Part shown: one piece after another, positions 1 through 64,000 of the stretch
Layout: each line of letters begins with the position of its first letter
Numbering within the stretch: position 1 is the first letter of the stretch
NCBI GenBank assembly: GCA_023265135.1
Contig: JAHFUM010000003.1
Location: 1 to 64,000, forward strand
Origin: Nitrosarchaeum sp.
GTDB taxonomy: Archaea; Thermoproteota; Nitrososphaeria; Nitrososphaerales; Nitrosopumilaceae
Length of the DNA: 64,000 nt
Direction of reading: 5' to 3'
Position numbers and translations under genes: made by a program
Notes under the pieces: model-generated
Database searches by the model: none
What the model saw: only the letters and a program-made list of their open reading frames with translations
Told to the model about the DNA's origin: nothing

Positions 1-4
1 CTTT

Positions 5-1018
5 TTAGAGCCTATCAGTAATTTCTTTGGTAAATTCAGATGTAGATTTGTCTCCCCCGATATCTTTAGTTTTGATACCATTTTTCACTAAATCAAAAAT
101 GACAGATTCTAGTTTTTGACCAACAGAAATACATTTTGAATCATTATGTTTGGCTCCAAGCCAGTCAAGCATCATTTTTATCGATAAGAGAAAAGATGAC
201 GGATTTGCAATGTTTCGTCCGGCAATATCAAATGCTGCACCATGAACTGGTTCAAACAACGCAAAATTATCACCAATATTAGCAGCTGGAGCCATACCTA
301 AACCACCTACAACCTGAGATGATTCATCTGATAAAATATCACCAAACAAATTAGTAGTCACTATAACATCAAATTGTTCGGGTTGACGAATAAGATTCAT
401 TGCGCATGCATCAACATACATCTGTTCAAATAAAATATCAGGATATTTTTTTGCTACTTCACTACAAGACTTTGCAAATAAACCATCAGTGAGTCGCATT
501 ACATTGGATTTATGAACACATGTTACTTTTTTCATCGAGTTGCGTTGTTGTGCTATTTCAAATGCATATTTTGCAATTCTCTTTGAGGCATACTCTGAGA
601 TTATTCTCAATGCAACAGCTGAATCACCCAAGCTGAATTCTTTACCGGTGTAAAGATCCTCAGTATTCTCTCGAACAATTACCATATCAATATCATTTCT
701 TAATGCAGGCATATGAGGATAAGATTTTGCAGGTCGAATATTGGCATAAAGATCAAGTATACGTCTTAATACAACAATTACATCAGCCGCACTTTCACCA
801 ACTGGTGCCTTCAAACAAGCATCAGATGTTTTAATTACAGATACGGTTTCGTCAGGGAGTGCCTTCCCAGTTTCTTTTAACGCAGTGTCTCCTGCCTGTA
901 ATTTTGTAATATCAAATTTTAAACCAAGTTTGTCATTAATGGCATTCAATACAGATGTGGCAGAATTGGAGAGTTCAGGTCCAATGCCGTCACCAGTAAT
1001 TAACGATATTTTATACAT
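5..1018 (-). CDS. leuB: 3-isopropylmalate / isocitrate dehydrogenase family protein, probable LeuB
   Basis: A 337-residue member of the NAD-dependent beta-decarboxylating dehydrogenases. Visible are the N-terminal TGDGIGPE (residues 8-15), YANIRP (91-96), RENTEDLYTG (116-125), NLFGDILSDE and the nucleotide-binding EPVHGAAFDIAGRNIANP near the C-terminus. LeuB oxidises 3-isopropylmalate in leucine synthesis; the same fold serves isocitrate and homoisocitrate. The RENTEDLYTG loop also occurs in isocitrate and homoisocitrate enzymes, so the substrate is inferred mainly from the ilvB-ilvN-leuA genes that follow on the same strand beyond the P-II gene. The gene is complete: its TAA lies 4 bases from the window edge and it starts with ATG. 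A 12-bp palindrome lies just upstream of the start. Confidence 0.85.
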   Translation of the reverse strand: MYKISLITGDGIGPELSNSATSVLNAINDKLGLKFDITKLQAGDTALKETGKALPDETVSVIKTSDACLKAPVGESAADVIVVLRRILDLYANIRPAKSYPHMPALRNDIDMVIVRENTEDLYTGKEFSLGDSAVALRIISEYASKRIAKYAFEIAQQRNSMKKVTCVHKSNVMRLTDGLFAKSCSEVAKKYPDILFEQMYVDACAMNLIRQPEQFDVIVTTNLFGDILSDESSQVVGGLGMAPAANIGDNFALFEPVHGAAFDIAGRNIANPSSFLLSIKMMLDWLGAKHNDSKCISVGQKLESVIFDLVKNGIKTKDIGGDKSTSEFTKEITDRL

Positions 1019-1025
1019 GATTGAA

Positions 1026-1037
1026 AATTGTACAATT
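1026..1037. promoter_or_regulatory. 12-bp palindrome upstream of leuB (candidate operator)
   Basis: AATTGTACAATT is a perfect 12-bp palindrome lying 8 bases before the leuB ATG. It falls between an AT-rich TATA-like stretch (about 1040-1050 on the minus strand) and the start codon, a position suited to blocking transcription. The GTACAA core recurs as an inverted repeat upstream of ilvB. A regulatory role is inferred. Confidence 0.4.
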
Positions 1038-1115
1038 GGGAATTTTAAATGATTGCTTGCTAATGTGAATGAATTCAGGAAGGTTTATCTTTTATTAACA
1101 AAAAAAGGGTAAAAG

Positions 1116-1448
1116 ATGTTGAAAGTAGAAGCAATAATCAGGAGTTCGATGTTACAAGACATTCAGGGGACATTAGCAAAAAAAGGAATTCCTACTTTTT
1201 CAATATATCAAGTACAAATTACAGGATTGCACAAAGCTCATGAAGGTTTGAGAAATAAAATGAGTGATTTTATTCCAAAATTAAAACTAGAAATTCTATG
1301 TCCAGATAATGCAGGAGACACAATAATAAAAATAATTCAAGAAACTGCAAGAACGGGTGAAAAAGGAGACGGAATAGCATATTCCTATAAAATTGATAAT
1401 TTAGTAAAAATTAGAAACGGGGATACAGATGAGAAAGCACTATCATAA
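1116..1448 (+). CDS. P-II family nitrogen regulatory protein (GlnK/GlnB-like)
   Basis: A 110-residue protein aligning along its length with P-II signal proteins: N-terminal MLKVEAIIR, the B-loop ARTGEKGDG (residues 79-87, ATP binding) and C-terminal VKIRNGD. P-II trimers sense ATP/ADP and 2-oxoglutarate and regulate nitrogen uptake and metabolic enzymes. The T-loop (about 37-50) is a couple of residues short relative to E. coli GlnB and lacks the uridylylated Tyr-51, so control by uridylylation is not expected. No amtB gene is adjacent. A TATA-like CTTTTATTA at about 1088-1096 lies only about 20 bases before the ATG, consistent with a leaderless transcript. Confidence 0.9.
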   Translation: MLKVEAIIRSSMLQDIQGTLAKKGIPTFSIYQVQITGLHKAHEGLRNKMSDFIPKLKLEILCPDNAGDTIIKIIQETARTGEKGDGIAYSYKIDNLVKIRNGDTDEKALS

Positions 1449-1456
1449 CAATAGAA

Positions 1457-2974
1457 TCAATGTCCAATTTGTTTTTCGTTGAGCATTTTTTTGAGCATTA
1501 TTCTGTTAATACCGTCAATTACTGCTTGAACGCTGGTAGTAACAATATCTTCACCAATAGATTTTGCAGATACGCTATTTCCATGTGCATCTTCAACTCT
1601 GATTGTTACTTCACATAATGCTGTAGAACCACCAGATATCGAAGCTAAACCATAATCTTTGATTCTTAGTTCAGATATTTGTCCAGTGATTTTTTGGATT
1701 GCATTTAATGCAGCATCAACTGGACCAACGCCATAATCAGTCCCAATGAAATCCTTGCCATCAATATTCAATTTAACAAATGCATAAGGCATTGTTCCAA
1801 TTCCAGTAGATACTGAAAATCCAGTCAATTGAACTATTCGTTTTATTCCCTTTTCTCCTAAAATATTACTTGCGATAGAGAGTAGCTCAACATCTGTAAT
1901 CTGTTTTCCTTGATCACCGATAATTTTTATTTTATCAAGAATTTGTTTTGCCTGTTCATCGGTTGGGTGTATTCCATATTCAGCAAGCATTGCATTCATA
2001 CCATGAATTCCAGCATGTTTTCCAACTTGAAGCCATCTCTTTCTTCCAACTAATTCAGGACTGATTGGTTCATAGGTTAATGGGTTACTCAATATTCCAT
2101 GTGTGTGAATTCCAGATTCGTGACCAAATGCGTTATCACCCACAATTGCTTTGTTTGGTTGGACCTGAACACCTACAGTTTTTGAGATAAATCTAGACGT
2201 TTCATAAAGTAATTCTGATTTAATTCCAGTTTCATATTTTTGATCATACGGTAAACATTTCAATGCCATAACAAATTCTTCCAATGCTGCATTACCTGCT
2301 CTTTCACCGATTCCATTAATTGTAACATGTGCACATTGTGCACCAGCCCTTATTCCAGACAAAGCATTGGCCACTGCTAATCCAAAATCATTATGGCAAT
2401 GAACACTAATTGGAAGTTTGGTAGCTTGAATTGCATCTTTAGTTATTTCTGCCATATATTCAGGAGTTGCATATCCGACAGTATCAGGGATGTCGATTCT
2501 GTCAGCACCGGCTTTTGCAACCTCACCAAATACATGTTTAAGAAAACTTCGATCAGTTCTTGTTGCGTCTTCTGCAGAGAACTCTACTTGGAGTCCTCTA
2601 GATTTACTATATTCTACAGCTTCTATTGCTTTAGCAAGTGCTTGTTCTCGTGTCATTTTGAGTTTGTACTCCAAGTGAATATCAGAAGTTGCGATAAATG
2701 TATGAACATAGTTTAATCCTGCATCAACTGCAGCATCAATGTCTTTTTTATTAGTTCTAGCCAGTCCACATATATCAGCAGATAAACCTTCGCTTACAAT
2801 CATCTTTACAGCTTTGAATTCACCATCAGAAATCACTGGAAATCCTGCTTCAATTGCATCAACTCCCAAAATATCGAGTTTTTTTGCAATAGTAAGTTTT
2901 TGATCTGGGGAAAGCGAAATACCAGGTGTTTGTTCACCGTCTCTAAGTGTAGTATCGAAAATCCTTATTCTCAT
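1457..2974 (-). CDS. leuA: 2-isopropylmalate synthase (LeuA family)
   Basis: A 505-residue protein, the usual LeuA length. The N-terminal HMGL-like TIM barrel opens with FDTTLRDGEQTPG (residues 6-18, metal-binding D and R) and contains the SVHCHNDFGLAVAN signature near residue 200; the C-terminal 130 or so residues form the LeuA dimer/allosteric domain. LeuA condenses acetyl-CoA with 2-oxoisovalerate, the first committed step to leucine. Citramalate and homocitrate synthases share this architecture and cannot be excluded by eye. The ATG overlaps the ilvN stop by four bases (ATGA), so it is translationally coupled as the last gene of ilvB-ilvN-leuA. Confidence 0.88.
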   Translation of the reverse strand: MRIRIFDTTLRDGEQTPGISLSPDQKLTIAKKLDILGVDAIEAGFPVISDGEFKAVKMIVSEGLSADICGLARTNKKDIDAAVDAGLNYVHTFIATSDIHLEYKLKMTREQALAKAIEAVEYSKSRGLQVEFSAEDATRTDRSFLKHVFGEVAKAGADRIDIPDTVGYATPEYMAEITKDAIQATKLPISVHCHNDFGLAVANALSGIRAGAQCAHVTINGIGERAGNAALEEFVMALKCLPYDQKYETGIKSELLYETSRFISKTVGVQVQPNKAIVGDNAFGHESGIHTHGILSNPLTYEPISPELVGRKRWLQVGKHAGIHGMNAMLAEYGIHPTDEQAKQILDKIKIIGDQGKQITDVELLSIASNILGEKGIKRIVQLTGFSVSTGIGTMPYAFVKLNIDGKDFIGTDYGVGPVDAALNAIQKITGQISELRIKDYGLASISGGSTALCEVTIRVEDAHGNSVSAKSIGEDIVTTSVQAVIDGINRIMLKKMLNEKQIGH

Positions 2975-3453
2975 GCCCCACTCCTTTGCAAAGCAGCAAC
3001 TCCAGTTCTTGCAACTTCAATTATTCCAAATGGTTTTGCCAATTCTTCAAATGCTCTGATTTGATCAGGAGTTGCAGTTAATTCCACCATTATTGAATCC
3101 TTTCTTACATCGTGTATTTTACCACCGTATGCATTTGCCAATTTATTTACTTCCATGCTATCATTAGCATTACTTAGTTTAATCTTAAAAATACTTAGTT
3201 CACGATATACTGTTTTGTGCTCATCTAAGTGTTTTACTTCTATAGTATCAATCATCTTATCGAGTTGTTTTACTATTTGTTCAACTTGTTTTTCATCGCC
3301 ATATGTAGTAATAGTCATCCGTGAATACTCAGGATTGTCGGTTACGCCTACGGAAATACTGTCAATATTGAAATTTCGGGATCTGAAAAGATGTGTAACC
3401 TTAAACAATATTCCCGGTTTATTTTCAACTAAAAGAGTAAGAATAGCCCACAT
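2971..3453 (-). CDS. ilvN: acetolactate synthase regulatory (small) subunit
   Basis: About 160 residues with an N-terminal ACT domain (ILTLLVENKPGILFKV) followed by the ALS small-subunit C-terminal domain, the length typical of IlvH/IlvN. It binds the large subunit and confers feedback inhibition by branched-chain amino acids. I prefer the ATG at 3453 because family members begin within a residue or two of this ACT strand; an in-frame GTG at 3462 would add three residues and touch the ilvB stop. The gene lies between ilvB and leuA with almost no spacer. Confidence 0.9.
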   Translation of the reverse strand: MWAILTLLVENKPGILFKVTHLFRSRNFNIDSISVGVTDNPEYSRMTITTYGDEKQVEQIVKQLDKMIDTIEVKHLDEHKTVYRELSIFKIKLSNANDSMEVNKLANAYGGKIHDVRKDSIMVELTATPDQIRAFEELAKPFGIIEVARTGVAALQRSGA

Positions 3454-3461
3454 GATAATCA

Positions 3462-5159
3462 CTATGAAGGTAGAATCATATCCGCAAGAGAAGTTCCGGG
3501 TGCTACAAATGGCAATACGTCTTCTTCAGGATCAATTGGAATATCAATCACCGTTGCAACATCGCTCTTCAATGCTGTCTTGATTGCTTTATCAAGTTCA
3601 TCCATTGATTGTGCACGTATTCCTTGAGCTCCATATGATTCTGCAAGTTTTACATAATCAGGACATTTTCCTTGATCAACTCCTATCATTCTTCTATTAT
3701 AGAAAGTTCTTTGCCATTGTGCAACCATGCCCAACGTAAAATTATTTAAGAGAAATACAATTACAGGTATGTCTTCCAACACTGCTGTTGCGAGTGAGTT
3801 TTCAGTCATACTAAAACTACCATCTCCTGCAATGTCAACTACAGGAACATTTGGTTTTGCAACTTTAGCACCTATCGCTGCAGGAAATCCCCAACCCATA
3901 GTTCCAAGTCCGGTAGAACTAAAGAAAGTACCAGGTTGAATTACATCGTAAAATAAAGAGGCCCACATTTGGTGTTGACCTACTTCAGTAGTTACAATAG
4001 ATTCATGAGGTAATATTTCTCGAAGTTTTCGCAAGATTTTTGCAGCACCCATCTCCCCTGGATGAAGTTTCAAATTTTCTTTCCAATACTCTTTGGTTTC
4101 TTTTACATGTTTAATCCAAGTATTTTCTTCAGTTCTTTTGATTGCTTTTTGCATAAGCATCTTTATCATAATTCTTAGTGATGTCCGTACGTCGCCAATT
4201 ACTGCAACAGATGTGGTTTGATTTTTACCGATTTCGGCGGGATCAACGTCCATATGAATAATTTTTAGACGTTTTTCAAATGCCTCAAATGTTCCTACAG
4301 ATCTATCAGAAAATCTGGTACCTATAGCCAACACACAGTCAGCTTCAGTCATCATCTTATTTGCCTCTGCATGACCATGCATTCCAATTGGTCCCAATGA
4401 TAACGGGTGATTTTCTGGAAATGCACCCTTGCCTTTGAAAGTAGTAACAACAGGAATCATAAGTAATTCAGATATGGATTGGAGTTCCGCAAATGCAGAT
4501 GAGATGATTGTCCCACCACCAGCTAAGATTATCGGCCTTTCTGCGCTAAGCAGCATCTCAATTGCTCTTTCAACATGTACAATATCAGGATCAGTCCATG
4601 GATGATAACCACGAATTTTGAATTCATCTGGAAAAGTCATAGCAGCTTCTTTTTGTTGAACATCTTTTGGAATATCAATAAGTACAGGTCCAGGTCTGCC
4701 AGTTTCTGCAATGTAAAATCCTGTTCTAACTACTCGTGGAATTTCATCAGGAGTTCTAGGTTGAAATGCATATTTTACAACTGGGTTTGCCATTCCAATA
4801 ATATCACTTTCTTGAAATGCGTCTTTTCCAATCATTGCTACTGGAACTTGACCAGTCACTGCAATCATAGGAGATGAATCAGCTTGTGCAGTAGCAATAC
4901 CAGTTAGAATGTTGGTAGCACCAGGTCCGGATGTAGCAAAACATACACCTGGTTTTCTACTGACTCGCCCAAATCCATCTGCCATATGGGCTGCAGATTG
5001 CTCATGCCTAACCAAGATATGGCGAATATCACATCTTGCAAATTCATCATACATTGGAAGATTTGCACCTCCCGGTAGACCAAATACTTCTTTTACACCC
5101 TCTTTTTCCATAGCAACCATTAATGCTCTAGCGCCTGTCATAGTTTCCATTTTATTCAA
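3462..5159 (-). CDS. ilvB: acetolactate synthase catalytic (large) subunit
   Basis: A 565-residue thiamine-diphosphate enzyme with the three expected domains: N-terminal pyrimidine-binding (GLPGGANLPMYD, RHEQSAAHMADG with the catalytic Glu), central domain, and C-terminal pyrophosphate-binding domain with the Mg/ThDP motif GDGSFSMTENSLATA. It condenses two pyruvates, or pyruvate and 2-oxobutyrate, to open valine, leucine and isoleucine synthesis. The first in-frame start is TTG at 5159; an ATG at 5150 is equally plausible, and a GGAG lies a few bases upstream. It is the first gene of a three-gene minus-strand operon, and an inverted repeat sits in its promoter region. Confidence 0.93.
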   Translation of the reverse strand: MNKMETMTGARALMVAMEKEGVKEVFGLPGGANLPMYDEFARCDIRHILVRHEQSAAHMADGFGRVSRKPGVCFATSGPGATNILTGIATAQADSSPMIAVTGQVPVAMIGKDAFQESDIIGMANPVVKYAFQPRTPDEIPRVVRTGFYIAETGRPGPVLIDIPKDVQQKEAAMTFPDEFKIRGYHPWTDPDIVHVERAIEMLLSAERPIILAGGGTIISSAFAELQSISELLMIPVVTTFKGKGAFPENHPLSLGPIGMHGHAEANKMMTEADCVLAIGTRFSDRSVGTFEAFEKRLKIIHMDVDPAEIGKNQTTSVAVIGDVRTSLRIMIKMLMQKAIKRTEENTWIKHVKETKEYWKENLKLHPGEMGAAKILRKLREILPHESIVTTEVGQHQMWASLFYDVIQPGTFFSSTGLGTMGWGFPAAIGAKVAKPNVPVVDIAGDGSFSMTENSLATAVLEDIPVIVFLLNNFTLGMVAQWQRTFYNRRMIGVDQGKCPDYVKLAESYGAQGIRAQSMDELDKAIKTALKSDVATVIDIPIDPEEDVLPFVAPGTSLADMILPS

Positions 5160-5216
5160 TCAAATCTGTCTCCATAATTTTAATGTGTAAAAATTCAAAG
5201 CATATTTTACAGCACT

Positions 5217-5263
5217 AGTACAACTGGCAATAAAACGTCCAATGCACCAGCAGTCGTTGTACT
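5217..5263. promoter_or_regulatory. AGTACAAC / GTTGTACT inverted repeat upstream of ilvB
   Basis: AGTACAAC at 5217-5224 and its exact reverse complement GTTGTACT at 5256-5263 flank 31 bases, upstream of ilvB and of the divergent gene at 5389. The GTACAA core matches the leuB palindrome, so the two could be sites for a shared branched-chain regulator; this is inference from two places. Confidence 0.35.
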
Positions 5264-5388
5264 CATTGAAATTCAAAAGTAACATACAACTGATAATTAA
5301 TAAAGATTCTCAGAAAATTACGGGTGTTTTTGATGTATTTAATACAGAAGACTTAAACTGATAATTTTTCATATTTTGAATAACCATT

Positions 5389-5793
5389 TTGTCTGAAAAT
5401 CAAGAAATTGTGAGAATAATTGAAGCGGTGTTTGAATCAGGAAAGACAAAGGATTTTTCATTACTTAGAAATATTCATCTCAATGATTCTAGATTTTCAA
5501 GTTTTAGTGATTTACCACCATATGATCTAAAAGATTTTCAAACCACTGTGGAATTAGAGGAATTAAAATTCATAAGTATTTCTGATTACGAATATCAAAT
5601 TAAAAATCCAAAAATAAGTGTATTCGGGGATACAGCTGTAGTAGCTATGGAATTAAATCAAAAAGGAATGCTTGTAGATACCAAAGCATACACAGGTGAA
5701 CATATATCGATTGATGGCAGAGCAACTTTTGTGTTAATAAAACAACCAACATGGAAAATAGTACACATTCATCTATCTAGAATAAAAAACTGA
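5389..5793 (+). CDS. SnoaL/NTF2-like (DUF4440-type) small protein
   Basis: 134 residues. The predicted pattern of an N-terminal helix pair, then strands ending in GRATFVLIKQPTWKIVHIHLSR, resembles the NTF2-like/SnoaL cone fold, where the last strands carry a W-K-I-V-H-x-H-x-S motif. Such proteins are often calcium/calmodulin kinase association-like or ligand-binding domains with unassigned substrates. The start is TTG at 5389, with no earlier in-frame alternative visible. It is divergent from ilvB and convergent with the aldolase gene, so context gives no function. Confidence 0.65.
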   Translation: MSENQEIVRIIEAVFESGKTKDFSLLRNIHLNDSRFSSFSDLPPYDLKDFQTTVELEELKFISISDYEYQIKNPKISVFGDTAVVAMELNQKGMLVDTKAYTGEHISIDGRATFVLIKQPTWKIVHIHLSRIKN

Positions 5794-5796
5794 AAA

Positions 5797-6678
5797 TTAT
5801 TTTTTATTTTCCAACGGTTTGTTTTGTTGAGGTTTGTTTTGTTGAGGTTTGTTTTGTTGAGGTTTGTTTTGTTGAGGTTTGTTTTGTTGAGGTTTTTCAT
5901 TACGTAGTGTTTGATATAATTTGAATGCCTGATCAACAGTTGCGTTTCCATGAACAATATATCTAACAGATCTAATCATTGCTACAGGATTTTCTGATTG
6001 CCAGATATTTCGACCCATATCAACTCCTACTGCACCGCCTTTTATTGCATCATATGTTAATTGTAATGCATCCCGTTCGTAAATTTTTTTTCCACCAGCG
6101 ACAATTATTGGAACAGGACAAGATTGAACAACTTTTTCAAAATTATCACAATAATAGGTTTTAACAATATGAGCACCTTGTTCGGCTGCTATTCTACATG
6201 CTAATGAAAGATATCTGGCATCCTTTCCAAGTTCTTTACCAACTGCAGTTACAGCAAGTACTGGAATCCCATATTCCTCTGCTTCATTAACTAATTTTCC
6301 AAGATTTACAATTGTTTGATGTTCATATTTTGAACCAACAAAAATAGACATTGCAAGTGCACTAGCATTAAGTCTAATTGCATCTTTAATACTAACGGTG
6401 ATTTCTTCTTGTGATAAATCTTCGCCAATTATACTTGAACCACCAGATACTCGCAAAACCATAGGAACGTTAGTAGAAGTTGGAACAGATGTTCTTTGTA
6501 CGCCTCTTGTAAGCATCAAAGAATCACAGTATTTGAGTAGTGGTGCAATTACTTTTTTTGGATTTTCTAACTTTTCGGTAGGGCCTAAAAAGTATCCATG
6601 ATCAACTGCTAACATTAATGCACGATTATTTTGCGGTTTGATAATTTGTGAAAGCCTATTTTGTAATCCCCAGTCCAT
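5797..6678 (-). CDS. LsrF-family class I aldolase/thiolase with a PQQNK-repeat tail
   Basis: 293 residues. The first 260 or so closely follow LsrF (3-hydroxy-5-phosphonooxypentane-2,4-dione thiolase): DWGLQNRLSQI, AVDHGYFLGPT, LMLTRGVQR, GSKYEHQTI, the Schiff-base region HIVKTYYCDNFE, VAGGKK and GVDMGRNIWQSENPVAM. DeoC/FbaB-type relatives include archaeal fructose-bisphosphate aldolase and the 2-amino-3,7-dideoxy-hept-6-ulosonate synthase of archaeal aromatic synthesis, so the substrate is uncertain. The last 30 or so residues are five PQQNK repeats plus PLENKK, encoded by a 15-bp minisatellite, and are unlikely to be part of the barrel. It follows a Zn-dehydrogenase on the same strand with a 46-base gap. 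Confidence 0.82.
   Translation of the reverse strand: MDWGLQNRLSQIIKPQNNRALMLAVDHGYFLGPTEKLENPKKVIAPLLKYCDSLMLTRGVQRTSVPTSTNVPMVLRVSGGSSIIGEDLSQEEITVSIKDAIRLNASALAMSIFVGSKYEHQTIVNLGKLVNEAEEYGIPVLAVTAVGKELGKDARYLSLACRIAAEQGAHIVKTYYCDNFEKVVQSCPVPIIVAGGKKIYERDALQLTYDAIKGGAVGVDMGRNIWQSENPVAMIRSVRYIVHGNATVDQAFKLYQTLRNEKPQQNKPQQNKPQQNKPQQNKPQQNKPLENKK
5816..5890. repeat. 15-bp tandem repeat, five perfect copies, in frame
   Basis: The unit GGTTTGTTTTGTTGA (plus strand) is repeated five times without mismatch from 5816 to 5890; a partial unit follows. On the minus strand it encodes PQQNK in frame at the C-terminus of the LsrF-like protein. The perfect identity suggests recent expansion by slippage, and copy number probably varies between strains. 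Confidence 0.95.
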
Positions 6679-6724
6679 ATCTCTTCGATTTTGAAAGAAT
6701 AGAAATACCTTTCTTAAGCCTTTC

Positions 6725-7753
6725 TTATTTTGTAATAATTATTTTCATTGCGTTATCACCACTTCTAGCATGATCAAATGCTTTCTGAGAATCTTGAATA
6801 GGATATGTATGAGTCACTAATTGTTTGACATCTATTTGAGATGATGCTATTAATTCAAGAGATTCTTTTGTATCATTATCAGATGCAGCATAACTTGTCA
6901 CAAGGGTGATTTCTTTAGAATATATTTTACTCATATTCAAAATAATTTTTGCATCTTTTGAAGGGACACCAAACATCATTACTACACCACCTTTTCGTAC
7001 CATGTCAATAGCATCTTCTAATGCTTTAAGACTACTTGTTGCAACTATTGCCACGTCTACACCTTTACCGTCAGTTTGCTCCAAAATTTTTTGTTTTCTG
7101 TTCTCATCTAGAGAATTAATTGCGTCACTAATATTGAATTTTTGTGCAAATTTTAGTCTGAAATCATTTACATCAAAACAGAAGATCTTTGAGAATTTTT
7201 TAGATTGAGCAAGCATTACATGCATCATACCAGTGGGACCAACCCCAAAGATTGCAACTGTATCTCCTTCTTGATAAGAATATTTTTTCCATGCCCTAAC
7301 ACAACATGCCAGAGGTTCAATCATTGCAGCCTCTTCAAAACTCATCAAGTCAGGAATTTTAAGTACTCCACCATGATCAACATTCCATTTTGGTACAACG
7401 TATTCTTCAGATAATCCACATGGGGAAAGATTTGTTTCAGAGTATTTCAAACACATTGTTTCATTACCATGTTTACAGAAATGACAAGAATAACATGGAA
7501 CGTGATGATGAGTAAATACCCTGTCACCTTTTTTGAATGCAGTTACATCAGAACTTACACTAATAATTATTCCAGCAGGTTCATGACCTAATCGCATGGA
7601 AGGTTGTCCATATTCTCCAAATACTTTTTCTAAATCAGAACCACAGATTCCACACGCATGCATTTGTACCAAAATATCTCCAGGACCCAATACAGGATTG
7701 TCTATTTCATCAATTGAGATAACAGATGGCTTTTTTACATATGCAGTTTTCAT
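6725..7753 (-). CDS. zinc-dependent medium-chain alcohol/polyol dehydrogenase
   Basis: 342 residues with the complete MDR layout: catalytic Zn ligands in CGICGSD (Cys about 34) and GHEPAG, the four-Cys structural zinc lobe (CYSCHFCKHGNETMC), a second-sphere IEPLACCVRA motif and the Rossmann GVGPTGMMHVMLA. The PLACCV motif and length fit the sorbitol/threonine dehydrogenase branch, which oxidises secondary alcohols with NAD(P). The next gene downstream is the LsrF-like aldolase, so the two may act in one sugar or polyol path; that link rests on position only. Confidence 0.85.
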   Translation of the reverse strand: MKTAYVKKPSVISIDEIDNPVLGPGDILVQMHACGICGSDLEKVFGEYGQPSMRLGHEPAGIIISVSSDVTAFKKGDRVFTHHHVPCYSCHFCKHGNETMCLKYSETNLSPCGLSEEYVVPKWNVDHGGVLKIPDLMSFEEAAMIEPLACCVRAWKKYSYQEGDTVAIFGVGPTGMMHVMLAQSKKFSKIFCFDVNDFRLKFAQKFNISDAINSLDENRKQKILEQTDGKGVDVAIVATSSLKALEDAIDMVRKGGVVMMFGVPSKDAKIILNMSKIYSKEITLVTSYAASDNDTKESLELIASSQIDVKQLVTHTYPIQDSQKAFDHARSGDNAMKIIITK

Positions 7754-7790
7754 ATCAAAATTTTAGAAGATTGAACATAAGTAGATTGAA

Positions 7791-8084
7791 TTACACGCCT
7801 AGGATCTTTTTGAGCATCAGCCTGTAATCGACCTCGGATTTTTCACTTCCAGCCGAAGGTAATGCAAAAACCAAAGTTGATTTTGCTGTTCTAAGGGCAG
7901 TTAATTCATCACTAATAGATTCTGTCATATCATCACTTACCAAAACTAATCCAACATCAGAATCATCAGTTAGTTTTTTAATTTCGTTTAATGTTTTTTC
8001 AGGGGTATCAGATATTATTCCAGGCACTCCAGCTAGTTGGAAGCTTGTAACAAATGATTTGCTTCCTACAGTGAATATTTTCAT
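7791..8084 (-). CDS. A/V-type ATP synthase subunit F-like protein, isolated
   Basis: 97 residues: MKIFTVGSKSFVTSFQLAG, then DVGLVLVSDDMTESI and a C-terminal strand with LVFALPSAGSE. This is the pattern of the CheY-like central-stalk F subunit of archaeal A-type ATPases (gene names atpF/ntpG). No other ATPase subunit gene occurs in the window, so the gene is detached from any operon here. It could be the genuine F subunit encoded apart or a paralogue; the fold assignment is firmer than the role. Confidence 0.7.
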   Translation of the reverse strand: MKIFTVGSKSFVTSFQLAGVPGIISDTPEKTLNEIKKLTDDSDVGLVLVSDDMTESISDELTALRTAKSTLVFALPSAGSEKSEVDYRLMLKKILGV

Positions 8085-8172
8085 AGATCAGAATTTTGTT
8101 TATTCTAATTTAACCCTTTTTGGCACATATTGGATCAGGAAGATTGATTTAGTTTAAGAAATCAAACAAATC

Positions 8173-8472
8173 ATGACAAAAATTGACAGTCAAAAAAATA
8201 TCTATCTATTCACGCATGGTAGAATGGATCTGCAGGAAAAAGCAGTAAACGCCTTAGTCTCAAAAGGATTCTCGAAAGAGAAAATCGTTATGGCATTACC
8301 AAATAAAGTTGGAAGTGTTGGGGATTACATGGCAATGCTTTGGATGCCGCCAACTCCAGATCACATAAAAATTCAACATATAACTAAAGTTGAAGAAGTG
8401 AAACCAGAAGGAATGATAGGGCTCTGGAAAGGTGTTTCAAAAGAAGATATTGAAACTATTCCATTGGGATAA
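8173..8472 (+). CDS. hypothetical protein (99 aa)
   Basis: 99 residues that I do not recognise. It starts NIYLFTHGRMDLQEKAVNALVSKGFSKEKIVMALP, which reads like an alternating strand-helix-strand unit, and ends in GLWKGVSKEDIETIPLG; there is no membrane segment or metal-binding cysteine. The ATG start has a TATA-like GTTTAAGA about 20 bases upstream. It converges on the 83-residue gene with a gap of two bases. I suspect a conserved lineage-specific protein but cannot assign a function. Confidence 0.6.
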   Translation: MTKIDSQKNIYLFTHGRMDLQEKAVNALVSKGFSKEKIVMALPNKVGSVGDYMAMLWMPPTPDHIKIQHITKVEEVKPEGMIGLWKGVSKEDIETIPLG

Positions 8473-8474
8473 AA

Positions 8475-8726
8475 TTAACTGAATCCAGCCCCAAACTCAT
8501 CACCCTTTTGAAGAGGGTCGCCAGAATCAAAATTTTTTAATTTTAAATAAAGCAGTGATTCATAGACCAATTTTTCAGCATCATTGTCATTTAGATTTGA
8601 ATTAGATTTTACTTGTTCTCTATATTTTTGCAATTTTTGAATATTTTGTTCATCAACAGATAATCCATCTTTCTCCATCGTTGTTGCAATTTTTTCAATT
8701 AGGGAATTGTATTTATTTTCATCCAT
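8475..8726 (-). CDS. hypothetical small acidic helical protein (83 aa)
   Basis: 83 residues, mostly helical by composition, charged and without cysteines or membrane segments: SLIEKIATTMEKDGLSV, KLQKYREQVKSN, then AEKLVYESLLYLKLKNF and an odd glycine-rich end DEFGAGFS. Not recognised. It lies immediately 3' to the SWIM-finger gene on the same strand (49-base gap), so the two may be co-transcribed. Confidence 0.55.
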   Translation of the reverse strand: MDENKYNSLIEKIATTMEKDGLSVDEQNIQKLQKYREQVKSNSNLNDNDAEKLVYESLLYLKLKNFDSGDPLQKGDEFGAGFS

Positions 8727-8775
8727 AATTATTTTATATTATTTCTAGTTATTAACAGTTCCAATAACAGAATTT

Positions 8776-9078
8776 TTATAAATCAGAAATCAATCCTGAA
8801 ATAAAATCACCGTATTCCTCATCAGAAAATCTAATTGTTTCTATTTTATTTTCTTTTTTAGCTAAATATGCAGATTCTAAATGGTAACAAGTTGCTTTTT
8901 GATTTAATCTTCCAAAGTAATACCCAAGACAAGAACAATACTCCGCATCAGGATCTATCCAATGTTCTTTGCCTTTTCCAACTACGGTCCAAATTTTTCT
9001 TTGACTTGGTTCAAAAAGATGTAATTTTACTCGTTTTTCGGAAACTGTAGATTCAATCCTCTCAAAATCTTTGGTCAC
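8776..9078 (-). CDS. SWIM zinc-finger domain protein
   Basis: 100 residues containing a SWIM-type CxCx(n)CxH zinc site: Cys48, Cys50, Cys64 and His66. A short beta region (KLHLFEPSQRKIWTVVGKGKEHWIDP) precedes it, as in small archaeal SWIM proteins. SWIM fingers bind DNA or protein and occur in recombination factors such as the Shu2/Sws1 family. The start is GTG at 9078. It is divergent from the SbcD-related phosphoesterase across a 30-base gap, so the promoters must overlap. A DNA-repair association is inferred from that pairing. Confidence 0.75.
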   Translation of the reverse strand: MTKDFERIESTVSEKRVKLHLFEPSQRKIWTVVGKGKEHWIDPDAEYCSCLGYYFGRLNQKATCYHLESAYLAKKENKIETIRFSDEEYGDFISGLISDL

Positions 9079-9112
9079 AAGAATTTAATCCAAAGTCTAT
9101 TGTATATCTTTG

Positions 9113-9862
9113 ATGCTAAAAACAAGAATAATTTCATCAAAACCAATAATGGTTTTAGAAGGAAAAAAAAAGAATCTCATAGTTACAGATATTCACATCG
9201 GATTTGAAAGTACCCTTGTATCAAACGAGATATTTATTGGAAGAAATACATCAATCAATGAAACAATAGAAGAATTAACAAGCGTAATTGATGCAGAAAA
9301 ACCAGATTCAATTATTTTATTAGGTGATATAAAATCAAGTATCAAAAACATCACTAAAAGTGAGTGGGATGAGGTTCCGAAATTTTTTAAGAGAATAAGA
9401 CAAAAATGTGACGTAGTATTAATTCCTGGAAATCATGATGCCAACATACACAGGTTAATTCCAGAAAATATCTCAATGATTAGTTCGATGGGAATGGTGG
9501 AAGAAAATATTTTACTTACACATGGTCATACAATTCCCTCAGAAAATTTTTCCCATGTTGATAAAATCATAATGGGTCATGTCCATCCTGTGTTTTTTCA
9601 AGAAGATTCAGTACTAAATGGACAAAGAGTGTGGATTTCATTGAAAACAGAAAAACAAAATATTTTTCCAAACAAATCAGGAGATATAGAGATAACAATT
9701 ATGCCGTCATTTAATAAATATTTTTATGCAACACACAAAAAAAAATATAAAAAATCAATTTCCCCAATAATAGAAAAAATCAAACAAATATCATCTGCAA
9801 GAATAATTACATTAGATGGAACAATTATAGGAGATGAATCAATAATTGATCAAGTATTATAA
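9113..9862 (+). CDS. calcineurin-like metallophosphoesterase, SbcD-related archaeal type
   Basis: About 249 residues with all five metallophosphoesterase motifs: TDIHIG, LLGDIKS, PGNHDAN, LTHGHT and MGHVHPVF. This combination and length match archaeal SbcD-related phosphoesterases, often linked in archaea to DNA helicases. The substrate is unknown; nuclease or phosphodiesterase activity is the expectation. The ATG at 9113 is preceded in frame by a TTG at 9110; a TATA-like AATTTAATCC about 30 bases upstream favours a leaderless transcript starting close to the ATG. After about residue 175 there is a Lys-rich stretch and an extra C-terminal segment. Confidence 0.85.
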   Translation: MLKTRIISSKPIMVLEGKKKNLIVTDIHIGFESTLVSNEIFIGRNTSINETIEELTSVIDAEKPDSIILLGDIKSSIKNITKSEWDEVPKFFKRIRQKCDVVLIPGNHDANIHRLIPENISMISSMGMVEENILLTHGHTIPSENFSHVDKIIMGHVHPVFFQEDSVLNGQRVWISLKTEKQNIFPNKSGDIEITIMPSFNKYFYATHKKKYKKSISPIIEKIKQISSARIITLDGTIIGDESIIDQVL

Positions 9863-10097
9863 TCAAATTCAAGAATAAATTTTTGGCATACCTTGCTTTG
9901 TAAAGATTGTTACAATATCATTATTTTATCTAGTCCTTTGTATTCATAGAGTAATTAATATGAAATCAGAAATAAGATTAGTTCAAAAATGCATGAATTT
10001 TAAGATAAGAATTTTTCCACCATTATCTCATTAAAAAAATTTAAATTTTTTATATTTTTTGAAAACAACAAATTAAGTAATAGATGAAATATGACAA

Positions 10098-13000
10098 TTA
10101 TTCAATTTTATCATATGGTTCAATAGGGTCTTTTGTTGTTTGATTGTTCTTGAGCCATTCTAGAGTTTTTACAAAAGAATCTGCCAATTCAATAGTTGTG
10201 AGAACAGGAATCCCCAATTCTAGAGATTTTCTTCTAATTTGATATTCATCATCAAGCATTCCTACATATTTTTCAAGTGTTGATGTACTTGGAATATTTA
10301 TGATGAAGTCGATCTTTCGTTCATATAATAAATCTGCAATGTTAGGTTTTCTTGTGGGTTCAGAAATTTTGTGAACTATTTCTATATTTCCTAGTTTTTC
10401 TTCAAAAAATTCTGCAGTATGTTCAGTTGCAAGAATCTTAAATCCAAGATTTTTTAATCGTGCAATTGGTTGCAATAACTTTTCTTTATTTTGAGAGCCA
10501 CCAACTGTAACTAGAGCTGTACCATCCTTTGGCAGGGTATATCCTGCAGAAGTGAGCCCTTTAGCTAATGCATCATAAAAGCTTGTTCCAAAGCAGGCAA
10601 CTTCGCCTGTAGATTGCATCTCGACGCCTAGTCTAATGTCAGCCCCCTCTAGTTGCATAAATGAGAATTGAGGAACCTTTATTCCAAAATTTGGAATTTT
10701 TTGCCATTTGTTTTCAGGTAATTTAGGCAAAGGTTTACCCAAGATTGCTTTTGCTGCTAAAGAGATAAGATTTGTCTTAACAAGTTTTGATACAAAAGGC
10801 ATAGATCGAGATGCTCTAATATTTAATTCAATTACATACACATGATCATCATGGATTAGAAATTGTAGATTAAATGGTCCTTTGACATTAAACGTTTTTG
10901 CAATCTTGGTAGAGTATTCAGTGATGATTTCAATAGTTTTGTTGTTTAGTCGCCATGGTGGAATACACATCATAGCATCTCCTGAATGAACCCCAGCACT
11001 TTCAATATGCTCAACTATTGCTCCAATTATAACATCAGTACCATTACTAATTCCATCAACATCAACTTCTAATGAATTGAGCATAAATTTTGAGATGACT
11101 ACTGGATAATCAGGAGAAACATCAGTCGCTTCTTTGACATATTTTTTTAATTCATCTTGAGACCATACAACTTTCATTGCAGCCCCAGATAATACGTAAG
11201 AGGGTCTCACGATAACTGGAAATCCTACATCTTGTGCAAAAATTTTTGCTTCAGCAATATTTGAAAATGCTTGCCATTTAGGTTGTTGAATATGTAATTT
11301 GTCTAATTCAGCACTGAATTTTGAACGATCTTCTGCTTTATCAACATTATCTGCGCTGGTGCCCATTATGTTAATACCATTTTTTGCAAGACCTAATGTC
11401 AAATTATTTGCCGTTTGACCTCCAACGCAAGTAACTATACCTTTTGGATTTTCAAATTCGGCAATGTCCAAAATCCTTTCTAAAGTTAATTCTTCAAAGT
11501 ATAATCTACTACAAATATCATAATCAGTTGAAACAGTTTCAGGATTACAATTTACAACTGAAACATTTTTTTCACCATTTTCTTGCAAACCCCAAACCAT
11601 ATTTACAGTACCCCAATCAAATTCTACACTGCTGCCAATACGATAAGGTCCTGCACCGAGTACAATAACGCCCTTTTCATCAGATGTGATTTGAATATCA
11701 TTTTGATTCCCTCCATATGTCAAATAAAGATAGTTGGTAATCGCGGGCCATTCAGCTGCTAGAGTATCAATTTGCTTTACAGAAGGTAAAACGCCTGCGT
11801 TTTTACGAATTTCACGTATTTCCTCAGCAGATTTACCTTTTGCACGAGCAATTTGCTTATCAGAGAATCCCATCTTTTTTGATTCCCATAGCAAAGAGAT
11901 TGTTAATGATTCTTGTTTTAGTTTGGATTCAACATCCACTATATTTTTGATCTTTTCAAGAAACCACGGATCAATTGCAGAAAGTTTGTAGATTTTCTCA
12001 ACTGAAATACCTATTTTAAGAGCGGCAGCCACATAATACAAAATCAAATCATCAGGGTGAGAAAGATGTTCTTCTATTTGCTCTTCGTCATAAGATTCCA
12101 TATTTACTCGATTGAGAACAAGACCATCATTTCCAATGTCAAGCATTCGGATTGATTTTTGCAGTGATTCTTCAAAGCTTGTTCCAATCGCCATTACTTC
12201 ACCGACAGATTTCATAGTAGGGCCAAGTGTTCGTTTTACAAGATCAAATTTAGCAAAATCCCATCTAGGATGTTTGCATACAATGTAATCCAGAGAAGGT
12301 TCAAAACAAGCAGTAGTAGATTTTGTAATTCTATTTTCAAGTTCAGGCAATGTATAACCTAATCCAATTTTTGCAGACATGTATGCAAGTGGATAACCTG
12401 TCGCTTTACTTGCAAGTGCAGAAGAGCGCGATAATCTAGGATTAATTTCAATTGCCACATATCTATCAGAATTAGGATCCAACCCATATTGAATATTACA
12501 TTCTCCTACAATTCCAACATGCTTTGTTGCACGTAAAGCTGAAGACCTGAGCATATGGTATTCATGGTTATCAATTGTTTGAGAAGGTGCAACAACAATG
12601 TTATCACCAGTATGAACTTTCATTGAAAGAACATTTTCCATATTACAAACAACCACATTGTTTCCATCATAATCTTGCATTACTTCATATTCTATTTGCT
12701 TCCAATGTCCAATGTACTCCTCAATCAAGACTTGACCTACAAGACTTGCCCTTAATCCTCGTTCAACGATTTCATGTAATTCAATTTCATTGTATGCGAC
12801 TCCTCCTCCTTTACCTCCAAGCGTATATGCCACTCGAATAATTACAGGATACCCTAATTCTTGAGCAATGTCTTTTGCATCTGTGAAATTTGTAACGGTT
12901 CTACTTTTTAGAATTGGGACATTGCATTGATTCATAGAATCTTTGAAAAGTTGTCGATCCTCGGTTTTTTGAATTCCTTGAATTTGTGTGCCTAAAACAT

Positions 13001-13361
13001 GCACGCCATATTTGTCAAGTATGCCTGCCTGTGCAAGATTAACACCGCAATTCAAAGCAGTCTGACCTCCATACGCCAACATTATCCCATCAGGTCTTTC
13101 CTTTTCGATAATAGATTCTACATACTCTACATTCACAGGTAACAAATACACTTTATTTGCAAATCGTGTATCTGTCTGAATTGTTGCAATGTTTGGATTA
13201 ATTAAGACACTTTGCAGTCCATCTTCATGTATTGCTTTGAGGCATTGGCTTCCGGAGTAGTCAAATTGACGGTCGTTTTAGCGACTTTCGCCGGCTTCTC
13301 CGATTTTTATTGCCCCACTACCAAGTACAAGAATTTTTTTTATCGACTCATTCTTCGGCAG
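10098..13361 (-). CDS. carB: carbamoyl-phosphate synthase large subunit, interrupted near its 5' end
   Basis: Makes carbamoyl phosphate for arginine and pyrimidines, using ammonia delivered by CarA. Both ATP-grasp halves, the oligomerisation domain and the C-terminal MGS-like allosteric domain are present and uninterrupted from residue VYLLPVN (13151) to the TAA. Upstream the frame continues as MPKNESIKKILVLGSG and IKIGEAGE, then 21 bases encoding SR-stop-NDRQ, then FDYSGSQCLKAIHEDG. Without those 21 bases the product would be 1080 residues, matching the family (E. coli 1073), so the insertion breaks an otherwise intact gene. The start is taken as CTG at 13361, which gives the family N-terminus and has GGAGGAAGG just upstream; there is no in-frame ATG. 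It overlaps the carA stop by 14 bases. Conventional annotation would start at the internal GTG at 13151 and lose 63 family-conserved residues. Confidence 0.9.
13266..13286 (-). other. 21-bp insertion with in-frame TAA inside carB
   Basis: The 21 bases separate codons for GEAGE and FDYSG, adjacent in CarB proteins. Read on the minus strand, the insert gives SR-stop-NDRQ. It is richer in G+C than its surroundings and can form a GTCG/CGAC stem with the loop CTAAAA that contains the stop. The first half, AGTCGCTAAAA, matches 10 of 11 bases of AGTCGATAAAA at carB codons 5-8 (13338-13348). Because AA precedes and ends the insert, its exact boundary can slide by two bases. Confidence 0.85.
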
Positions 13362-14505
13362 ATTTTCCTTCCTCCATAAGGTGTTTGAGTTCTTCAAAAA
13401 CGAATTTACAATCATAAGGTCCAGGTGCAGCTTCAGGATGAAACTGAACTGCAATACAATTTTGTTTTTTGTGTTTTATTCCTTCGACTGTTTTATCGTC
13501 TGCGTTTGTAAACCATAAATCAAATTCAGATGCACTTAAAGATTCAGGAGTTATTCCATATCCATGATTCTGACTGGTAACATAAACTTGACCGTTTTCT
13601 AAATTTACACATGGTTTGTTTTGTCCTCGATGACCATATTTTAATTTGTAAGTTTGAGTGTTTCCAGCAATACCAATGATTTGTGCACCTAAACAAATTC
13701 CAAGTGTAGGAATATTTTTTTCAATTAGATTTCTTGCGGTCTCAATAGTATCTGAACATTTTTGAGGATCACCTGGACCGTTGCTAATTACAACACCTTT
13801 AGGATGATATGACATAATTTTTTCAAAAGATGTATTCCAAGGTAATTTTATTACTTTGTAACCAAGTTCTCGAATATTTCTCAGTATAGCATTTTTGGTA
13901 CCAGTGTCAATTACAACTACAGATTTTTCTTCAGACCCATATACCATCTCTTTTTTAGTAGATACTGTATCCATGAATTGTTCAGAATTATAATTAGGGG
14001 TAGATGCAAGTTGTTTTTTTACTTCATCTACGTTGATTTCAGAATCAGATACCACTAAAGCAGCCATCATCACTCCTCCATTACGAAGATTTTTTGTTAA
14101 TTCTCTTGTATCTATTCCAGAAATTCCAGGGATTTTTTCGTTATATAACCACTCATCTAGAGTCATAGACAGATTCCAGTGACTTGCAGTTAAAGAGAGT
14201 TCATGAACAACTAAGCCTCTTAATTGAATTTTATCAGATTCAAAGAACTTTGGAATTCCATCTTGATCTTTAATTGAAGGATCTGGTACCCCATAGTTTC
14301 CTACAAGAGGGTAAGTAAGTGTAAGAATTTGTCCACTATATGATGGATCAGTCAGGGTTTCAGTATACCCTACCATCCCAGTATTAAAGACAATTTCACC
14401 GAAAACGGTTGTTGAATAACCAAATCCCATCCCGTCAAGGACAGTACCATCGTCAAGAATCAGCTTCCCAAACTTGTTTGCGTGGATTGATTTTTTTGTA
14501 GTAAT
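13348..14505 (-). CDS. carA: carbamoyl-phosphate synthase small (glutamine amidotransferase) subunit
   Basis: Hydrolyses glutamine to supply ammonia to CarB. The N-terminal CPSase domain (EIVFNTGMVGYTETLTDPSYSGQ) is followed by a class I amidotransferase domain with nucleophile motif GICLGAQIIG and the His/Glu pair in VQFHPEAAPGP. The first ATG (14430) is internal: the frame upstream encodes KFGKLILDDGTVLDG, the conserved first beta strand of CarA. No ATG, GTG or TTG exists further up; ATT at 14505, giving (M)TTKKSIHANKFGK, lies about 27 bases from a TATA box and would suit a leaderless transcript. I therefore extend to 14505, with low certainty on the exact codon. The stop lies within the first codons of carB. 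Confidence 0.88.
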   Translation of the reverse strand: MTTKKSIHANKFGKLILDDGTVLDGMGFGYSTTVFGEIVFNTGMVGYTETLTDPSYSGQILTLTYPLVGNYGVPDPSIKDQDGIPKFFESDKIQLRGLVVHELSLTASHWNLSMTLDEWLYNEKIPGISGIDTRELTKNLRNGGVMMAALVVSDSEINVDEVKKQLASTPNYNSEQFMDTVSTKKEMVYGSEEKSVVVIDTGTKNAILRNIRELGYKVIKLPWNTSFEKIMSYHPKGVVISNGPGDPQKCSDTIETARNLIEKNIPTLGICLGAQIIGIAGNTQTYKLKYGHRGQNKPCVNLENGQVYVTSQNHGYGITPESLSASEFDLWFTNADDKTVEGIKHKKQNCIAVQFHPEAAPGPYDCKFVFEELKHLMEEGKSAEE

Positions 14506-14527
14506 TGTGACCCTCGACGAGTACTTT

Positions 14528-14537
14528 TGATTATAAA
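14528..14537 (-). promoter_or_regulatory. TATA box of carA-carB
   Basis: Minus-strand AATTTATAAT lies about 27 bases upstream of the ATT proposed as the carA start, the usual archaeal distance from TATA box to transcription start. Confidence 0.45.
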
Positions 14538-14582
14538 TTTAAGTTTTTTGAAGGTTGATCGCAAAATGAAATTAAAAATTTC

Positions 14583-15776
14583 TCATAGTGCTCGGAATTC
14601 TTCACTCCATTTATGATATGCACGGATCATTTCAGGTGAAACACTCGGTTTTCTTCTTACCATAATCTCCTTAAAGTCAGCTGTGGTGAGTTCACGTGGT
14701 TGTATAGGTACTTCACCAGCTACAGGTTCATGATAATCGGGAGCATTGAAGATCTCATGTACTGCCTTAATTTGTCCAGCTTGACAAACGTCTTTGATAT
14801 CACTTGCACTGTATCCATCAAATAACTTTGCAAGTTCAGTTATGTTAACTCTAATATCTTTTTTTAGTGGAGCAGTGTACTGTTCAAATAATTTTTCTCT
14901 TGCTTCTTGAGTTGGAAGTGAAACATAAATTCTTTTTTGAAATCTTCTTAGAAACGGCCAATCAAGACTCCATGGCTTGTTGGTTGCACCAATTACATAA
15001 AGCATTAAATCCTTACCTTTACCGTTGACACCATCCATTTCAGTCAAGAATTGATTTTTTGTTCTTACCTCTCCTCCTACTTCGCTACTTCTAGATCCCA
15101 AAAGAGAATCGACTTCATCGACAAAAAGAATGACAGGTTTTCCTTCTTTTTCAGCATAACTTCTTGCCATAGTAAACAATTTTGAAACATTTTTCTCAGC
15201 TTCTCCTAACCATTTACTCATCATAGAAGCAGCGTCTACATTAATGAAGTATCCATCCATTTCATTTGCTGTTGCAGCTGCCAACATAGTCTTACCAGTT
15301 CCTGGTGGACCGTAAAGCAACATTCCTTTGGGCCAGCCCAGAGGGAAAAGATCAGGTCTTTTTGTAGGATAAACTATTGATTCACGTAATGCATTTTTTG
15401 CATCATCTAAACCAATTACTTCACTCCAAGTAACATTGGGCTTTTCTTTCATGACAAGTTCTTCAAAATCATTTTCGTCAGTTTGTCTTTGTACAGAAGC
15501 CTTTTGTTCTTTAGGAGAAGCGTTTGGGTCTACTGCAGGCTCTACACCACGTGATTCTTGAAGCGCTATTATTCGATTATGATATGAATTACAGCGGTCT
15601 TTGTAAATAGGATTGAGTTTACTCGTTGGATAAAGTTGTAATAATTTAACAAGGGAATCAATTGCCCGCTGATAATGTGTAATGGCCATACCTCGTGCGC
15701 CTTGAGAGTCAAACTTAATTGCCTCTGAAGCATACTTGCTTGCATTATTTTCTAATTCTTGTGGGGCTAAACTCAT
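14583..15776 (-). CDS. cdvC: CdvC, Vps4-family AAA+ ATPase of the archaeal ESCRT division system
   Basis: 397 residues. An N-terminal MIT-like three-helix domain (about 1-75) is joined by a linker to a Vps4-type AAA+ module with Walker A GPPGTGKT (156-163), Walker B ILFVDEVDS (near 216-224), sensor-1 IGATNKPWSLDWP and arginine finger region FLRRFQKR, ending with the short Vps4 C-terminal helix. CdvC disassembles ESCRT-III (CdvB-type) polymers during cytokinesis. It is the last gene of a minus-strand cluster of three; the preceding 168-residue gene ends immediately before the cdvC start, so coupling is likely. The upstream neighbours look like its polymer-forming partners. Confidence 0.93.
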   Translation of the reverse strand: MSLAPQELENNASKYASEAIKFDSQGARGMAITHYQRAIDSLVKLLQLYPTSKLNPIYKDRCNSYHNRIIALQESRGVEPAVDPNASPKEQKASVQRQTDENDFEELVMKEKPNVTWSEVIGLDDAKNALRESIVYPTKRPDLFPLGWPKGMLLYGPPGTGKTMLAAATANEMDGYFINVDAASMMSKWLGEAEKNVSKLFTMARSYAEKEGKPVILFVDEVDSLLGSRSSEVGGEVRTKNQFLTEMDGVNGKGKDLMLYVIGATNKPWSLDWPFLRRFQKRIYVSLPTQEAREKLFEQYTAPLKKDIRVNITELAKLFDGYSASDIKDVCQAGQIKAVHEIFNAPDYHEPVAGEVPIQPRELTTADFKEIMVRRKPSVSPEMIRAYHKWSEEFRAL

Positions 15777-16283
15777 CTATATCACTTGTACAGTATTCCC
15801 TTGAGAATTTTGTTGGTATTCAGAGGGGTTAATCGGTGTAATAAAATTGGTTAAATTTATTGAACTAGTTTCAAGTTCATCATTAGAGGATTCACCTAGA
15901 TATGATTTTTTAAGATCAGATTTTTCTGAAATTTTGGAGTGCATATTTTTGACTTTATTAATAGAATCCTCAGCTGATAAAATTAATTCAGATATTTCAT
16001 CATCAATAGACTCTATTGATTGAGCAGATTCAGTGATAATTGAAACAAAATGTTGTAAAATTAAGCGTGTTTCTTTCTTGTCATCATATTTGAAGAGCAT
16101 AAAATTAGCCAACCCCACGATTTTATTTATATCCTGTAATTCCTCAAGTGTTAATTTATCTATTTTAATATCGGGGGCATTTGAGGCTGCCAGTTTTTTT
16201 TCAATTTTTGCCGATAGTGATTGGATGTGGTCTATGTCTTGTGTAAAATTACGTTTGGAGTTAAGAAAATTCAAGTGTTGCAT
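15777..16283 (-). CDS. helical protein coupled to CdvC, possible ESCRT-III/CdvB-related
   Basis: 168 residues, almost wholly helical, with a charged coiled-coil-like centre (IESIDDEISELILSAEDSINKVKNMHSKISE) and a low-complexity Ser/Asn/Gln tail containing ITPINPSEYQQ. I cannot prove an ESCRT-III relationship, but the helical layout followed by a flexible proline-bearing tail is what a CdvB-type MIT-interacting protein would have. It starts 13 bases inside the end of the 186-residue gene in another frame and ends directly before cdvC, so all three are probably translated from one transcript. Confidence 0.6.
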   Translation of the reverse strand: MQHLNFLNSKRNFTQDIDHIQSLSAKIEKKLAASNAPDIKIDKLTLEELQDINKIVGLANFMLFKYDDKKETRLILQHFVSIITESAQSIESIDDEISELILSAEDSINKVKNMHSKISEKSDLKKSYLGESSNDELETSSINLTNFITPINPSEYQQNSQGNTVQVI

Positions 16284-16831
16284 GCTTTAGAAAAATCAAG
16301 ATTAGGGTACTGCTTACTTATTTTAGAGTCGACCATCAATTTTACTTCATTTAGGACTGATGAAGATTTGATATTGGATTTACTAAAATCAAATCTAGCC
16401 TCGGTAAGAACTGCAGAATCAAAAATAATACTGCCTAAATGAACTGATAACTCTGAAAGATTTTGACTACATGTGGGAAGCAGGCTGAAAAGCTGAGCAC
16501 TTACTGTTCTTATCAGTGGAATGGTAAAATGTAAAAGTTCAGGAATGCTATTTATTCCAGAAATAGAGTTCATTTTCTTTTGAATTTGAGAAAGAATTTC
16601 TAATGAAAAAACAAGCGTTCTTTCAAAATCAAGTGTTTTGACATAAGTACAGTCACTATCGTCTAGTTCTAGAAAGTTACGGTTTAATTTTTTTAGTTCA
16701 GTTTTTTTCTTTTTTAAAACAGCCACAATATTGTTTAGTAATTCAATGGAATATTCCAGTCTAGGGACTATAGTGACAGTGTGAGATACATTTACACACT
16801 CATCTCTAAATAAATTGGAATTACACATCAT
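16271..16831 (-). CDS. ESCRT-III (Snf7/CdvB-like) family protein
   Basis: 186 residues. The region from about 28 to 140 follows the archaeal CdvB pattern: a basic first helix with KKKKTELKKLNRNF, a second long helix (LVFSLEILSQIQKKMNSISGI), then IPLIRTVSAQLFSLLPTCSQNLSELSVHLGSIIFDSAV, the signature-like stretch of helices 3-5. An unusual N-terminus of about 25 residues with two Cys precedes it. Such proteins polymerise at the division neck and are remodelled by CdvC, encoded two genes downstream. It appears divergent from canonical CdvB. It shares the 16832-16991 intergenic region with the divergent TrmB-like regulator. Confidence 0.62.
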   Translation of the reverse strand: MMCNSNLFRDECVNVSHTVTIVPRLEYSIELLNNIVAVLKKKKTELKKLNRNFLELDDSDCTYVKTLDFERTLVFSLEILSQIQKKMNSISGINSIPELLHFTIPLIRTVSAQLFSLLPTCSQNLSELSVHLGSIIFDSAVLTEARFDFSKSNIKSSSVLNEVKLMVDSKISKQYPNLDFSKACNT

Positions 16832-16991
16832 GTCAATTTGTAAATAGGGATTCGATATTTCAGGACGATGTCACAATTTTATCAGTAACTGCAGTAACAG
16901 GACGCAAGAGTTACAATCTTGAATTTTTTTTGAGTATTTGTATAAAGGAATTTAGCTCTCAATGTTACCTAATCATCTGTAAACTAGAATC

Positions 16992-18152
16992 ATGGTAAAT
17001 GAACATGCGTTAACTGTTAGTCTTGAAGAATTTGGCTTGAGCAAGTATGAGGCTCAGGCATATGTTGCCCTTATTTCAAAAGGCACAATATCTGCAGGTG
17101 AACTTGCCTACTATTCAGAACTTCCAAGAACCAAAATATATCCGACATTATTAAAACTGGAAAATAAGAAATTGGCAATAATTTCAAAGAGTAAACCAAT
17201 CATGTGTACAGCAATTGCACCAGAAGATGCTTTTGATTCAATAATTCATGAACAGATTAACAAAGTAAATGCAATGAATACATTGGTATCAAATCTCAAA
17301 AAAGCAAGTGAAGAGAGCAGAAAGTCTAGAGGTTCTGAAGAAAAAAGGTATTTTCATGTTGGTGCAAATAATGTCCTAGAACAACTAAGAACAATGATCG
17401 AGGGTTCAAAATATTCAATTAACATCATGGCTGATCAGTGGGGGTTGGGACTGTTAGGAGAATGCAAAGAACAGTTACTATCTGTGCTTCGAAGAAATTT
17501 AGAAGTTAGATTATTGCTCCCGTCATCGCAGATTTGTTCAGAATTATATAGGGCAATTCCAAATGAGGTAAAAATAAGAGTCTCAGACATAATACAAAAT
17601 TGTTTTGTTTTTGATGAAACAGAAGTATTGATTGTAGATAATGAGAATGGCAAGGGTGCAATATTTTTATCGACAGAAGTGTTAGGAGTGAATCAAAATA
17701 AAATATTTGTAGATATTTGGAGAAATGCAATTAAAACAGAATCACTTGCAGACATGACAAAAAATGAAGCTCAAGAAGTTTATAAGATTATTCGAATCAT
17801 AAGTGAAAATGGATTAACACATATTCTAAATTCAACAATGATTTCAAAAAATCCTGAGTGCGATATGCTCAAATTACTTGAAAAGAATGGAATTAATTTA
17901 AAAAATAAGTCATTGGATGAAATAATTGAAATTATAGATGCGGCACTACAAATCATGTGTTCAGGGCATGCGAATTTTGACGCCAATACTAAAAACATAA
18001 CAGTAGAATCAAAATTGAATAGTGGACATTCATTACCATGGGTGTCAATTTTGGATGGATGTTTGCAGAAACAAGGTTACAAAACTAGAACGATATATCA
18101 AAATAATTCAAGCAAAGGCGAAAAGGTCCTAATTAAAATAAGTAAAAGCTAA
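16992..18152 (+). CDS. TrmB-family transcriptional regulator
   Basis: 386 residues. Residues 8-75 form the TrmB winged helix (LEEFGLSKYEAQAYVALISKG, then ELPRTKIYPTLLKLENKKLA), followed by a helical dimerisation linker and a phospholipase-D-like effector domain of the TrmB_C kind. TrmB proteins often sense sugars, but the roles in ammonia oxidisers are unknown. The C-terminal 100 or so residues (from about 290) look like an additional domain. It is divergent from the cdv cluster and could act on the shared intergenic region, although TrmB-like genes are numerous and no operator was identified. Confidence 0.8.
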   Translation: MVNEHALTVSLEEFGLSKYEAQAYVALISKGTISAGELAYYSELPRTKIYPTLLKLENKKLAIISKSKPIMCTAIAPEDAFDSIIHEQINKVNAMNTLVSNLKKASEESRKSRGSEEKRYFHVGANNVLEQLRTMIEGSKYSINIMADQWGLGLLGECKEQLLSVLRRNLEVRLLLPSSQICSELYRAIPNEVKIRVSDIIQNCFVFDETEVLIVDNENGKGAIFLSTEVLGVNQNKIFVDIWRNAIKTESLADMTKNEAQEVYKIIRIISENGLTHILNSTMISKNPECDMLKLLEKNGINLKNKSLDEIIEIIDAALQIMCSGHANFDANTKNITVESKLNSGHSLPWVSILDGCLQKQGYKTRTIYQNNSSKGEKVLIKISKS

Positions 18153-18179
18153 AATCAGACAACATATAGTCACGATATT

Positions 18180-18632
18180 GTGATTGAAGAAAAAATAAAA
18201 TTAATTGGAGTAAAGCTGCCTATTCCACCAAGTCCTGCAGGATCTTATATTCCAGTAGTAAAATCAGGTAATTTACTATATGTTTCAGGCCAGATACCAA
18301 TGGAGGATGGAAAAGTAATATTTACTGGAAAAGTTTCAGATGTGAATATTGAAGCGGCACAAAAATCAGCAAGGATTTGTGCAATAAACATACTAGCTCA
18401 GATCAAAAAAGAACTAGGAGATTTAGAAAAGATTTCAAAAATTGTAAGATTGTCAGGGTTTGTAAATTCAGTGCCAGAATTTACACAGCAGCCAAAAGTA
18501 ATTAATGCCGCTTCGGATTTATTTTATGAAATATTTGGAGATTCTGGAAAACACACCAGAATTGCAGTGGGCGTATCAAGTTTACCATTAGATTCAATGA
18601 CAGAGATTGATGCAATAGTAGAAATAAGATAA
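18180..18632 (+). CDS. RidA/YjgF-family protein
   Basis: 150 residues of the YjgF/YER057c/UK114 fold: LLYVSGQIPMEDGKVIFTGKV, then LGDLEKISKIVRLSGFVNS and HTRIAVGVSSLPLDSMTEIDAIVEI. The catalytic Arg of RidA deaminases (in HTRIAVGV) and the late Glu (TEIDA) appear retained. RidA hydrolyses reactive enamine/imine intermediates; this longer subgroup is less well characterised, so deaminase activity is not certain. The start is GTG at 18180, 27 bases after the TrmB-like gene, probably co-transcribed. Confidence 0.85.
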   Translation: MIEEKIKLIGVKLPIPPSPAGSYIPVVKSGNLLYVSGQIPMEDGKVIFTGKVSDVNIEAAQKSARICAINILAQIKKELGDLEKISKIVRLSGFVNSVPEFTQQPKVINAASDLFYEIFGDSGKHTRIAVGVSSLPLDSMTEIDAIVEIR

Positions 18633-18650
18633 TCTCAATTTTGAAATTAT

Positions 18651-19700
18651 CTAATTTAATTTTTTATTGAATTCTTTGAGGAATGCTTGAATTTTTGGTT
18701 TTGGAATTACTGCACCGCATGCTTTATCATGTCCACCGCCAGAACCACCAAGTTCGGTTGCAAGAAGATTAACAATTTTACCTAAATGAATTTTGCAAGA
18801 TCTTGATCCTCTGACAGATACTGCATAGATACCATGATCAACTCTTTCTTTGTATGCAACACCCACATCTTTTCCAGACAGTCCTAAAACAAAATTAACA
18901 GCACCACTTGCTCCAGAATCAAGAATTTCCATATATCCAATATTCTTCATAGTCTTCATTCCTTTTTTTACTTTAGCGATTATTAGTGCTAGTTTCTCAA
19001 CTTGGATTTGTGCAAATTCAAATGTATTTGGAATTTCATGTGGGAATTTTGAATCAGCCAATTCCTCTACCAAATACAACAAATAGTCTGGATCTTTTTG
19101 GTGCCCAACTATATTGTAAGTAAGAACAGTTGCATTAATCAAAGCAAATTGTCTATCATATATTTGAAGTAATTTAGAACCAATTGGTCTGTCTTCCATA
19201 TAGTCGGTAATGGCAGCACATGCTGCAATGAAAGGAGCGTGATCAGAGAGTTTTGATTTGAATGCATTGTAGACCTGAACAGTAGTACATTCATTGATGT
19301 CATGTATCATTTTAACTTTAATTTTTTCCAATTCTTTAGTAATTTTCGGATCAATATCATGATGATCAATATAGGTTACAGCAACATGATTCTTTTTTAA
19401 AATCCTTAGAAGATCAACAAATTCATCTTGATTTTTTTTACTAAGACCTAAATCGCAAATATATAATGATTTTAATTTTTCATCTGCACAAACTTTTTGG
19501 ATAGCCTCCATCTGTCCAGGGTAATCAACTAAAATAGAATCACCACCAAAGGCTTGTCTAATTAATGCTGCAGAACTAATACCATCAGCATCTTCCTTGT
19601 GAGAAATACAAACAACTTTTGTTCTTTGTTGAATTGTCTTGATTTTTGTTACAATTTTTTTCTTAACAGTCTTTGTTGTTTTTATTTTAGATACGACCAT
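18651..19700 (-). CDS. DHH-family phosphoesterase (RecJ/NrnA-like)
   Basis: 349 residues. After a lysine-rich N-terminal extension (about 1-25) the DHH motifs appear in order: HKEDADGISSAA, ICDLGLS and the eponymous IDHHD; the DHHA1 domain ends in GGSGGGHDKACG, which binds the substrate. Such enzymes are Mn-dependent 3'-5' or 5'-3' exonucleases or oligonucleotide phosphodiesterases; archaeal RecJ-like proteins associate with the replisome. I cannot choose between nanoRNase and RecJ roles from sequence alone. It converges on the RidA-like gene. Confidence 0.85.
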   Translation of the reverse strand: MVVSKIKTTKTVKKKIVTKIKTIQQRTKVVCISHKEDADGISSAALIRQAFGGDSILVDYPGQMEAIQKVCADEKLKSLYICDLGLSKKNQDEFVDLLRILKKNHVAVTYIDHHDIDPKITKELEKIKVKMIHDINECTTVQVYNAFKSKLSDHAPFIAACAAITDYMEDRPIGSKLLQIYDRQFALINATVLTYNIVGHQKDPDYLLYLVEELADSKFPHEIPNTFEFAQIQVEKLALIIAKVKKGMKTMKNIGYMEILDSGASGAVNFVLGLSGKDVGVAYKERVDHGIYAVSVRGSRSCKIHLGKIVNLLATELGGSGGGHDKACGAVIPKPKIQAFLKEFNKKLN

Positions 19701-19740
19701 TATTGTCGATTTACTTGTATGCCCTCATTTAAATCAAGAA

Positions 19741-19941
19741 TTAATTTTGCTTTGATTCTTGAGATTCTTTTTTTATGCTTTGATTAGCCAAATATGTAGA
19801 ATTTACAAATGCATCATAAAATGATGCACCATTCATCTGAGTTTGAATGTCAATTTCTTGAATTTTGCGTAGTTCATCTCCTGATGCTGTTAATACTAGA
19901 TTATCGAGTTTCTCTAAAAGTTGTCTTTCAGCTGGAGTCAT
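19741..19941 (-). CDS. small protein with a DxQxQxxGxSFYD motif
   Basis: 66 residues. It begins with a helix (ERQLLEKLDNLVLTASGDELRKI) and contains DIQTQMNGASFYDAF followed by a short hydrophilic tail. The same DxQxQxxGxSFYD pattern occurs in the 86-residue gene on the other side of citrate synthase, indicating homologous small proteins. The function is unknown. It lies 40 bases upstream of the DHH gene on the same strand. Confidence 0.65.
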   Translation of the reverse strand: MTPAERQLLEKLDNLVLTASGDELRKIQEIDIQTQMNGASFYDAFVNSTYLANQSIKKESQESKQN

Positions 19942-20054
19942 TTAATCTTTAATTAAAAATAATCATTTATGAGCCAGAGTTGGCATATTAGACTAATTAC
20001 TAAACTTCGTAGACATGATTTCTTGCGAAAATATAATAAAAGATTTCACAGAGG

Positions 20055-21224
20055 ATGTTCATGGAGACAAAAAACACAGGCTTGCGTGGGATTCAGGTTG
20101 CAGATACAAGAATTTCAAATATTGATGGGGAAAAAGGTAAGCTGATTTATCGAGGTTACGATATCTTAGAACTTACAAAAAAATCAAACTATGAAGAAAC
20201 AGCATATTTACTATTACATGATGAATTGCCAACAAAGGAACAGCTATCAGAGTTCAAATCCAAACTAAATGAGGCAAGATGGATTCCCAAAAGAATGCAA
20301 ATCAACATGGGGAATTGGAGAAAAGACGCGGACCCAATGGATATGTTACAGGCATTTGTTGCAGCATTGGCAGGATATTATGATGAGGAATTTGCAACCA
20401 AAGAAGCAAGTTATGAAAAGGCAATCAATCTAATTGCTAAAGTCCCCACAATAATTGCAAGTTGGCAAAGAGTCAGAGATGGGTTAGAAATAATCGATCC
20501 TGATTCAAGTTTAGATCATGCAGCAAATTTTCTGTATATGATGTTTGGAGAAAAACCAGATAAAGAAATTGAGAAGATTTTTGATACATGTTTGATTCTT
20601 CATGCTGAACACACCTTTAACGCATCTACATTTGTTGCAAGACAAGTTGCATCAACTAGGGCACATATGTATTCAGCAATAAGTGCTGCAATCGGGGCAT
20701 TGAGTGGAGAACTGCATGGAGGAGCAAATACAGAGGTAATGAAGATGCTTTTAGATATTGGTACGATAGACAACGTGGTTCCATGGATTAAAGAAAAATT
20801 GAGTAAGGGGGAGAGAATCATGGGAATGGGTCATGCAGTGTATAAAACATATGATCCTAGAGCACAAGTTCTAAAAGAATTATCAAGAAAGCTAGCTGCA
20901 AAAACAGGTGAACCATGGTATGACATTACAGAAAAAGTAGAAACAACTACAATTGCAGAAATAAAAATGCAAAGAGGAAAAGACATCTATCCAAATGTCG
21001 ATTTGTACAGTGCTTCAATTTACCATATGCTAAAAATTCCAATTGATCTTAATACACCAATTTTTGCAATATCAAGGGTTGCAGGATGGGCAGCACATAT
21101 TATTGAAGAAAAATTTGCAGAAGCAGCACCAAAGCCTGCATTATACAGACCAGAAGCAGTCTATGTTGGAAAATATTGCGGACCAGAAGGTTGCGAATAC
21201 GAAGTTCTGGACTTGAGAAAATAA
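20055..21224 (+). CDS. citrate synthase
   Basis: 389 residues, the size of archaeal/Gram-positive type citrate synthases. Visible are GIQVADTRISNIDGEKGKL, the active-site His region GALSGELHGGANTEVMKML, and the family signature GMGHAVYKTYDPRA with catalytic His. It joins acetyl-CoA and oxaloacetate; in an organism with the 3-hydroxypropionate/4-hydroxybutyrate cycle it would feed an incomplete or biosynthetic citric acid cycle. AGAGGA about five bases before the ATG serves as ribosome-binding site; a second ATG two codons in is possible. Methylcitrate synthase belongs to the same family and cannot be ruled out. Confidence 0.92.
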   Translation: MFMETKNTGLRGIQVADTRISNIDGEKGKLIYRGYDILELTKKSNYEETAYLLLHDELPTKEQLSEFKSKLNEARWIPKRMQINMGNWRKDADPMDMLQAFVAALAGYYDEEFATKEASYEKAINLIAKVPTIIASWQRVRDGLEIIDPDSSLDHAANFLYMMFGEKPDKEIEKIFDTCLILHAEHTFNASTFVARQVASTRAHMYSAISAAIGALSGELHGGANTEVMKMLLDIGTIDNVVPWIKEKLSKGERIMGMGHAVYKTYDPRAQVLKELSRKLAAKTGEPWYDITEKVETTTIAEIKMQRGKDIYPNVDLYSASIYHMLKIPIDLNTPIFAISRVAGWAAHIIEEKFAEAAPKPALYRPEAVYVGKYCGPEGCEYEVLDLRK

Positions 21225-21227
21225 TTT

Positions 21228-21488
21228 TTAATTTCTTGTGTTAAGCCACTCTTTTGCTTTAGAGTTCACATCGTGTTTGTATAATACTTCAAAAACCATA
21301 TCATAAAATGAGATGCCTTTTTTTTGTGCCTGTGTATCTAACCAACGAATTCCATCAGCCAGTTCTGGGTCATACGCTGAAAATTCTATAAGTTCATCAA
21401 CCATTTTTGAAAAGAATGTTTGCGACTCTAACATATGTAGATCTTTGAATCTTTGATCATAAGGGCGGGATTCAAAATATATAGACAA
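21228..21488 (-). CDS. small protein with a DxQxQxxGxSFYD motif
   Basis: 86 residues: an N-terminal part with YFESRPYDQRFKDLHML, then an acidic helix region, and DTQAQKKGISFYDMVFEVLYK, matching DIQTQMNGASFYD of the 66-residue gene at eight of thirteen positions. The two genes bracket citrate synthase and both are on the minus strand. No membrane segment, signal peptide or cysteines. A small regulatory or adaptor role is only a guess. Confidence 0.65.
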   Translation of the reverse strand: MSIYFESRPYDQRFKDLHMLESQTFFSKMVDELIEFSAYDPELADGIRWLDTQAQKKGISFYDMVFEVLYKHDVNSKAKEWLNTRN

Positions 21489-21510
21489 AAAACCGCTTTT
21501 TGATTGACAA

Positions 21511-21903
21511 TTGGAACATGTTTTGTTTTTTGACGGAAATGCAAAGAGAATATCATGGGTAATTCAAACAAATAATTCAAACATAGAGCAAAAAAGAGAT
21601 CATGCCGATATATATTCAGATAAAGTAACAATTCAACAGTCAAAATACATCGGATTGCACGTTGGAATATTTTGGGGCATTGGCACGTTTATTATAAAAA
21701 ATCAGGATATTGTAAAAATAGCAATAGACAATAAACAGATTTTTGAGCATCTTTCATCAGGTCAAAAAAACAATGATGTGTTCATTGAAAAAAGAACTTA
21801 TTTTATAAAACAATTAATTGCACATAGAAAATTGAAAATTCAGTATGAATTTATTTCATCAGATAAAAACTTGGCTGCTAAAATATTATCTAAAACGGTT
21901 TAA
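21511..21903 (+). CDS. hypothetical protein (130 aa)
   Basis: 130 residues that I do not recognise. The central part, YIGLHVGIFWGIGTFIIKNQDIVKIAIDN, is hydrophobic and glycine-rich but reads more like buried strands than a clear membrane helix. It starts with TTG at 21511, 22 bases from the divergent start of the SFYD gene, so the two promoters overlap. Composition is like that of its neighbours. Confidence 0.55.
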   Translation: MEHVLFFDGNAKRISWVIQTNNSNIEQKRDHADIYSDKVTIQQSKYIGLHVGIFWGIGTFIIKNQDIVKIAIDNKQIFEHLSSGQKNNDVFIEKRTYFIKQLIAHRKLKIQYEFISSDKNLAAKILSKTV

Positions 21904-22201
21904 GAACAAAAACTCAAATCACTTGATGATAACCACAAATATTTTCAATTCATAATGAAGAGATATAAAAAAGATAAGTTCAACTTAGAAGTGAGACAAA
22001 ATCAATTAAATACACACATTAGATTTTAAACAGTTTTTTCAAATTTGTGAAAATTTTCAAAAAAATATGAAATTAACACTAGATTAAATTTCAAATTAAT
22101 GAGGAGCCAGATAAAACTAGCAAGGATTTCTAAATATTTAAAATTGGAACGTGATAATAGGGATTAGATTTATTTAGCATGATGAAATTCTTGGATCAAT
22201 T

Positions 22202-22786
22202 ATGGCAGGCATAGATAAGGCGGCAATTGCATTTTCCATTGCAATTGTAGCTGTTGGCGTAGGATTTGCGTTCTATGCTGGTAACGTTCAAGGTAACGCT
22301 CCAGCTGTTTCTGCTCCAGTAATTACTAAAACTGCAGAGCCAAAAACACAAACAGACCCCTTTGCAGATATAGTAAGTAAGGTAAAGAAAGAAGCAGCAT
22401 CTACAACAACGGAAAAAAATGTGGAAGTAAAAAAAGAGGTTAAGACCGAAGAACCAGTTGCACCAGTTGAAAAATCAACTGAACCAAAAACAGTCAGTGT
22501 AACAATTTCACCAGGATCTTCATCTCCAGGATGTGAAACATCCAATGAATGTTATTCACCATCGTCAACTACAATCAGTGTAATGGATACTGTAGAATGG
22601 AAAAATACAGATACCGCAGCACATACAGTTTCAAGTGGTAGTCCAGCAGATGGCCCTTCAGGCACATTTGACAGTAGTTTGATCACGGCAGGATCATCAT
22701 TTGAACACACATTTGATCAAGCAGGAAGCTTTGATTACTTCTGTATGGTTCATCCATGGATGGTTGGAAACGTTCAAGTGAACTAA
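22202..22786 (+). CDS. membrane-anchored plastocyanin-like (type I) blue copper protein
   Basis: 194 residues. A single N-terminal membrane anchor (7-28) is followed by a Lys/Glu/Pro-rich flexible spacer (about 40-95) and a cupredoxin domain (97-194) with type I copper ligands His141, Cys181, His184 and Met187 in the motif CMVHPWM. The domain faces outside and probably carries electrons in the ammonia-oxidation chain, where such proteins replace cytochrome c in these archaea. The spacer would act as a tether. A TATA-like ATTTATTTA at about 22168-22176 sits about 30 bases before the ATG, consistent with leaderless or near-leaderless transcription. Confidence 0.92.
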   Translation: MAGIDKAAIAFSIAIVAVGVGFAFYAGNVQGNAPAVSAPVITKTAEPKTQTDPFADIVSKVKKEAASTTTEKNVEVKKEVKTEEPVAPVEKSTEPKTVSVTISPGSSSPGCETSNECYSPSSTTISVMDTVEWKNTDTAAHTVSSGSPADGPSGTFDSSLITAGSSFEHTFDQAGSFDYFCMVHPWMVGNVQVN

Positions 22787-22806
22787 TCCAAATTTTCTCT
22801 TTTTTC

Positions 22807-24393
22807 TTATTTTATTTGATTTTTTTGTATTGTTCTATTGTAAGCAACACCAAATCTGTGAGTCTCATCTCGAGCATATTGAAGAATTTTTAATGAAGGT
22901 TTATTTTTTGAAATTACAATAGAATTTTTTTGGCGTGGAACAAATATCTCTTCATTTTCTTTAGCAAGTGAAATACAATCAAGATTTAATCCAAGAGAGT
23001 GTAACGACTTTAGTGCAGCATTCAGTTGTCCTTTTCCACCATCAATCAAAATCAAATCAGGCAACTGAGAATTTTCTTCTAACAACCTAAGATATCTTCT
23101 TTTGATAATTTCACTTATCATTGCAAAATCATCTCTTCCAGTGACCGTTTTAATTTTGAATTTTCGGTATCCAGATTTGTTTGGTTTACCATCTACAAAT
23201 CTAGACATTGAACCTACTGCGAAATCATCACCATGATTTGAAATATCAAAGCATTCAATGATATTAGGAATTGTGGAAAGATTCAATATTTCCTTTAATT
23301 CTACAAGACCAAGATTACCTCCTTTAGAGTAAATTAATGAAATATTCTTTAAAATCAAATTAATGATATCTTTACGCTTACCACGTTGTGGACAAATAAT
23401 TTCAACTTGGAATCCCGCCTGCTCAGAAAGTAAGGATTCTAAAAGGGATTTATTTTCGGGAAGTTCACTAACAACGATAAATTTTGGGATTTTATGAATA
23501 GTATAGTATTGAAAAAGAAAATTTGAAAAATTATTATCTCCAACAAGATCAAAAAAGAATTTATCGCTATCGCGCATGACTCCGTTAATCATTCTAAAAT
23601 TCATAACGATTACAGATTGATCTTTACTCTGAAGTCCAAAATATTCTTCATCGGAGTTCTCAACATACTCCATTTTTTGTTTTGTTTGAAGACTGCCTAA
23701 TCGAATCAAAGTATCACGAATGTCTTTTGCACGCTCAAATTGTTGGGATGCAGCAGCTTGATTCATTTCTTCCTGTAATTTTTTTGTGAAGATCCGAGTC
23801 TGATTTTTTCCTTTTAATACGTCTTCTAAAGATGATACATGTTGAGGATATTTATCTTGAGCATCTTTGAATTCGCATGGACCTTCACAGTTTCCCAGAT
23901 GATATTCAAGGCATATTTTTTTTGGTAATTGCTTGCAGATTCTTATTTGAAATGCTTTTCGCAGAGTACCAATTGTAAGTAATTTTGAGCTGCCTTGCAT
24001 GAATGGGCCAAAAATCTTTCCGCCACCCAGAAACTTTCCGTCGCGTGTTCTTCTTGCAACAAGCAGTCGGGGATATTTTTCGTTTGAGATTCTAAGATAT
24101 GTGTAACGTTGTTGATCTTTTAATTCAATGTTAAATTTAGGTCTGTACTTTTTAATCATATTTGATTCTAAAAGAAATGCTTCGCTTTCATTATCAGTTA
24201 AAACAAATTCAATATCAGAAATGTTTTCAACAAGCTTCTGTGTTTTATAATTCTGATTTTTTAAAAAATATGACCTTACTCTGTTTTTTAGGTTCTTGGC
24301 TTTACCGATATAGATGATTTTTTTATCAGAATCCTTCATCAAGTAAATACCAGGATTTGATGGAATGATAATTTTTGAGATATCAAAAGTCAT
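22807..24393 (-). CDS. uvrC: excinuclease ABC subunit UvrC, lacking the C-terminal HhH domain
   Basis: 528 residues. The GIY-YIG nuclease domain (about 14-90; GIYLMKDSDKKIIYIGKAK) makes the 3' incision, a UVR motif (EEMNQAAASQQFERAKDIRD) contacts UvrB, and the RNase H-like domain (ECFDISNHGDD, ILIDGGKGQLNAA) makes the 5' incision. The protein stops soon after the DETHRFGVAYNR motif, so the tandem helix-hairpin-helix domain that bacterial UvrC (about 610 residues) carries at its C-terminus is absent. The ATG overlaps the uvrA stop by four bases. Last gene of the uvrB-uvrA-uvrC operon. Confidence 0.95.
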   Translation of the reverse strand: MTFDISKIIIPSNPGIYLMKDSDKKIIYIGKAKNLKNRVRSYFLKNQNYKTQKLVENISDIEFVLTDNESEAFLLESNMIKKYRPKFNIELKDQQRYTYLRISNEKYPRLLVARRTRDGKFLGGGKIFGPFMQGSSKLLTIGTLRKAFQIRICKQLPKKICLEYHLGNCEGPCEFKDAQDKYPQHVSSLEDVLKGKNQTRIFTKKLQEEMNQAAASQQFERAKDIRDTLIRLGSLQTKQKMEYVENSDEEYFGLQSKDQSVIVMNFRMINGVMRDSDKFFFDLVGDNNFSNFLFQYYTIHKIPKFIVVSELPENKSLLESLLSEQAGFQVEIICPQRGKRKDIINLILKNISLIYSKGGNLGLVELKEILNLSTIPNIIECFDISNHGDDFAVGSMSRFVDGKPNKSGYRKFKIKTVTGRDDFAMISEIIKRRYLRLLEENSQLPDLILIDGGKGQLNAALKSLHSLGLNLDCISLAKENEEIFVPRQKNSIVISKNKPSLKILQYARDETHRFGVAYNRTIQKNQIK

Positions 24394-27209
24394 TGTTTTA
24401 GTAATTTTTTGAGATATTTTCCAGTATAGCTTCCAGGCGCTTTTGCAACTTGCTCAGGCGTACCCATGGCAACTATTTTGCCACCTTCGTCGCCGCCCTC
24501 AGGTCCCAAGTCAATTAACCAATCAGAATTTTTTATAACATCCATGTTATGCTCAATTACCAGGACGGTGTTTCCCAGATTTACTAGTCGGTTTAGTACA
24601 TCGAGTAGTTTTTGAACATCTGCAAAATGCAACCCCGTTGTAGGTTCATCAAGAATGTAAAATGTTTTTCCGGTTCCTCTTTTGGATAATTCAGATGCAA
24701 GCTTTACTCTTTGAGCTTCTCCTCCAGACAAAGTAGTAGATGATTGTCCTAGCTTGATGTATCCTAATCCTACATCAAAAATGGTTTGTAATTTTCTTTT
24801 AATTGAAGGAATGTTTTCAAAAAATTGTAATGCCTCATAAACTGTCATATCCAAAATATCAGAAATATTTTTTCCCTTATACAAAACAGATAAGGTTTCA
24901 GAATTATATCGTTTCCCTTTGCATTCATCACACTTTACATAGACATCAGATAAAAATTGCATCTCAATTTGTTTTACGCCATCGCCATCACAAGCAAAAC
25001 ATCTTCCATCAGCTACATTAAAGGAAAATTGTCCTAGAGAATATCCTCTTTCTTTTGATAATTCTGTATTTGCATATAATTCTCGTATAGGAGTGAATAC
25101 ACCGATGTATGTTGCAGGATTAGAACGTGGAGTTCGTCCAATTGGTGATTGATCAATTGCAATTACCTTATCAATATTTTCAAGACCTAGAATTTCACGA
25201 TAGTTCCCAGATTTGATATTGGTCTTGTAAAAATGATTTTCAAGAGATTTCAACAAAATATCATTGATCAATGTAGATTTTCCAGAGCCGGATACGCCGG
25301 TTACAGAAACAAAAAGACCTAATGGGATTTCAACATCAATATTTTTCAGGTTATTTTCAGACGCTCCTTTAATAATTAAGGAACCTGATCGATTACGTAT
25401 CTTCTCTTCAAGTTTTATCAATGAATTGTTTTTTAGATAATCACCAGTGAGGGACTTGTGACCGTTAAGAATTTGGGCAATTGTTCCTTCAAAGACTACG
25501 TTTCCACCATGTATGCCTGCACCAGGACCCAAATCCACAATCCAGTCTGAATTTCGTATAACTTCTTCGTCATGCTCCACTACAATCACAGTATTGCCAA
25601 GATCTCGCAGTTTTGTTAGCGTTTTAATTAATCGTTCATTGTCCCGCTGATGTAATCCAATTGTAGGTTCATCAAGAACGTACAAGACCCCAGTAAGATT
25701 TGAGCCAATCTGAGTAGCCAATCTAATTCTTTGAGATTCACCACCAGATAACGTAGAACTTAGTCTATTCAATGTAAGGTAGTTTAATCCCACATTCATT
25801 AAAAATTCCAATCTTTCTTTAATTTCTTTAAGAACATCTCGTGCTATGTATTGTTCATTTTCAGTCAACTTTAATGTAGAAAAAAAATCATAACAATGAT
25901 CAATTGATAAATCACAGACATTCATAATTCCCTTGTCGTTAATTTTGACTGCAAGAGATTCAGGTTTTAATTTTTTTCCGTCACACACAGTGCAGGGCGT
26001 ATCTCGCATGAATTGTTTTAGCCATTCACGTTTTGATTCAGAATCAGTTTCCATAAATGAGCGATGAAGGTTAACTAATACACCTTCAAATGTATCAGTG
26101 TATTGCCAAGAAGAGTCACCTGACTTGGAACGATATTTAAAATCAATTAGATCATTAGACCCGTGTAAAATAATTTGAAGATGTTTTGGTGTAATTTTAT
26201 CAATAGGAGTCATCAAATCAAATCCAAATTTTTTTCCTACTGCTCGTAGTGCCTGTTTTCTAAATGCAGAAAATCTGCCACTCCAGGGAACAATTGCGCC
26301 ATCTAAAATTGATTTACTTTTATCTGGAATTACAAGATCTGCGTCAAATTCCATCTTCACACCTAATCCATTACATGTTTTGCACATTCCAAATGGTGAA
26401 TTAAACGAAAAAGTTCTAGGTTCTAACTCACCAATTGTCAATCCACAGTAAGGACATGCATTGTTCTGTGAAAAAATTCTTTCGGATTTTTCAGATGAAA
26501 TCATAACATCTCCCTTAGATGCTTTGATTGCAGTCTGGATTACCTCAAAAAGTCTAGATCTTTCAGATTTTTCTGCCTGCATTCTATCAACTACAATTTC
26601 AATATTATGCCATTTTTGCCTGTCAAGGGTAGGAAATTGCTCATCTAGGCTCAAAATTTCGCCATCTAGACGTATTCTAGAATATCCATCTTTTTTTATC
26701 TGTTCAAATAATTTCTCATATGTTCCTTTTTTTCTCTGAATAAGTGGAGACAGGATTAAAATTTTTTGGCCAACAAAGTCCTTTAGAATAGAATTACAAA
26801 TAGTTTCAATTGATTGACTAGATATTTTTCTAGAACAATTTACACAATAAGGAATTCCAATTCTAGCGTAGAGTAATCTCATGTAATCATAAATTTCAGT
26901 TGTGGTTCCAACAGTAGACCGTGGATTCTTACTTGTGGTTTTTTGTTGAATAGATATAGCCGGAGAGAGTCCTTCTATAGAGTCAACATCAGGTTTGTCC
27001 ATCATTTCAAGAAACTGGCGTGCATATGCAGAAAGTGATTCTACATAGCGTCTCTGCCCTTCAGCATAAATTGTATCAAAAGCTAAAGTAGATTTACCAG
27101 AACCAGATAATCCACTAATAACAACAAGATTATTTTTTGGAATATCAACATCAATGTTTTTGAGATTATGATGTCTAGCACCACGAATTTTTAATTTATT
27201 TTCTGCCAT
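24390..27209 (-). CDS. uvrA: excinuclease ABC subunit UvrA
   Basis: 939 residues, full bacterial length. Two ABC ATPase halves are present, each with Walker A (GLSGSGKST near 33 and GVSGSGKST near 640) and ABC signature ([24 protein letters not shown]), plus the inserted zinc modules (CVNC, CPYC, CTVC, CDGDG/CDEC). UvrA dimers find distorted DNA and load UvrB. The start overlaps the uvrB end by 14 bases in another frame. Archaeal UvrABC sets are generally regarded as acquired from bacteria; composition here nevertheless matches the neighbours, implying old acquisition. Confidence 0.96.
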
Positions 27210-29148
27210 CTTTGAATTTAATCTCCTTTTCCAGTCTTTTTATTCTATCTCTGCATTCAATCGCTCGTTCAAAATCTAATTCTTCAGAATATTTTTTCAT
27301 TTGATATTCCAATTCTATAACATCGGAGGCAAGATCATGTATTGATTTTAGTTTAGATTCATCTAATGTTGTAACTTGTTCAGGAACAGATTTTATAATT
27401 GTTTGTGGAGTAATACCATGTTCTTTGTTATATTGAATTTGTTTTTCTTTACGTCTTTTTGTTTCATCAATTGCATGAGACATTGATTTTGTAATGTTAT
27501 CAGCATACATTATTACAGAACCATTTACATTTCTTGCAGCCCTTCCAAATGTTTGAATTAAGCTAGTAAAATTTCTCAAAAATCCTTCCTTGTCTGCATC
27601 TAAAATTGCAACAAGTGAAACTTCAGGAATATCTAATCCTTCCCTTAACAAATTAATTCCAACTAGGACATCGAATTCGCCCAATCGTAATTGCCTGATT
27701 AGTTCGGTTCTTTGTAATCCCTCTATTTCAGAATGCATGTATCTTACTCTCACTTGTTTTTTTGAGAGATATTCAGCGAGGTCTTCAGCCATGCGCTTTG
27801 TTAAAGTTGTGACTAAAACACGCTCATTTTTGGCTGCTCTTTTGGAAATTTCTCGTATCAGGTCATCCATTTGTTCCTTTGTGGGCCTAACCTCCACAGA
27901 TGGATCAAGCAATCCAGTTGGTCTTACTAGCTGTTCTGCTATTTGAGATGAGATTTTTTTCTCATATTCGCTGGGAGTTGCAGAAACAAAAATAGTGTTT
28001 TTCAAATAGGCCTCAAATTCTTCAAATTTCAATGGTCGGTTATCATAGGCACTTGGTAGACGAAATCCATAAGTTACTAATTCCTTCTTCCGTGAATAGT
28101 CACCTTTGTACATCCCATGTAATTGAGGCAAAGTAACATGTGATTCATCAATTACAAGTAGATAGTCATCATCAAAAAAATCCATCAAACAAAATGCTTT
28201 TTCACCAGGTTTTCTTCCATCAAAATGTCTTGAATAATTTTCAATTCCTGAACAATAACCTAATTCTTCTATCATCTCCAAATCATATTTTGTCCTCATT
28301 TCCAATCTTTGTTTTTCTAATTCATTTAGTTCTTGTAATCGTGTTTCTAATTCTTCTTTAATTGATGATACAGCTTTTTGTCGAACATCTTTTGCAATTA
28401 AATAGTGTTTTGCAGGAAAAATTTTCATTTGGGTAACTTTACGTTTTTCTTTAAGAGAAATACTATCAAGTAATGTAATTTTTTCGACATCATCACCAAA
28501 CATTGAAATTCTTACAATATCTTCAGAATATGCAGGGATGATATCTATTGTATCACCCTTTACTCTGAAATTACCAGGAGCTACTTCGGTATCATTTCTT
28601 TCGTATCTTGCATCAACGAATTTTTTTATTAATTGATTTCTTTTTATTACATCTCCTGCATTAACTGTAATTGCTAAATTTTCCCAATCCTGAGGATTAC
28701 CCAGTGAATAAATGCAAGATACTGTTGAAACAATAATTGTGGGTTCTCCAGATAACAGCATTGCAGTAGCTTCTAATCGTAATTTTTCAATTTTTTCATT
28801 AATTTGAGTGTCTTTTTCAATATAGGTATCTGTTTGTGGCAGATAACTTTCAGGCTGATAATAATCATAATAGGATACAAAATATCCAACATTGTTTTTT
28901 GGAAAAAACTGTTTTAATTCAGAATACAATTGTGCAGCCAAAGTCTTGTTGTGAGAGATAACCAGAGTGTTTTTTCCGGTTCTTGCAATAACATTTGCAA
29001 TAGAAAAGGTCTTTCCACTGCCAGTCACACCAAGTAATGTCTGAATCGTTCCTTTTTTTACACCTCTAATCAGTGCATCAATTGCTTGGGGTTGATCCCC
29101 TGTTGGTTCATACTCAGATACTAGCTCAAATTTATGAATTTGCTGCAA
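27196..29148 (-). CDS. uvrB: excinuclease ABC subunit UvrB
   Basis: 650 residues. Helicase superfamily 2 motifs are clear: GVTGSGKTFSIANV (motif I), the beta hairpin YYDYYQPESYLPQ, DESHVTLPQL (motif II), SATPSEYE, and GINLLREGLDIPEVSLVAILDADKEGFLR (split motif V-VI), with a C-terminal UVR motif (MKKYSEELDFERAIECRDRI) for UvrC binding. UvrB verifies lesions handed over by UvrA. The start is TTG at 29148, giving the usual short N-terminus before FELVSEYEPTGDQPQAI. It heads the operon, and a 450-base non-coding stretch lies upstream. Confidence 0.96.
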   Translation of the reverse strand: MQQIHKFELVSEYEPTGDQPQAIDALIRGVKKGTIQTLLGVTGSGKTFSIANVIARTGKNTLVISHNKTLAAQLYSELKQFFPKNNVGYFVSYYDYYQPESYLPQTDTYIEKDTQINEKIEKLRLEATAMLLSGEPTIIVSTVSCIYSLGNPQDWENLAITVNAGDVIKRNQLIKKFVDARYERNDTEVAPGNFRVKGDTIDIIPAYSEDIVRISMFGDDVEKITLLDSISLKEKRKVTQMKIFPAKHYLIAKDVRQKAVSSIKEELETRLQELNELEKQRLEMRTKYDLEMIEELGYCSGIENYSRHFDGRKPGEKAFCLMDFFDDDYLLVIDESHVTLPQLHGMYKGDYSRKKELVTYGFRLPSAYDNRPLKFEEFEAYLKNTIFVSATPSEYEKKISSQIAEQLVRPTGLLDPSVEVRPTKEQMDDLIREISKRAAKNERVLVTTLTKRMAEDLAEYLSKKQVRVRYMHSEIEGLQRTELIRQLRLGEFDVLVGINLLREGLDIPEVSLVAILDADKEGFLRNFTSLIQTFGRAARNVNGSVIMYADNITKSMSHAIDETKRRKEKQIQYNKEHGITPQTIIKSVPEQVTTLDESKLKSIHDLASDVIELEYQMKKYSEELDFERAIECRDRIKRLEKEIKFKDGRK

Positions 29149-29599
29149 CAGTTACGATAATCCAAAACTGAATTTAAAGCAATGGTGTTTGTTTAGTACC
29201 CTAACAAAGTACTCAAATCCAAATTTTATAACATGTAAAAAAAGAATAAAACAAGTACAATATTTGGTATAATTTATAACAAATTTCTTTGATATTTAGT
29301 TAGAATTTGATAGATGTCAGAAAATAATTAGAATACCATCAAATTTAGAATTATTTGCTCTAAGTGTCTGATAGAAATCACCGTATGACAAACTCAAAAA
29401 TTTGAGAAATGATTTCGACGTGGTTATTTCTGCGTTTTGTAGTATACATCAAAAGTAATTATTGTTAACAGTATTTTAGATAGAATAAAGAAACATGGTG
29501 TAAATTTAAAAGTGTAAAGTTAGATTCTAACACACATGTAAAAACACAGATTAGAAACGTTGAAAGTGTGATCATAATTATAATTTTTAATTTAGAAAA
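29149..29599. other. 450-base gene-free stretch upstream of uvrB
   Basis: No credible gene or structured RNA is visible. On the minus strand GTTATAAAATTT near 29225-29236 is a plausible TATA element for uvrB, and AGTAC-N9-GTACT at 29195-29213 is a perfect 5-bp inverted repeat between it and the start. A second inverted repeat, CTCAAA-AA-TTTGAG, lies at 29393-29406. The rest is AT-rich. Confidence 0.5.
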
Positions 29600-30076
29600 T
29601 TAGTTAATCTTACATTCAATTTTTATCGATTTTGTAGTAGTATAATAAGTAAAAGCCAATAATGCAATTGAACCAATTCGAATTGGAAGTTCAAAATTTG
29701 TAAGAAATGAAAGAGCAGTGGCACCTACAGAACCAAATGATGAAACTATTGCAAAGCCTATAGGCCCACAACTACAAGCACCGGCAACAACTCCAATAAA
29801 TGAACTAAAAACACTGCCACCCATTTTTCCTTTAGATTTATTAAAAATACTAATTCTGTAAACATTCATAGGAATTACCAATGCAGATAACACAGAGAGG
29901 ATTAGTATTAACACAAATCCTAATTCAGTACCTTGTTGAATATGCCCAACAACATAAGGAGTAAAGAAAACATACTCTGAAATAACTAACAAGCCAATTA
30001 ACATTGAAGAAAAAATCAAAATTGCCAAAACAATGTAGAATGAGTTTGAAAATACAAGTTTTAGAGTTTGTGCCAT
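29600..30076 (-). CDS. four-helix membrane protein with a GACSCGP motif
   Basis: 158 residues with four likely membrane helices (about 12-34, 50-72, 88-115, 125-147). The third helix contains GVVAGACSCGPIGFAIVSSFG, where Cys-Ser-Cys in a Gly-rich membrane segment suggests a metal- or thiol-linked function; the family is not one I can name. It starts with ATG, and TACGGTATGA (30125-30134) lies about 50 bases upstream. Function unknown. Confidence 0.7.
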   Translation of the reverse strand: MAQTLKLVFSNSFYIVLAILIFSSMLIGLLVISEYVFFTPYVVGHIQQGTELGFVLILILSVLSALVIPMNVYRISIFNKSKGKMGGSVFSSFIGVVAGACSCGPIGFAIVSSFGSVGATALSFLTNFELPIRIGSIALLAFTYYTTTKSIKIECKIN

Positions 30077-30179
30077 ATTAAATCACCAAGTTCATTGCTT
30101 GTTTAAAAAAAGAGCAATTGTGCGTACGGTATGACTTTTTTTTAGGCATAATTATAATATGTAAAAATGGTTAAAAAAC

Positions 30180-30377
30180 TTACTCCAAATTATGAGAAGA
30201 GTTTCTTTTAAAGAGATTAACAAATTTAGAAACTACAATATCAATTGGGCATGTTTCACACAATACATTAGATGAGTGTTTTGTCAGATGTTTCTCAAAT
30301 GTTTTTCTAGAATCAAATATCAGATCACATTTGGTACAATATACCTTTGTGATATTATTTTTAGAGGATTTTACCAC
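30180..30377 (-). CDS. small C2H2 zinc-finger protein
   Basis: 65 residues with one classical C2H2 finger: Cys14, Cys17, His30, His34 in VYCTKCDLIFDSRKTFEKH. Two further cysteines (LCETC) follow. Single-finger proteins of this sort are common in thaumarchaea and are presumed to bind DNA or protein partners. A related finger is carried at the C-terminus of the next gene upstream on the same strand. The start could be a few codons later, but all choices keep the finger. Confidence 0.7.
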   Translation of the reverse strand: MVKSSKNNITKVYCTKCDLIFDSRKTFEKHLTKHSSNVLCETCPIDIVVSKFVNLFKRNSSHNLE

Positions 30378-30530
30378 AGATTTTTTTCATTTTTAGAACT
30401 TATAAAGATCATGTTGAAAATCGATCTGAAAAAAAGATCACATACAAACATTTCATGGCATATGATTTACATGAAAATTTATGAGATTTCAGAAATCATA
30501 CGGTAACATATTCCAGTCAACAACCAAAAA

Positions 30531-30917
30531 TCATAGATAGTGTATTTTCATGTGATTTTGAAGTTCTACTTCATATCTAGTAACAAGCCCACAGTGAGTG
30601 CATGAAAACATTTCAGATGGAGGAGGGGTATCTCGTTCAATGATTTTTCCTGAGATAGATTTAATGGATATAACATCATTGTTAGAGATTACAGCGAAGT
30701 TTCGTCCCTCACCGATTGACTCTAAGAACTCTTTGATTGCAGTGATCACCATGTTTTTATCGATTTTTTCGTCATCTAATGAAGAAAGCATGAACTCATG
30801 AGTTTTCAGAGTAGGGATTGCAGCAACTTGATCTGACACATAAACAACCAATTCGTTCTTTATTGATTCTACATCCCTGCAATCAATAGTAAGCATAAGA
30901 TTTGGTGAAATAATCAA
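30531..30917 (-). CDS. protein with a C-terminal C2H2 zinc finger
   Basis: 128 residues. The N-terminal 95 residues are a mixed alpha/beta domain I do not recognise (ELVVYVSDQVAAIPTLKTHEF, GEGRNFAVISNNDVISI). The C-terminus is a C2H2 finger, Cys106, Cys109, His122 and His126 (FSCTHCGLVTRYEVELQNH). The longest frame begins at TTG; an ATG eight codons in (MLTIDCRD) is an equally plausible start. The PPP before the finger looks like a linker. Probable nucleic-acid or protein binding. Confidence 0.7.
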   Translation of the reverse strand: MIISPNLMLTIDCRDVESIKNELVVYVSDQVAAIPTLKTHEFMLSSLDDEKIDKNMVITAIKEFLESIGEGRNFAVISNNDVISIKSISGKIIERDTPPPSEMFSCTHCGLVTRYEVELQNHMKIHYL

Positions 30918-30978
30918 TATTTTAGTTTAACATGTATTGAAAATGATTATTATGGTTTGAGATAATCAATTTTCGTAG

Positions 30979-31365
30979 ATGAGAGATTCAGAGACATTCG
31001 GTGTAGAAAAAGGATATGGTGAAGAAGTAATTGCATGGCTGAATGAACAGGCAAAGGCTCAAAAATCAAAATTAGAGGCAAGACTATATGGATATACAAT
31101 ATCTACAAAAAATTTCGGAGATTTTGAAATGTTTTCATGGATTGGAGATGTGCAAATTGCAAGAAAAATGATCAATAAAGCAAGTAAAAGATTCAAAATA
31201 AAAATAATAGAAGGGGGGTATAAACCAAAAGAAAAGTTATTTCGAATGAAAAAATTTGATTATGCAAAGGTCAGAAAAGACGAAAAGACAATAGGACAAT
31301 TAGAATTTGAGGCATCAAGGTTTGGCAATGGACATTGGGGGGTAAAAAATGAAGAACGTCGCTAA
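30979..31365 (+). CDS. hypothetical protein (128 aa)
   Basis: 128 residues, basic, without membrane segments or cysteines. The pattern GEEVIAWLNEQAKAQKSKLEARLYGYTIS, then FEMFSWIGDVQIARKMINKASKRFKIKIIEGG suggests an alpha/beta domain. I do not recognise the family. It overlaps the following oxidoreductase gene by 17 bases, with GGGGGGT acting as a likely ribosome-binding site for that gene, so the two are coupled. Confidence 0.6.
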   Translation: MRDSETFGVEKGYGEEVIAWLNEQAKAQKSKLEARLYGYTISTKNFGDFEMFSWIGDVQIARKMINKASKRFKIKIIEGGYKPKEKLFRMKKFDYAKVRKDEKTIGQLEFEASRFGNGHWGVKNEERR

Positions 31366-32269
31366 AAAAAATCAAATCATGAAGCAAAGAAAAACGACAA
31401 AAATAGGAATTATAGGTACAGGAATGTTAGGAAATGCAATAGGTCAACATTTATTGAAATTAGGCTTTGACTTGATTGTTTACAATAGAACAAAAGAAAA
31501 AACAAATCAATTAAAAAAGAATGGGGCTACAGTTGCAGATTCACCAAAAAATGTAGCTGAAAAGTCAGAATTAATAATCATAGTTGTAAAAGATGCAGCT
31601 GCTGTAAAGGAGGTTTCATTTGGAAAAAATGGGATCATTAAAGGAAAGCATGAAGGGCTAACAGTTGCAGATATGAGTACGATAAATCCAATAGAATCAA
31701 AAAAGATTTCAGAAAAATTTTTGAAATATAAAATAATTAAATTAGATACGCCGGTAATGGGAGGACCAAATGTAGCAATTACTGGAGAACTGGTGTTGAT
31801 GGTTTCGGGAAATAAAAAAACATTTGATAAATTCAGAGATGTTTTTGAAAAAATAGCAAATAAAATATTTTTTTTGGAGGGGGATGGAACAGCACATTTG
31901 ATAAAACTTGCTATGAATCTTCAAATTACAATGCTTGCACTTGCACTCTCCGAAGGAATTACATTAGTAAGAAGTGCTAACGTAGATCCAAAAATATTTC
32001 TAGATATTTTGAATTCAACTTATTTTAAAACTGGGATGAGTGAAAATAAAGCATATAAGATGATACAAGATGAATTTGATACAACATTTACTCTTGCAAA
32101 CTTGAAAAAGGATATTGACGCTATCACAAAAACTGCAAAATTGCTTGGGGTAAAACTGCCAATGATCAAAAAAGCAAATGAGATATACAAAAATGCACTG
32201 AGAGAGGGATTAGGAGACATAGACTATACCGGAATTTTAGCATACATCAAAAAAGTAAACAATTCTTAG
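31349..32269 (+). CDS. 3-hydroxyisobutyrate dehydrogenase-family NAD(P) oxidoreductase
   Basis: 306 residues. N-terminal Rossmann domain with GIIGTGMLGNAIGQHL, then the substrate-binding DTPVMGGPNVAITGEL (beta-hydroxyacid signature) and a helical C-terminal domain with catalytic Lys in HLIKLAMNLQ. Relatives act on 3-hydroxyisobutyrate, tartronate semialdehyde, glyoxylate/succinic semialdehyde and similar acids; the substrate is not determinable here. The ATG at 31349 has a strong upstream G-run; an alternative ATG at 31379 sits closer to the Rossmann strand. Confidence 0.85.
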   Translation: MKNVAKKNQIMKQRKTTKIGIIGTGMLGNAIGQHLLKLGFDLIVYNRTKEKTNQLKKNGATVADSPKNVAEKSELIIIVVKDAAAVKEVSFGKNGIIKGKHEGLTVADMSTINPIESKKISEKFLKYKIIKLDTPVMGGPNVAITGELVLMVSGNKKTFDKFRDVFEKIANKIFFLEGDGTAHLIKLAMNLQITMLALALSEGITLVRSANVDPKIFLDILNSTYFKTGMSENKAYKMIQDEFDTTFTLANLKKDIDAITKTAKLLGVKLPMIKKANEIYKNALREGLGDIDYTGILAYIKKVNNS

Positions 32270-32337
32270 CAAAATAGATAAGAATCGTGACTGAAATATA
32301 CCAAAAATTCTATAAGCTACACCAATAAAATTACAAT

Positions 32338-33099
32338 ATGCGGTTAAAGGATAAAGTTGCAATAGTTACGGGTGCATCAAGTGATATTGGAAAAGGAGTT
32401 GCAAAGCGATTTGTAGAAGAAGGAGCTAGAGTAATTCTCATTGCAAGAAATTTAGAAGGGCTAGAAAAAGCTAGAAAAGAAATAGGAAATGAAAAGAATA
32501 CGGCATCAATGTCATGTGATTTAACTAATGAATCCCAAGTAATGCAAACAGTCAGTCAAATTATGAACACTTATGGAAGAATTGATATTTTAGTTAATAA
32601 TGCAGGGGCGATCAATGATCCCGTTCACTTTCATGAAATGCCAGAGTCAGAAATTAAGAAATTAATTGATGTGAATTTGTTTGGGGTTTTTCACATGACA
32701 AAAGCTGTACTAAATAAAATGTCAGATGCCAAAAATGGAGCCATTGTAAATATCGGTTCAATTTCAAGTGAAAGAGCCATACCAAGAGTTCATTTGGCAG
32801 CATACTCTGCAACAAAAGCAGCAATAACAATGTTCACAAAATCAATCGCAGTAGAATATGCAAGAAGAAACATTAGATGTAATTGTGTAAATCCTGGAAT
32901 TATCAATTCGGGAATGATAAAACCATATCTTGATGATCCACAAGCAAGAAAAGTTTTAGAGGAAAGACTACCTCTAGCGAGAATTGGCGAACCAGTTGAT
33001 GTTGCAAATGCAGTTTTATTCCTAGCATCAGATGAGGCAAATTGGATTACAGGTACTATTCTTAATGTAGACGGTGGAAAAACAGCTTCAGAAGGATAA
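32338..33099 (+). CDS. short-chain dehydrogenase/reductase (FabG-like)
   Basis: 253 residues, classical SDR: cofactor motif [12 protein letters not shown] (residues 12-23), NNAGAIND, catalytic Ser in GSISSE and YSATK (Tyr, Lys), with C-terminal [14 protein letters not shown] typical of FabG-type enzymes. It reduces or oxidises a carbonyl with NAD(P)H; substrate unknown. Together with the preceding dehydrogenase it may handle hydroxyacids. The 3' end overlaps the convergent DUF99 gene by 12 bases. Confidence 0.87.
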
Positions 33100-33669
33100 T
33101 TGTTTTTGAAGTAATGTATTAGCAAGTAATTGAGAGACTCTAAGTGGTTCTGGAATCGAACCATGCAAAGTTAATTTGTTTAAGAGTTGTTTAACATCGT
33201 GGATTGTACAACCCTCATATCTAACAAAAAGATCATGAGAGGTATGCAAAGTAATTTGCTCTCTTTTTCCTAATTTGCTATATTCATGAATTTTAGATTC
33301 AGAATGTTTTGTGAAATGATGCTTTATTGCATCCTCAATTCCAACAGATTCATTGTATGTGACTCCAATGATCGGTATTTGTAAAGAAGTATAGAGTTTT
33401 TTGATATCAATGACATTATACATTGAAATGATCAATCCAGAAAGAAGAATGTAGTTAATATCAGAACGACGCAGATTTTCATACATATTTAATATTTGAT
33501 CAGTTGCATCATTACCTTCTAGAGTTGTACTTCCAAAAACAAATCCATCAATTACAAAATCTCGTCTCATTATTAATCCAGATAAAATAGATCTCTTTGA
33601 ATTTTGTCTGAAGCTCTCAGCAATAGCAAGACATCGCAAGCCCTTTTTTTCAAGATGGAGTGTTCTCAT
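33088..33669 (-). CDS. DUF99 family protein (endonuclease V-like fold)
   Basis: 193 residues. GLRCLAIAESF, then LSGLIMRRDFVIDGFVFGSTTLEGNDAT, NYILLSGLIISMYNVID and the closing PEPLRVSQLLAN follow archaeal DUF99 (UPF0215). The family is related to endonuclease V, and members have been proposed to act on deaminated DNA, but acidic metal ligands should be checked by alignment. A very short membrane-protein frame overlaps its 5' end. Its 3' end overlaps the SDR gene. Confidence 0.85.
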   Translation of the reverse strand: MRTLHLEKKGLRCLAIAESFRQNSKRSILSGLIMRRDFVIDGFVFGSTTLEGNDATDQILNMYENLRRSDINYILLSGLIISMYNVIDIKKLYTSLQIPIIGVTYNESVGIEDAIKHHFTKHSESKIHEYSKLGKREQITLHTSHDLFVRYEGCTIHDVKQLLNKLTLHGSIPEPLRVSQLLANTLLQKQLSF

Positions 33670-33775
33670 TTTTTCTTCTCTTATTGTAAGATTTGTAGCT
33701 AAAACCAGTAACTCCCATAATTAACACTGTGATTACAGACCAGAGTAAAAAGGAAGCAATATCAGATTCTGTCAT
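33650..33775 (-). CDS. predicted 41-residue single-pass membrane protein
   Basis: The minus strand carries a 42-codon frame (ATG at 33775, TGA at 33650) encoding MTESDIASFLLWSVITVL, a hydrophobic stretch to about residue 26, then a basic tail (SYNKRRKNENTPS). The hydrophobic helix followed by positive charges fits a one-pass inner-membrane topology. It overlaps the DUF99 start by 20 bases and would precede it in one transcript. Short frames occur by chance, so only the amphipathic pattern and spacing support it. Confidence 0.45.
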   Translation of the reverse strand: MTESDIASFLLWSVITVLIMGVTGFSYKSYNKRRKNENTPS

Positions 33776-33873
33776 TAACCAAATAGAGACAATTAAACAT
33801 CTAAAGTTTCGGGTTAAAATAAGATAATGAAATTAAATACAAAGTTATTTCTGAAAACATCTAAATAGATTTG

Positions 33874-34098
33874 ATGCGGAACACTTTCATGCCTGAATTT
33901 ACATGTCCAGACTGCGGAAAGAGATTATTTCATGAGAATGAAGATACATTAAAGATACTTCAGACAGTACATGGAAAATTTTGTAGAAAAAAAATAGAAG
34001 AAACCCATAGCTATATGCATAGAGATCTAGCCCATATGAGTACATTTGATTCAGAAAGAGAAAATGATGATGCTGGAACTCCAGTATTAAAAAAATAA
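33874..34098 (+). CDS. small zinc-finger-like protein
   Basis: About 74 residues. FTCPDCGKRLFHENEDTLKI followed by HGKFCRKK provides CxxC and HxxxC ligands for one zinc, similar to short C2H2-like fingers. A helical, Asp/Glu-rich tail follows. The frame could begin at the TTG at 33871, the ATG at 33874 or the ATG at 33889, the last placing the zinc motif at the N-terminus. Function unknown; probable regulator. Confidence 0.6.
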   Translation: MRNTFMPEFTCPDCGKRLFHENEDTLKILQTVHGKFCRKKIEETHSYMHRDLAHMSTFDSERENDDAGTPVLKK

Positions 34099-34162
34099 TT
34101 TAGATGATAAAACACAAAACAGTACCTCAATATTATATCCTAGGATTAACAAAGTAAAGAAA

Positions 34163-35380
34163 TTGGCAGTAGAATATCATTATGATTTAGTAATAGTTGG
34201 TGGAGGGCCTGCTGGTTCTTCGGTGGCATATGAAGCATCAAAAAATGGAATTAAAGTTGCAATTTTAGAGAAAGAAGAAACAATAGCAGAGTCAGTCAGA
34301 ACCAGTGGAGTCACATGGATACAAAACATAAAAGAGTTTGGAATTCCAGATGATTGTTACAATCCAATTAAAAAATACTCATTTTGTTCACCAAATAACG
34401 AAGTTACCATTAGCGATACAATTCCACAAGCTGCAGTTTTGGATGTAAGAAAAACATATCGATGGTTAGCAGAACAGGCAAAAAATGAAGGGGCAGATAT
34501 TTTTCTCAAAACCAACATCAAAGGGGTTATAAAAAATGAAGCAGGGGACATTGTTGGAGTAAGTGGAACAAATAAGGACGGGGAGGTGATATTCCATTCT
34601 AAAGTCATTGTGGATGCAAGTGGATTTTCTTCAACAGTTTCCAAAGCTATGGGATTTGTAACACAGTGGGAAAGATTTGGAGCAGGTGCAGAATATGAAG
34701 TAGAGGTTGAAAAGGTAGATCAAGAAACATGGTGGCTAATGGTGGGACAGAAATATTCTCCTGCTGGATATGCATGGATTTTCCCTGTAGGAAAAAACAT
34801 TGTAAGAATAGGAGTAGGAATTGGAAAACCAGAATCAGCAGTAGACCCTACTGAGCGATTAAAAGAGTTGATGGATTCAAAAATTGGCCCTATCGGCAAA
34901 TTAGGAAAAATTACTCCAATTGAGTTTCATTACGGATTGATTCCAAATGATGGATTATCAAGAAAAACAGTATACAATAATTTGATTCTTGTTGGAGATT
35001 CAGCAGGTCAAGCTAATCCATTAGTTCTAGAGGGAATAAGATATGCAATAAAATTTGGAAGGGTTGCAGGAAGAATTGCAGCAAATGCAATAAAATCAGG
35101 AAAAACAGATGAAGTTGCACTATATCCATATGAAGAAAATTGGAAAAAAGATATTCAAACAAAGATCAAATCTGCAGGAAAAGTACAAGATAGATGGATT
35201 AGATTATCAGATGACGAATGGGACAAGGAATTAGACATAATTAAAGAACTAAAACCTGAAGAATTTTTAGATTTTATTAAAGCAGATTTTGGATTGATAA
35301 ACATGATAAAATTAGCAACACATCATCCAAAATTAGCAGTTAGACAGTTATTCAATTTGGTAAAAACTAAAAACAAGTGA
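34163..35380 (+). CDS. geranylgeranyl reductase-family FAD-dependent oxidoreductase
   Basis: 405 residues. FAD-binding DLVIVGGGPAGSSVAYEA (dinucleotide fold), ribityl/second motif GDSAGQANPLVLEGIRYA, and a C-terminal helical region. Homologues reduce geranylgeranyl chains of archaeal membrane lipids (digeranylgeranylglycerophospholipid reductase) or related polyprenyl groups, acting at the membrane. The start is TTG at 34163, just before the dinucleotide fold. It could instead be another flavoprotein of the same group, so the lipid substrate is inferred. Confidence 0.82.
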   Translation: MAVEYHYDLVIVGGGPAGSSVAYEASKNGIKVAILEKEETIAESVRTSGVTWIQNIKEFGIPDDCYNPIKKYSFCSPNNEVTISDTIPQAAVLDVRKTYRWLAEQAKNEGADIFLKTNIKGVIKNEAGDIVGVSGTNKDGEVIFHSKVIVDASGFSSTVSKAMGFVTQWERFGAGAEYEVEVEKVDQETWWLMVGQKYSPAGYAWIFPVGKNIVRIGVGIGKPESAVDPTERLKELMDSKIGPIGKLGKITPIEFHYGLIPNDGLSRKTVYNNLILVGDSAGQANPLVLEGIRYAIKFGRVAGRIAANAIKSGKTDEVALYPYEENWKKDIQTKIKSAGKVQDRWIRLSDDEWDKELDIIKELKPEEFLDFIKADFGLINMIKLATHHPKLAVRQLFNLVKTKNK

Positions 35381-35500
35381 CGTTTCTACGGTTAAAAAAC
35401 CAAACATTACTTGGAATAATAGAAGAATCACGAATTTTGTTTAAAGTAGACAAAAAATAGGAATGGCAATCTTCAAATTAAATCAAAAATACAACTAACA

Positions 35501-35785
35501 TGTGTGAGCTGGAGCACGATACACTGCTACGGCAGAGGAAACTCCTCCCTCCATACAGGAAATGTGATCCGGAGATGGATAACCAGAGATGGTTGGCAAC
35601 GGAGCAGAAAATAATCTAACCTGGCGCACGATGATGGCAAAACCTGAGATTTCCAGAGAAGGAATGAAAAAGACGTCCCACATGGAGCAAGGCCAAACAG
35701 AACTATAGGATCCTGTACCAAGTTCAGGTAGGCTGCAAAGCGTAATATCGTGAAAACAGAAGGAGGGTTACTCCCAGCACACACG
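35501..35785 (+). ncRNA. rnpB: RNase P RNA
   Basis: A GC-rich island in AT-rich DNA with the conserved blocks of A-type RNase P RNA in order: GAGGAAACTCC (35535-35545), GGAGCAAGGCCAAACAG (35684-35700), GGTAGGCTGC (35727-35736) and ACAGAAGGAGGGTTA (35756-35770). These match E. coli M1 RNA blocks by recall (for example GGAGCAAGGCCAAAUAGG). The ends pair into helix P1: GTGTG and GCTGG near 35502-35512 with CCAGC and CACAC at 35774-35784, with one A-A mismatch. It processes tRNA 5' leaders. The 5' end is placed at the P1 helix and could differ by a few bases. No protein frame of any length on this strand fits. Confidence 0.93.
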
Positions 35786-35796
35786 TAGATTTTTTT
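35786..35796 (+). terminator. T-run after RNase P RNA
   Basis: Seven thymidines (35790-35796) directly follow the P1 helix, suitable for archaeal poly-T termination of the RNA transcript. Confidence 0.45.
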
Positions 35797-35822
35797 AAAA
35801 TATCATAATTCCAAAAAAGAGA

Positions 35823-37181
35823 TCATTTCATTGATTTAACTTGGTCTTTGCAAATATCAGCACTGCATTGACATGTTGCATCACATAAGCATGAATCCTG
35901 CATTTCACAATCACATTCAGAGCCAATTTCTGCAGATGCCGCACAGCCACATGCTGCCTCCTCTTTGCTGCTAGGAATTGAGGGGGGTGGACTCTGTTTT
36001 TGATCTTCATATACACTTCTAGTTTGTTCATAATCTGAAGTATCAGCAAGATATGCTTCACCTCTATTAGTTTGATAACCTCCAGCAGATGCACTTGTTT
36101 GATAACTAACTAATCTACTTGGATCAATTCCCTGCTGGCCAATTTTTTGATTCTTTAGTGCTCTATTGCTAAAGATGAAAAATCCTATGCCACCAAGTGC
36201 AGCCATTGCAGCCATTCCATAAACTATGGTTACTGGAAATCCACCCGTTGAAGTTGTTTGATAACCTTGTGGAGGTCTTGGAGTAATCCCTGCAATTTCT
36301 AAACCATCAAGTACGTCCAGGGCTCCAAATCCAATTGCTGCAATATTTCCTTGATCAGATGACTGAACACTTCTAACTACATAATTTTTATCAGCAGATA
36401 CAGGTGCTTCAAAAACTTTTTCCACTTGTCTACCTTCTCTAAGACTACTCTCACCCATCGTCCATTTAGATACTACAAATCCAGAGATAGATTTGTCCAA
36501 TCCAAATGTTTTAGCATCTGCAGTTACACCTGTAGGATCAAACAAAAAGTGCCAATTAGTCATAGGTTGTTCCAAAATAAAATCAGAGTTTATGACACTT
36601 TTTAACAATATAGAATCAGCCTCAGATTTTGCAAGAATGTCATATACTGCAGGCTCTTTGTCTTTTATCACAGATATTGGGAAATTAATTTCTACACCGT
36701 CGATTATTACAGGATCATCAGTACCCATACCTCTCCAACCCAAATCAATTAATGTACGAACTTGATCTTTTGTAATTACATAATCAGAAATAGTTCCTTC
36801 GAGTTTAATTTTGTAATCAATAGAAGTATTGAGATTTCTACCTTTAAGATGAATATCATAAGTTACATTTAGATCAGAAACTTTAGTGTTACTTTTGTGA
36901 GAGAGAATTTTGTGATTTAGACTTTCAATTAATTTTTGAACACCAGGATTTGAGGCATCTGCAGTACCTGAAACTGTCCATTCTTTTTCATGCAACTCAT
37001 CAAATATTTTTCCCCCATCTGGATATTCAATGAAAACAGTTTTCTGAAAATTATATGAGAATGGAGACGCATTGCTGTTAGGATTTACTCTAGCATCAAT
37101 TTGGGCTGCCCAAACAGAAGAACTTGAGCCAATTACAAACAAAGTGGCAATCAAAACTGCTACAAATACAGTCCTAGACAC
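35823..37181 (-). CDS. secreted, membrane-anchored protein with a cysteine-rich tail
   Basis: 452 residues. An N-terminal signal peptide (VAVLIATLFVIGSSSSVWA) is followed by a large beta-rich extracellular part, then one membrane helix (about 315-335; VTIVYGMAAMAALGGIGFF), and a cytosolic-side tail of roughly 110 residues. The last 40 residues hold nine cysteines, mostly as CxC pairs (CGC, CDC, CLC, CQC), like a metallothionein or metal-cluster site. The start is GTG at 37181. I do not recognise the extracellular part. An extracellular sensor with a metal-binding inner tail is one possible reading. Confidence 0.75.
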   Translation of the reverse strand: MSRTVFVAVLIATLFVIGSSSSVWAAQIDARVNPNSNASPFSYNFQKTVFIEYPDGGKIFDELHEKEWTVSGTADASNPGVQKLIESLNHKILSHKSNTKVSDLNVTYDIHLKGRNLNTSIDYKIKLEGTISDYVITKDQVRTLIDLGWRGMGTDDPVIIDGVEINFPISVIKDKEPAVYDILAKSEADSILLKSVINSDFILEQPMTNWHFLFDPTGVTADAKTFGLDKSISGFVVSKWTMGESSLREGRQVEKVFEAPVSADKNYVVRSVQSSDQGNIAAIGFGALDVLDGLEIAGITPRPPQGYQTTSTGGFPVTIVYGMAAMAALGGIGFFIFSNRALKNQKIGQQGIDPSRLVSYQTSASAGGYQTNRGEAYLADTSDYEQTRSVYEDQKQSPPPSIPSSKEEAACGCAASAEIGSECDCEMQDSCLCDATCQCSADICKDQVKSMK

Positions 37182-37297
37182 GAATAAAATCGACAGTTAA
37201 TTAGTAATAAACTTATCCTTGAAAATTAGATCGAGTATTTCTGAAAAAGTAATATGTAGTAACATCAGTAGACTTTACAGTTTTAGGAGAAAATGAA

Positions 37298-38218
37298 ATG
37301 ATTACAGTGCTAGCAGGTGGAACAGGTTCGGTGAAACTAGTCAGAGGATTAGTATCTCAAGAATCCAAAGTTAACGTAATAAGTAATGTGGGAGATAATT
37401 ATTGGCTTTATGGATTATATGTTTGCCCAGATATAGATACAATTGTTTATGGTTTAGCAGATTTACTAGATCAAGAAAGAGGGTGGGGAATTAAAAAAGA
37501 CACGTTCAATTTTCTAAGACAGATGGAAGTATTTGGAGAAGAGACATGGTTTAGAGTGGGAGACAGAGATGCAGCAACTCATTTGATTAGAACAAACATG
37601 TTAAAAAATGGTAAAAACTTGAGCGATATTACAAAATGGATGTGTGAAAAATTTGCAGTAAGTGCAAACATAATTCCAGTTACAGATAACAGTATAGAAA
37701 CAAGAATAATTACAGACAAGGGGGAATTACACCTTCAAGAATATTGGGTAAAACATCGTGGAAGAGATCCAGTTGTAGGAATTCAGTATATCGGTGCAGA
37801 CAAAGCTCGCCCAAATCCTGAAGCAGTAAATGCAATCCATGATGCAGACATGGTAATTCTAGCACCAGGAAATCCATTAACATCTATTGGTCCAATGTTA
37901 CAAATCAAAGGTATTAGAAAAGAACTTTCAAAAATTAAAAAGAAAGTTGTCGCAGTTAGTCCACTCATTGGAGATAAAGCCATAAGTGGGCCAGCAGCAA
38001 AATACATGGAAGCCGCAGGAATTGAAACAAATGCCTACGGTCTTGCAAAAATGTATTCGGATGTATGCTCAAACATAGTAGTCGATGCAAAAGATAGATT
38101 ACTTGTAAAGAAAATTCAAAGTTTGGACATGAAAGTGTACGAAACAAAAATTACCATGAACAATAAACTAGCTGAAGACGCATTAGCAAATTTCATTTTA
38201 AAACAAATACACGTATAA
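37298..38218 (+). CDS. cofD: 2-phospho-L-lactate transferase (F420 biosynthesis)
   Basis: 306 residues. N-terminal MITVLAGGTGSVKLVRGL and NVGDNYWLYGL form the substrate-binding site of CofD, and the central APGNPLTSIGPML and GDKAISGPAAKYM motifs follow. CofD transfers the phospholactyl (or related) group onto FO to give F420-0. The ATG start is directly before the GGTG strand. cofC begins two bases after its stop, and cofG/cofH lie 21 kb away in the same window. Confidence 0.93.
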   Translation: MITVLAGGTGSVKLVRGLVSQESKVNVISNVGDNYWLYGLYVCPDIDTIVYGLADLLDQERGWGIKKDTFNFLRQMEVFGEETWFRVGDRDAATHLIRTNMLKNGKNLSDITKWMCEKFAVSANIIPVTDNSIETRIITDKGELHLQEYWVKHRGRDPVVGIQYIGADKARPNPEAVNAIHDADMVILAPGNPLTSIGPMLQIKGIRKELSKIKKKVVAVSPLIGDKAISGPAAKYMEAAGIETNAYGLAKMYSDVCSNIVVDAKDRLLVKKIQSLDMKVYETKITMNNKLAEDALANFILKQIHV

Positions 38219-38220
38219 TT

Positions 38221-38859
38221 TTGAAGATTGCAGCAATCATTCCTGTTAAGACTTTCTCTTTAGCAAAAACACGTTTGGATTTATCACCACAACAAAAAGA
38301 AGATTTATGTAAAATCATGCTAGAAGAGATATTACACATATTATCAATTTCGCCACAAATTGAAAAAGTAGTAATTGTAACAAAAGAAGAAAAAGCTATA
38401 GAACTAGGTAAAAAATTCAAGGCCATTATAATTCCAGATAATGAAGAAAAAAGTGTCAACAGTGCGGTATCTCTAGCCGATAAATATCTTACAGAAAATC
38501 AATTTGATGCATCGATTGTTTTCCCACAAGACATACCATTTATCAAAACTCAAGACATTGATTTTATGTTAAACTACAAAATACCTCCAAATTTTGCAAT
38601 AGTTGTGCCTTCGAGAAGATTTGATGGCACAAATGCGCTTGTAAGAATGCCAACAGACTTGATGATCACACATTATGATGAAGATAGTTACAAGATTCAT
38701 ATGAATACCGCAAAAGAACATACAAGAAATGTATCACTTGTTTTTGTAAAAAGAATAATGTGGGATGTAGACAATATGGAAGATTTGAAATTTCTCCTGG
38801 AACAAAATGAGAAGCCAGAGATCGCAGAAAAAATTAAGATGGTTTTAAACTCAAGATAG
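38221..38859 (+). CDS. cofC: 2-phospho-L-lactate guanylyltransferase (F420 biosynthesis)
   Basis: 212 residues of the nucleotidyltransferase fold typical of CofC: AAIIPVKTFSLAKTRL (GTP binding), VFPQDIPFIKTQDIDFM (metal/nucleotide site), VPSRRFDGTNALVRMP and a final VKRIMWDVDNMEDLKFL. It activates phospholactate with GTP to make the CofD substrate. The start is TTG at 38221, two bases after the cofD stop, so the pair is coupled. Confidence 0.9.
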   Translation: MKIAAIIPVKTFSLAKTRLDLSPQQKEDLCKIMLEEILHILSISPQIEKVVIVTKEEKAIELGKKFKAIIIPDNEEKSVNSAVSLADKYLTENQFDASIVFPQDIPFIKTQDIDFMLNYKIPPNFAIVVPSRRFDGTNALVRMPTDLMITHYDEDSYKIHMNTAKEHTRNVSLVFVKRIMWDVDNMEDLKFLLEQNEKPEIAEKIKMVLNSR

Positions 38860-38937
38860 GAAAACACACCTAGTTTTCAAAAAATCCGGTGATTTTAGAG
38901 GATGATCATCAGATTTATAAGAAATGAATTAGCAATG

Positions 38938-38951
38938 GTTATATATTATCA
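38938..38951 (+). promoter_or_regulatory. TATA box of TFB
   Basis: GTTATATATTATC lies about 30 bases upstream of the TFB ATG; this is one of the clearest TATA-like elements in the window. An AAAAGGAAA purine stretch precedes the ATG. Confidence 0.5.
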
Positions 38952-38975
38952 GAAAAGGTTGCAAAAGGAAAAAAA

Positions 38976-39884
38976 ATGGTTAAAAATGTAAATCCAAAGG
39001 ACAGATGCCCAAGATGTGGACAGGGTACTTTAGTTACAGATGCAACCACGGCTGAGAATTTTTGTGGAAAATGCGGTTTTGTAATTACTGATAAAGTTGA
39101 TGAATCAGGTCCTGAATGGAGATCTTTTTCTAACGAAGGTGAAAACAAAAGCAGAGCAGGTGTACCTACTTCATTGGCAATGCATGACATGGGATTAGCA
39201 ACTGTCATCAATCCTCAAAACAGGGATGCTACGGGTAAACCACTTACTTCTGCTATGAAAAGCACGATTGAAAGACTTAGAACATGGGATAGTAGAAGTC
39301 AAGTTCATGAGCCAGTAGACAGGAACTTTAGGCAGGCATTTAGCGAATTAGACAGATTAAAAGACAAATTAGCAGTGGGAGATGCAGTTATTGAAAAAGC
39401 AGCATACATTTATCGTAAAGCATTAGAAAAAGGCCTGGTAAGAGGTCGTTCAATTTCAGCATTAATTGCATCTGCACTTTATGCAGCATGTAGAGATACA
39501 GAGACACCTAGAACACTAAAAGATATTGGACAAGCAAGCAACATAAAACGAAAAGACATTGCAAGATGTTATCGTCTATTATTAAGAGAGTTAAATTTGA
39601 AAATGCCAGTAGTAGATCCAGTAAAATGCATTTCACGAATTGCAAGCAAAGCAGGATTGTCTGAAAAAACAAAAAGAGCAGCTACAAAAATACTTCAAAC
39701 CGCAGAAGAGCAAAAAATATCAGCAGGAAAAGACCCGATGGGATTAGCTGCAGCGGCACTTTATGTGGCATGTGTTACAAATGGTGAAAATAAAACTCAA
39801 AGAGATGTTGCAGAAGCAGCTGGAGTGACAGAAGTCACAATAAGAAATAGGTACAAAGGCTTAAAACTTGCACTGAATCTCTAA
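38976..39884 (+). CDS. tfb: transcription initiation factor TFB (TFIIB homologue)
   Basis: 302 residues. An N-terminal zinc ribbon with Cys11, Cys14, Cys30 and Cys33 is followed by the B-reader/linker (ESGPEWRSF, SRAGVPTS) and two cyclin-like repeats (about 110-200 and 205-300). TFB bridges TBP on the TATA box to RNA polymerase and is required for promoter melting. TBP is encoded at 55726, so both basal factors are in this window. Archaea of this group often have several TFB copies and this may be one of them. Confidence 0.96.
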   Translation: MVKNVNPKDRCPRCGQGTLVTDATTAENFCGKCGFVITDKVDESGPEWRSFSNEGENKSRAGVPTSLAMHDMGLATVINPQNRDATGKPLTSAMKSTIERLRTWDSRSQVHEPVDRNFRQAFSELDRLKDKLAVGDAVIEKAAYIYRKALEKGLVRGRSISALIASALYAACRDTETPRTLKDIGQASNIKRKDIARCYRLLLRELNLKMPVVDPVKCISRIASKAGLSEKTKRAATKILQTAEEQKISAGKDPMGLAAAALYVACVTNGENKTQRDVAEAAGVTEVTIRNRYKGLKLALNL

Positions 39885-39977
39885 ATGAATTCAAAGTTAT
39901 AATCACAATCAGACTACAAAAAATATCACATGTAATTAAATTTTGAAATTAAAATTAGATATATTTTAAACAATACA

Positions 39978-40967
39978 TTATTCAATTTTTAATTTTTGTT
40001 CTTTTTTAGAATTAAAATAATTAATTAGCAATACAGAAATTGAAAATACACCAGAGATTAAAAACAATATCTCCATTGTATTTATCAGAGGATGTGAAAA
40101 TGCCTCTTCAATAGTGATCTCGTTAATTTGAGATAAAAAATTTGCATATGCAAAGATAAAATAATTTGTAGCCCAGTGAACAAGAATTGCAGTTATCAAA
40201 CCAAATCTTAGATAAAGCCAACCAAGTATTATTCCACTTACAGTTGCTTGTGCAAATTTTCCTTCACTCCAAGGCTCACCAGTTATAATATGAGCTAGCC
40301 CAAAAAATATTCCAACTAAAACTATCAAAAAAAGAGATTTTTTAAAATCATAGATGTGTAAATTGCGATTGGGATTCCAAAGAGATTTGAAAAAATGCTT
40401 TATGGATAATTTGTACGAATAAAACACAAAGAGAGGTAAGCCTATGAGAATTACTCGAAATCCAAATTCTTCTACGATAGGAGATGCACTCACATACAAA
40501 AACTGAGTCAGATCATTTTTAACTAGTGGAGGAACAGTGGCTATTCCAAACCCCTGTTGAATAAAATCTATAATTATAGATATCAAAATGAGAATTGAAA
40601 ACCATTTTGCAATTATAATTATATAGTTTGATTTTGTTTCTAATTTTTCATGACTAAGATTTGCAGCTAATGCTTTTAAAAATCCTTTATCAGGACCAAA
40701 CATAGAGATTGCAAAAAGAATGGCATAGATAGACCAAAGAACAATAAAAACATCGCCTATTTCAATATCAAATGGAATTCGATAGTCAATTTTTTCAAAA
40801 ATAGCAATGCTGCTTAGAGGATATTGAAAATTAATGTCGCCACCTATATCTGTATTAAATATAACAAACACACCAATTGGAAATGACAACAACATCATAC
40901 CAAATATGACAGACAAAAGTGCAGAATGTGGAATTACTATAATTTGGAGAATTTTATTTACTTGCAA
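39978..40967 (-). CDS. CPBP-family intramembrane protease (CAAX prenyl protease-like)
   Basis: 329 residues, multi-pass. The three CPBP/Abi motifs are present: SPIVEEFGFRVILIG (EExxxR), IFFGLAHIITG (FxxxH) and AILVHWATNYFIFA (HxxxN/B). Roles range from prenyl-protein processing to immunity-protein function; in archaea the substrates are unknown. At least six membrane helices are evident. It is seven bases downstream of aIF1, so probably co-transcribed. Confidence 0.85.
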   Translation of the reverse strand: MQVNKILQIIVIPHSALLSVIFGMMLLSFPIGVFVIFNTDIGGDINFQYPLSSIAIFEKIDYRIPFDIEIGDVFIVLWSIYAILFAISMFGPDKGFLKALAANLSHEKLETKSNYIIIIAKWFSILILISIIIDFIQQGFGIATVPPLVKNDLTQFLYVSASPIVEEFGFRVILIGLPLFVFYSYKLSIKHFFKSLWNPNRNLHIYDFKKSLFLIVLVGIFFGLAHIITGEPWSEGKFAQATVSGIILGWLYLRFGLITAILVHWATNYFIFAYANFLSQINEITIEEAFSHPLINTMEILFLISGVFSISVLLINYFNSKKEQKLKIE

Positions 40968-40974
40968 TGTCTAT

Positions 40975-41283
40975 CTAGTGAAGCTCGATGCTGGATTCAG
41001 GAAATCCTAAATGAATCAGAGTATCTTTGATGGTATCCCTATGATCACCTTGAAGAAATATGTAACCGTCTTTTGCAGTTCCACCGCAGGCATATTTGTT
41101 TTTTAATTCTTTGGCAACAGTTTCTAAATTATTTAATTTAGGATCTAATCCTTCAATCATAGTTCCTTTTTTCTTGAATCGTCTAGTTTCCAAACGAATT
41201 ATAATTTTTGTACTGTCTTTAGCGAGCTCACCACAAGCGCACAGATCTTCAGGAAGACCACATGTATTACAAATTACCGCCAT
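40975..41283 (-). CDS. translation initiation factor aIF1 (SUI1)
   Basis: 102 residues. SUI1 domain with RRFKKKGTMIEGLDPKLNNLETVAKELKNKYACGGTAKDGYIFLQGDHRDTI-like core; the N-terminus carries CNTCGLPEDLCACGE, a small zinc-knuckle as in other archaeal aIF1. It scans and proofreads start-codon selection on the small ribosomal subunit. The gene heads a short minus-strand unit with the CPBP protease. Confidence 0.93.
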   Translation of the reverse strand: MAVICNTCGLPEDLCACGELAKDSTKIIIRLETRRFKKKGTMIEGLDPKLNNLETVAKELKNKYACGGTAKDGYIFLQGDHRDTIKDTLIHLGFPESSIELH

Positions 41284-41388
41284 ACGTTCTAAATTATTCC
41301 AATTTTACGCACTATTAAGCCTTGTTTGAGATATGAAAAAAGATCGAAAAACAATTGTATTTTTTAGAGAGAAATTTTAACTTAGTAC

Positions 41389-41721
41389 ATGTCAAAAGAT
41401 CTTACAAAAAAGGCAGCAGAGATGTTGTTGAAAGGGGCAACCCTGTTAAGTGAACCATGTCCATATTGTTCAGGTGTAAGAGTAATGAAAGAAGGTCATG
41501 CTCTTTGTATCAATTGTGGGAGAGAGCCTGAAAAAAAAGAGATTCAGGTAGAGGCTTTTCAAATTACAGAACAAACAGAGATAGATATCACATTAGGAAA
41601 AAAATTATCAGAACTATCAAAAGAGCTAGAAAAGGAGACTAATCATGAAAAACAACAACAGATCCTAAGATCAATTAACTTACTCATAGAAACAATGGAA
41701 AAATTAAAGAGTAAACAATAA
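41389..41721 (+). CDS. Sjogren/scleroderma autoantigen 1 (p27/ZNRD2)-family zinc-ribbon protein
   Basis: 110 residues. LTKKAAEMLLKGATLLSEPC followed by CPYCSGVRVMKEGHALCINCG gives the four-cysteine ribbon of the SSSCA1 family, then a helical, charged C-terminus. Archaeal members are widespread but their role is unclear, possibly in protein complexes or ribosome-associated processes. Sec61 beta begins 38 bases downstream. Confidence 0.83.
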   Translation: MSKDLTKKAAEMLLKGATLLSEPCPYCSGVRVMKEGHALCINCGREPEKKEIQVEAFQITEQTEIDITLGKKLSELSKELEKETNHEKQQQILRSINLLIETMEKLKSKQ

Positions 41722-41758
41722 AGTATTTATGTCAAAAATCAAGCTTTGAAAAACAGCA

Positions 41759-41926
41759 ATGAGCAGTAAAAAGAAAGGGGCACCACTACCAGCATCAAGT
41801 GGAGGTCTCATGAGATTCTTTGAGGATGAGACTAAAGGATTCAAAGTTGATCCAAAAATTGTTGTTTCAATCCCAATTAGCTTAATTGTGGTTTCATGGT
41901 TAGTTGACATATTTATAACTCCTTGA
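41759..41926 (+). CDS. Sec61 beta / preprotein translocase subunit SecG-type
   Basis: A 55-residue frame not long enough for usual length cut-offs: MSSKKKGAPLPASSGGLMR, then FFEDETKGFKVDPKIVV, and one C-terminal membrane helix (IPISLIVVSWLVDIFI). This is the standard archaeal Sec61 beta layout: basic Gly/Pro-rich start, conserved FFE-x-E-x-x-G, and a single tail anchor. It associates with SecYE in the translocon. It ends six bases before the DUF2070 gene, suggesting shared transcription. Confidence 0.93.
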   Translation: MSSKKKGAPLPASSGGLMRFFEDETKGFKVDPKIVVSIPISLIVVSWLVDIFITP

Positions 41927-41932
41927 TAGGAC

Positions 41933-43669
41933 ATGGAAAAATCCTCAGATGATGTTTCAAATATACACAGTAGGTTTTCCCTTACACTAATCAATCCAGC
42001 GTCACATTACTTTTCTCTGTTAGGTTCATTAGTTATTGCAGCAGTAATCACAGCTACAATCCATTTAGGATATAACATCTCAGATGGGATATGGTTTAGA
42101 ATTCCAGCTGTGATAGGAACATTGGCATTAATCCAATTAATTGATACTCGCTTTACTAGAAAAAAAGAATATTCAAAATCGTTACACGCATCCCTGTTTG
42201 GAAATATGTTGTGGATTGCCACATTGTTAATGGGATTACTTGCAAGTTTTGTACTATCAAAAGACATGTCATGGTTTGTAACATATGGAATGTTTTTATT
42301 TGCTAGTTTTAGAATAGGTATTTTTACTACAACTTTAGGTGCAAGTATTAGTAAAGCATGGGCCATTTGCATGGTACAACCGCTCGCTATGTTCTTAGTA
42401 ATTATTCCTTATGATATGTGGGGTTCAATGTTGCTAAATCCAATGGCAATAGGATTCGGAGCAGTGTTTTTGATAGTTGCAAGTGTGTGGTCTGTATTAA
42501 CAGATAGAGCGGGGAGGCCTGGCATGGAGAGTACACATAAAACAATACAAGCATACTTGGCATCACAGGGTAATGATTTTACAGAAGCTGAGGAGATTAT
42601 CGAACAGCGTTCATATAAAACAAAAGTATCAACTTCTCAAATTAGACTCCGTTCATCAAATGGAGACACAGAATTTAGGATGGTATTGCCCGAAATTCAT
42701 CCGGGACCATATCACCCAGTCGGGGGAAGTAATATACCATATTTGATTTACAAAAATTTAGATTCTTCAGCAATGATAATGCATAGTATTTCAGATCATT
42801 CGTTAAACCTTCCATCAAAAAACGAAGTTGAAAATTATTTAAAAAATCTAGACAAAAGCACAGTTAAAGAAGAGGGGCTTGTATGCACAGAACCAGTAAC
42901 GGTTCAAATTAACAAAGCTAGAGTCACGGGATTACTCTTTGGAAATAATCCACTGTTGTTTCTCTCATTATCACCGCACGGGATGGAAGATATTCCAAAC
43001 TATATGAAAAAGGAGATAGAACAATACGCCAAAAATAGAAACTATACAAGAATATTGATTGTTGATTGCCATAATGCAATGGGAGAAGAAATTTCAAAAG
43101 AAGATGGGGAAGACATGCTAAAAGCAGCCAAATCTTGTCTGGATTCTTTAATTACAAAGGATAGTTATCCCATAGAATTTGGTTATGCAAATTCAGAAAG
43201 CATGGATGTATGGACAGAAGATTTAGGAATGGGAGGTCTAGGAATAGTATGTTTAAAAATTAATGATAAAAAATTCTTCCTCGGATGGGCAGATGCTAAC
43301 AATATGGAAAACGGAGTTAGAGAAAAAATTGTAGATAATTTTACAAAGAAAGGATATCAATTATTAGAAATTTGTACTTCGGATACACATTATGCCCCAG
43401 TTAAAGCAAGAAACAGAAATGGGTATTATCAGTTAGGATTGATCACTGGGGCAGAAAAACTAACCAAATGGTTTTTAGAAATTGCAAAGATTGCGGAATC
43501 AAAAACAACGTCAGCGAAATTTGAGATTTTAGAAAATGAGGCAGATGTAAAAATTATGGGTCAGGGGATATACGAGGACTATTCCAAGGCTCTAGATAAT
43601 TCGCTAAAATTAACAAAGGGATTTATGATTGGAAGTGTCATATTATTCATAATCACTTTGTTTCTATAG
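41933..43669 (+). CDS. DUF2070 family membrane protein
   Basis: 578 residues. Six or so membrane helices in the first 200 residues are followed by a large soluble domain, and a last helix ends the protein (KGFMIGSVILFIITLFL). The soluble part contains the archaeal DUF2070 pattern VLPEIHPGPYHPVGGSNIPY, then SPHGMED and VDCHNAMG, with several His and Asp that could bind metal. The function is unknown. Its neighbour Sec61 beta makes a role in membrane protein biogenesis imaginable but unproven. The 3' end overlaps the convergent nuclease-fold gene by 17 bases. Confidence 0.85.
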   Translation: MEKSSDDVSNIHSRFSLTLINPASHYFSLLGSLVIAAVITATIHLGYNISDGIWFRIPAVIGTLALIQLIDTRFTRKKEYSKSLHASLFGNMLWIATLLMGLLASFVLSKDMSWFVTYGMFLFASFRIGIFTTTLGASISKAWAICMVQPLAMFLVIIPYDMWGSMLLNPMAIGFGAVFLIVASVWSVLTDRAGRPGMESTHKTIQAYLASQGNDFTEAEEIIEQRSYKTKVSTSQIRLRSSNGDTEFRMVLPEIHPGPYHPVGGSNIPYLIYKNLDSSAMIMHSISDHSLNLPSKNEVENYLKNLDKSTVKEEGLVCTEPVTVQINKARVTGLLFGNNPLLFLSLSPHGMEDIPNYMKKEIEQYAKNRNYTRILIVDCHNAMGEEISKEDGEDMLKAAKSCLDSLITKDSYPIEFGYANSESMDVWTEDLGMGGLGIVCLKINDKKFFLGWADANNMENGVREKIVDNFTKKGYQLLEICTSDTHYAPVKARNRNGYYQLGLITGAEKLTKWFLEIAKIAESKTTSAKFEILENEADVKIMGQGIYEDYSKALDNSLKLTKGFMIGSVILFIITLFL

Positions 43670-44288
43670 TCTTCATCAGATCAAGATTTCCATAAAACTC
43701 ATCTACAAATGATGAAAATTGAAAAATTGGAACTATAGGTACTCTGTCTATGAAATCAATTTTATCGTGGTACAAAGTTACAATTACAGGCACGGCCATA
43801 GCACCTGGTGTTTTTAAAATGTAATGCTTTGTCCTTGCAATTTGTTTTTTTACTGCAGATGATAATGTAGATGAGCTATAACGTTTCCAATGCTTGCAAT
43901 CAATTAGCATTGCAATACCTAATCTTATACCAATTACATCTATTTCCATTCTAGGTTTGGTGAGAATTAGATTTTTAATAATTGCAAAGTTTTTTGAATA
44001 TAAAATTTCAGCAACTAAACCCTCAAAATCCTTCCAATTAAGCATAATTGAAATTTCATCTAATGGACCACCATTTTTTATTAATTCAATTGCAGCTTTT
44101 AGTTTATCCCCATCTTCAAAATAATAATTGTCTTCTTGTTTTGTTCCAATTCCACTTTCAATATACCAATCCAGAATTTTTTGGGAGTCAATTGCATTAA
44201 TTTTTGTAATTGCAATAAAATCTTCAATAGAAATTCCACCTGAAATAATTCCTTTTAGTCCTGAAAGCATATTTTGATTATATCTCAT
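43653..44288 (-). CDS. orphan restriction-endonuclease-fold protein (PD-(D/E)XK, Mrr-like)
   Basis: 211 residues. An N-terminal winged-helix-like region (SGGISIEDFIAITKINAIDSQKILDWY) precedes a nuclease-like core: FEGLVAEILYSKNF, RMEIDVIGIRLGIAMLIDCKHWKR with Asp then D-C-K as the metal-binding D...DxK motif, and SSAVKKQIARTKHY. This matches the Mrr_cat/Holliday-resolvase-like group. No methyltransferase or partner is adjacent. Possible roles are repair nuclease or restriction remnant; catalytic residues look intact. Confidence 0.75.
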   Translation of the reverse strand: MRYNQNMLSGLKGIISGGISIEDFIAITKINAIDSQKILDWYIESGIGTKQEDNYYFEDGDKLKAAIELIKNGGPLDEISIMLNWKDFEGLVAEILYSKNFAIIKNLILTKPRMEIDVIGIRLGIAMLIDCKHWKRYSSSTLSSAVKKQIARTKHYILKTPGAMAVPVIVTLYHDKIDFIDRVPIVPIFQFSSFVDEFYGNLDLMKTIETK

Positions 44289-44386
44289 ATTATTTTTCTT
44301 CAGGAATTAAGGCGATATAGGTTTTAGGAGACACAATCAATTTGTCATTATGAAATAGTTTTATTACAACCAAGCTAAATAAAAAT

Positions 44387-46864
44387 ATGAAATTATTGCT
44401 AGTATTCATACTAGCTCTTGTAGCCATATCTTTAATCTACAATAATGCATTTGCAGAAAAAAGCACCTATTTTGATTCTGTAAAGTTCATTCAATATTTA
44501 GACGAAAATACTGCACTTGAAGAAGTAAGAAATGGAAATTTAGACTTGTATTATTATAAAATTTCTTCAGATAGGTTAGAGAATCAAAAATCACGAGAAG
44601 GGCTAGAAGTGTTTGATTCAGCAGGAGGTTCTTACAGCATACTTGTAAATCCAGCAGAATCTAAAGAATTCAATCCATTTTCAATTAAAGATGTCAGATT
44701 TGCGCTAAACTATCTAATAGATAGAAAATTAATTGTTAATGAATTGATGGGAGGTTACGGCGCACCCGTTATTTCTTACTATAGTCCTTCAGATCCAGAA
44801 TATCTCACCATAATAAAACAGCTAGAGACATTTGATTTCAGATACAATCCGATATTAGCAGAAAAGATGATTTCAACTGCACTGAAGGAAAAGGGTGCAA
44901 CTAAATCAAATGAACTGTGGGAAATTAATCACAAACCAATTGAAATTACAATTTTTATCAGAAGTGATGATCCTGTAAGAAAATCCATTGGAGAAATTTT
45001 GGCCTCTGAATTAGAGAAAATAGGATTCACAGTAAAAAAAGACTATGGTGATTTAAACAAGGCGTTTGTTATTGTGTATGGTTCAGACCCAGCAGAATTG
45101 AAATGGAACATATACACTGAAGGGTGGGGAAGATCTGCATTTGTAAAATATGATTCAGTTGGATTAGCTCAAATGTATTCTCCATGGTTTTCAAATATGC
45201 CGGGATTCAATAATCCATCATATTGGAATTACAAAAACGATCACTTAGATAATGTAACTCAAAAAATTTACAACGGCGACTTTAAGTCAGAAGATCAAAG
45301 AGCAGATTTAATTAAAGATGCAATTAATGAGGGAATTGATCAGTCAGTTAGAATTTTTCTCGCAAGTAAAATTGATCAGTATGTTGCAAATGAAAAAATG
45401 AAAGGAATAATCAATGATTTGGGAGCAGGAGTTCCAAATAGATTTACACCAATTAATTCCAGAAATAACGAGACAGAGTTAGTGATTGGCGTCAAACAGA
45501 TCTATCAAGGAGCATGGAATCCAGTAATGGGGTTAAGTGACACATATAGTAGACAAATTTGGGGAATAATTTCAGATCCTGTTACTTTTAAGCATCCGTT
45601 CACAGGAAAAACATTTCCATTAAGAGCTGATTGGAAGGTAGAAACTGCAGGACCTGACGAAAAATTAAATTTGCCAGAGGATGCAATAATGTGGAGTCCA
45701 ACAGATCAACAATGGAAAAAAGTGCCTCCTGGAACTCAGGCAACCAGCAAAGTCAGATTAGATTTTAAATTTAGTAATTGGCATAATGGACAAAAAATGG
45801 ATATGAAGGATATTCTGTATTCATTATATTTTACAATGGAATGGGGAACACAAACGGATGAAAACGATAAGACATATGATGAAGAATTTACACCAATAGC
45901 CTCACAGTCGGTTCAAACTATTATTGGAGTCAAACCTGTTGATGAAGATACAATTGATGTGTATGTGAATTATTGGCACTTTGATGATGGGGAGATTGCA
46001 GATTGGGCATCTTTATGGAGCTCTGTACCATGGGAAATCACTGCCGCAATGGAACAAGCAGTAATAGATGGAAAAGCATCATTTTCCAGGTCCGGGGCAA
46101 CCAATAAAAATGTCAGTTGGATTTCTTTGATAATTCCAAATGATGCTAAAATAATTCAAAGTTATTTGAATGATTTCACCGAAAAGAAATACATTCCAAA
46201 ATCACTTGAGTCATTTGAAAAAGATGAAAATTATTTTAATGATAGATATGCTGCTTCATCAGAATGGATTAAAGTACATAATCATGCAGTGATTAGTAAT
46301 GGTCCATTTTACCTTAGTGATTACTCCCCAGAATCAAGAACCATCACTGTCAAGGCTTTTGATGATGAGACGTACCCATTAAAGTTAGGATACTGGTCAA
46401 AATTTGAAAAAACAGAATTACCAAAAATAACAAAGGTGAGTGTTCCAGATATCATTCAAAAAGGAACTGAATTAGAGATGAACGTGGAAACAACACAGGC
46501 AGATTCAATTCTTTATTTTTTGACAGACATTAATGGAAATGAAACATTATCAGAATTGATCAAGGTAGATAAAAATTCAACCAGCATTAAAATTCCAGGT
46601 GAAAAAACGGCGACTTTAGGCACAGGTGCAAAAGATCTTAAGATATTTGCCATTTCGAATTCAGTGTTAAAACCAGATTACTATGCTACTAGCTTCTTAG
46701 TGGTTGAAAATAAAGAATTACTTCCTAAAACGGATCAAAACAAAATTGACTTTAATGAAAATAATTCTTTGGAGATATTATGGATAATACTACCAATAAC
46801 AATCTCAATAGTAGCTGCAATATACATTAGAAAAAGAAAACAGCGTCAATCACTAATTAAATAA
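44387..46864 (+). CDS. family 5 extracellular solute-binding protein with a C-terminal anchor
   Basis: 825 residues. N-terminal signal peptide (LLLVFILALVAISLIYNNAFA), a long OppA/DppA-like periplasmic-binding body (SIKDVRFALNYLIDRKLIVNE, WGRSAFVKYD, KFSNWHNGQKMDMKDILYSLYF), and a C-terminal membrane helix followed by Arg/Lys (IRKRKQRQ). It probably binds peptides or other oligomers outside the cell. The ABC permeases are not adjacent. The family 5 body is longer than the usual 500-600 residues; the extra part before the anchor is beta-rich. The 3' end overlaps Tsr3 by 12 bases. Confidence 0.8.
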   Translation: MKLLLVFILALVAISLIYNNAFAEKSTYFDSVKFIQYLDENTALEEVRNGNLDLYYYKISSDRLENQKSREGLEVFDSAGGSYSILVNPAESKEFNPFSIKDVRFALNYLIDRKLIVNELMGGYGAPVISYYSPSDPEYLTIIKQLETFDFRYNPILAEKMISTALKEKGATKSNELWEINHKPIEITIFIRSDDPVRKSIGEILASELEKIGFTVKKDYGDLNKAFVIVYGSDPAELKWNIYTEGWGRSAFVKYDSVGLAQMYSPWFSNMPGFNNPSYWNYKNDHLDNVTQKIYNGDFKSEDQRADLIKDAINEGIDQSVRIFLASKIDQYVANEKMKGIINDLGAGVPNRFTPINSRNNETELVIGVKQIYQGAWNPVMGLSDTYSRQIWGIISDPVTFKHPFTGKTFPLRADWKVETAGPDEKLNLPEDAIMWSPTDQQWKKVPPGTQATSKVRLDFKFSNWHNGQKMDMKDILYSLYFTMEWGTQTDENDKTYDEEFTPIASQSVQTIIGVKPVDEDTIDVYVNYWHFDDGEIADWASLWSSVPWEITAAMEQAVIDGKASFSRSGATNKNVSWISLIIPNDAKIIQSYLNDFTEKKYIPKSLESFEKDENYFNDRYAASSEWIKVHNHAVISNGPFYLSDYSPESRTITVKAFDDETYPLKLGYWSKFEKTELPKITKVSVPDIIQKGTELEMNVETTQADSILYFLTDINGNETLSELIKVDKNSTSIKIPGEKTATLGTGAKDLKIFAISNSVLKPDYYATSFLVVENKELLPKTDQNKIDFNENNSLEILWIILPITISIVAAIYIRKRKQRQSLIK

Positions 46865-47347
46865 ACCGTATTCTTTTAGAATATCTTCAATTTGATCTTC
46901 AGATTCTAATTTAGAATATTCTTCTAGAAGATTTTGATTTAACTCATAAAAAGTATGTCCCCACTTGAATTTATCAAGTATTGCAAGCGCATCATCTCTA
47001 AAACCTAAAATAAATAACGATGCAGAAAGTGCTTCAGCAGTAGTGAGTTTATTGAGTTTTGAATAATTGACGGGATTTCCAGCTAGTAGTGGAGGTAATT
47101 TTCTTTTGATCCCATTGAATTTTTTGGAAAATGCCTGATCAGCAAGAGTCCAGGAGCAATCAATTCCAACTATTGAATTTATCAAAGATTTGTCTTTAGG
47201 CAAAAGAGTCTTTTCAGAAAAAGGATCTAAGACGAGCCCTTTATTACCTATTTTTTTGATATTTTTTGCAATTCCAAATTTAACCATTTTTGCTGCGGTG
47301 CATTTTTTTGGATCGTCCTGATAAAACATCAAAACTTGAAGATTCAT
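46853..47347 (-). CDS. Tsr3-type 16S/18S rRNA aminocarboxypropyltransferase (DUF367)
   Basis: 164 residues. The DUF367 pattern is clear: VLMFYQDDPKKCTAAKMVKFG, LVLDPFSEKTLLPKD, VGIDCSWTLADQAF, LPPLLAGNPVNYSKLNKLTTAEALSAS. Tsr3 transfers the aminocarboxypropyl group of S-adenosylmethionine to the hypermodified base in the small-subunit rRNA P-site. Archaeal members are orthologous. Convergent overlap of 12 bases with the solute-binding protein gene. Confidence 0.9.
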   Translation of the reverse strand: MNLQVLMFYQDDPKKCTAAKMVKFGIAKNIKKIGNKGLVLDPFSEKTLLPKDKSLINSIVGIDCSWTLADQAFSKKFNGIKRKLPPLLAGNPVNYSKLNKLTTAEALSASLFILGFRDDALAILDKFKWGHTFYELNQNLLEEYSKLESEDQIEDILKEYGLFN

Positions 47348-47381
47348 CTAATTAGTCATAAAACAAATTGGTATTTTGAAC

Positions 47382-50300
47382 TTACTCTAGTATTTTGTAG
47401 GTAATTTTATAGTAAAATCTAGATGCTTGATCATCTTTGATTACATCTACATTCCAGTTTACATTAGGGAGAAATTCTGATGATAATTCCGGAAGAATAT
47501 CAAATTTCTCAACATATGCATCTGGACCGCTATATCTGACTTTGAGACTAGTTCCATTTACAGAAACAACTTGGTATATTTGTCCTGGCTCTCTAGTAGA
47601 ATCTTTGACAAGACAGTTTTTCTCAGGACCAATTATGCAGACTCCAGATTCAGATGTAACTCTGAGATTGACATTTAATTGATCATCTTTTGTAGTAATT
47701 AATGAGCCAGAGAATACTCGTGGCAATGCCTGATTGTCATCTATGATTTTGTTGTTTGTAGTAATAGAGATTTTATTTTCTAAAATTCTGTTTACTTTTT
47801 CAATGACAGTTAAAGGAGATTTCTCTGATTCTGAAACAGTTGGTTTTTCCACAACATTGAAGATCATGGATTTGGTTTCAAAACCGGCGTCTACTGTAAC
47901 TTCGTATGAACCAACACTGGAAGAAGTACTAGGTATTTGGAATTGATATGAAAATGAACCATAAGGACTAGGTCTAATAGTAGTGACAGGACCTAAATGT
48001 TTGCCGCAGAAAAATGAACCACATGTTATTTCACCGTCTTTTTTCTGAATTACACTTACATCAAATTTTTCAATATAGATTAGCTTGTTAGGTTTACCAG
48101 ATATAGTCACCATGTCACCAGGACGATATTCAGGTTTGTCTGTAACAAGTAAAAGAGATAACTTTTCTTTAGAACCAAAAGAAAAATCATTTGCAACAGT
48201 GAAGATAGATTCTACTTGTTTGCTTGAATACAATGCTTTTACTTTGTACTCACCTTCACTAAAGACAGTTACTGGTAATTCAAATGAGCTCTGGAAATTT
48301 CCACCTTGATCAGGATAGACCATTGCCTCATAGATTTGTTTAAACGGAGTTTTGCCGTCAACTACACGGATTGTAACTCTATCTGGAACTATCAATCCCT
48401 CAGAGCCTTGATCTCTTTTAATGATATTGCCAATCACTCTTAATTTGTCTCCAGCTTTGTATAGAGATTTTTCAGTTGAAACATAAAGTGGAACTAGAGA
48501 TAAAGAGTCATTTGTTGGATCAGAAGAAACTTTGAAGAATTCATCTTTACTAGAGGAAGCTGCAGATACACGAATTTTGTAAACTCCATAATTGGTTTTT
48601 GATACGGAACGATCATCGGATTTTATAGTTAGAGGTTTTTCAGTAATAGGGGTAATCCAAGACCAAGAAAATCGCTGATTATCAACAGATGCACCAGAGT
48701 CAATTACGCTGCCATCAGGTTTTGTAATAGAGATTATTACTGAATGATCACCTGATGGAGGAAGTAATCCTGTCAAAAGAACAGTTTCCCCTAAACCGTA
48801 AACTTGCTTGTTCAAAGTAAGTAACGGGCCATCCAGTTTCAAAGGATCTGTAATTCCAACAGTAATAGTTTTTGTAAGTCCTTGATATTCTGCTTTAATT
48901 ACATAGGTTCCTTCGGTGAAAGCATTTTGTATAATACTTGTTTGAACAGAAAATCTTCCAGAAGATTCAGGTACTGCGGTAAATTCGTATGCTACTGGCA
49001 CACCATTATTTGCTCTTGTTTTAGCATGTGGGGGAAGTGCAATGATTTGTAATGGACTTCCATCTTCATGGAATATTGAAACAGTTACAGAGTTAGTTTG
49101 AAAGCTTGCACTTGCAACAGGGTTTGCAATAAAACCATTAATGGTCATAACATCGCCTAAATCATAAATTACCTTATCTGTTGAAAGTGATAGAGGATCA
49201 GCACTTACAACATATTCGCTAGAATTTGTGACTGCATGAATAGTTTTGGAGATAGTTCCAAGATCTTTTGAAACAGTGATTTTGTAATCGCCCAATCGAA
49301 TATCGCTATCTGGAATTTTGAAAGAATATGTAAAAGAGCCATCACCTAATATTTTTACCACATCTAAAATTTTAAATCCAGAATTTCCTCCACCAAGTGC
49401 TGTTGTTGCAAGTGCTGCGTTTCTGGTCTGAAGAACTTCTAAATCCATATAGTTTACCCACACATTATTTAATCTGCCAGTGATTGTAACAGTTTCACCT
49501 AAATTGTATGCGTCCTTATCTGTCCATAGAGATATTGCCTTTTCTTCTTTGATATCTTGAACTAGATTAAAAGATGCAACAGCTGATGTGTCAAAGTATA
49601 CACCAGTTATCTGATATTTTCCATAAACAGGATTTACAGTAGTCATGTATGCATTTGTAGAAAATTTTCCATTTGTGGGAAATAAACTACCCGTAAAAAT
49701 TGTTTTGCCATTTGGATCTTTTATGTTGAATTTCAATCCCTCAAATGGAATTACTTTGGAAGTAATGCCCGTTATGAATATAGTGTCTCCAGGAAGATAC
49801 TGAGGTTTATCAGTAGTGAGACTCAAAGTAGCAGCTTCTTGAATAGATTGTGTAATAATTTGATCACCTACTGAGAAACCAGTGTTAGATGTTATGCCAC
49901 CATAACTTACTGAAACGGAATAATCTCCTTTGTTTATTCCAAGAACCTGTTGAAGACTTAAAGTTGTTTTATAATTCAAATTAAGATCAGGATAAAGTGA
50001 AATTGTTTTATAAAAATTAGGACCAGATATTTTTACTAGTATTTGATCAGCATGAAAATAAGGAGCGACAATGAATATTTGTTTTGAGATTTTGCCTTGG
50101 ATGGTAGCAGTTTCACCAAATAGATATGAAGATTTATCTGATGATACAGATACTGTAACGCCTTCTTGCTCTGTTGTTGTGAGCAATTTTCCATTAGAAG
50201 AGCCTGCTGTAGAAGTTACAAATTTCCAATCAGTTGCACTATCCAAATCATATCCATCGTAGATTCTTTGCCAAGTTGTAAAATCATCTTTCGCATCAGA

Positions 50301-50669
50301 AAATAAAGAAGTCTTATCTACAATTATTCCGTTCTTGTCTTTTAGCTCAACTGATTCACTAGAATCAGCGAACCATAAACTTTGATAGGAATATGTTAAA
50401 AATTGTCCAGGTTCAATAAAACTGCCTGTGGGAATAGTCATTATTTTTTTCAATCCGTTAGTTGAAGCAATATGCCAACCACTGATATCAACGGGAGAAC
50501 TTGTAGGATTATAGAGTTCAATCCACTCTATAATGGATTTAGAATCATCGCCAGGTGGGTTAAGTTCAATTTCATTAATTACAACATGATTAGGTGTAGA
50601 TTGAGCATTTGCCATGATAGTCAATCCGCCAAGAAATAAAATGGAAAGTAAAATAATAATAGTCTTCAT
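47382..50669 (-). CDS. giant secreted surface protein with lamin-tail and repeated beta-sandwich domains
   Basis: 1095 residues. A signal peptide (IIILLSILFLGGLTIMANA) precedes a lamin-tail domain (about 28-160; VINEIELNPPG, WIELYNPTSSPVDISGW), then about seven Ig-like/MG2-type repeats, each with a variant of STDKxxYxxGDxVxIxG. No C-terminal membrane helix or sorting motif is seen. Such proteins decorate S-layers or bind surfaces. The repeats are divergent at the DNA level, so they are old duplications. The gene has ordinary base composition and ends close to Tsr3. Confidence 0.8.
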   Translation of the reverse strand: MKTIIILLSILFLGGLTIMANAQSTPNHVVINEIELNPPGDDSKSIIEWIELYNPTSSPVDISGWHIASTNGLKKIMTIPTGSFIEPGQFLTYSYQSLWFADSSESVELKDKNGIIVDKTSLFSDAKDDFTTWQRIYDGYDLDSATDWKFVTSTAGSSNGKLLTTTEQEGVTVSVSSDKSSYLFGETATIQGKISKQIFIVAPYFHADQILVKISGPNFYKTISLYPDLNLNYKTTLSLQQVLGINKGDYSVSVSYGGITSNTGFSVGDQIITQSIQEAATLSLTTDKPQYLPGDTIFITGITSKVIPFEGLKFNIKDPNGKTIFTGSLFPTNGKFSTNAYMTTVNPVYGKYQITGVYFDTSAVASFNLVQDIKEEKAISLWTDKDAYNLGETVTITGRLNNVWVNYMDLEVLQTRNAALATTALGGGNSGFKILDVVKILGDGSFTYSFKIPDSDIRLGDYKITVSKDLGTISKTIHAVTNSSEYVVSADPLSLSTDKVIYDLGDVMTINGFIANPVASASFQTNSVTVSIFHEDGSPLQIIALPPHAKTRANNGVPVAYEFTAVPESSGRFSVQTSIIQNAFTEGTYVIKAEYQGLTKTITVGITDPLKLDGPLLTLNKQVYGLGETVLLTGLLPPSGDHSVIISITKPDGSVIDSGASVDNQRFSWSWITPITEKPLTIKSDDRSVSKTNYGVYKIRVSAASSSKDEFFKVSSDPTNDSLSLVPLYVSTEKSLYKAGDKLRVIGNIIKRDQGSEGLIVPDRVTIRVVDGKTPFKQIYEAMVYPDQGGNFQSSFELPVTVFSEGEYKVKALYSSKQVESIFTVANDFSFGSKEKLSLLLVTDKPEYRPGDMVTISGKPNKLIYIEKFDVSVIQKKDGEITCGSFFCGKHLGPVTTIRPSPYGSFSYQFQIPSTSSSVGSYEVTVDAGFETKSMIFNVVEKPTVSESEKSPLTVIEKVNRILENKISITTNNKIIDDNQALPRVFSGSLITTKDDQLNVNLRVTSESGVCIIGPEKNCLVKDSTREPGQIYQVVSVNGTSLKVRYSGPDAYVEKFDILPELSSEFLPNVNWNVDVIKDDQASRFYYKITYKILE

Positions 50670-50806
50670 TGTGTGTCCCTATATGGAATGCCTGATTGCC
50701 TCATTTTAGAATGGAATTGAGGAAAAGTTGAGCTAGTTGTTAAAGTCATATATCTTAAAATCATCATAAAAAATGGATTTTTATTGTTTTAAGTGATTCG
50801 AAGGAG

Positions 50807-51070
50807 TTATTCGTTTACAGAGTCACAATTTGGGCACTTTTGATTGGATATTTTAGAGCCACAATCAGCACATATTCCTTCTCCTATTTCTTTTTTGATA
50901 GATTTTCTTCGTTTTCCTTCATAGAACTTTATTCCAAAATACATAGTGACCACAATTGATGCAGCGTATATTGGTGCTATAAATGGGATTAATCCAATCA
51001 TAAAAAGTAAAAGCCCCACAATCAAAAGGATGTCACGTTTTTCGAAATTCAATAGAAACAAAATCAACAA
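50807..51070 (-). CDS. small membrane protein with C-terminal zinc ribbon
   Basis: 87 residues. Two membrane helices (about 15-30 and 33-48; LLIVGLLLFMIGLIPFIAPIY) are followed by a basic loop (EGKRRKSIKK) and a zinc-ribbon tail CADCGSKISNQKCPNCDS. The family is not named but resembles small membrane-tethered rubredoxin-like proteins. No partner gene is evident. Confidence 0.6.
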   Translation of the reverse strand: MLILFLLNFEKRDILLIVGLLLFMIGLIPFIAPIYAASIVVTMYFGIKFYEGKRRKSIKKEIGEGICADCGSKISNQKCPNCDSVNE

Positions 51071-51199
51071 GAATTCATAAAAACATGCCGGAGCTCAGAG
51101 CCATTAGTTTTACTTCATATCAAAGTCATTTCTCTAACTCTTCCTCATTGCTCGGCAGTAAAAGTAGCGTATCATTTGATAATAAGATAATGATTATGG

Positions 51200-51273
51200 T
51201 GGGATCGGCGTGATTTGAACACACGACCTCTGCGTCCCAAACGCAGAATCATACCAAGCTAGACCACGATCCC
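51200..51273 (-). tRNA. tRNA-Pro (anticodon TGG)
   Basis: A 74-nt cloverleaf on the minus strand. Acceptor stem GGGATCG pairs with CGATCCC, with discriminator A; the anticodon stem CTGCG/CGCAG encloses loop TTTGGGA with anticodon TGG, and the T arm is GTGTG-TTCAAAT-CACGC. No intron is seen. CCA is not encoded. Confidence 0.96.
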
Positions 51274-51291
51274 AGTAGATCCTAAAAGACG

Positions 51292-51303
51292 CCCAATTTA
51301 AGC
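51292..51303 (-). promoter_or_regulatory. box A upstream of tRNA-Pro
   Basis: Minus-strand GCTTAAATTGG lies about 24 bases upstream of the tRNA-Pro 5' end, the usual distance for an archaeal TATA box. Confidence 0.4.
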
Positions 51304-51481
51304 TTGACAGATATTAATTTGACCAAATTTTAAAGTAAAGATTGAGGGCTTTTTTCAATTGATAGAATATTAGAGAATAAAACAGGTAAATCACCATATA
51401 AGGTCAATATTCAGTATAATTTGTCACAAGATTATCATCAAATTTATTTAGCATTCAAGAAATCTAAAAAAGTCGAGAGAG

Positions 51482-52027
51482 TTGATTCAAAAATTCCAAC
51501 AGTTAAAAATTATTAAGATTGGCATAGGAGGAATTCTTCTTGTATTTGCAGGATATCGTTTTTCCAACATAACAAATCCATCGCCTTTTTTTGCAATGTA
51601 TCCTGGAATAGCTGTATTGGTGATTGGTATTGTCAACATATTGAAAGGAATTTTAAATAAAGACGAATCTAAAATTGTAAAATCAATCGACATATGGATA
51701 GGATCAATTGGGATAGCTGTAGGACTTTTTGTCAAGTTCTACTTGACTGATACATCATCTAGCTCAATTTTACTTATTTTTCTATTCATAATTATTCAGG
51801 GGGCTGGATTTGTTGCAGCAGGAATTACTCAAAGAAATATTGCAAAAGCAATTAGAATTCCAAAAATAATAATCGGAGTCTCCGTTGTGCCTTTGATTGG
51901 ATTATCATTGGCATATCCTGATTGGTCATTAATATTGATAAGTGGTGTATTATCAACCAAGATGCTTTTAACTGGAATAGAAATTATCACAAGTGCAGTA
52001 GGAAAAAAGGTTGTAAAAAGTTCTTGA
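51482..52027 (+). CDS. multi-pass membrane protein (HdeD/DUF308-like)
   Basis: 181 residues with about six hydrophobic helices in pairs, e.g. GIGGILLVFAGYRFSN, YPGIAVLVIGIVNILKGIL, IGVSVVPLIGLSLAY. The arrangement of three similar hairpins with short loops resembles the HdeD/DUF308 family, whose function is not well defined. The first start is TTG at 51482. It stands 52 bases before map. Confidence 0.55.
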   Translation: MIQKFQQLKIIKIGIGGILLVFAGYRFSNITNPSPFFAMYPGIAVLVIGIVNILKGILNKDESKIVKSIDIWIGSIGIAVGLFVKFYLTDTSSSSILLIFLFIIIQGAGFVAAGITQRNIAKAIRIPKIIIGVSVVPLIGLSLAYPDWSLILISGVLSTKMLLTGIEIITSAVGKKVVKSS

Positions 52028-52079
52028 GTACAGAGATACAGATAATCATTTTAAAGGCATTCAAAAGAACAGAGACGCG

Positions 52080-52976
52080 ATGCAGTTAGATGATTATATA
52101 AAAGCTGGAAAGATTGCAGCAGAAGTAAGAGAGATGACAAGAAAGAAAAACTGGGTTGGAAAAACAGTCTATGAAATTTGTGAAGAGGTGGAAAGTCAAA
52201 TCATAAAACGTGGAGCAAAATGCGCATTTCCAGTTAATGCGAGTATCAATGAAATTGCAGCTCATTATACAGCAGAACCAAATGATCCAATTGTAATTAC
52301 AGACTCGGATCTAGTCAAGATTGATCTTGGCACACAAATTAACGGATACATTGCAGATACAGCAGTTACAGTTTGTCAGGATGCACAGTATGATGGATTG
52401 ATTCAAGCTGCAGAAGATGCATTAAGCAATGCAATGGCTATGATAAAAGTAGGAGTCAAAGCAAGTGATATTGGACGAACAATAGAAAAAACAATAAAGC
52501 AAACAGGATTCAAACCAATTGCGAATCTTAGTGGTCATTCTTTAGGACAGTATACAATTCATGCAGGAAGATCTATTCCAAACATTTGGTCAGTTGGAGG
52601 ATTCACCTTATCAGAAAATACAGCTTATGCATGTGAGCCATTTGTAACCACAGAGAAGGGGGGAGGATTTGTAAGAAATGGAAAAATAAAAAACATCTTT
52701 GCATTAAACTCTAGAAAGAAAACAAAAAATGATGAAGCAGATAAATTACTTGACTATATCTGGGAAAAATTTAACATGTTACCTTTTGCATTAAGATGGA
52801 TTACAAAAGATTGGGAGGAAAAAAGAGCCAGAGAATTACTAGAGTATCTTATAAATAAAAAAGCAGTTCAAGCATATCCAGTATTAATTGAAATAAACGA
52901 ACAAAGAGTGGCTCAGGCAGAACATACTTTTATTCCAAATGAAAATGGAGTTACAGTAACAACTATTTCTCAATAG
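52080..52976 (+). CDS. map: type II methionine aminopeptidase
   Basis: 298 residues. The pita-bread peptidase core has metal ligands in DLVKIDLGTQINGYIADTA (two Asp), the His in SGHSLGQYTIH, and the Glu pair in EPFVTT and near VAQAEHTF. The insertion region characteristic of type II (archaeal/eukaryotic) enzymes is present near residue 200-230. Removes initiator methionine from new proteins. The start is ATG at 52080. Confidence 0.93.
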   Translation: MQLDDYIKAGKIAAEVREMTRKKNWVGKTVYEICEEVESQIIKRGAKCAFPVNASINEIAAHYTAEPNDPIVITDSDLVKIDLGTQINGYIADTAVTVCQDAQYDGLIQAAEDALSNAMAMIKVGVKASDIGRTIEKTIKQTGFKPIANLSGHSLGQYTIHAGRSIPNIWSVGGFTLSENTAYACEPFVTTEKGGGFVRNGKIKNIFALNSRKKTKNDEADKLLDYIWEKFNMLPFALRWITKDWEEKRARELLEYLINKKAVQAYPVLIEINEQRVAQAEHTFIPNENGVTVTTISQ

Positions 52977-53065
52977 ATTCTTGATTCTGTTTTTTAAATT
53001 CAAAGAATTGCAATACAATTGATCATCAGTTTATTCATGGCATAACATGCCTTGCAGATTAATGA

Positions 53066-54073
53066 TTACGGTGTTACTTCGATATCCAATGTAAATAATA
53101 TAGAAGGCATTTTACATGGAGGATCAGAATGAAGACAAGGGGGGTCACCCACAGCAGTTAATGTTGCATGTCCTGGAGCATGAGCATCATAAACACCTTG
53201 AGCGCCTTTAATCACCATGATGTTTAAGGCTCTACTTACAACATTTTGATTATCAATTTCAACATTCCATTCAAAATCTTCACCAAGTTTTAAAAGAAAA
53301 CTCTCACCAGTCTTAAGACTGATTGATTTGCCATTGTCTTCAAGTGTGATGTTCTTAGTAGATGACTCTTCATTTCCAGTTACATTATCAGGCAGTGATT
53401 TTGTCCAACCAAGTAAAACTAGTTTATTGACAGAATCTGGTTTTACGCATGCAGGGGAACTATTTGTAATTTTAATTATTAATTCAAGATCATTGCTGCA
53501 TCGAATATCTTTTACAGCAACTCCAGATTTTAATTGTTTTAGAGGAGATAGCATATGTGGGGGTTCTTCAGGTTGGCTAGTTTTATCATTTACCGTAAAA
53601 ATCAATATTTTTGAAACAACATTGTCATTGATTGATGAATCTGGATTTGTTTGATTGATAATATCATAGGATACAGTCACATTTGCATTTACTACACCAG
53701 ATGAAGATGCATTGTAAGATAAATTAGAAACAAGACTTGTAAGAGGAGTATTCTCACCAGGTTTTAATATTATTTGAATAGGCATCCAGTTACATATTTT
53801 TTCCACGTTAACTGTGGCATGATAATCAAAGATTACAGAGAATGGTCCACCACAACTATTATGCACAGATATTGTATTTGTAGAGTTATTCAGTATGGAT
53901 GCATTAAACGAAAATACATCTCCAACCATAATGGCATCAGGTTTCACATTAAGATTTTGGATTTCTACATTTCCTGCATTTTCAGCATGAACTAGTTTTG
54001 AACTACCAAGAACTAAAACAGACACAATAAAAAGCACTAAAACGACATTTGCGGTAGAACCATTTTTTGTCAT
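53066..54073 (-). CDS. secreted thaumarchaeal surface protein
   Basis: 335 residues: a signal peptide (VVLVLFIVSVLVLGSSKLVHA) and two beta-rich domains with many N-glycosylation sites (NxS/T). The middle holds IRCSNDLELIIKITNSSPACVKPDSVNKLVLLGW, a domain I believe recurs in secreted ammonia-oxidiser proteins (a Cys pair around a conserved SPACVKP). The C-terminal part binds probably protein or peptide. No anchor is visible. Neighbour genes do not suggest a role. Confidence 0.65.
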   Translation of the reverse strand: MTKNGSTANVVLVLFIVSVLVLGSSKLVHAENAGNVEIQNLNVKPDAIMVGDVFSFNASILNNSTNTISVHNSCGGPFSVIFDYHATVNVEKICNWMPIQIILKPGENTPLTSLVSNLSYNASSSGVVNANVTVSYDIINQTNPDSSINDNVVSKILIFTVNDKTSQPEEPPHMLSPLKQLKSGVAVKDIRCSNDLELIIKITNSSPACVKPDSVNKLVLLGWTKSLPDNVTGNEESSTKNITLEDNGKSISLKTGESFLLKLGEDFEWNVEIDNQNVVSRALNIMVIKGAQGVYDAHAPGHATLTAVGDPPCLHSDPPCKMPSILFTLDIEVTP

Positions 54074-54270
54074 ATCTTATACTCATACATAGAAGATATA
54101 TGCATTGATTAAATTTCAATTTAACCCAATTATTATACATTGTAACATTTTTTCATATTATCACATTTAAAATATTGACAAGCGTTTGATATTTTTAATT
54201 TTTTAGAGCATAATTCAAAGAAGATAATAATTTAACGGCATGTGATTTCTATGAAAATGGTGTCATGAAT

Positions 54271-54450
54271 CTATTTTTCTATAGACTCACCAAAGATTTT
54301 TTCTATCATGGTAAGTCCGTTACAAGAATCACATTTTGAGGTTTCAGTAAAGAGGAAATCTCCATCGTTGAACTTTCTTTTTCTTTCTAAATTACATTGG
54401 GTGCATTTTTCTACAGTATATGCAATGACAGGTTTTTCTTTTGAGAACAT
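54271..54450 (-). CDS. 59-residue zinc-ribbon protein coupled to DUF1512
   Basis: Minus-strand frame with ATG overlapping the DUF1512 stop (TAATG) and a TAG at 54271. It encodes two CxxC knuckles, CTQC (residues 16-19) and CDSC (40-43), spaced like a zinc ribbon, with basic intervening residues NLERKRKF. The tight coupling and intact metal sites support a real gene although it is short. Function unknown. Confidence 0.72.
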   Translation of the reverse strand: MFSKEKPVIAYTVEKCTQCNLERKRKFNDGDFLFTETSKCDSCNGLTMIEKIFGESIEK

Positions 54451-55667
54451 TATTGCGGAACTCCCATAGTATTTCCTACACCAATTAACAAAATTGACTG
54501 ACCTTGTTTTGTATTGTCATGAATCATTTCATATATTTGGGAGCGTACATCGTCTGCCTTGTCTGCAATTTCTTTAGTCATCAAAGTGATGGCATCCTTA
54601 ACAGATTGTTTTATCACAATTGCAAAAATAGGGATGTTATTTTTTGTCGCAATATCCTCAATCTGAAATCGTTCAGTTCCAATCCCACCTATAGCAGCAC
54701 CAAATCCTTGTGCTATAGTAGCAGAATTTTCCCCTTCCATTTTCAGTGCAGCGTCAACCATGATTATGATGTCAGGTTTGTTTTTAAAAACAATCGATTC
54801 TACAGCATCCCCAGGCCTGCCAACAGTAGAACCAGGGCCTTCGGCTTTTAATAGAAACAATTTTCTTCCATCATATTGAGTTTCACTAAAAACAGTTTGA
54901 AAAGCAATTGACTCTTTTTTAGTACCAAGCATCATTTTGCCTACAACCATAGGCCCTATCCCATCACCTATTGGTTGCCCCATTTTAAAAGCAGAGATAG
55001 CTTTGTGCATAGCTTCTGCTTCTTCCATGATAAAAGGCAACATCATTTGAAGTGGTAAAATTAATGGGTAGTTATTCTGTTTTTTTGCGGTCAAAAATAG
55101 ATGATTGATTACTTTGTAAATCATTTGTAACGAAGTGGCAATCTCAAGCAGTGTTTGAATTTTAGTTAATTCCAAAGCACTTGTTTGAGGAGATAATGAC
55201 TTGACATGTTCTCTAGAGTAATCTTCTCGTGCTCTTATGATATGTCTGACTTTGGTAACAATTCCATTTGGATCCATATCAACGGGCATTATTGTAAAAT
55301 AATCTAAAAAACGATCAATTTTTTTCGTAGGATCATCTTTAGGATTCATACTTTTTTTAATGTAATCAATTAGTTCGTTTCTTGACTGAGTTTTGTACAC
55401 TTCTAGTTTGTTGATCCCTTTTTTTATTTCTCCAGATGTGATTGCTAATTGAATTCTCTGTCCATAAAATACAAAAATAAAAATCGGAAGAATCCAAATC
55501 AGCATCATAATTGGATTTGTTTGATCACTTGATCCAAACAGTTTATCAAAATCGATGTTTGTAAAATCCAATAAACTAAGAGAGGGACGAAACCAAATTA
55601 AATCATTCGTATAATTATGGCTAGGATGAAAATATGAGAGGATAGGAAAATTGTAAAAATAGTCCAC
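54450..55667 (-). CDS. DUF1512 family protein
   Basis: 405 residues. One membrane helix near residue 55-70 (MMLIWILPIFIFVFYGQRIQL) is followed by a soluble domain with KGINKLEVYKTQSRNELIDY, GDGIGPMVVGKMM, LKAEGPGSTVGRPGDAVE and IIIMVDAALKMEGENSAT. These motifs are those I associate with archaeal DUF1512, whose function is unknown. The pattern GPGSTVGRPG plus MVDAALK suggests a nucleotide- or sugar-phosphate site. A zinc-ribbon gene follows with TAATG overlap. TBP is divergent. Confidence 0.83.
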   Translation of the reverse strand: MDYFYNFPILSYFHPSHNYTNDLIWFRPSLSLLDFTNIDFDKLFGSSDQTNPIMMLIWILPIFIFVFYGQRIQLAITSGEIKKGINKLEVYKTQSRNELIDYIKKSMNPKDDPTKKIDRFLDYFTIMPVDMDPNGIVTKVRHIIRAREDYSREHVKSLSPQTSALELTKIQTLLEIATSLQMIYKVINHLFLTAKKQNNYPLILPLQMMLPFIMEEAEAMHKAISAFKMGQPIGDGIGPMVVGKMMLGTKKESIAFQTVFSETQYDGRKLFLLKAEGPGSTVGRPGDAVESIVFKNKPDIIIMVDAALKMEGENSATIAQGFGAAIGGIGTERFQIEDIATKNNIPIFAIVIKQSVKDAITLMTKEIADKADDVRSQIYEMIHDNTKQGQSILLIGVGNTMGVPQ

Positions 55668-55725
55668 TTGAAGGTAAAAAAATGGCGAGTGCTTTTATTA
55701 TAGTTAGGGTAGGAAAAACCTGAAT

Positions 55726-56286
55726 ATGCCACAAACAAAACCTATTGTAAGCGTAGAAAATGTTGTAGCATCTGCTTCTGTTGATCAAAAAATGGACTTG
55801 AATGAGATCACCCGAACATTTCCCGATGTGGAATACCATCCTGATCAATTTCCAGGACTAGTTTTTAGATTGAAAAGTCCAAAAACAGCAACTTTGATTT
55901 TTACTTCAGGAAAAATGGTATGTACAGGTTCAAAATCTGAAGAAATGGCAAGAAAAGCAGTAAAAACAGTAGTGCAAAAACTTCGAAAAGGTGGAATCAA
56001 AGTCAAAAAAGATGCAACGGTCGAAATTCAGAACATAGTAGCATCAATTAATCTAGGTGGGAAAATTCATCTTGAACAAGCAGCCAGAACTTTACCAAGA
56101 AGCATGTATGAACCAGAACAATTTCCAGGGTTGATTCATAGAATGCTAGATCCAAAGACAGTAATTTTGTTATTCTCTTCTGGAAAACTTGTCTGTACGG
56201 GAGCTAAAAAAGAACCAGATGTGTATAGATCAGTAAACAACTTGCATGCGTTGCTAGAAGAAAAAAACCTGATGATCTATGATTAA
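55726..56286 (+). CDS. tbp: TATA-binding protein TBP
   Basis: 186 residues with the two direct repeats of the saddle fold: PGLVFRLKSPKTATLIFTSG and FPGLIHRMLDPKTVILLFSSG, each followed by VCTG(S/A)K. It nucleates the pre-initiation complex and pairs with the TFB at 38976. A CTTTTATTAT element about 26-36 bases upstream of the ATG is a fitting TATA box. Confidence 0.97.
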   Translation: MPQTKPIVSVENVVASASVDQKMDLNEITRTFPDVEYHPDQFPGLVFRLKSPKTATLIFTSGKMVCTGSKSEEMARKAVKTVVQKLRKGGIKVKKDATVEIQNIVASINLGGKIHLEQAARTLPRSMYEPEQFPGLIHRMLDPKTVILLFSSGKLVCTGAKKEPDVYRSVNNLHALLEEKNLMIYD

Positions 56287-56320
56287 TCATAGATAAGATC
56301 TATTTCTATTTATTTTCTAA

Positions 56321-56647
56321 TTATTTTATTGGACTTCCTAATGGAACATCTTCATCTACAGTTAACCAAAATGGTTTGTCATCTACATCTGCTGCCAAAA
56401 GCATTGCATTTGATTCAACACCTGCCATAGTTTTTGGTTCTAGATTTATAATAGCAATTACAATTTTTCCAATAAGATCTTCTGGTTTGTAATATTGTGC
56501 ACCACCAATTATTACATTTCTTTGTTCACTACTAATATCAATAATTCCTTTTATGATTCGAGTTTTACCAGGAATGGATTCTGTTGAAATAATTTTTGCA
56601 ACACGAATATCTAATTTTGCAAAATCGTTATAGGATACATTTGACAT
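56321..56647 (-). CDS. methionyl-tRNA synthetase beta-subunit/CsaA-type tRNA-binding domain protein
   Basis: 108 residues, all a tRNA-binding OB-fold: FAKLDIRVAKIISTESIPGKTRIIKG, then NVIIGGAQYYKPEDLIGKIVIAIINLEPKTMAGVESNAMLL. Single-domain archaeal forms are the beta subunit of MetRS (MetS) and aid tRNA binding in trans. CsaA-type chaperones share the fold. No catalytic MetRS gene is nearby. Confidence 0.85.
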   Translation of the reverse strand: MSNVSYNDFAKLDIRVAKIISTESIPGKTRIIKGIIDISSEQRNVIIGGAQYYKPEDLIGKIVIAIINLEPKTMAGVESNAMLLAADVDDKPFWLTVDEDVPLGSPIK

Positions 56648-56688
56648 AAAGATTCCTAAACTATCTCATTAAAATGAATTTCGAAATT

Positions 56689-56904
56689 TCACATTAGAAC
56701 TTTTTTATCAATGCCGCTTGTCTCTATTTCATATTTTAGAGCTGCTGGAAGTTCAACATATTTTTTATTAACTAAAATAATTATTTGATCATTAGGAACA
56801 TTTACCATTTTAAGTAACTTACCGCGTTGATGAGCATATGCATTTTTCCAAAATCCTGCTCCATCAAAGGTTCCAATTTTTGGCATGTATCGTGAGGGTT
56901 TCAT
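56689..56904 (-). CDS. hypothetical small basic protein (71 aa)
   Basis: 71 residues: MPKIGTFDGAGFWKNAYAH followed by a hydrophobic strand-like VNVPNDQIIILVNKKYVEL and an acidic-to-basic end. No known motif is recognised. It precedes the MetG-beta-like gene by 41 bases on the same strand and might be co-transcribed. Confidence 0.5.
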   Translation of the reverse strand: MKPSRYMPKIGTFDGAGFWKNAYAHQRGKLLKMVNVPNDQIIILVNKKYVELPAALKYEIETSGIDKKVLM

Positions 56905-57056
56905 TTTTTTAAGATTAATTGACTGTGACGGAAGTTTGGCAATTGCCGTTAGAACTGGAGTTACTGTTCTGGATTTTAGGCATGTTGCCCATCACAGTCT
57001 ATTTCACTAAAAATAGGAATCTAATATATTTAATGCGGAATTAACGAGTATAAGGC

Positions 57057-57473
57057 ATGGCAGAAATTGAAGTTTCAGTGGAAATTAGTGCTCCAGTAGC
57101 CAAAGTTTGGGATTTAGTATCAGATATAGATAATGAACCGAAATTTTGGAAGGGAACTAAAGAAATTAGAAACATATCAAAAATTGGGAATATCGTTAAT
57201 CGTGAGATAATCATCGCATTTAGAGATCAAAAATGCATACAGGAAGTAAAACTAGAACCAAAAGAAAGGATCGAGGTACGATTTACAAAAGGAATCATAG
57301 ATGGAACCAAAATCATCACCCTTACTGCCAAAGATGAAAAAACAATAATGAAAGCAAAATGGGACATCAAACTTACAGGTATGATGGGGATATTTACAGG
57401 GATGATAAAAAAACACATTGAAAGCGGAACAGAACAGGCATTGCAAAATATCAAAGAAGAAATCGAGAGATAA
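57057..57473 (+). CDS. SRPBCC/START-like ligand-binding protein
   Basis: 138 residues of the helix-grip fold: EVSVEISAPVAKVWDLVSDIDNEPKFWKG opening, then KCIQEVKLEPKERIEVRF, and the long C-terminal helix with EQALQNIKEEIE. SRPBCC proteins bind hydrophobic ligands or act on lipids or polyketides. It ends 5 bases before the glycosyltransferase gene. A TAATATATTTAA element lies about 25-35 bases upstream. Confidence 0.8.
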   Translation: MAEIEVSVEISAPVAKVWDLVSDIDNEPKFWKGTKEIRNISKIGNIVNREIIIAFRDQKCIQEVKLEPKERIEVRFTKGIIDGTKIITLTAKDEKTIMKAKWDIKLTGMMGIFTGMIKKHIESGTEQALQNIKEEIER

Positions 57474-57478
57474 GTTCA

Positions 57479-58684
57479 ATGGAATTAATTTTAGATGTTT
57501 TGAATTATTCGTTAACTACAATTTTAATTGGAATATCTGCAACATGGGTATTTCTAATCAAATCAATTGTAGATTCGGCCAGATTAACACCATATTTAGA
57601 TAAATTTGAAAGAAAGGAGCATAAGAATCCCAAGGTTTCAGTAATTCTTCCTGCAAGAAATGAAGAAGGATTTATTGAAAAATGTTTAGATTCGCTAATT
57701 GAGCAAGACTATACAAATTATGAAATCATTGTAATTAATGATTCGTCAGATGATACAACCGGTAAGATCATTTTAGAATATGCAAAGAAAAACTCCAAGA
57801 TAATACCAGTGAACGCACAAATAAAACCAGATGGGTGGATGGGGAAAAATTGGGCATGCATGGAAGGATATAGAAAGTCAACAGGAGAACTTTTGTTATT
57901 TACAGACGCAGATACCAAACATTCAAAAAATGTAATTTCTCTTGCAGTGTCACATTTACTTTCTCTGAATTTAGATGCGTTATCAGCAATTCCAAAAATG
58001 CGTGTAATGGATTTTTGGACAAGAATTACACTTCCTATGATTTCAATATTTCTTCATTCAAGATTTTCAGCCATTCGAGTAAACGATCCTTCAAAGAAAA
58101 CAGCATATTTTTTTGGTAGTTTTTTCATAATTAAACAAAAAACTTACGAAGCGGTAGGAATGCATGAAGGGGTGAAACATGAAATTATTGAAGATGGTGC
58201 ACTAGGAAAAAAAGTAAAAGAATCAGGATACAAGATGAAGATTGTTAGAGGAGACCATCTAATAGAAGCAGTGTGGGCACGAGACAAAAGCACTCTATGG
58301 AATGCTCTCAAGAGATTAATGATTCCATTATATCTTCAAAGCGAGAAAATTGCAATTGGAAGTTTCTTTGCAGTGTTATTCTTACTTTTTATGCCATTTC
58401 CAATTTTGGCATATTCTATTTTAGTACCAATAAAAACAATATCATTTTCAATTTTATTTGTGGCTTCATTTGCTGCTTCAATCATGGTTTACCTGGGAGC
58501 TATAATAGAAGTGAAAAAACTATTACAGTTGAGATTAATTGATGCATTTTTTGCCCCCCTAGGTGGCTTGGTGGTAGTACTAGGATTTTTGAGCGGGTTA
58601 ATTCATGCGAAAAGTAGTACTGTGCATTGGAGAGGAAGAAAGTATTCCATGAAAGATCACGTTCAGAATTCGATAAGCGTATAA
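57479..58684 (+). CDS. membrane-associated family 2 glycosyltransferase
   Basis: 401 residues. An N-terminal helix (LNYSLTTILIGISATWVFLI) anchors it, and the GT-A domain follows: KVSVILPARNEEGFIEKCLDSLIEQ, NYEIIVINDSSDD, DxD site in LFTDADTKHS and the later EDGALGKKVKESGYKMKIV. Four hydrophobic helices close the C-terminus. It resembles carotenoid or lipid glycosyltransferases; sugar and acceptor are unknown. It follows the SRPBCC protein, which could present a lipid substrate. Confidence 0.8.
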   Translation: MELILDVLNYSLTTILIGISATWVFLIKSIVDSARLTPYLDKFERKEHKNPKVSVILPARNEEGFIEKCLDSLIEQDYTNYEIIVINDSSDDTTGKIILEYAKKNSKIIPVNAQIKPDGWMGKNWACMEGYRKSTGELLLFTDADTKHSKNVISLAVSHLLSLNLDALSAIPKMRVMDFWTRITLPMISIFLHSRFSAIRVNDPSKKTAYFFGSFFIIKQKTYEAVGMHEGVKHEIIEDGALGKKVKESGYKMKIVRGDHLIEAVWARDKSTLWNALKRLMIPLYLQSEKIAIGSFFAVLFLLFMPFPILAYSILVPIKTISFSILFVASFAASIMVYLGAIIEVKKLLQLRLIDAFFAPLGGLVVVLGFLSGLIHAKSSTVHWRGRKYSMKDHVQNSISV

Positions 58685-58721
58685 CAATACTTTTAGATGG
58701 AAAATTTGGCAATGAATTTAC

Positions 58722-59861
58722 ATGGATAAGTCAGCAATGTTACTAGGCGGAGCAATAGGAGCTATTATCGTTTCAGTTATTTTTGCAGTGATTTTGATAA
58801 CACCGTCTACAATTAAATCGGAAATTGTCTTAGATAATAAACCAATTCCAAGTGTAATAGGTGAAACAACTCCAGCATATTCAAAAAATCTTTCATTGAT
58901 AGAAATATTTGAAAAATCAGAGCCTGGAGTAGTCAGAGTCAATGTTCAAAGATCAGATCAAGCAAATGGAACAACAGGAGTTGGTTCAGGTTTTGTTTTT
59001 GATAAAAAAGGTCATATCATAACAAATGCTCATGTTGTAAAAGATGCAAAAAAAATAGTAGTCACATTTTTGGATGGTCGTTCATACAATGCTGAGAGAA
59101 TTGGTTACGATGAATTCACAGACATAGGAGTTATCAAAGTTAATGCAGATTTATCATTGTTAAAACCACTTATGTTGGGAGATTCAGCTAATCTCAAAGT
59201 GGGAGAATCTATTGCAGCCATTGGAAATCCATTTGGATTATCAGGTTCCATGACATCCGGAATTGTTAGTCAATTAGGAAGACTCTTACCTTCAGAATCA
59301 GGTTATTCCATTCCAGATGTAATTCAGACAGATGCTGCAATTAATCCAGGAAATTCAGGTGGACCTTTATTGAATATGCGAGGGGAAATTGTTGGAATAA
59401 ACACTGCAATACAATCCACAACTGGAGAATTTACTGGAGTTGGATTTGCAGTTCCGTCACAAACAATAGCCAAAATTGTTCCAAATCTAATAGAAAATGG
59501 GAAGTATCATCATCCATGGATAGGAATTTCTGGGAGAGATATTGATCCTGATCTAGCCAAAGTTTTGAATCTAAACGATACAGTGGGATTTCTTGTAATC
59601 ACAGTAATAGAAAAGAGTCCTGCAGAAAAAGCAGGCATTCATGGATCCGATAAAACAGTTCAGGCAGAGGGAGTAGATTATCAAATTGGAGGAGACATCA
59701 TATTATCAGTAGACGGCAAAGATGTGAGAAAAATAGACGATATTTTGATTCACCTACAAAGGGAAAAATCGGTTGGGGATGAAATGGTATTAAAAATTTT
59801 AAGAGATGGTAGAACTACCAATATTAAAATCAACTTAGAAGAAAGACCAAACGGGAATTAA
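58722..59861 (+). CDS. HtrA/DegP-type serine protease with PDZ domain
   Basis: 379 residues. An N-terminal membrane anchor (about 7-27) is followed by a trypsin-like domain with the catalytic triad: His in IITNAHVVKD, Asp in DEFTDIGVIKV and Ser in NPGNSGGPL. A single PDZ domain (about 275-370; FLVITVIEKSPAEKAGI) completes it. Such anchored proteases degrade or refold misfolded extracytoplasmic proteins. Confidence 0.93.
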   Translation: MDKSAMLLGGAIGAIIVSVIFAVILITPSTIKSEIVLDNKPIPSVIGETTPAYSKNLSLIEIFEKSEPGVVRVNVQRSDQANGTTGVGSGFVFDKKGHIITNAHVVKDAKKIVVTFLDGRSYNAERIGYDEFTDIGVIKVNADLSLLKPLMLGDSANLKVGESIAAIGNPFGLSGSMTSGIVSQLGRLLPSESGYSIPDVIQTDAAINPGNSGGPLLNMRGEIVGINTAIQSTTGEFTGVGFAVPSQTIAKIVPNLIENGKYHHPWIGISGRDIDPDLAKVLNLNDTVGFLVITVIEKSPAEKAGIHGSDKTVQAEGVDYQIGGDIILSVDGKDVRKIDDILIHLQREKSVGDEMVLKILRDGRTTNIKINLEERPNGN

Positions 59862-59903
59862 AGCGATACAAGCATAAATACTTCTAGACAAGCACATCAA
59901 CTA

Positions 59904-61073
59904 TTGAATAAACTTGTGTTAAACTCTGAGAGTTTAAGCAATGTTTTAGAAAACAAGACAATTTCTAGAGAAGAAATAATACAAATCTATGAAAATTCAG
60001 AAAAGAATCCCAGTGAGTTGTTTTCTACTGCTCAAATGTTGAGAGAGAAATTCAAAAAAAGAGCTGTAACATTTTCAAAAAAAGCATTCTTCAATATTGT
60101 AAATTTATGTAAAGATACATGCTCATACTGCACTTACAAGGCAGAGCCAGGCGAGGAAAAAATATCTTTGATGTCAAAACAAGAGATAAAACAATTATTG
60201 ATTCTTGCAAAAAAATACAGATGTGTGGAAGCTTTGTTTGTAACAGGAGAACACCCAGAACATAGATATCAAGAGGCACGAGATTGGCTAAAGACAAACG
60301 GATTCAAATCAACTGCAGAATATTTGATTCATTCATCAGAATTAGCAGTGGAAATGGGATTGTTTCCTCATACTAATGCAGGAAACTTGAACAAAGAAGA
60401 TCTAAAAGAGTTACAAAAAAGTAATGTGTCAATGGGCATAATGTTAGAAAATATTAGTGAAAGACTAACAAAAAAAGGAATGCCACATTATCTTGCAGCA
60501 AGTAAGAAACCAAAAGCACGACTCGAAGTACTAGAGCATGCAGGAGAATTAAGAATTCCAATGACAACTGGAATACTAGTGGGGATTGGAGAAACACCAA
60601 TTGAAATCATAGATTCAATTTTAGCAATTAGAAAACTCCAAGAAAAATATGGAAATATACAAGAAGTGATTGTACAAAATTTTCAGCCAAAACCAGATAC
60701 TGTGATGAATAATTTTCCTTCTGCTAATGAAAATTATTTCAAAATAGTTGTTGCATTAGCAAGAATAATCATGCCAAAAATGAATATTCAGATTCCTCCA
60801 AATTTATCTCCAAATTCATATCATAGTTTTCTAACAGTGGGAATCAATGACTGGGGAGGAATTTCTCCACTTACACCAGATTATGTAAATCCAGAATTTT
60901 CTTGGCCAGAGATTAAAAAATTAGAGCAAAACTCTAAAAATGCAGGATTTGAATTAAAATGCAGGTTTCCTGTGTACCCAGAATTTTTTTCGTATGTTGG
61001 CAAAGAGTTAAGAGATAAGATGAAAGTTATCGAAGATGAAGAAGGATTGGTGAGACAGGAGTATTGGCAATGA
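59904..61073 (+). CDS. cofG: FO synthase subunit CofG (F420 biosynthesis)
   Basis: 389 residues. Radical SAM core with the iron-sulfur motif CKDTCSYC (CxxxCxxC), GILVGIGETPIE and a C-terminal DWGGISPLTPDYVNP typical of CofG. With CofH it makes the FO chromophore of F420 from 5-amino-6-ribitylaminouracil and tyrosine. It starts with TTG at 59904 and cofH overlaps its stop by four bases. Confidence 0.93.
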   Translation: MNKLVLNSESLSNVLENKTISREEIIQIYENSEKNPSELFSTAQMLREKFKKRAVTFSKKAFFNIVNLCKDTCSYCTYKAEPGEEKISLMSKQEIKQLLILAKKYRCVEALFVTGEHPEHRYQEARDWLKTNGFKSTAEYLIHSSELAVEMGLFPHTNAGNLNKEDLKELQKSNVSMGIMLENISERLTKKGMPHYLAASKKPKARLEVLEHAGELRIPMTTGILVGIGETPIEIIDSILAIRKLQEKYGNIQEVIVQNFQPKPDTVMNNFPSANENYFKIVVALARIIMPKMNIQIPPNLSPNSYHSFLTVGINDWGGISPLTPDYVNPEFSWPEIKKLEQNSKNAGFELKCRFPVYPEFFSYVGKELRDKMKVIEDEEGLVRQEYWQ

Positions 61074-62326
61074 ATATCAACTTAGAATCATTACTTAAGA
61101 ATTCAGATTCTTTTGTTTCTGAGATATTAAACAAGGCACTATCAGATAAAGAGATAACAGCGCATGAAGGAATAAGACTCTACAATACGTCTGGGATTGA
61201 TTTTCATTTAGTAGGATTGGTTGCAGATGAAATTAGAAGAAGAAGAGTAGGAAATACGGTTACATATGTTGTAAACAGAAACATCAATTTTACCAATGTA
61301 TGTATAAAACAATGTGGTTTTTGTGCATTTAGCAGGGATTTTAGAGAAGAGGAAGGATATTTTCTCCCAACAGATGAAATTGTAAGACGTGCAAAAGAAG
61401 CATATCAATTAGGTGCAACTGAAGTATGCATTCAAGCAGGTCTACCTCCAGATATGGAAGGGGATTTGTATGAAAACATTTGCAGAGCGATTAAAAAAGA
61501 AATTCCAGATATTCATATTCATGGATTTTCACCAGAAGAAGTTCTTTATGGTGCATCAAGATCAAATACAACAATCAGAGAATACCTCAAGAGACTCAAA
61601 GAATCAGGTGTAGATACTTTGCCAGGCACGGCAGCAGAGATACTAGAACAAAAGATAAGAGATAAAATTTCTCCAGGAAGAATCAGTGTAAAAGATTGGA
61701 TAGAAGTCATCAAAACAGCTCACAGTCTTGGAATCAATACAACTTCAACTATGATGTTTGGACATGTTGAAACACCTGAAGACAGAGTGAATCATATTGT
61801 AAAAATCAGGGAAATTCAAAAAGAGACCAGAGGGTTCACTGAATTTGTTCCACTTAATTTTATCCATAGTGAAGCTCCAATGTACAAACACCAATTGCAT
61901 AATGAGATTAAACAAGGAGGTAGTGGTAATGATGTACTGTTAACACACGCAATTGCAAGAATTATGTTAAATAATTACATAGACAATATTCAAATGTCTT
62001 GGGTAAAAGAAGGACAGAAAATGTCACAACTGTTGTTAATGTGGGGAGCAAATGATTTTGGAGGAACTTTGATCAATGAAAGTATTTCAACATCTGCAGG
62101 ATCTAATCACGGTCAATTAATTAAACCAAAAGAAATAAGAAGATTAGTAAGGGAAATTGGAAGAGTTCCTGCAGAGAGAAACACCAAGTATAAAATTTTA
62201 AAGAAATTTGATAATAATGATGAATCAGAAGATGAGTTAGACAAAATTTCAGATTCAACCAAATTCGGATCATATGCAGAATTAATTAAAATTAACAAAT
62301 TCAAATACAAGAATCCAAGACAATAA
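61070..62326 (+). CDS. cofH: FO synthase subunit CofH (F420 biosynthesis)
   Basis: 418 residues from the ATG at 61070, which overlaps the cofG stop (ATGA); an in-frame TTG at 61064 would add two residues. Radical SAM motif CIKQCGFC in NINFTNVCIKQCGFCAFSRDF and later GGTLINESISTSAG are CofH hallmarks. It joins the tyrosine-derived part to the ribityl uracil. An acidic tail (DNNDESEDELDKISDS) closes it. A perfect 18-bp palindrome lies 48 bases downstream of the stop. Confidence 0.94.
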   Translation: MNINLESLLKNSDSFVSEILNKALSDKEITAHEGIRLYNTSGIDFHLVGLVADEIRRRRVGNTVTYVVNRNINFTNVCIKQCGFCAFSRDFREEEGYFLPTDEIVRRAKEAYQLGATEVCIQAGLPPDMEGDLYENICRAIKKEIPDIHIHGFSPEEVLYGASRSNTTIREYLKRLKESGVDTLPGTAAEILEQKIRDKISPGRISVKDWIEVIKTAHSLGINTTSTMMFGHVETPEDRVNHIVKIREIQKETRGFTEFVPLNFIHSEAPMYKHQLHNEIKQGGSGNDVLLTHAIARIMLNNYIDNIQMSWVKEGQKMSQLLLMWGANDFGGTLINESISTSAGSNHGQLIKPKEIRRLVREIGRVPAERNTKYKILKKFDNNDESEDELDKISDSTKFGSYAELIKINKFKYKNPRQ

Positions 62327-62373
62327 TAATTGCAATATTACATGCAATTAATTTAAAAAAAACACCACACAAT

Positions 62374-62391
62374 ATTTGAGAATTCTCAAAT
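62374..62391. promoter_or_regulatory. 18-bp perfect palindrome after cofH
   Basis: ATTTGAGAATTCTCAAAT is a perfect palindrome with no spacer. It lies between cofH and the first gene of what looks like an integrated element. It could be a protein-binding site (repressor or recombinase) or a transcription end. Sequence alone does not decide. Confidence 0.5.
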
Positions 62392-62523
62392 CAGGTCATT
62401 AGGAAAACACACCATATTAAGCAAGAGGTAAAACAAAATCGTAGAATAATAGGCACAAAACAAGGTGTAAAAAAACCATCCAGTTTGATCAACAAAGCTC
62501 GAGTTGAACATTAATAAGGTAAT

Positions 62524-62542
62524 ATACCGTACCATACGGTAT
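62524..62542. promoter_or_regulatory. ATACCGTA-CCA-TACGGTAT inverted repeat on the winged-helix start codon
   Basis: Two 8-bp arms (62524-62531, 62535-62542) with a 3-base spacer; the second arm runs into the ATG at 62541. A dimeric winged-helix repressor binding here would cover the transcription start or ribosome-loading site of its own gene. Confidence 0.6.
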
Positions 62543-62888
62543 GATGCGAGCAAGACTAACATACATACCTGTAGAAGTAGCAGACCAATTCGAAGATTTT
62601 ATTATAAAAAGAGACGTCCAAATACTAGATGCAGTAAAAGCAAGGACCAGAGATTATAGCACATTATCTCTGCTAAAATTACTATACCAACTTAGAGGAA
62701 ATCCAATGACGTTTTCTGATTTGTATTCAAAATCAAAAATAAGAATGAAAAAATCATTTCTGAATTATCTGCATCTTTGTGTAGATTACAACTTTGTGCA
62801 AAAAGAAGCAGTTGGAGCAAATATGATTTACTCCATAACAGACAAAGGAAGAACAATGCTGAATCTGTTTATTCATAAAAGTAATTAG
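62541..62888 (+). CDS. winged-helix DNA-binding protein
   Basis: 115 residues. Core helices YSTLSLLKLLYQLRGNPMTFSDLYSKSKIRMKKSFLNYLHLC followed by wing-like FVQKEAVGANMIYSITDKGRTMLNLF form an archaeal winged-helix (MarR/ArnR-like) domain. The start is ATG at 62541 or 62544. It sits immediately before a recombinase gene and has a dyad on its own start codon, so autoregulation is the simplest reading. Confidence 0.8.
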   Translation: MMRARLTYIPVEVADQFEDFIIKRDVQILDAVKARTRDYSTLSLLKLLYQLRGNPMTFSDLYSKSKIRMKKSFLNYLHLCVDYNFVQKEAVGANMIYSITDKGRTMLNLFIHKSN

Positions 62889-62936
62889 ACATACTTAATC
62901 TATATCATTTTTATTAGACGCTTTTCAGTCAATAGT

Positions 62937-64000
62937 ATGATAAGAGAGAAGTGGATAATCTATGCAAAGGAACAATCAAAAAAGTGCATAGAATATCAAA
63001 AATTCTTTGCTGGAATGAAGACGCCAGCTACACGTTCCACATATGCATACAATATGCGAAGATTCATGGATTATCTAGTAGAAAGGAAAGAGATTGAAAA
63101 TAATGAAGACTATAAAATAGTAGCAAGTTTTGACGGAGAAAAAATTACAGATTTACTACAAGCGTTTGTCATGGATCTAAATGACAAGATAAAAGCAACT
63201 GGAATTAGTACAATGCTTGCATCTCCAGAATTATTTTTTGATATGAATAGAAAAATTTGGCACAGAAAATTAGTTAGAAAGACCATAAAAAAAGATGAGC
63301 AGGAGCAAGGGGGAAAAATGCCAGCTACAGATGACGAAGTAAGAAGAATAGTAGATGCTACCAAACACACAAGAGACACAGCAGTGGTTCATTTTCTTGC
63401 TAGCACAGGTGCAAGACCAGCAGGAGTTTCAGATCCAATTTTAAGAATGAAACATCTAAAGAAAATGCCACATGAATGCATGGCAATTAAAATCTACGAT
63501 GAATCAAAAGAAGGGTATTGGGCATTTTTAACACCAGAAGCAACAAGAGCATTAAACAATTATTTTGAATGGAGAAAAACAATTAGAAGAGAAGAGTTTA
63601 ACGAAGAAACTCCAATATTTGCAAATTTTTACAAAAACAAAACAAATGATCATATGGATGAAATGGGAATACGAAAAATTGTAGAAAAGGCAATCAGAAA
63701 TTCAGGAATTGCAAGAGTAAAGAAAGGTGCAACATATGACAAGGCAACAATGAGAATGTTTAGAAAAAGATTCAACGGAAAACTCAAAATGAATAACGAA
63801 GTAAACTCTAACATTGCAGAAAAACTAATGGCACATAGAAGAGGACTAGATGGGGCATATCTACAACCAACACTAGAAGAATGCTTTGCAGAGTTCTCAA
63901 AGGCAATTTTAGATTTGACAATAGAGGACACAGAAAAGATAAAGGCGGAGAAACTAAAGTTGGAAAAAGAAAGAACTGATCTGGAGCAGGCAAAACTAGA
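62937..64000 (+). CDS. tyrosine recombinase/integrase, truncated by the window edge
   Basis: A frame from ATG at 62937 that runs without stop to the end of the window (about 354 codons so far). The N-terminal region TPATRSTYAYNMRRFMDYLVE is a SAM-like core-binding domain; the catalytic domain has the first Arg in FLASTGARPAG, the region MRMFRKRFNGKL in place of HxxR, and EKLMAHRRGLDGAYLQP, with His and nucleophile Tyr. The C-terminus turns into a Lys/Glu coiled coil. Likely drives integration/excision of an element that starts near 62.4 kb. The box that normally contains His before the second Arg reads MFRKR. Confidence 0.85.
   Translation, partial: MIREKWIIYAKEQSKKCIEYQKFFAGMKTPATRSTYAYNMRRFMDYLVERKEIENNEDYKIVASFDGEKITDLLQAFVMDLNDKIKATGISTMLASPELFFDMNRKIWHRKLVRKTIKKDEQEQGGKMPATDDEVRRIVDATKHTRDTAVVHFLASTGARPAGVSDPILRMKHLKKMPHECMAIKIYDESKEGYWAFLTPEATRALNNYFEWRKTIRREEFNEETPIFANFYKNKTNDHMDEMGIRKIVEKAIRNSGIARVKKGATYDKATMRMFRKRFNGKLKMNNEVNSNIAEKLMAHRRGLDGAYLQPTLEECFAEFSKAILDLTIEDTEKIKAEKLKLEKERTDLEQAKL

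Follow-up and report, generated by a model that had tools for sequence, protein, structure and literature searches.

A small-protein family linked to the citrate synthase gene of Nitrosopumilaceae and related archaea, with homologues in viral contigs

CP12, a small regulator of central carbon metabolism with redox-active cysteine pairs, has homologues carried by cyanophages, and these viruses are thought to redirect host carbon with it. Two further small proteins act on enzymes of the oxidative TCA branch. According to PMC8672173, VcdP of Vibrio cholerae (29 aa), which is encoded in a dual-function sRNA, binds and activates the citrate synthase (CS) GltA, and may be specific to the hexameric type II CS of Gram-negative bacteria. 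AcnSP of Synechocystis (44 aa) modulates aconitase and resembles the N-terminal part of that enzyme (PMC7336809).

In this study, two small proteins, A and B, encoded on either side of a CS gene in the window (the whole 64,000-nucleotide stretch of DNA analysed), were followed across archaeal genomes and viral contigs. B is proposed to act on CS in trans, as VcdP does, and its proposed mechanism therefore has precedents in VcdP and, for aconitase, in AcnSP. VcdP is short, bacterial and sRNA-encoded, whereas B is a 68-aa archaeal protein with its own gene beside CS. VcdP is possibly limited to hexameric type II enzymes; the window CS scores above the TIGR01800 cut-off in an NCBIfam scan. AcnSP, putatively like B, is a small protein that tunes an enzyme of the oxidative TCA branch, but it resembles its own target, whereas neither Pfam nor NCBIfam matched B to citrate synthase. 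With CP12, B shares small size, a putative role in central carbon metabolism and occurrence in viral contigs; however, CP12 is redox-sensitive, and the window A and B contain no cysteine at all, so that membership of the CP12 family was rejected for want of cysteine pairs.

The locus and the A/B family

The window derives from a 1.8 Mb genome (handle G000) of family f1, which by inference corresponds to Nitrosopumilaceae. The genes concerned are:

18651-19700, minus strand: DHH/DHHA1 (RecJ-like) gene, on the same strand as A and 40 bases downstream of it
19741-19941, minus strand: ORF A, 66 aa, acidic (pI 4.7), predicted three-helix protein, probably a Nitrosopumilaceae-specific duplicate
20055-21224, plus strand: citrate synthase, divergent from A and convergent with B
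21228-21434, minus strand: ORF B, 68 aa, acidic (pI 4.75), predicted three-helix protein, probably the ancient CS-linked member
21511-21903, plus strand: orf130, a 130-aa ORF divergent from B

The CS gene matches PF00285 (1.5e-137 in a Pfam scan), and 3 bases lie between its stop codon and that of B. The listed 86-aa version of B, beginning with a TTG at 21488, is too long: relatives have in-frame stops upstream, and the conserved part opens with the ATG at 21434, which was taken as the start. A and the DHH gene form a probable operon.

A sequence-only reading of this DNA had described two minus-strand small proteins flanking CS, and the ORFs were confirmed at those positions. It had also pointed to a common motif, DxQxQxxGxSFYD. 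A and B agree at 8 of its 13 positions, a best 13-mer identity that was reached in 0 of 1000 shuffles of the two proteins (maximum 7). Pairwise BLASTP of the window A against the window B gave no match. Comparison of profiles built from 30 B-type and 25 A-type sequences with hhalign aligned 51 columns with a probability of 97.6 and an E-value of 2.7e-12, and a single B query recovers A positions in several other genomes. A and B belong to one family, of which the window genome holds exactly two copies according to the combined profile.

Among named records, those closest to B come from Nitrosarchaeum and Nitrosopumilus. Scans of A, B and 42 A- and B-type members returned no Pfam or NCBIfam assignment; the matches obtained there, and in Pfam and PHROGs scans of 30 B-type members, were weak and mutually inconsistent, and were rejected. 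Literature searches on A/B proteins, CS regulators and viral auxiliary genes of these archaea, with most subscription papers outside their coverage, did not retrieve the family, and a term search of PMC6563490 gave no mention of citrate. Within the literature searched the family is undescribed; it is real and evolutionarily striking, and the functions proposed below are putative.

Gene order, distribution and constraint

The linkage to CS that had been suspected from the window recurs elsewhere: B is convergent with CS in 33/33 and 78/78 fetched Nitrosopumilaceae loci (111/111), lies within 300 bp of it in 31/33 and 78/78 (109/111), and is separated from it by a median gap of 9 to 20 bp. A shares the strand of the DHH gene in 27/27 and 68/68 loci, in 25 and 65 of which (90/95) it lies within 300 bp of that gene. 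It is within 300 bp of CS in 20/28 and 68/72 loci, and where A and CS are 2.4 to 13.7 kb apart, A is still found near DHH. Of the symmetric placement around CS proposed by the sequence-only reading, the half that concerns B stands, whereas A follows DHH. A and B occur on one contig in 95 of the 99 A-bearing genomes, on the same strand and in the same order in all 95, with a median gap of 1295 bp (79 of the 95 genomes, those recovered by the A query); this co-location comparison omits G004, G026, G042 and G097, four of the 107 B-positive genomes, in which no A was found. In genome G087, of the same genus as the window, about 13.7 kb lie between A and CS (L093:3200-16900).

Outside Nitrosopumilaceae, in families f3 and f67, B alone, not A, keeps its linkage to CS. 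The two genes are tail-to-tail with a gap of 35 bp in G524, G531 and G533 and of 15 bp in G470. The gap is about 1.3 kb in five f3 genomes (G315, G460, G535, G539 and G545), and the gene in between encodes malic enzyme in G315 and G460, the two searched against Pfam. When the 28 window ORFs between 8 and 34 kb were compared with nine f3/f67 loci, CS and B recurred in 9/9, a plastocyanin-like ORF in 2/9 and the other 25 ORFs in 0/9. In G370 and G553 (both f3) the B-like gene and CS are on different contigs, and these two B-like genes group together on the tree (91/67).

The sequence-only reading had left the presence of the motif in relatives to be checked. Of the 121 Nitrosopumilaceae genomes, single-sequence queries detected B in 107 and A in 81; 18 further genomes in which the B query also matched the A position bring A to 99/121, and A is also missing from all 14 genomes without B. 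The idea of a CS-linked family withstood both of the refuting checks named with it, absence from relatives and lack of linkage to CS elsewhere. The combined profile matched 65 of 398 genomes of the phylum, all of them f1 or f3 except G214, whose match (E 0.0027 over 28 residues) was taken as chance. The B profile matched 40 of 121 genomes of the order, 35 of them strongly (23 f1, 10 f3 and 2 f67); the five weak matches (G512, G513, G515, G516 and G518; E 0.0018 to 0.075) were likewise attributed to chance. In the genomes searched, the family was found only in ammonia-oxidiser-type archaea, and A is confined to Nitrosopumilaceae.

B was not detected in the f2 genomes and most of the g24 genomes looked at, where CS is present. 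All three genomes of genus g15 (loci L255, L256 and L257) have kept CS and lack both A and B; orf130 is close to CS in all three, and DHH in two (L256 and L257). B is therefore not essential to CS, which is retained in f2, most of g24, g15 and g7 with no B detected. In G483, a genome that is 84% complete, B is present and CS was not found. Diverged B-like paralogues were seen at L116:4385-4570, L123:3327-3515, L124:3979-4191 and L128:4854-5051, with CS absent from the fetched stretches; those of L123 and L124 sit among short ORFs and, by eye, that of L128 is near transposase-like ORFs.

For sequence pairs with dS between 0.1 and 1.5, the median pairwise dN/dS was 0.039 for B (81 sequences), 0.077 for CS (79), 0.080 for DHH (69), 0.123 for RidA (38), 0.203 for A (73) and 0.291 for orf130 (71). 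B is more tightly constrained than CS. The orf130 value is the highest among the six neighbouring genes tested.

On a 59-row tree, in which many forks are unresolved (69 columns only), a branch with 99/97 support sets A apart from the other rows. In the simplest history, B would be the old member of the family and its link with CS would predate the split of f1, f3 and f67, while A would be a fast-evolving copy of B, duplicated to the far side of CS in the stem of Nitrosopumilaceae, which the DHH operon then took over and which probably acquired a new partner. As regards CS itself, g15 and g7, two lineages that have lost B, deviate at 2 and 3 of 152 invariant columns, respectively, with none common to both; the control of 190 pairs gave a mean of 0.12 common deviant columns. 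CS carries no signature of B loss.

Viral homologues of B

B-like ORFs are present in four IMG/VR contigs: 3300031576_000158, 3300020198_000012, 3300023216_001117 and 3300010939_000064. In 3300031576_000158, the B-like gene is flanked by two ORFs matching consecutive portions of the terminase large subunit (phrog_2, 1.5e-10 and 1.4e-8). The terminase gene of this contig is seemingly split in two ORFs (L294:8848-11653), and the interval also contains a 71-aa ORF and a 129-aa ORF, the latter phosphatase-like by eye. In 3300010939_000064, the B-like gene neighbours genes for thymidylate synthase, ERCC4 and PD-(D/E)XK proteins. The analysis of viral loci covered the fetched flanks, and L295 was read by eye, with Pfam searches for three ORFs. 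A phmmer search of L291, L292 and L293 with the window genes recovered B only, CS and all other query genes being absent. Because CS is missing from the searched stretches of the viral contigs that carry B, the B protein probably acts in trans.

On the tree, the three viral proteins with an intact frame group within the Nitrosopumilaceae B clade (98/91), where their three placements are unresolved. The tree excludes L293, because its B-like frame is broken (L293:550-760) by a frameshift within a run of A that might be a sequencing error. Relatives of the 3300031576_000158 terminase were found in 4 of 121 Nitrosopumilaceae genomes and a relative of the 3300010939_000064 thymidylate synthase in 1 of 121, and the B-carrying viruses may perhaps infect these archaea. 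The terminase relatives mark possible proviruses at G016:C5:42087-42836, G034:C1:1034690-1035241, G006:C1:94702-102146 and G043:C62:5933-6451. A tblastn search of INPHARED phages with B gave no match, and a viral-contig scan with an f3 B gave no relative.

Possible roles of B and A

We tentatively regard B, by analogy with VcdP, as a small protein that tunes CS, a reading to which we give somewhat less than even chances. B would be a small soluble three-helix protein acting in trans, which most likely binds CS, or an enzyme feeding CS such as malic enzyme, and by binding tunes the activity or assembly of its target. The oxaloacetate/acetyl-CoA/pyruvate node is the best target, given the linkage of B to CS and, in two f3 genomes, to malic enzyme. 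Viruses would have captured B because control of this host node helps them. Binding to CS, the direction of the effect on CS and the partner of A are points that we infer. Of the small adaptor or regulator family suggested by the sequence-only reading, the CS-linked small-protein family is real, and its role as an adaptor or regulator of CS stays presumptive. A lineage-limited protein that is more conserved than CS and has viral copies is a directly testable candidate regulator, and B, unnamed in every library used, is a candidate viral auxiliary gene overlooked by family-based annotation. At the CS step carbon leaves the autotrophic cycle for 2-oxoglutarate and nitrogen assimilation; that a group of ammonia-oxidising archaea evolved a dedicated valve on CS, copies of which their viruses carry to redirect host carbon, is a bolder idea that we consider unlikely.

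The main evidence against CS tuning is the convergent, not operonic, layout and the negative coevolution test; the persistence of CS with no B detected and the viral copies with no CS nearby also count against it. Genes arranged tail to tail are not transcribed together, and for shared function a convergent link is a weaker argument than an operon. Nearly as likely as the tuning of CS is that B is a general hub protein, such as a transcription, translation or cell division factor, which viruses use for a general takeover purpose and whose adjacency to CS is an inherited order without functional meaning. The stronger constraint on B than on CS would be expected of a multi-contact protein, and the lack of a CS signature of B loss, the viral copies in packaging or DNA-metabolism neighbourhoods and the conservation of much of the f1 neighbourhood anyway also fit. 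However, in f3 and f67 that neighbourhood is gone, apart from the plastocyanin-like ORF, yet B remains with CS; moreover, near-complete g15 and f2 genomes without detected B would be unlikely if B were a part of the core machinery. A cis arrangement, with overlapping 3' ends and control at the antisense or terminator level, to which the B protein would be secondary, could account for the constant convergence and the short median gap in Nitrosopumilaceae. It seems very improbable in view of the strong purifying selection on B at the protein level, the long gap in the five f3 genomes (with malic enzyme inside in the two checked) and the viral copies with CS absent from the searched stretches.

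A and B could also be regulators that bind nucleic acids and descend from ribbon-helix-helix or ANTAR-like folds, a reading that we hold to be rather improbable. In ribbon-helix-helix proteins (CopG/Arc) an N-terminal DNA-contacting beta strand is followed by two helices. The AlphaFold model of B has helices at residues 3-19, 23-39 and 43-56 (mean pLDDT 76.6) and that of A at 3-18, 21-36 and 41-62 (pLDDT 77.7), both with a weak C-terminus. The only recurring fold theme for B is a CopG-type helix hairpin: residues 23-56, a helix-turn-helix hairpin, resemble CopG helices A and B in geometry (VIA Z 4.5; CopG-like BFVD matches at E 1.8 and above), and ANTAR (PF03861) gave sub-threshold matches in 2 of 42 members (best E 0.07). 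However, in B helix 3-19 is predicted in place of the DNA-binding strand, both window proteins are acidic, and no ribbon-helix-helix Pfam match was obtained among the 42 members at E up to 1. Foldseek returned no E-value below 0.99 and VIA no confident fold, helical hairpins matching many proteins. The ANTAR assignment was rejected, a clear match being required. So were DotD (B profile, E 0.003) and RIPK1 (combined profile, E 0.009) from a PDB sequence search, which were taken as chance because the stretches were short and changed with the profile. The EF-Ts N-terminal family (PF25025) was rejected for the window B, which scored 15.4 bits over 17 residues against a curated cut-off of 33.2 bits; 13 of 30 B-type members match it at E up to 1, with a best E of 8.9e-4.

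A role separate from that of B is probable for A, with the DHH protein as its candidate partner. On the other side of B, orf130, for which no Pfam match was found at E up to 0.001, is divergent from B in all 98 loci that have both genes.
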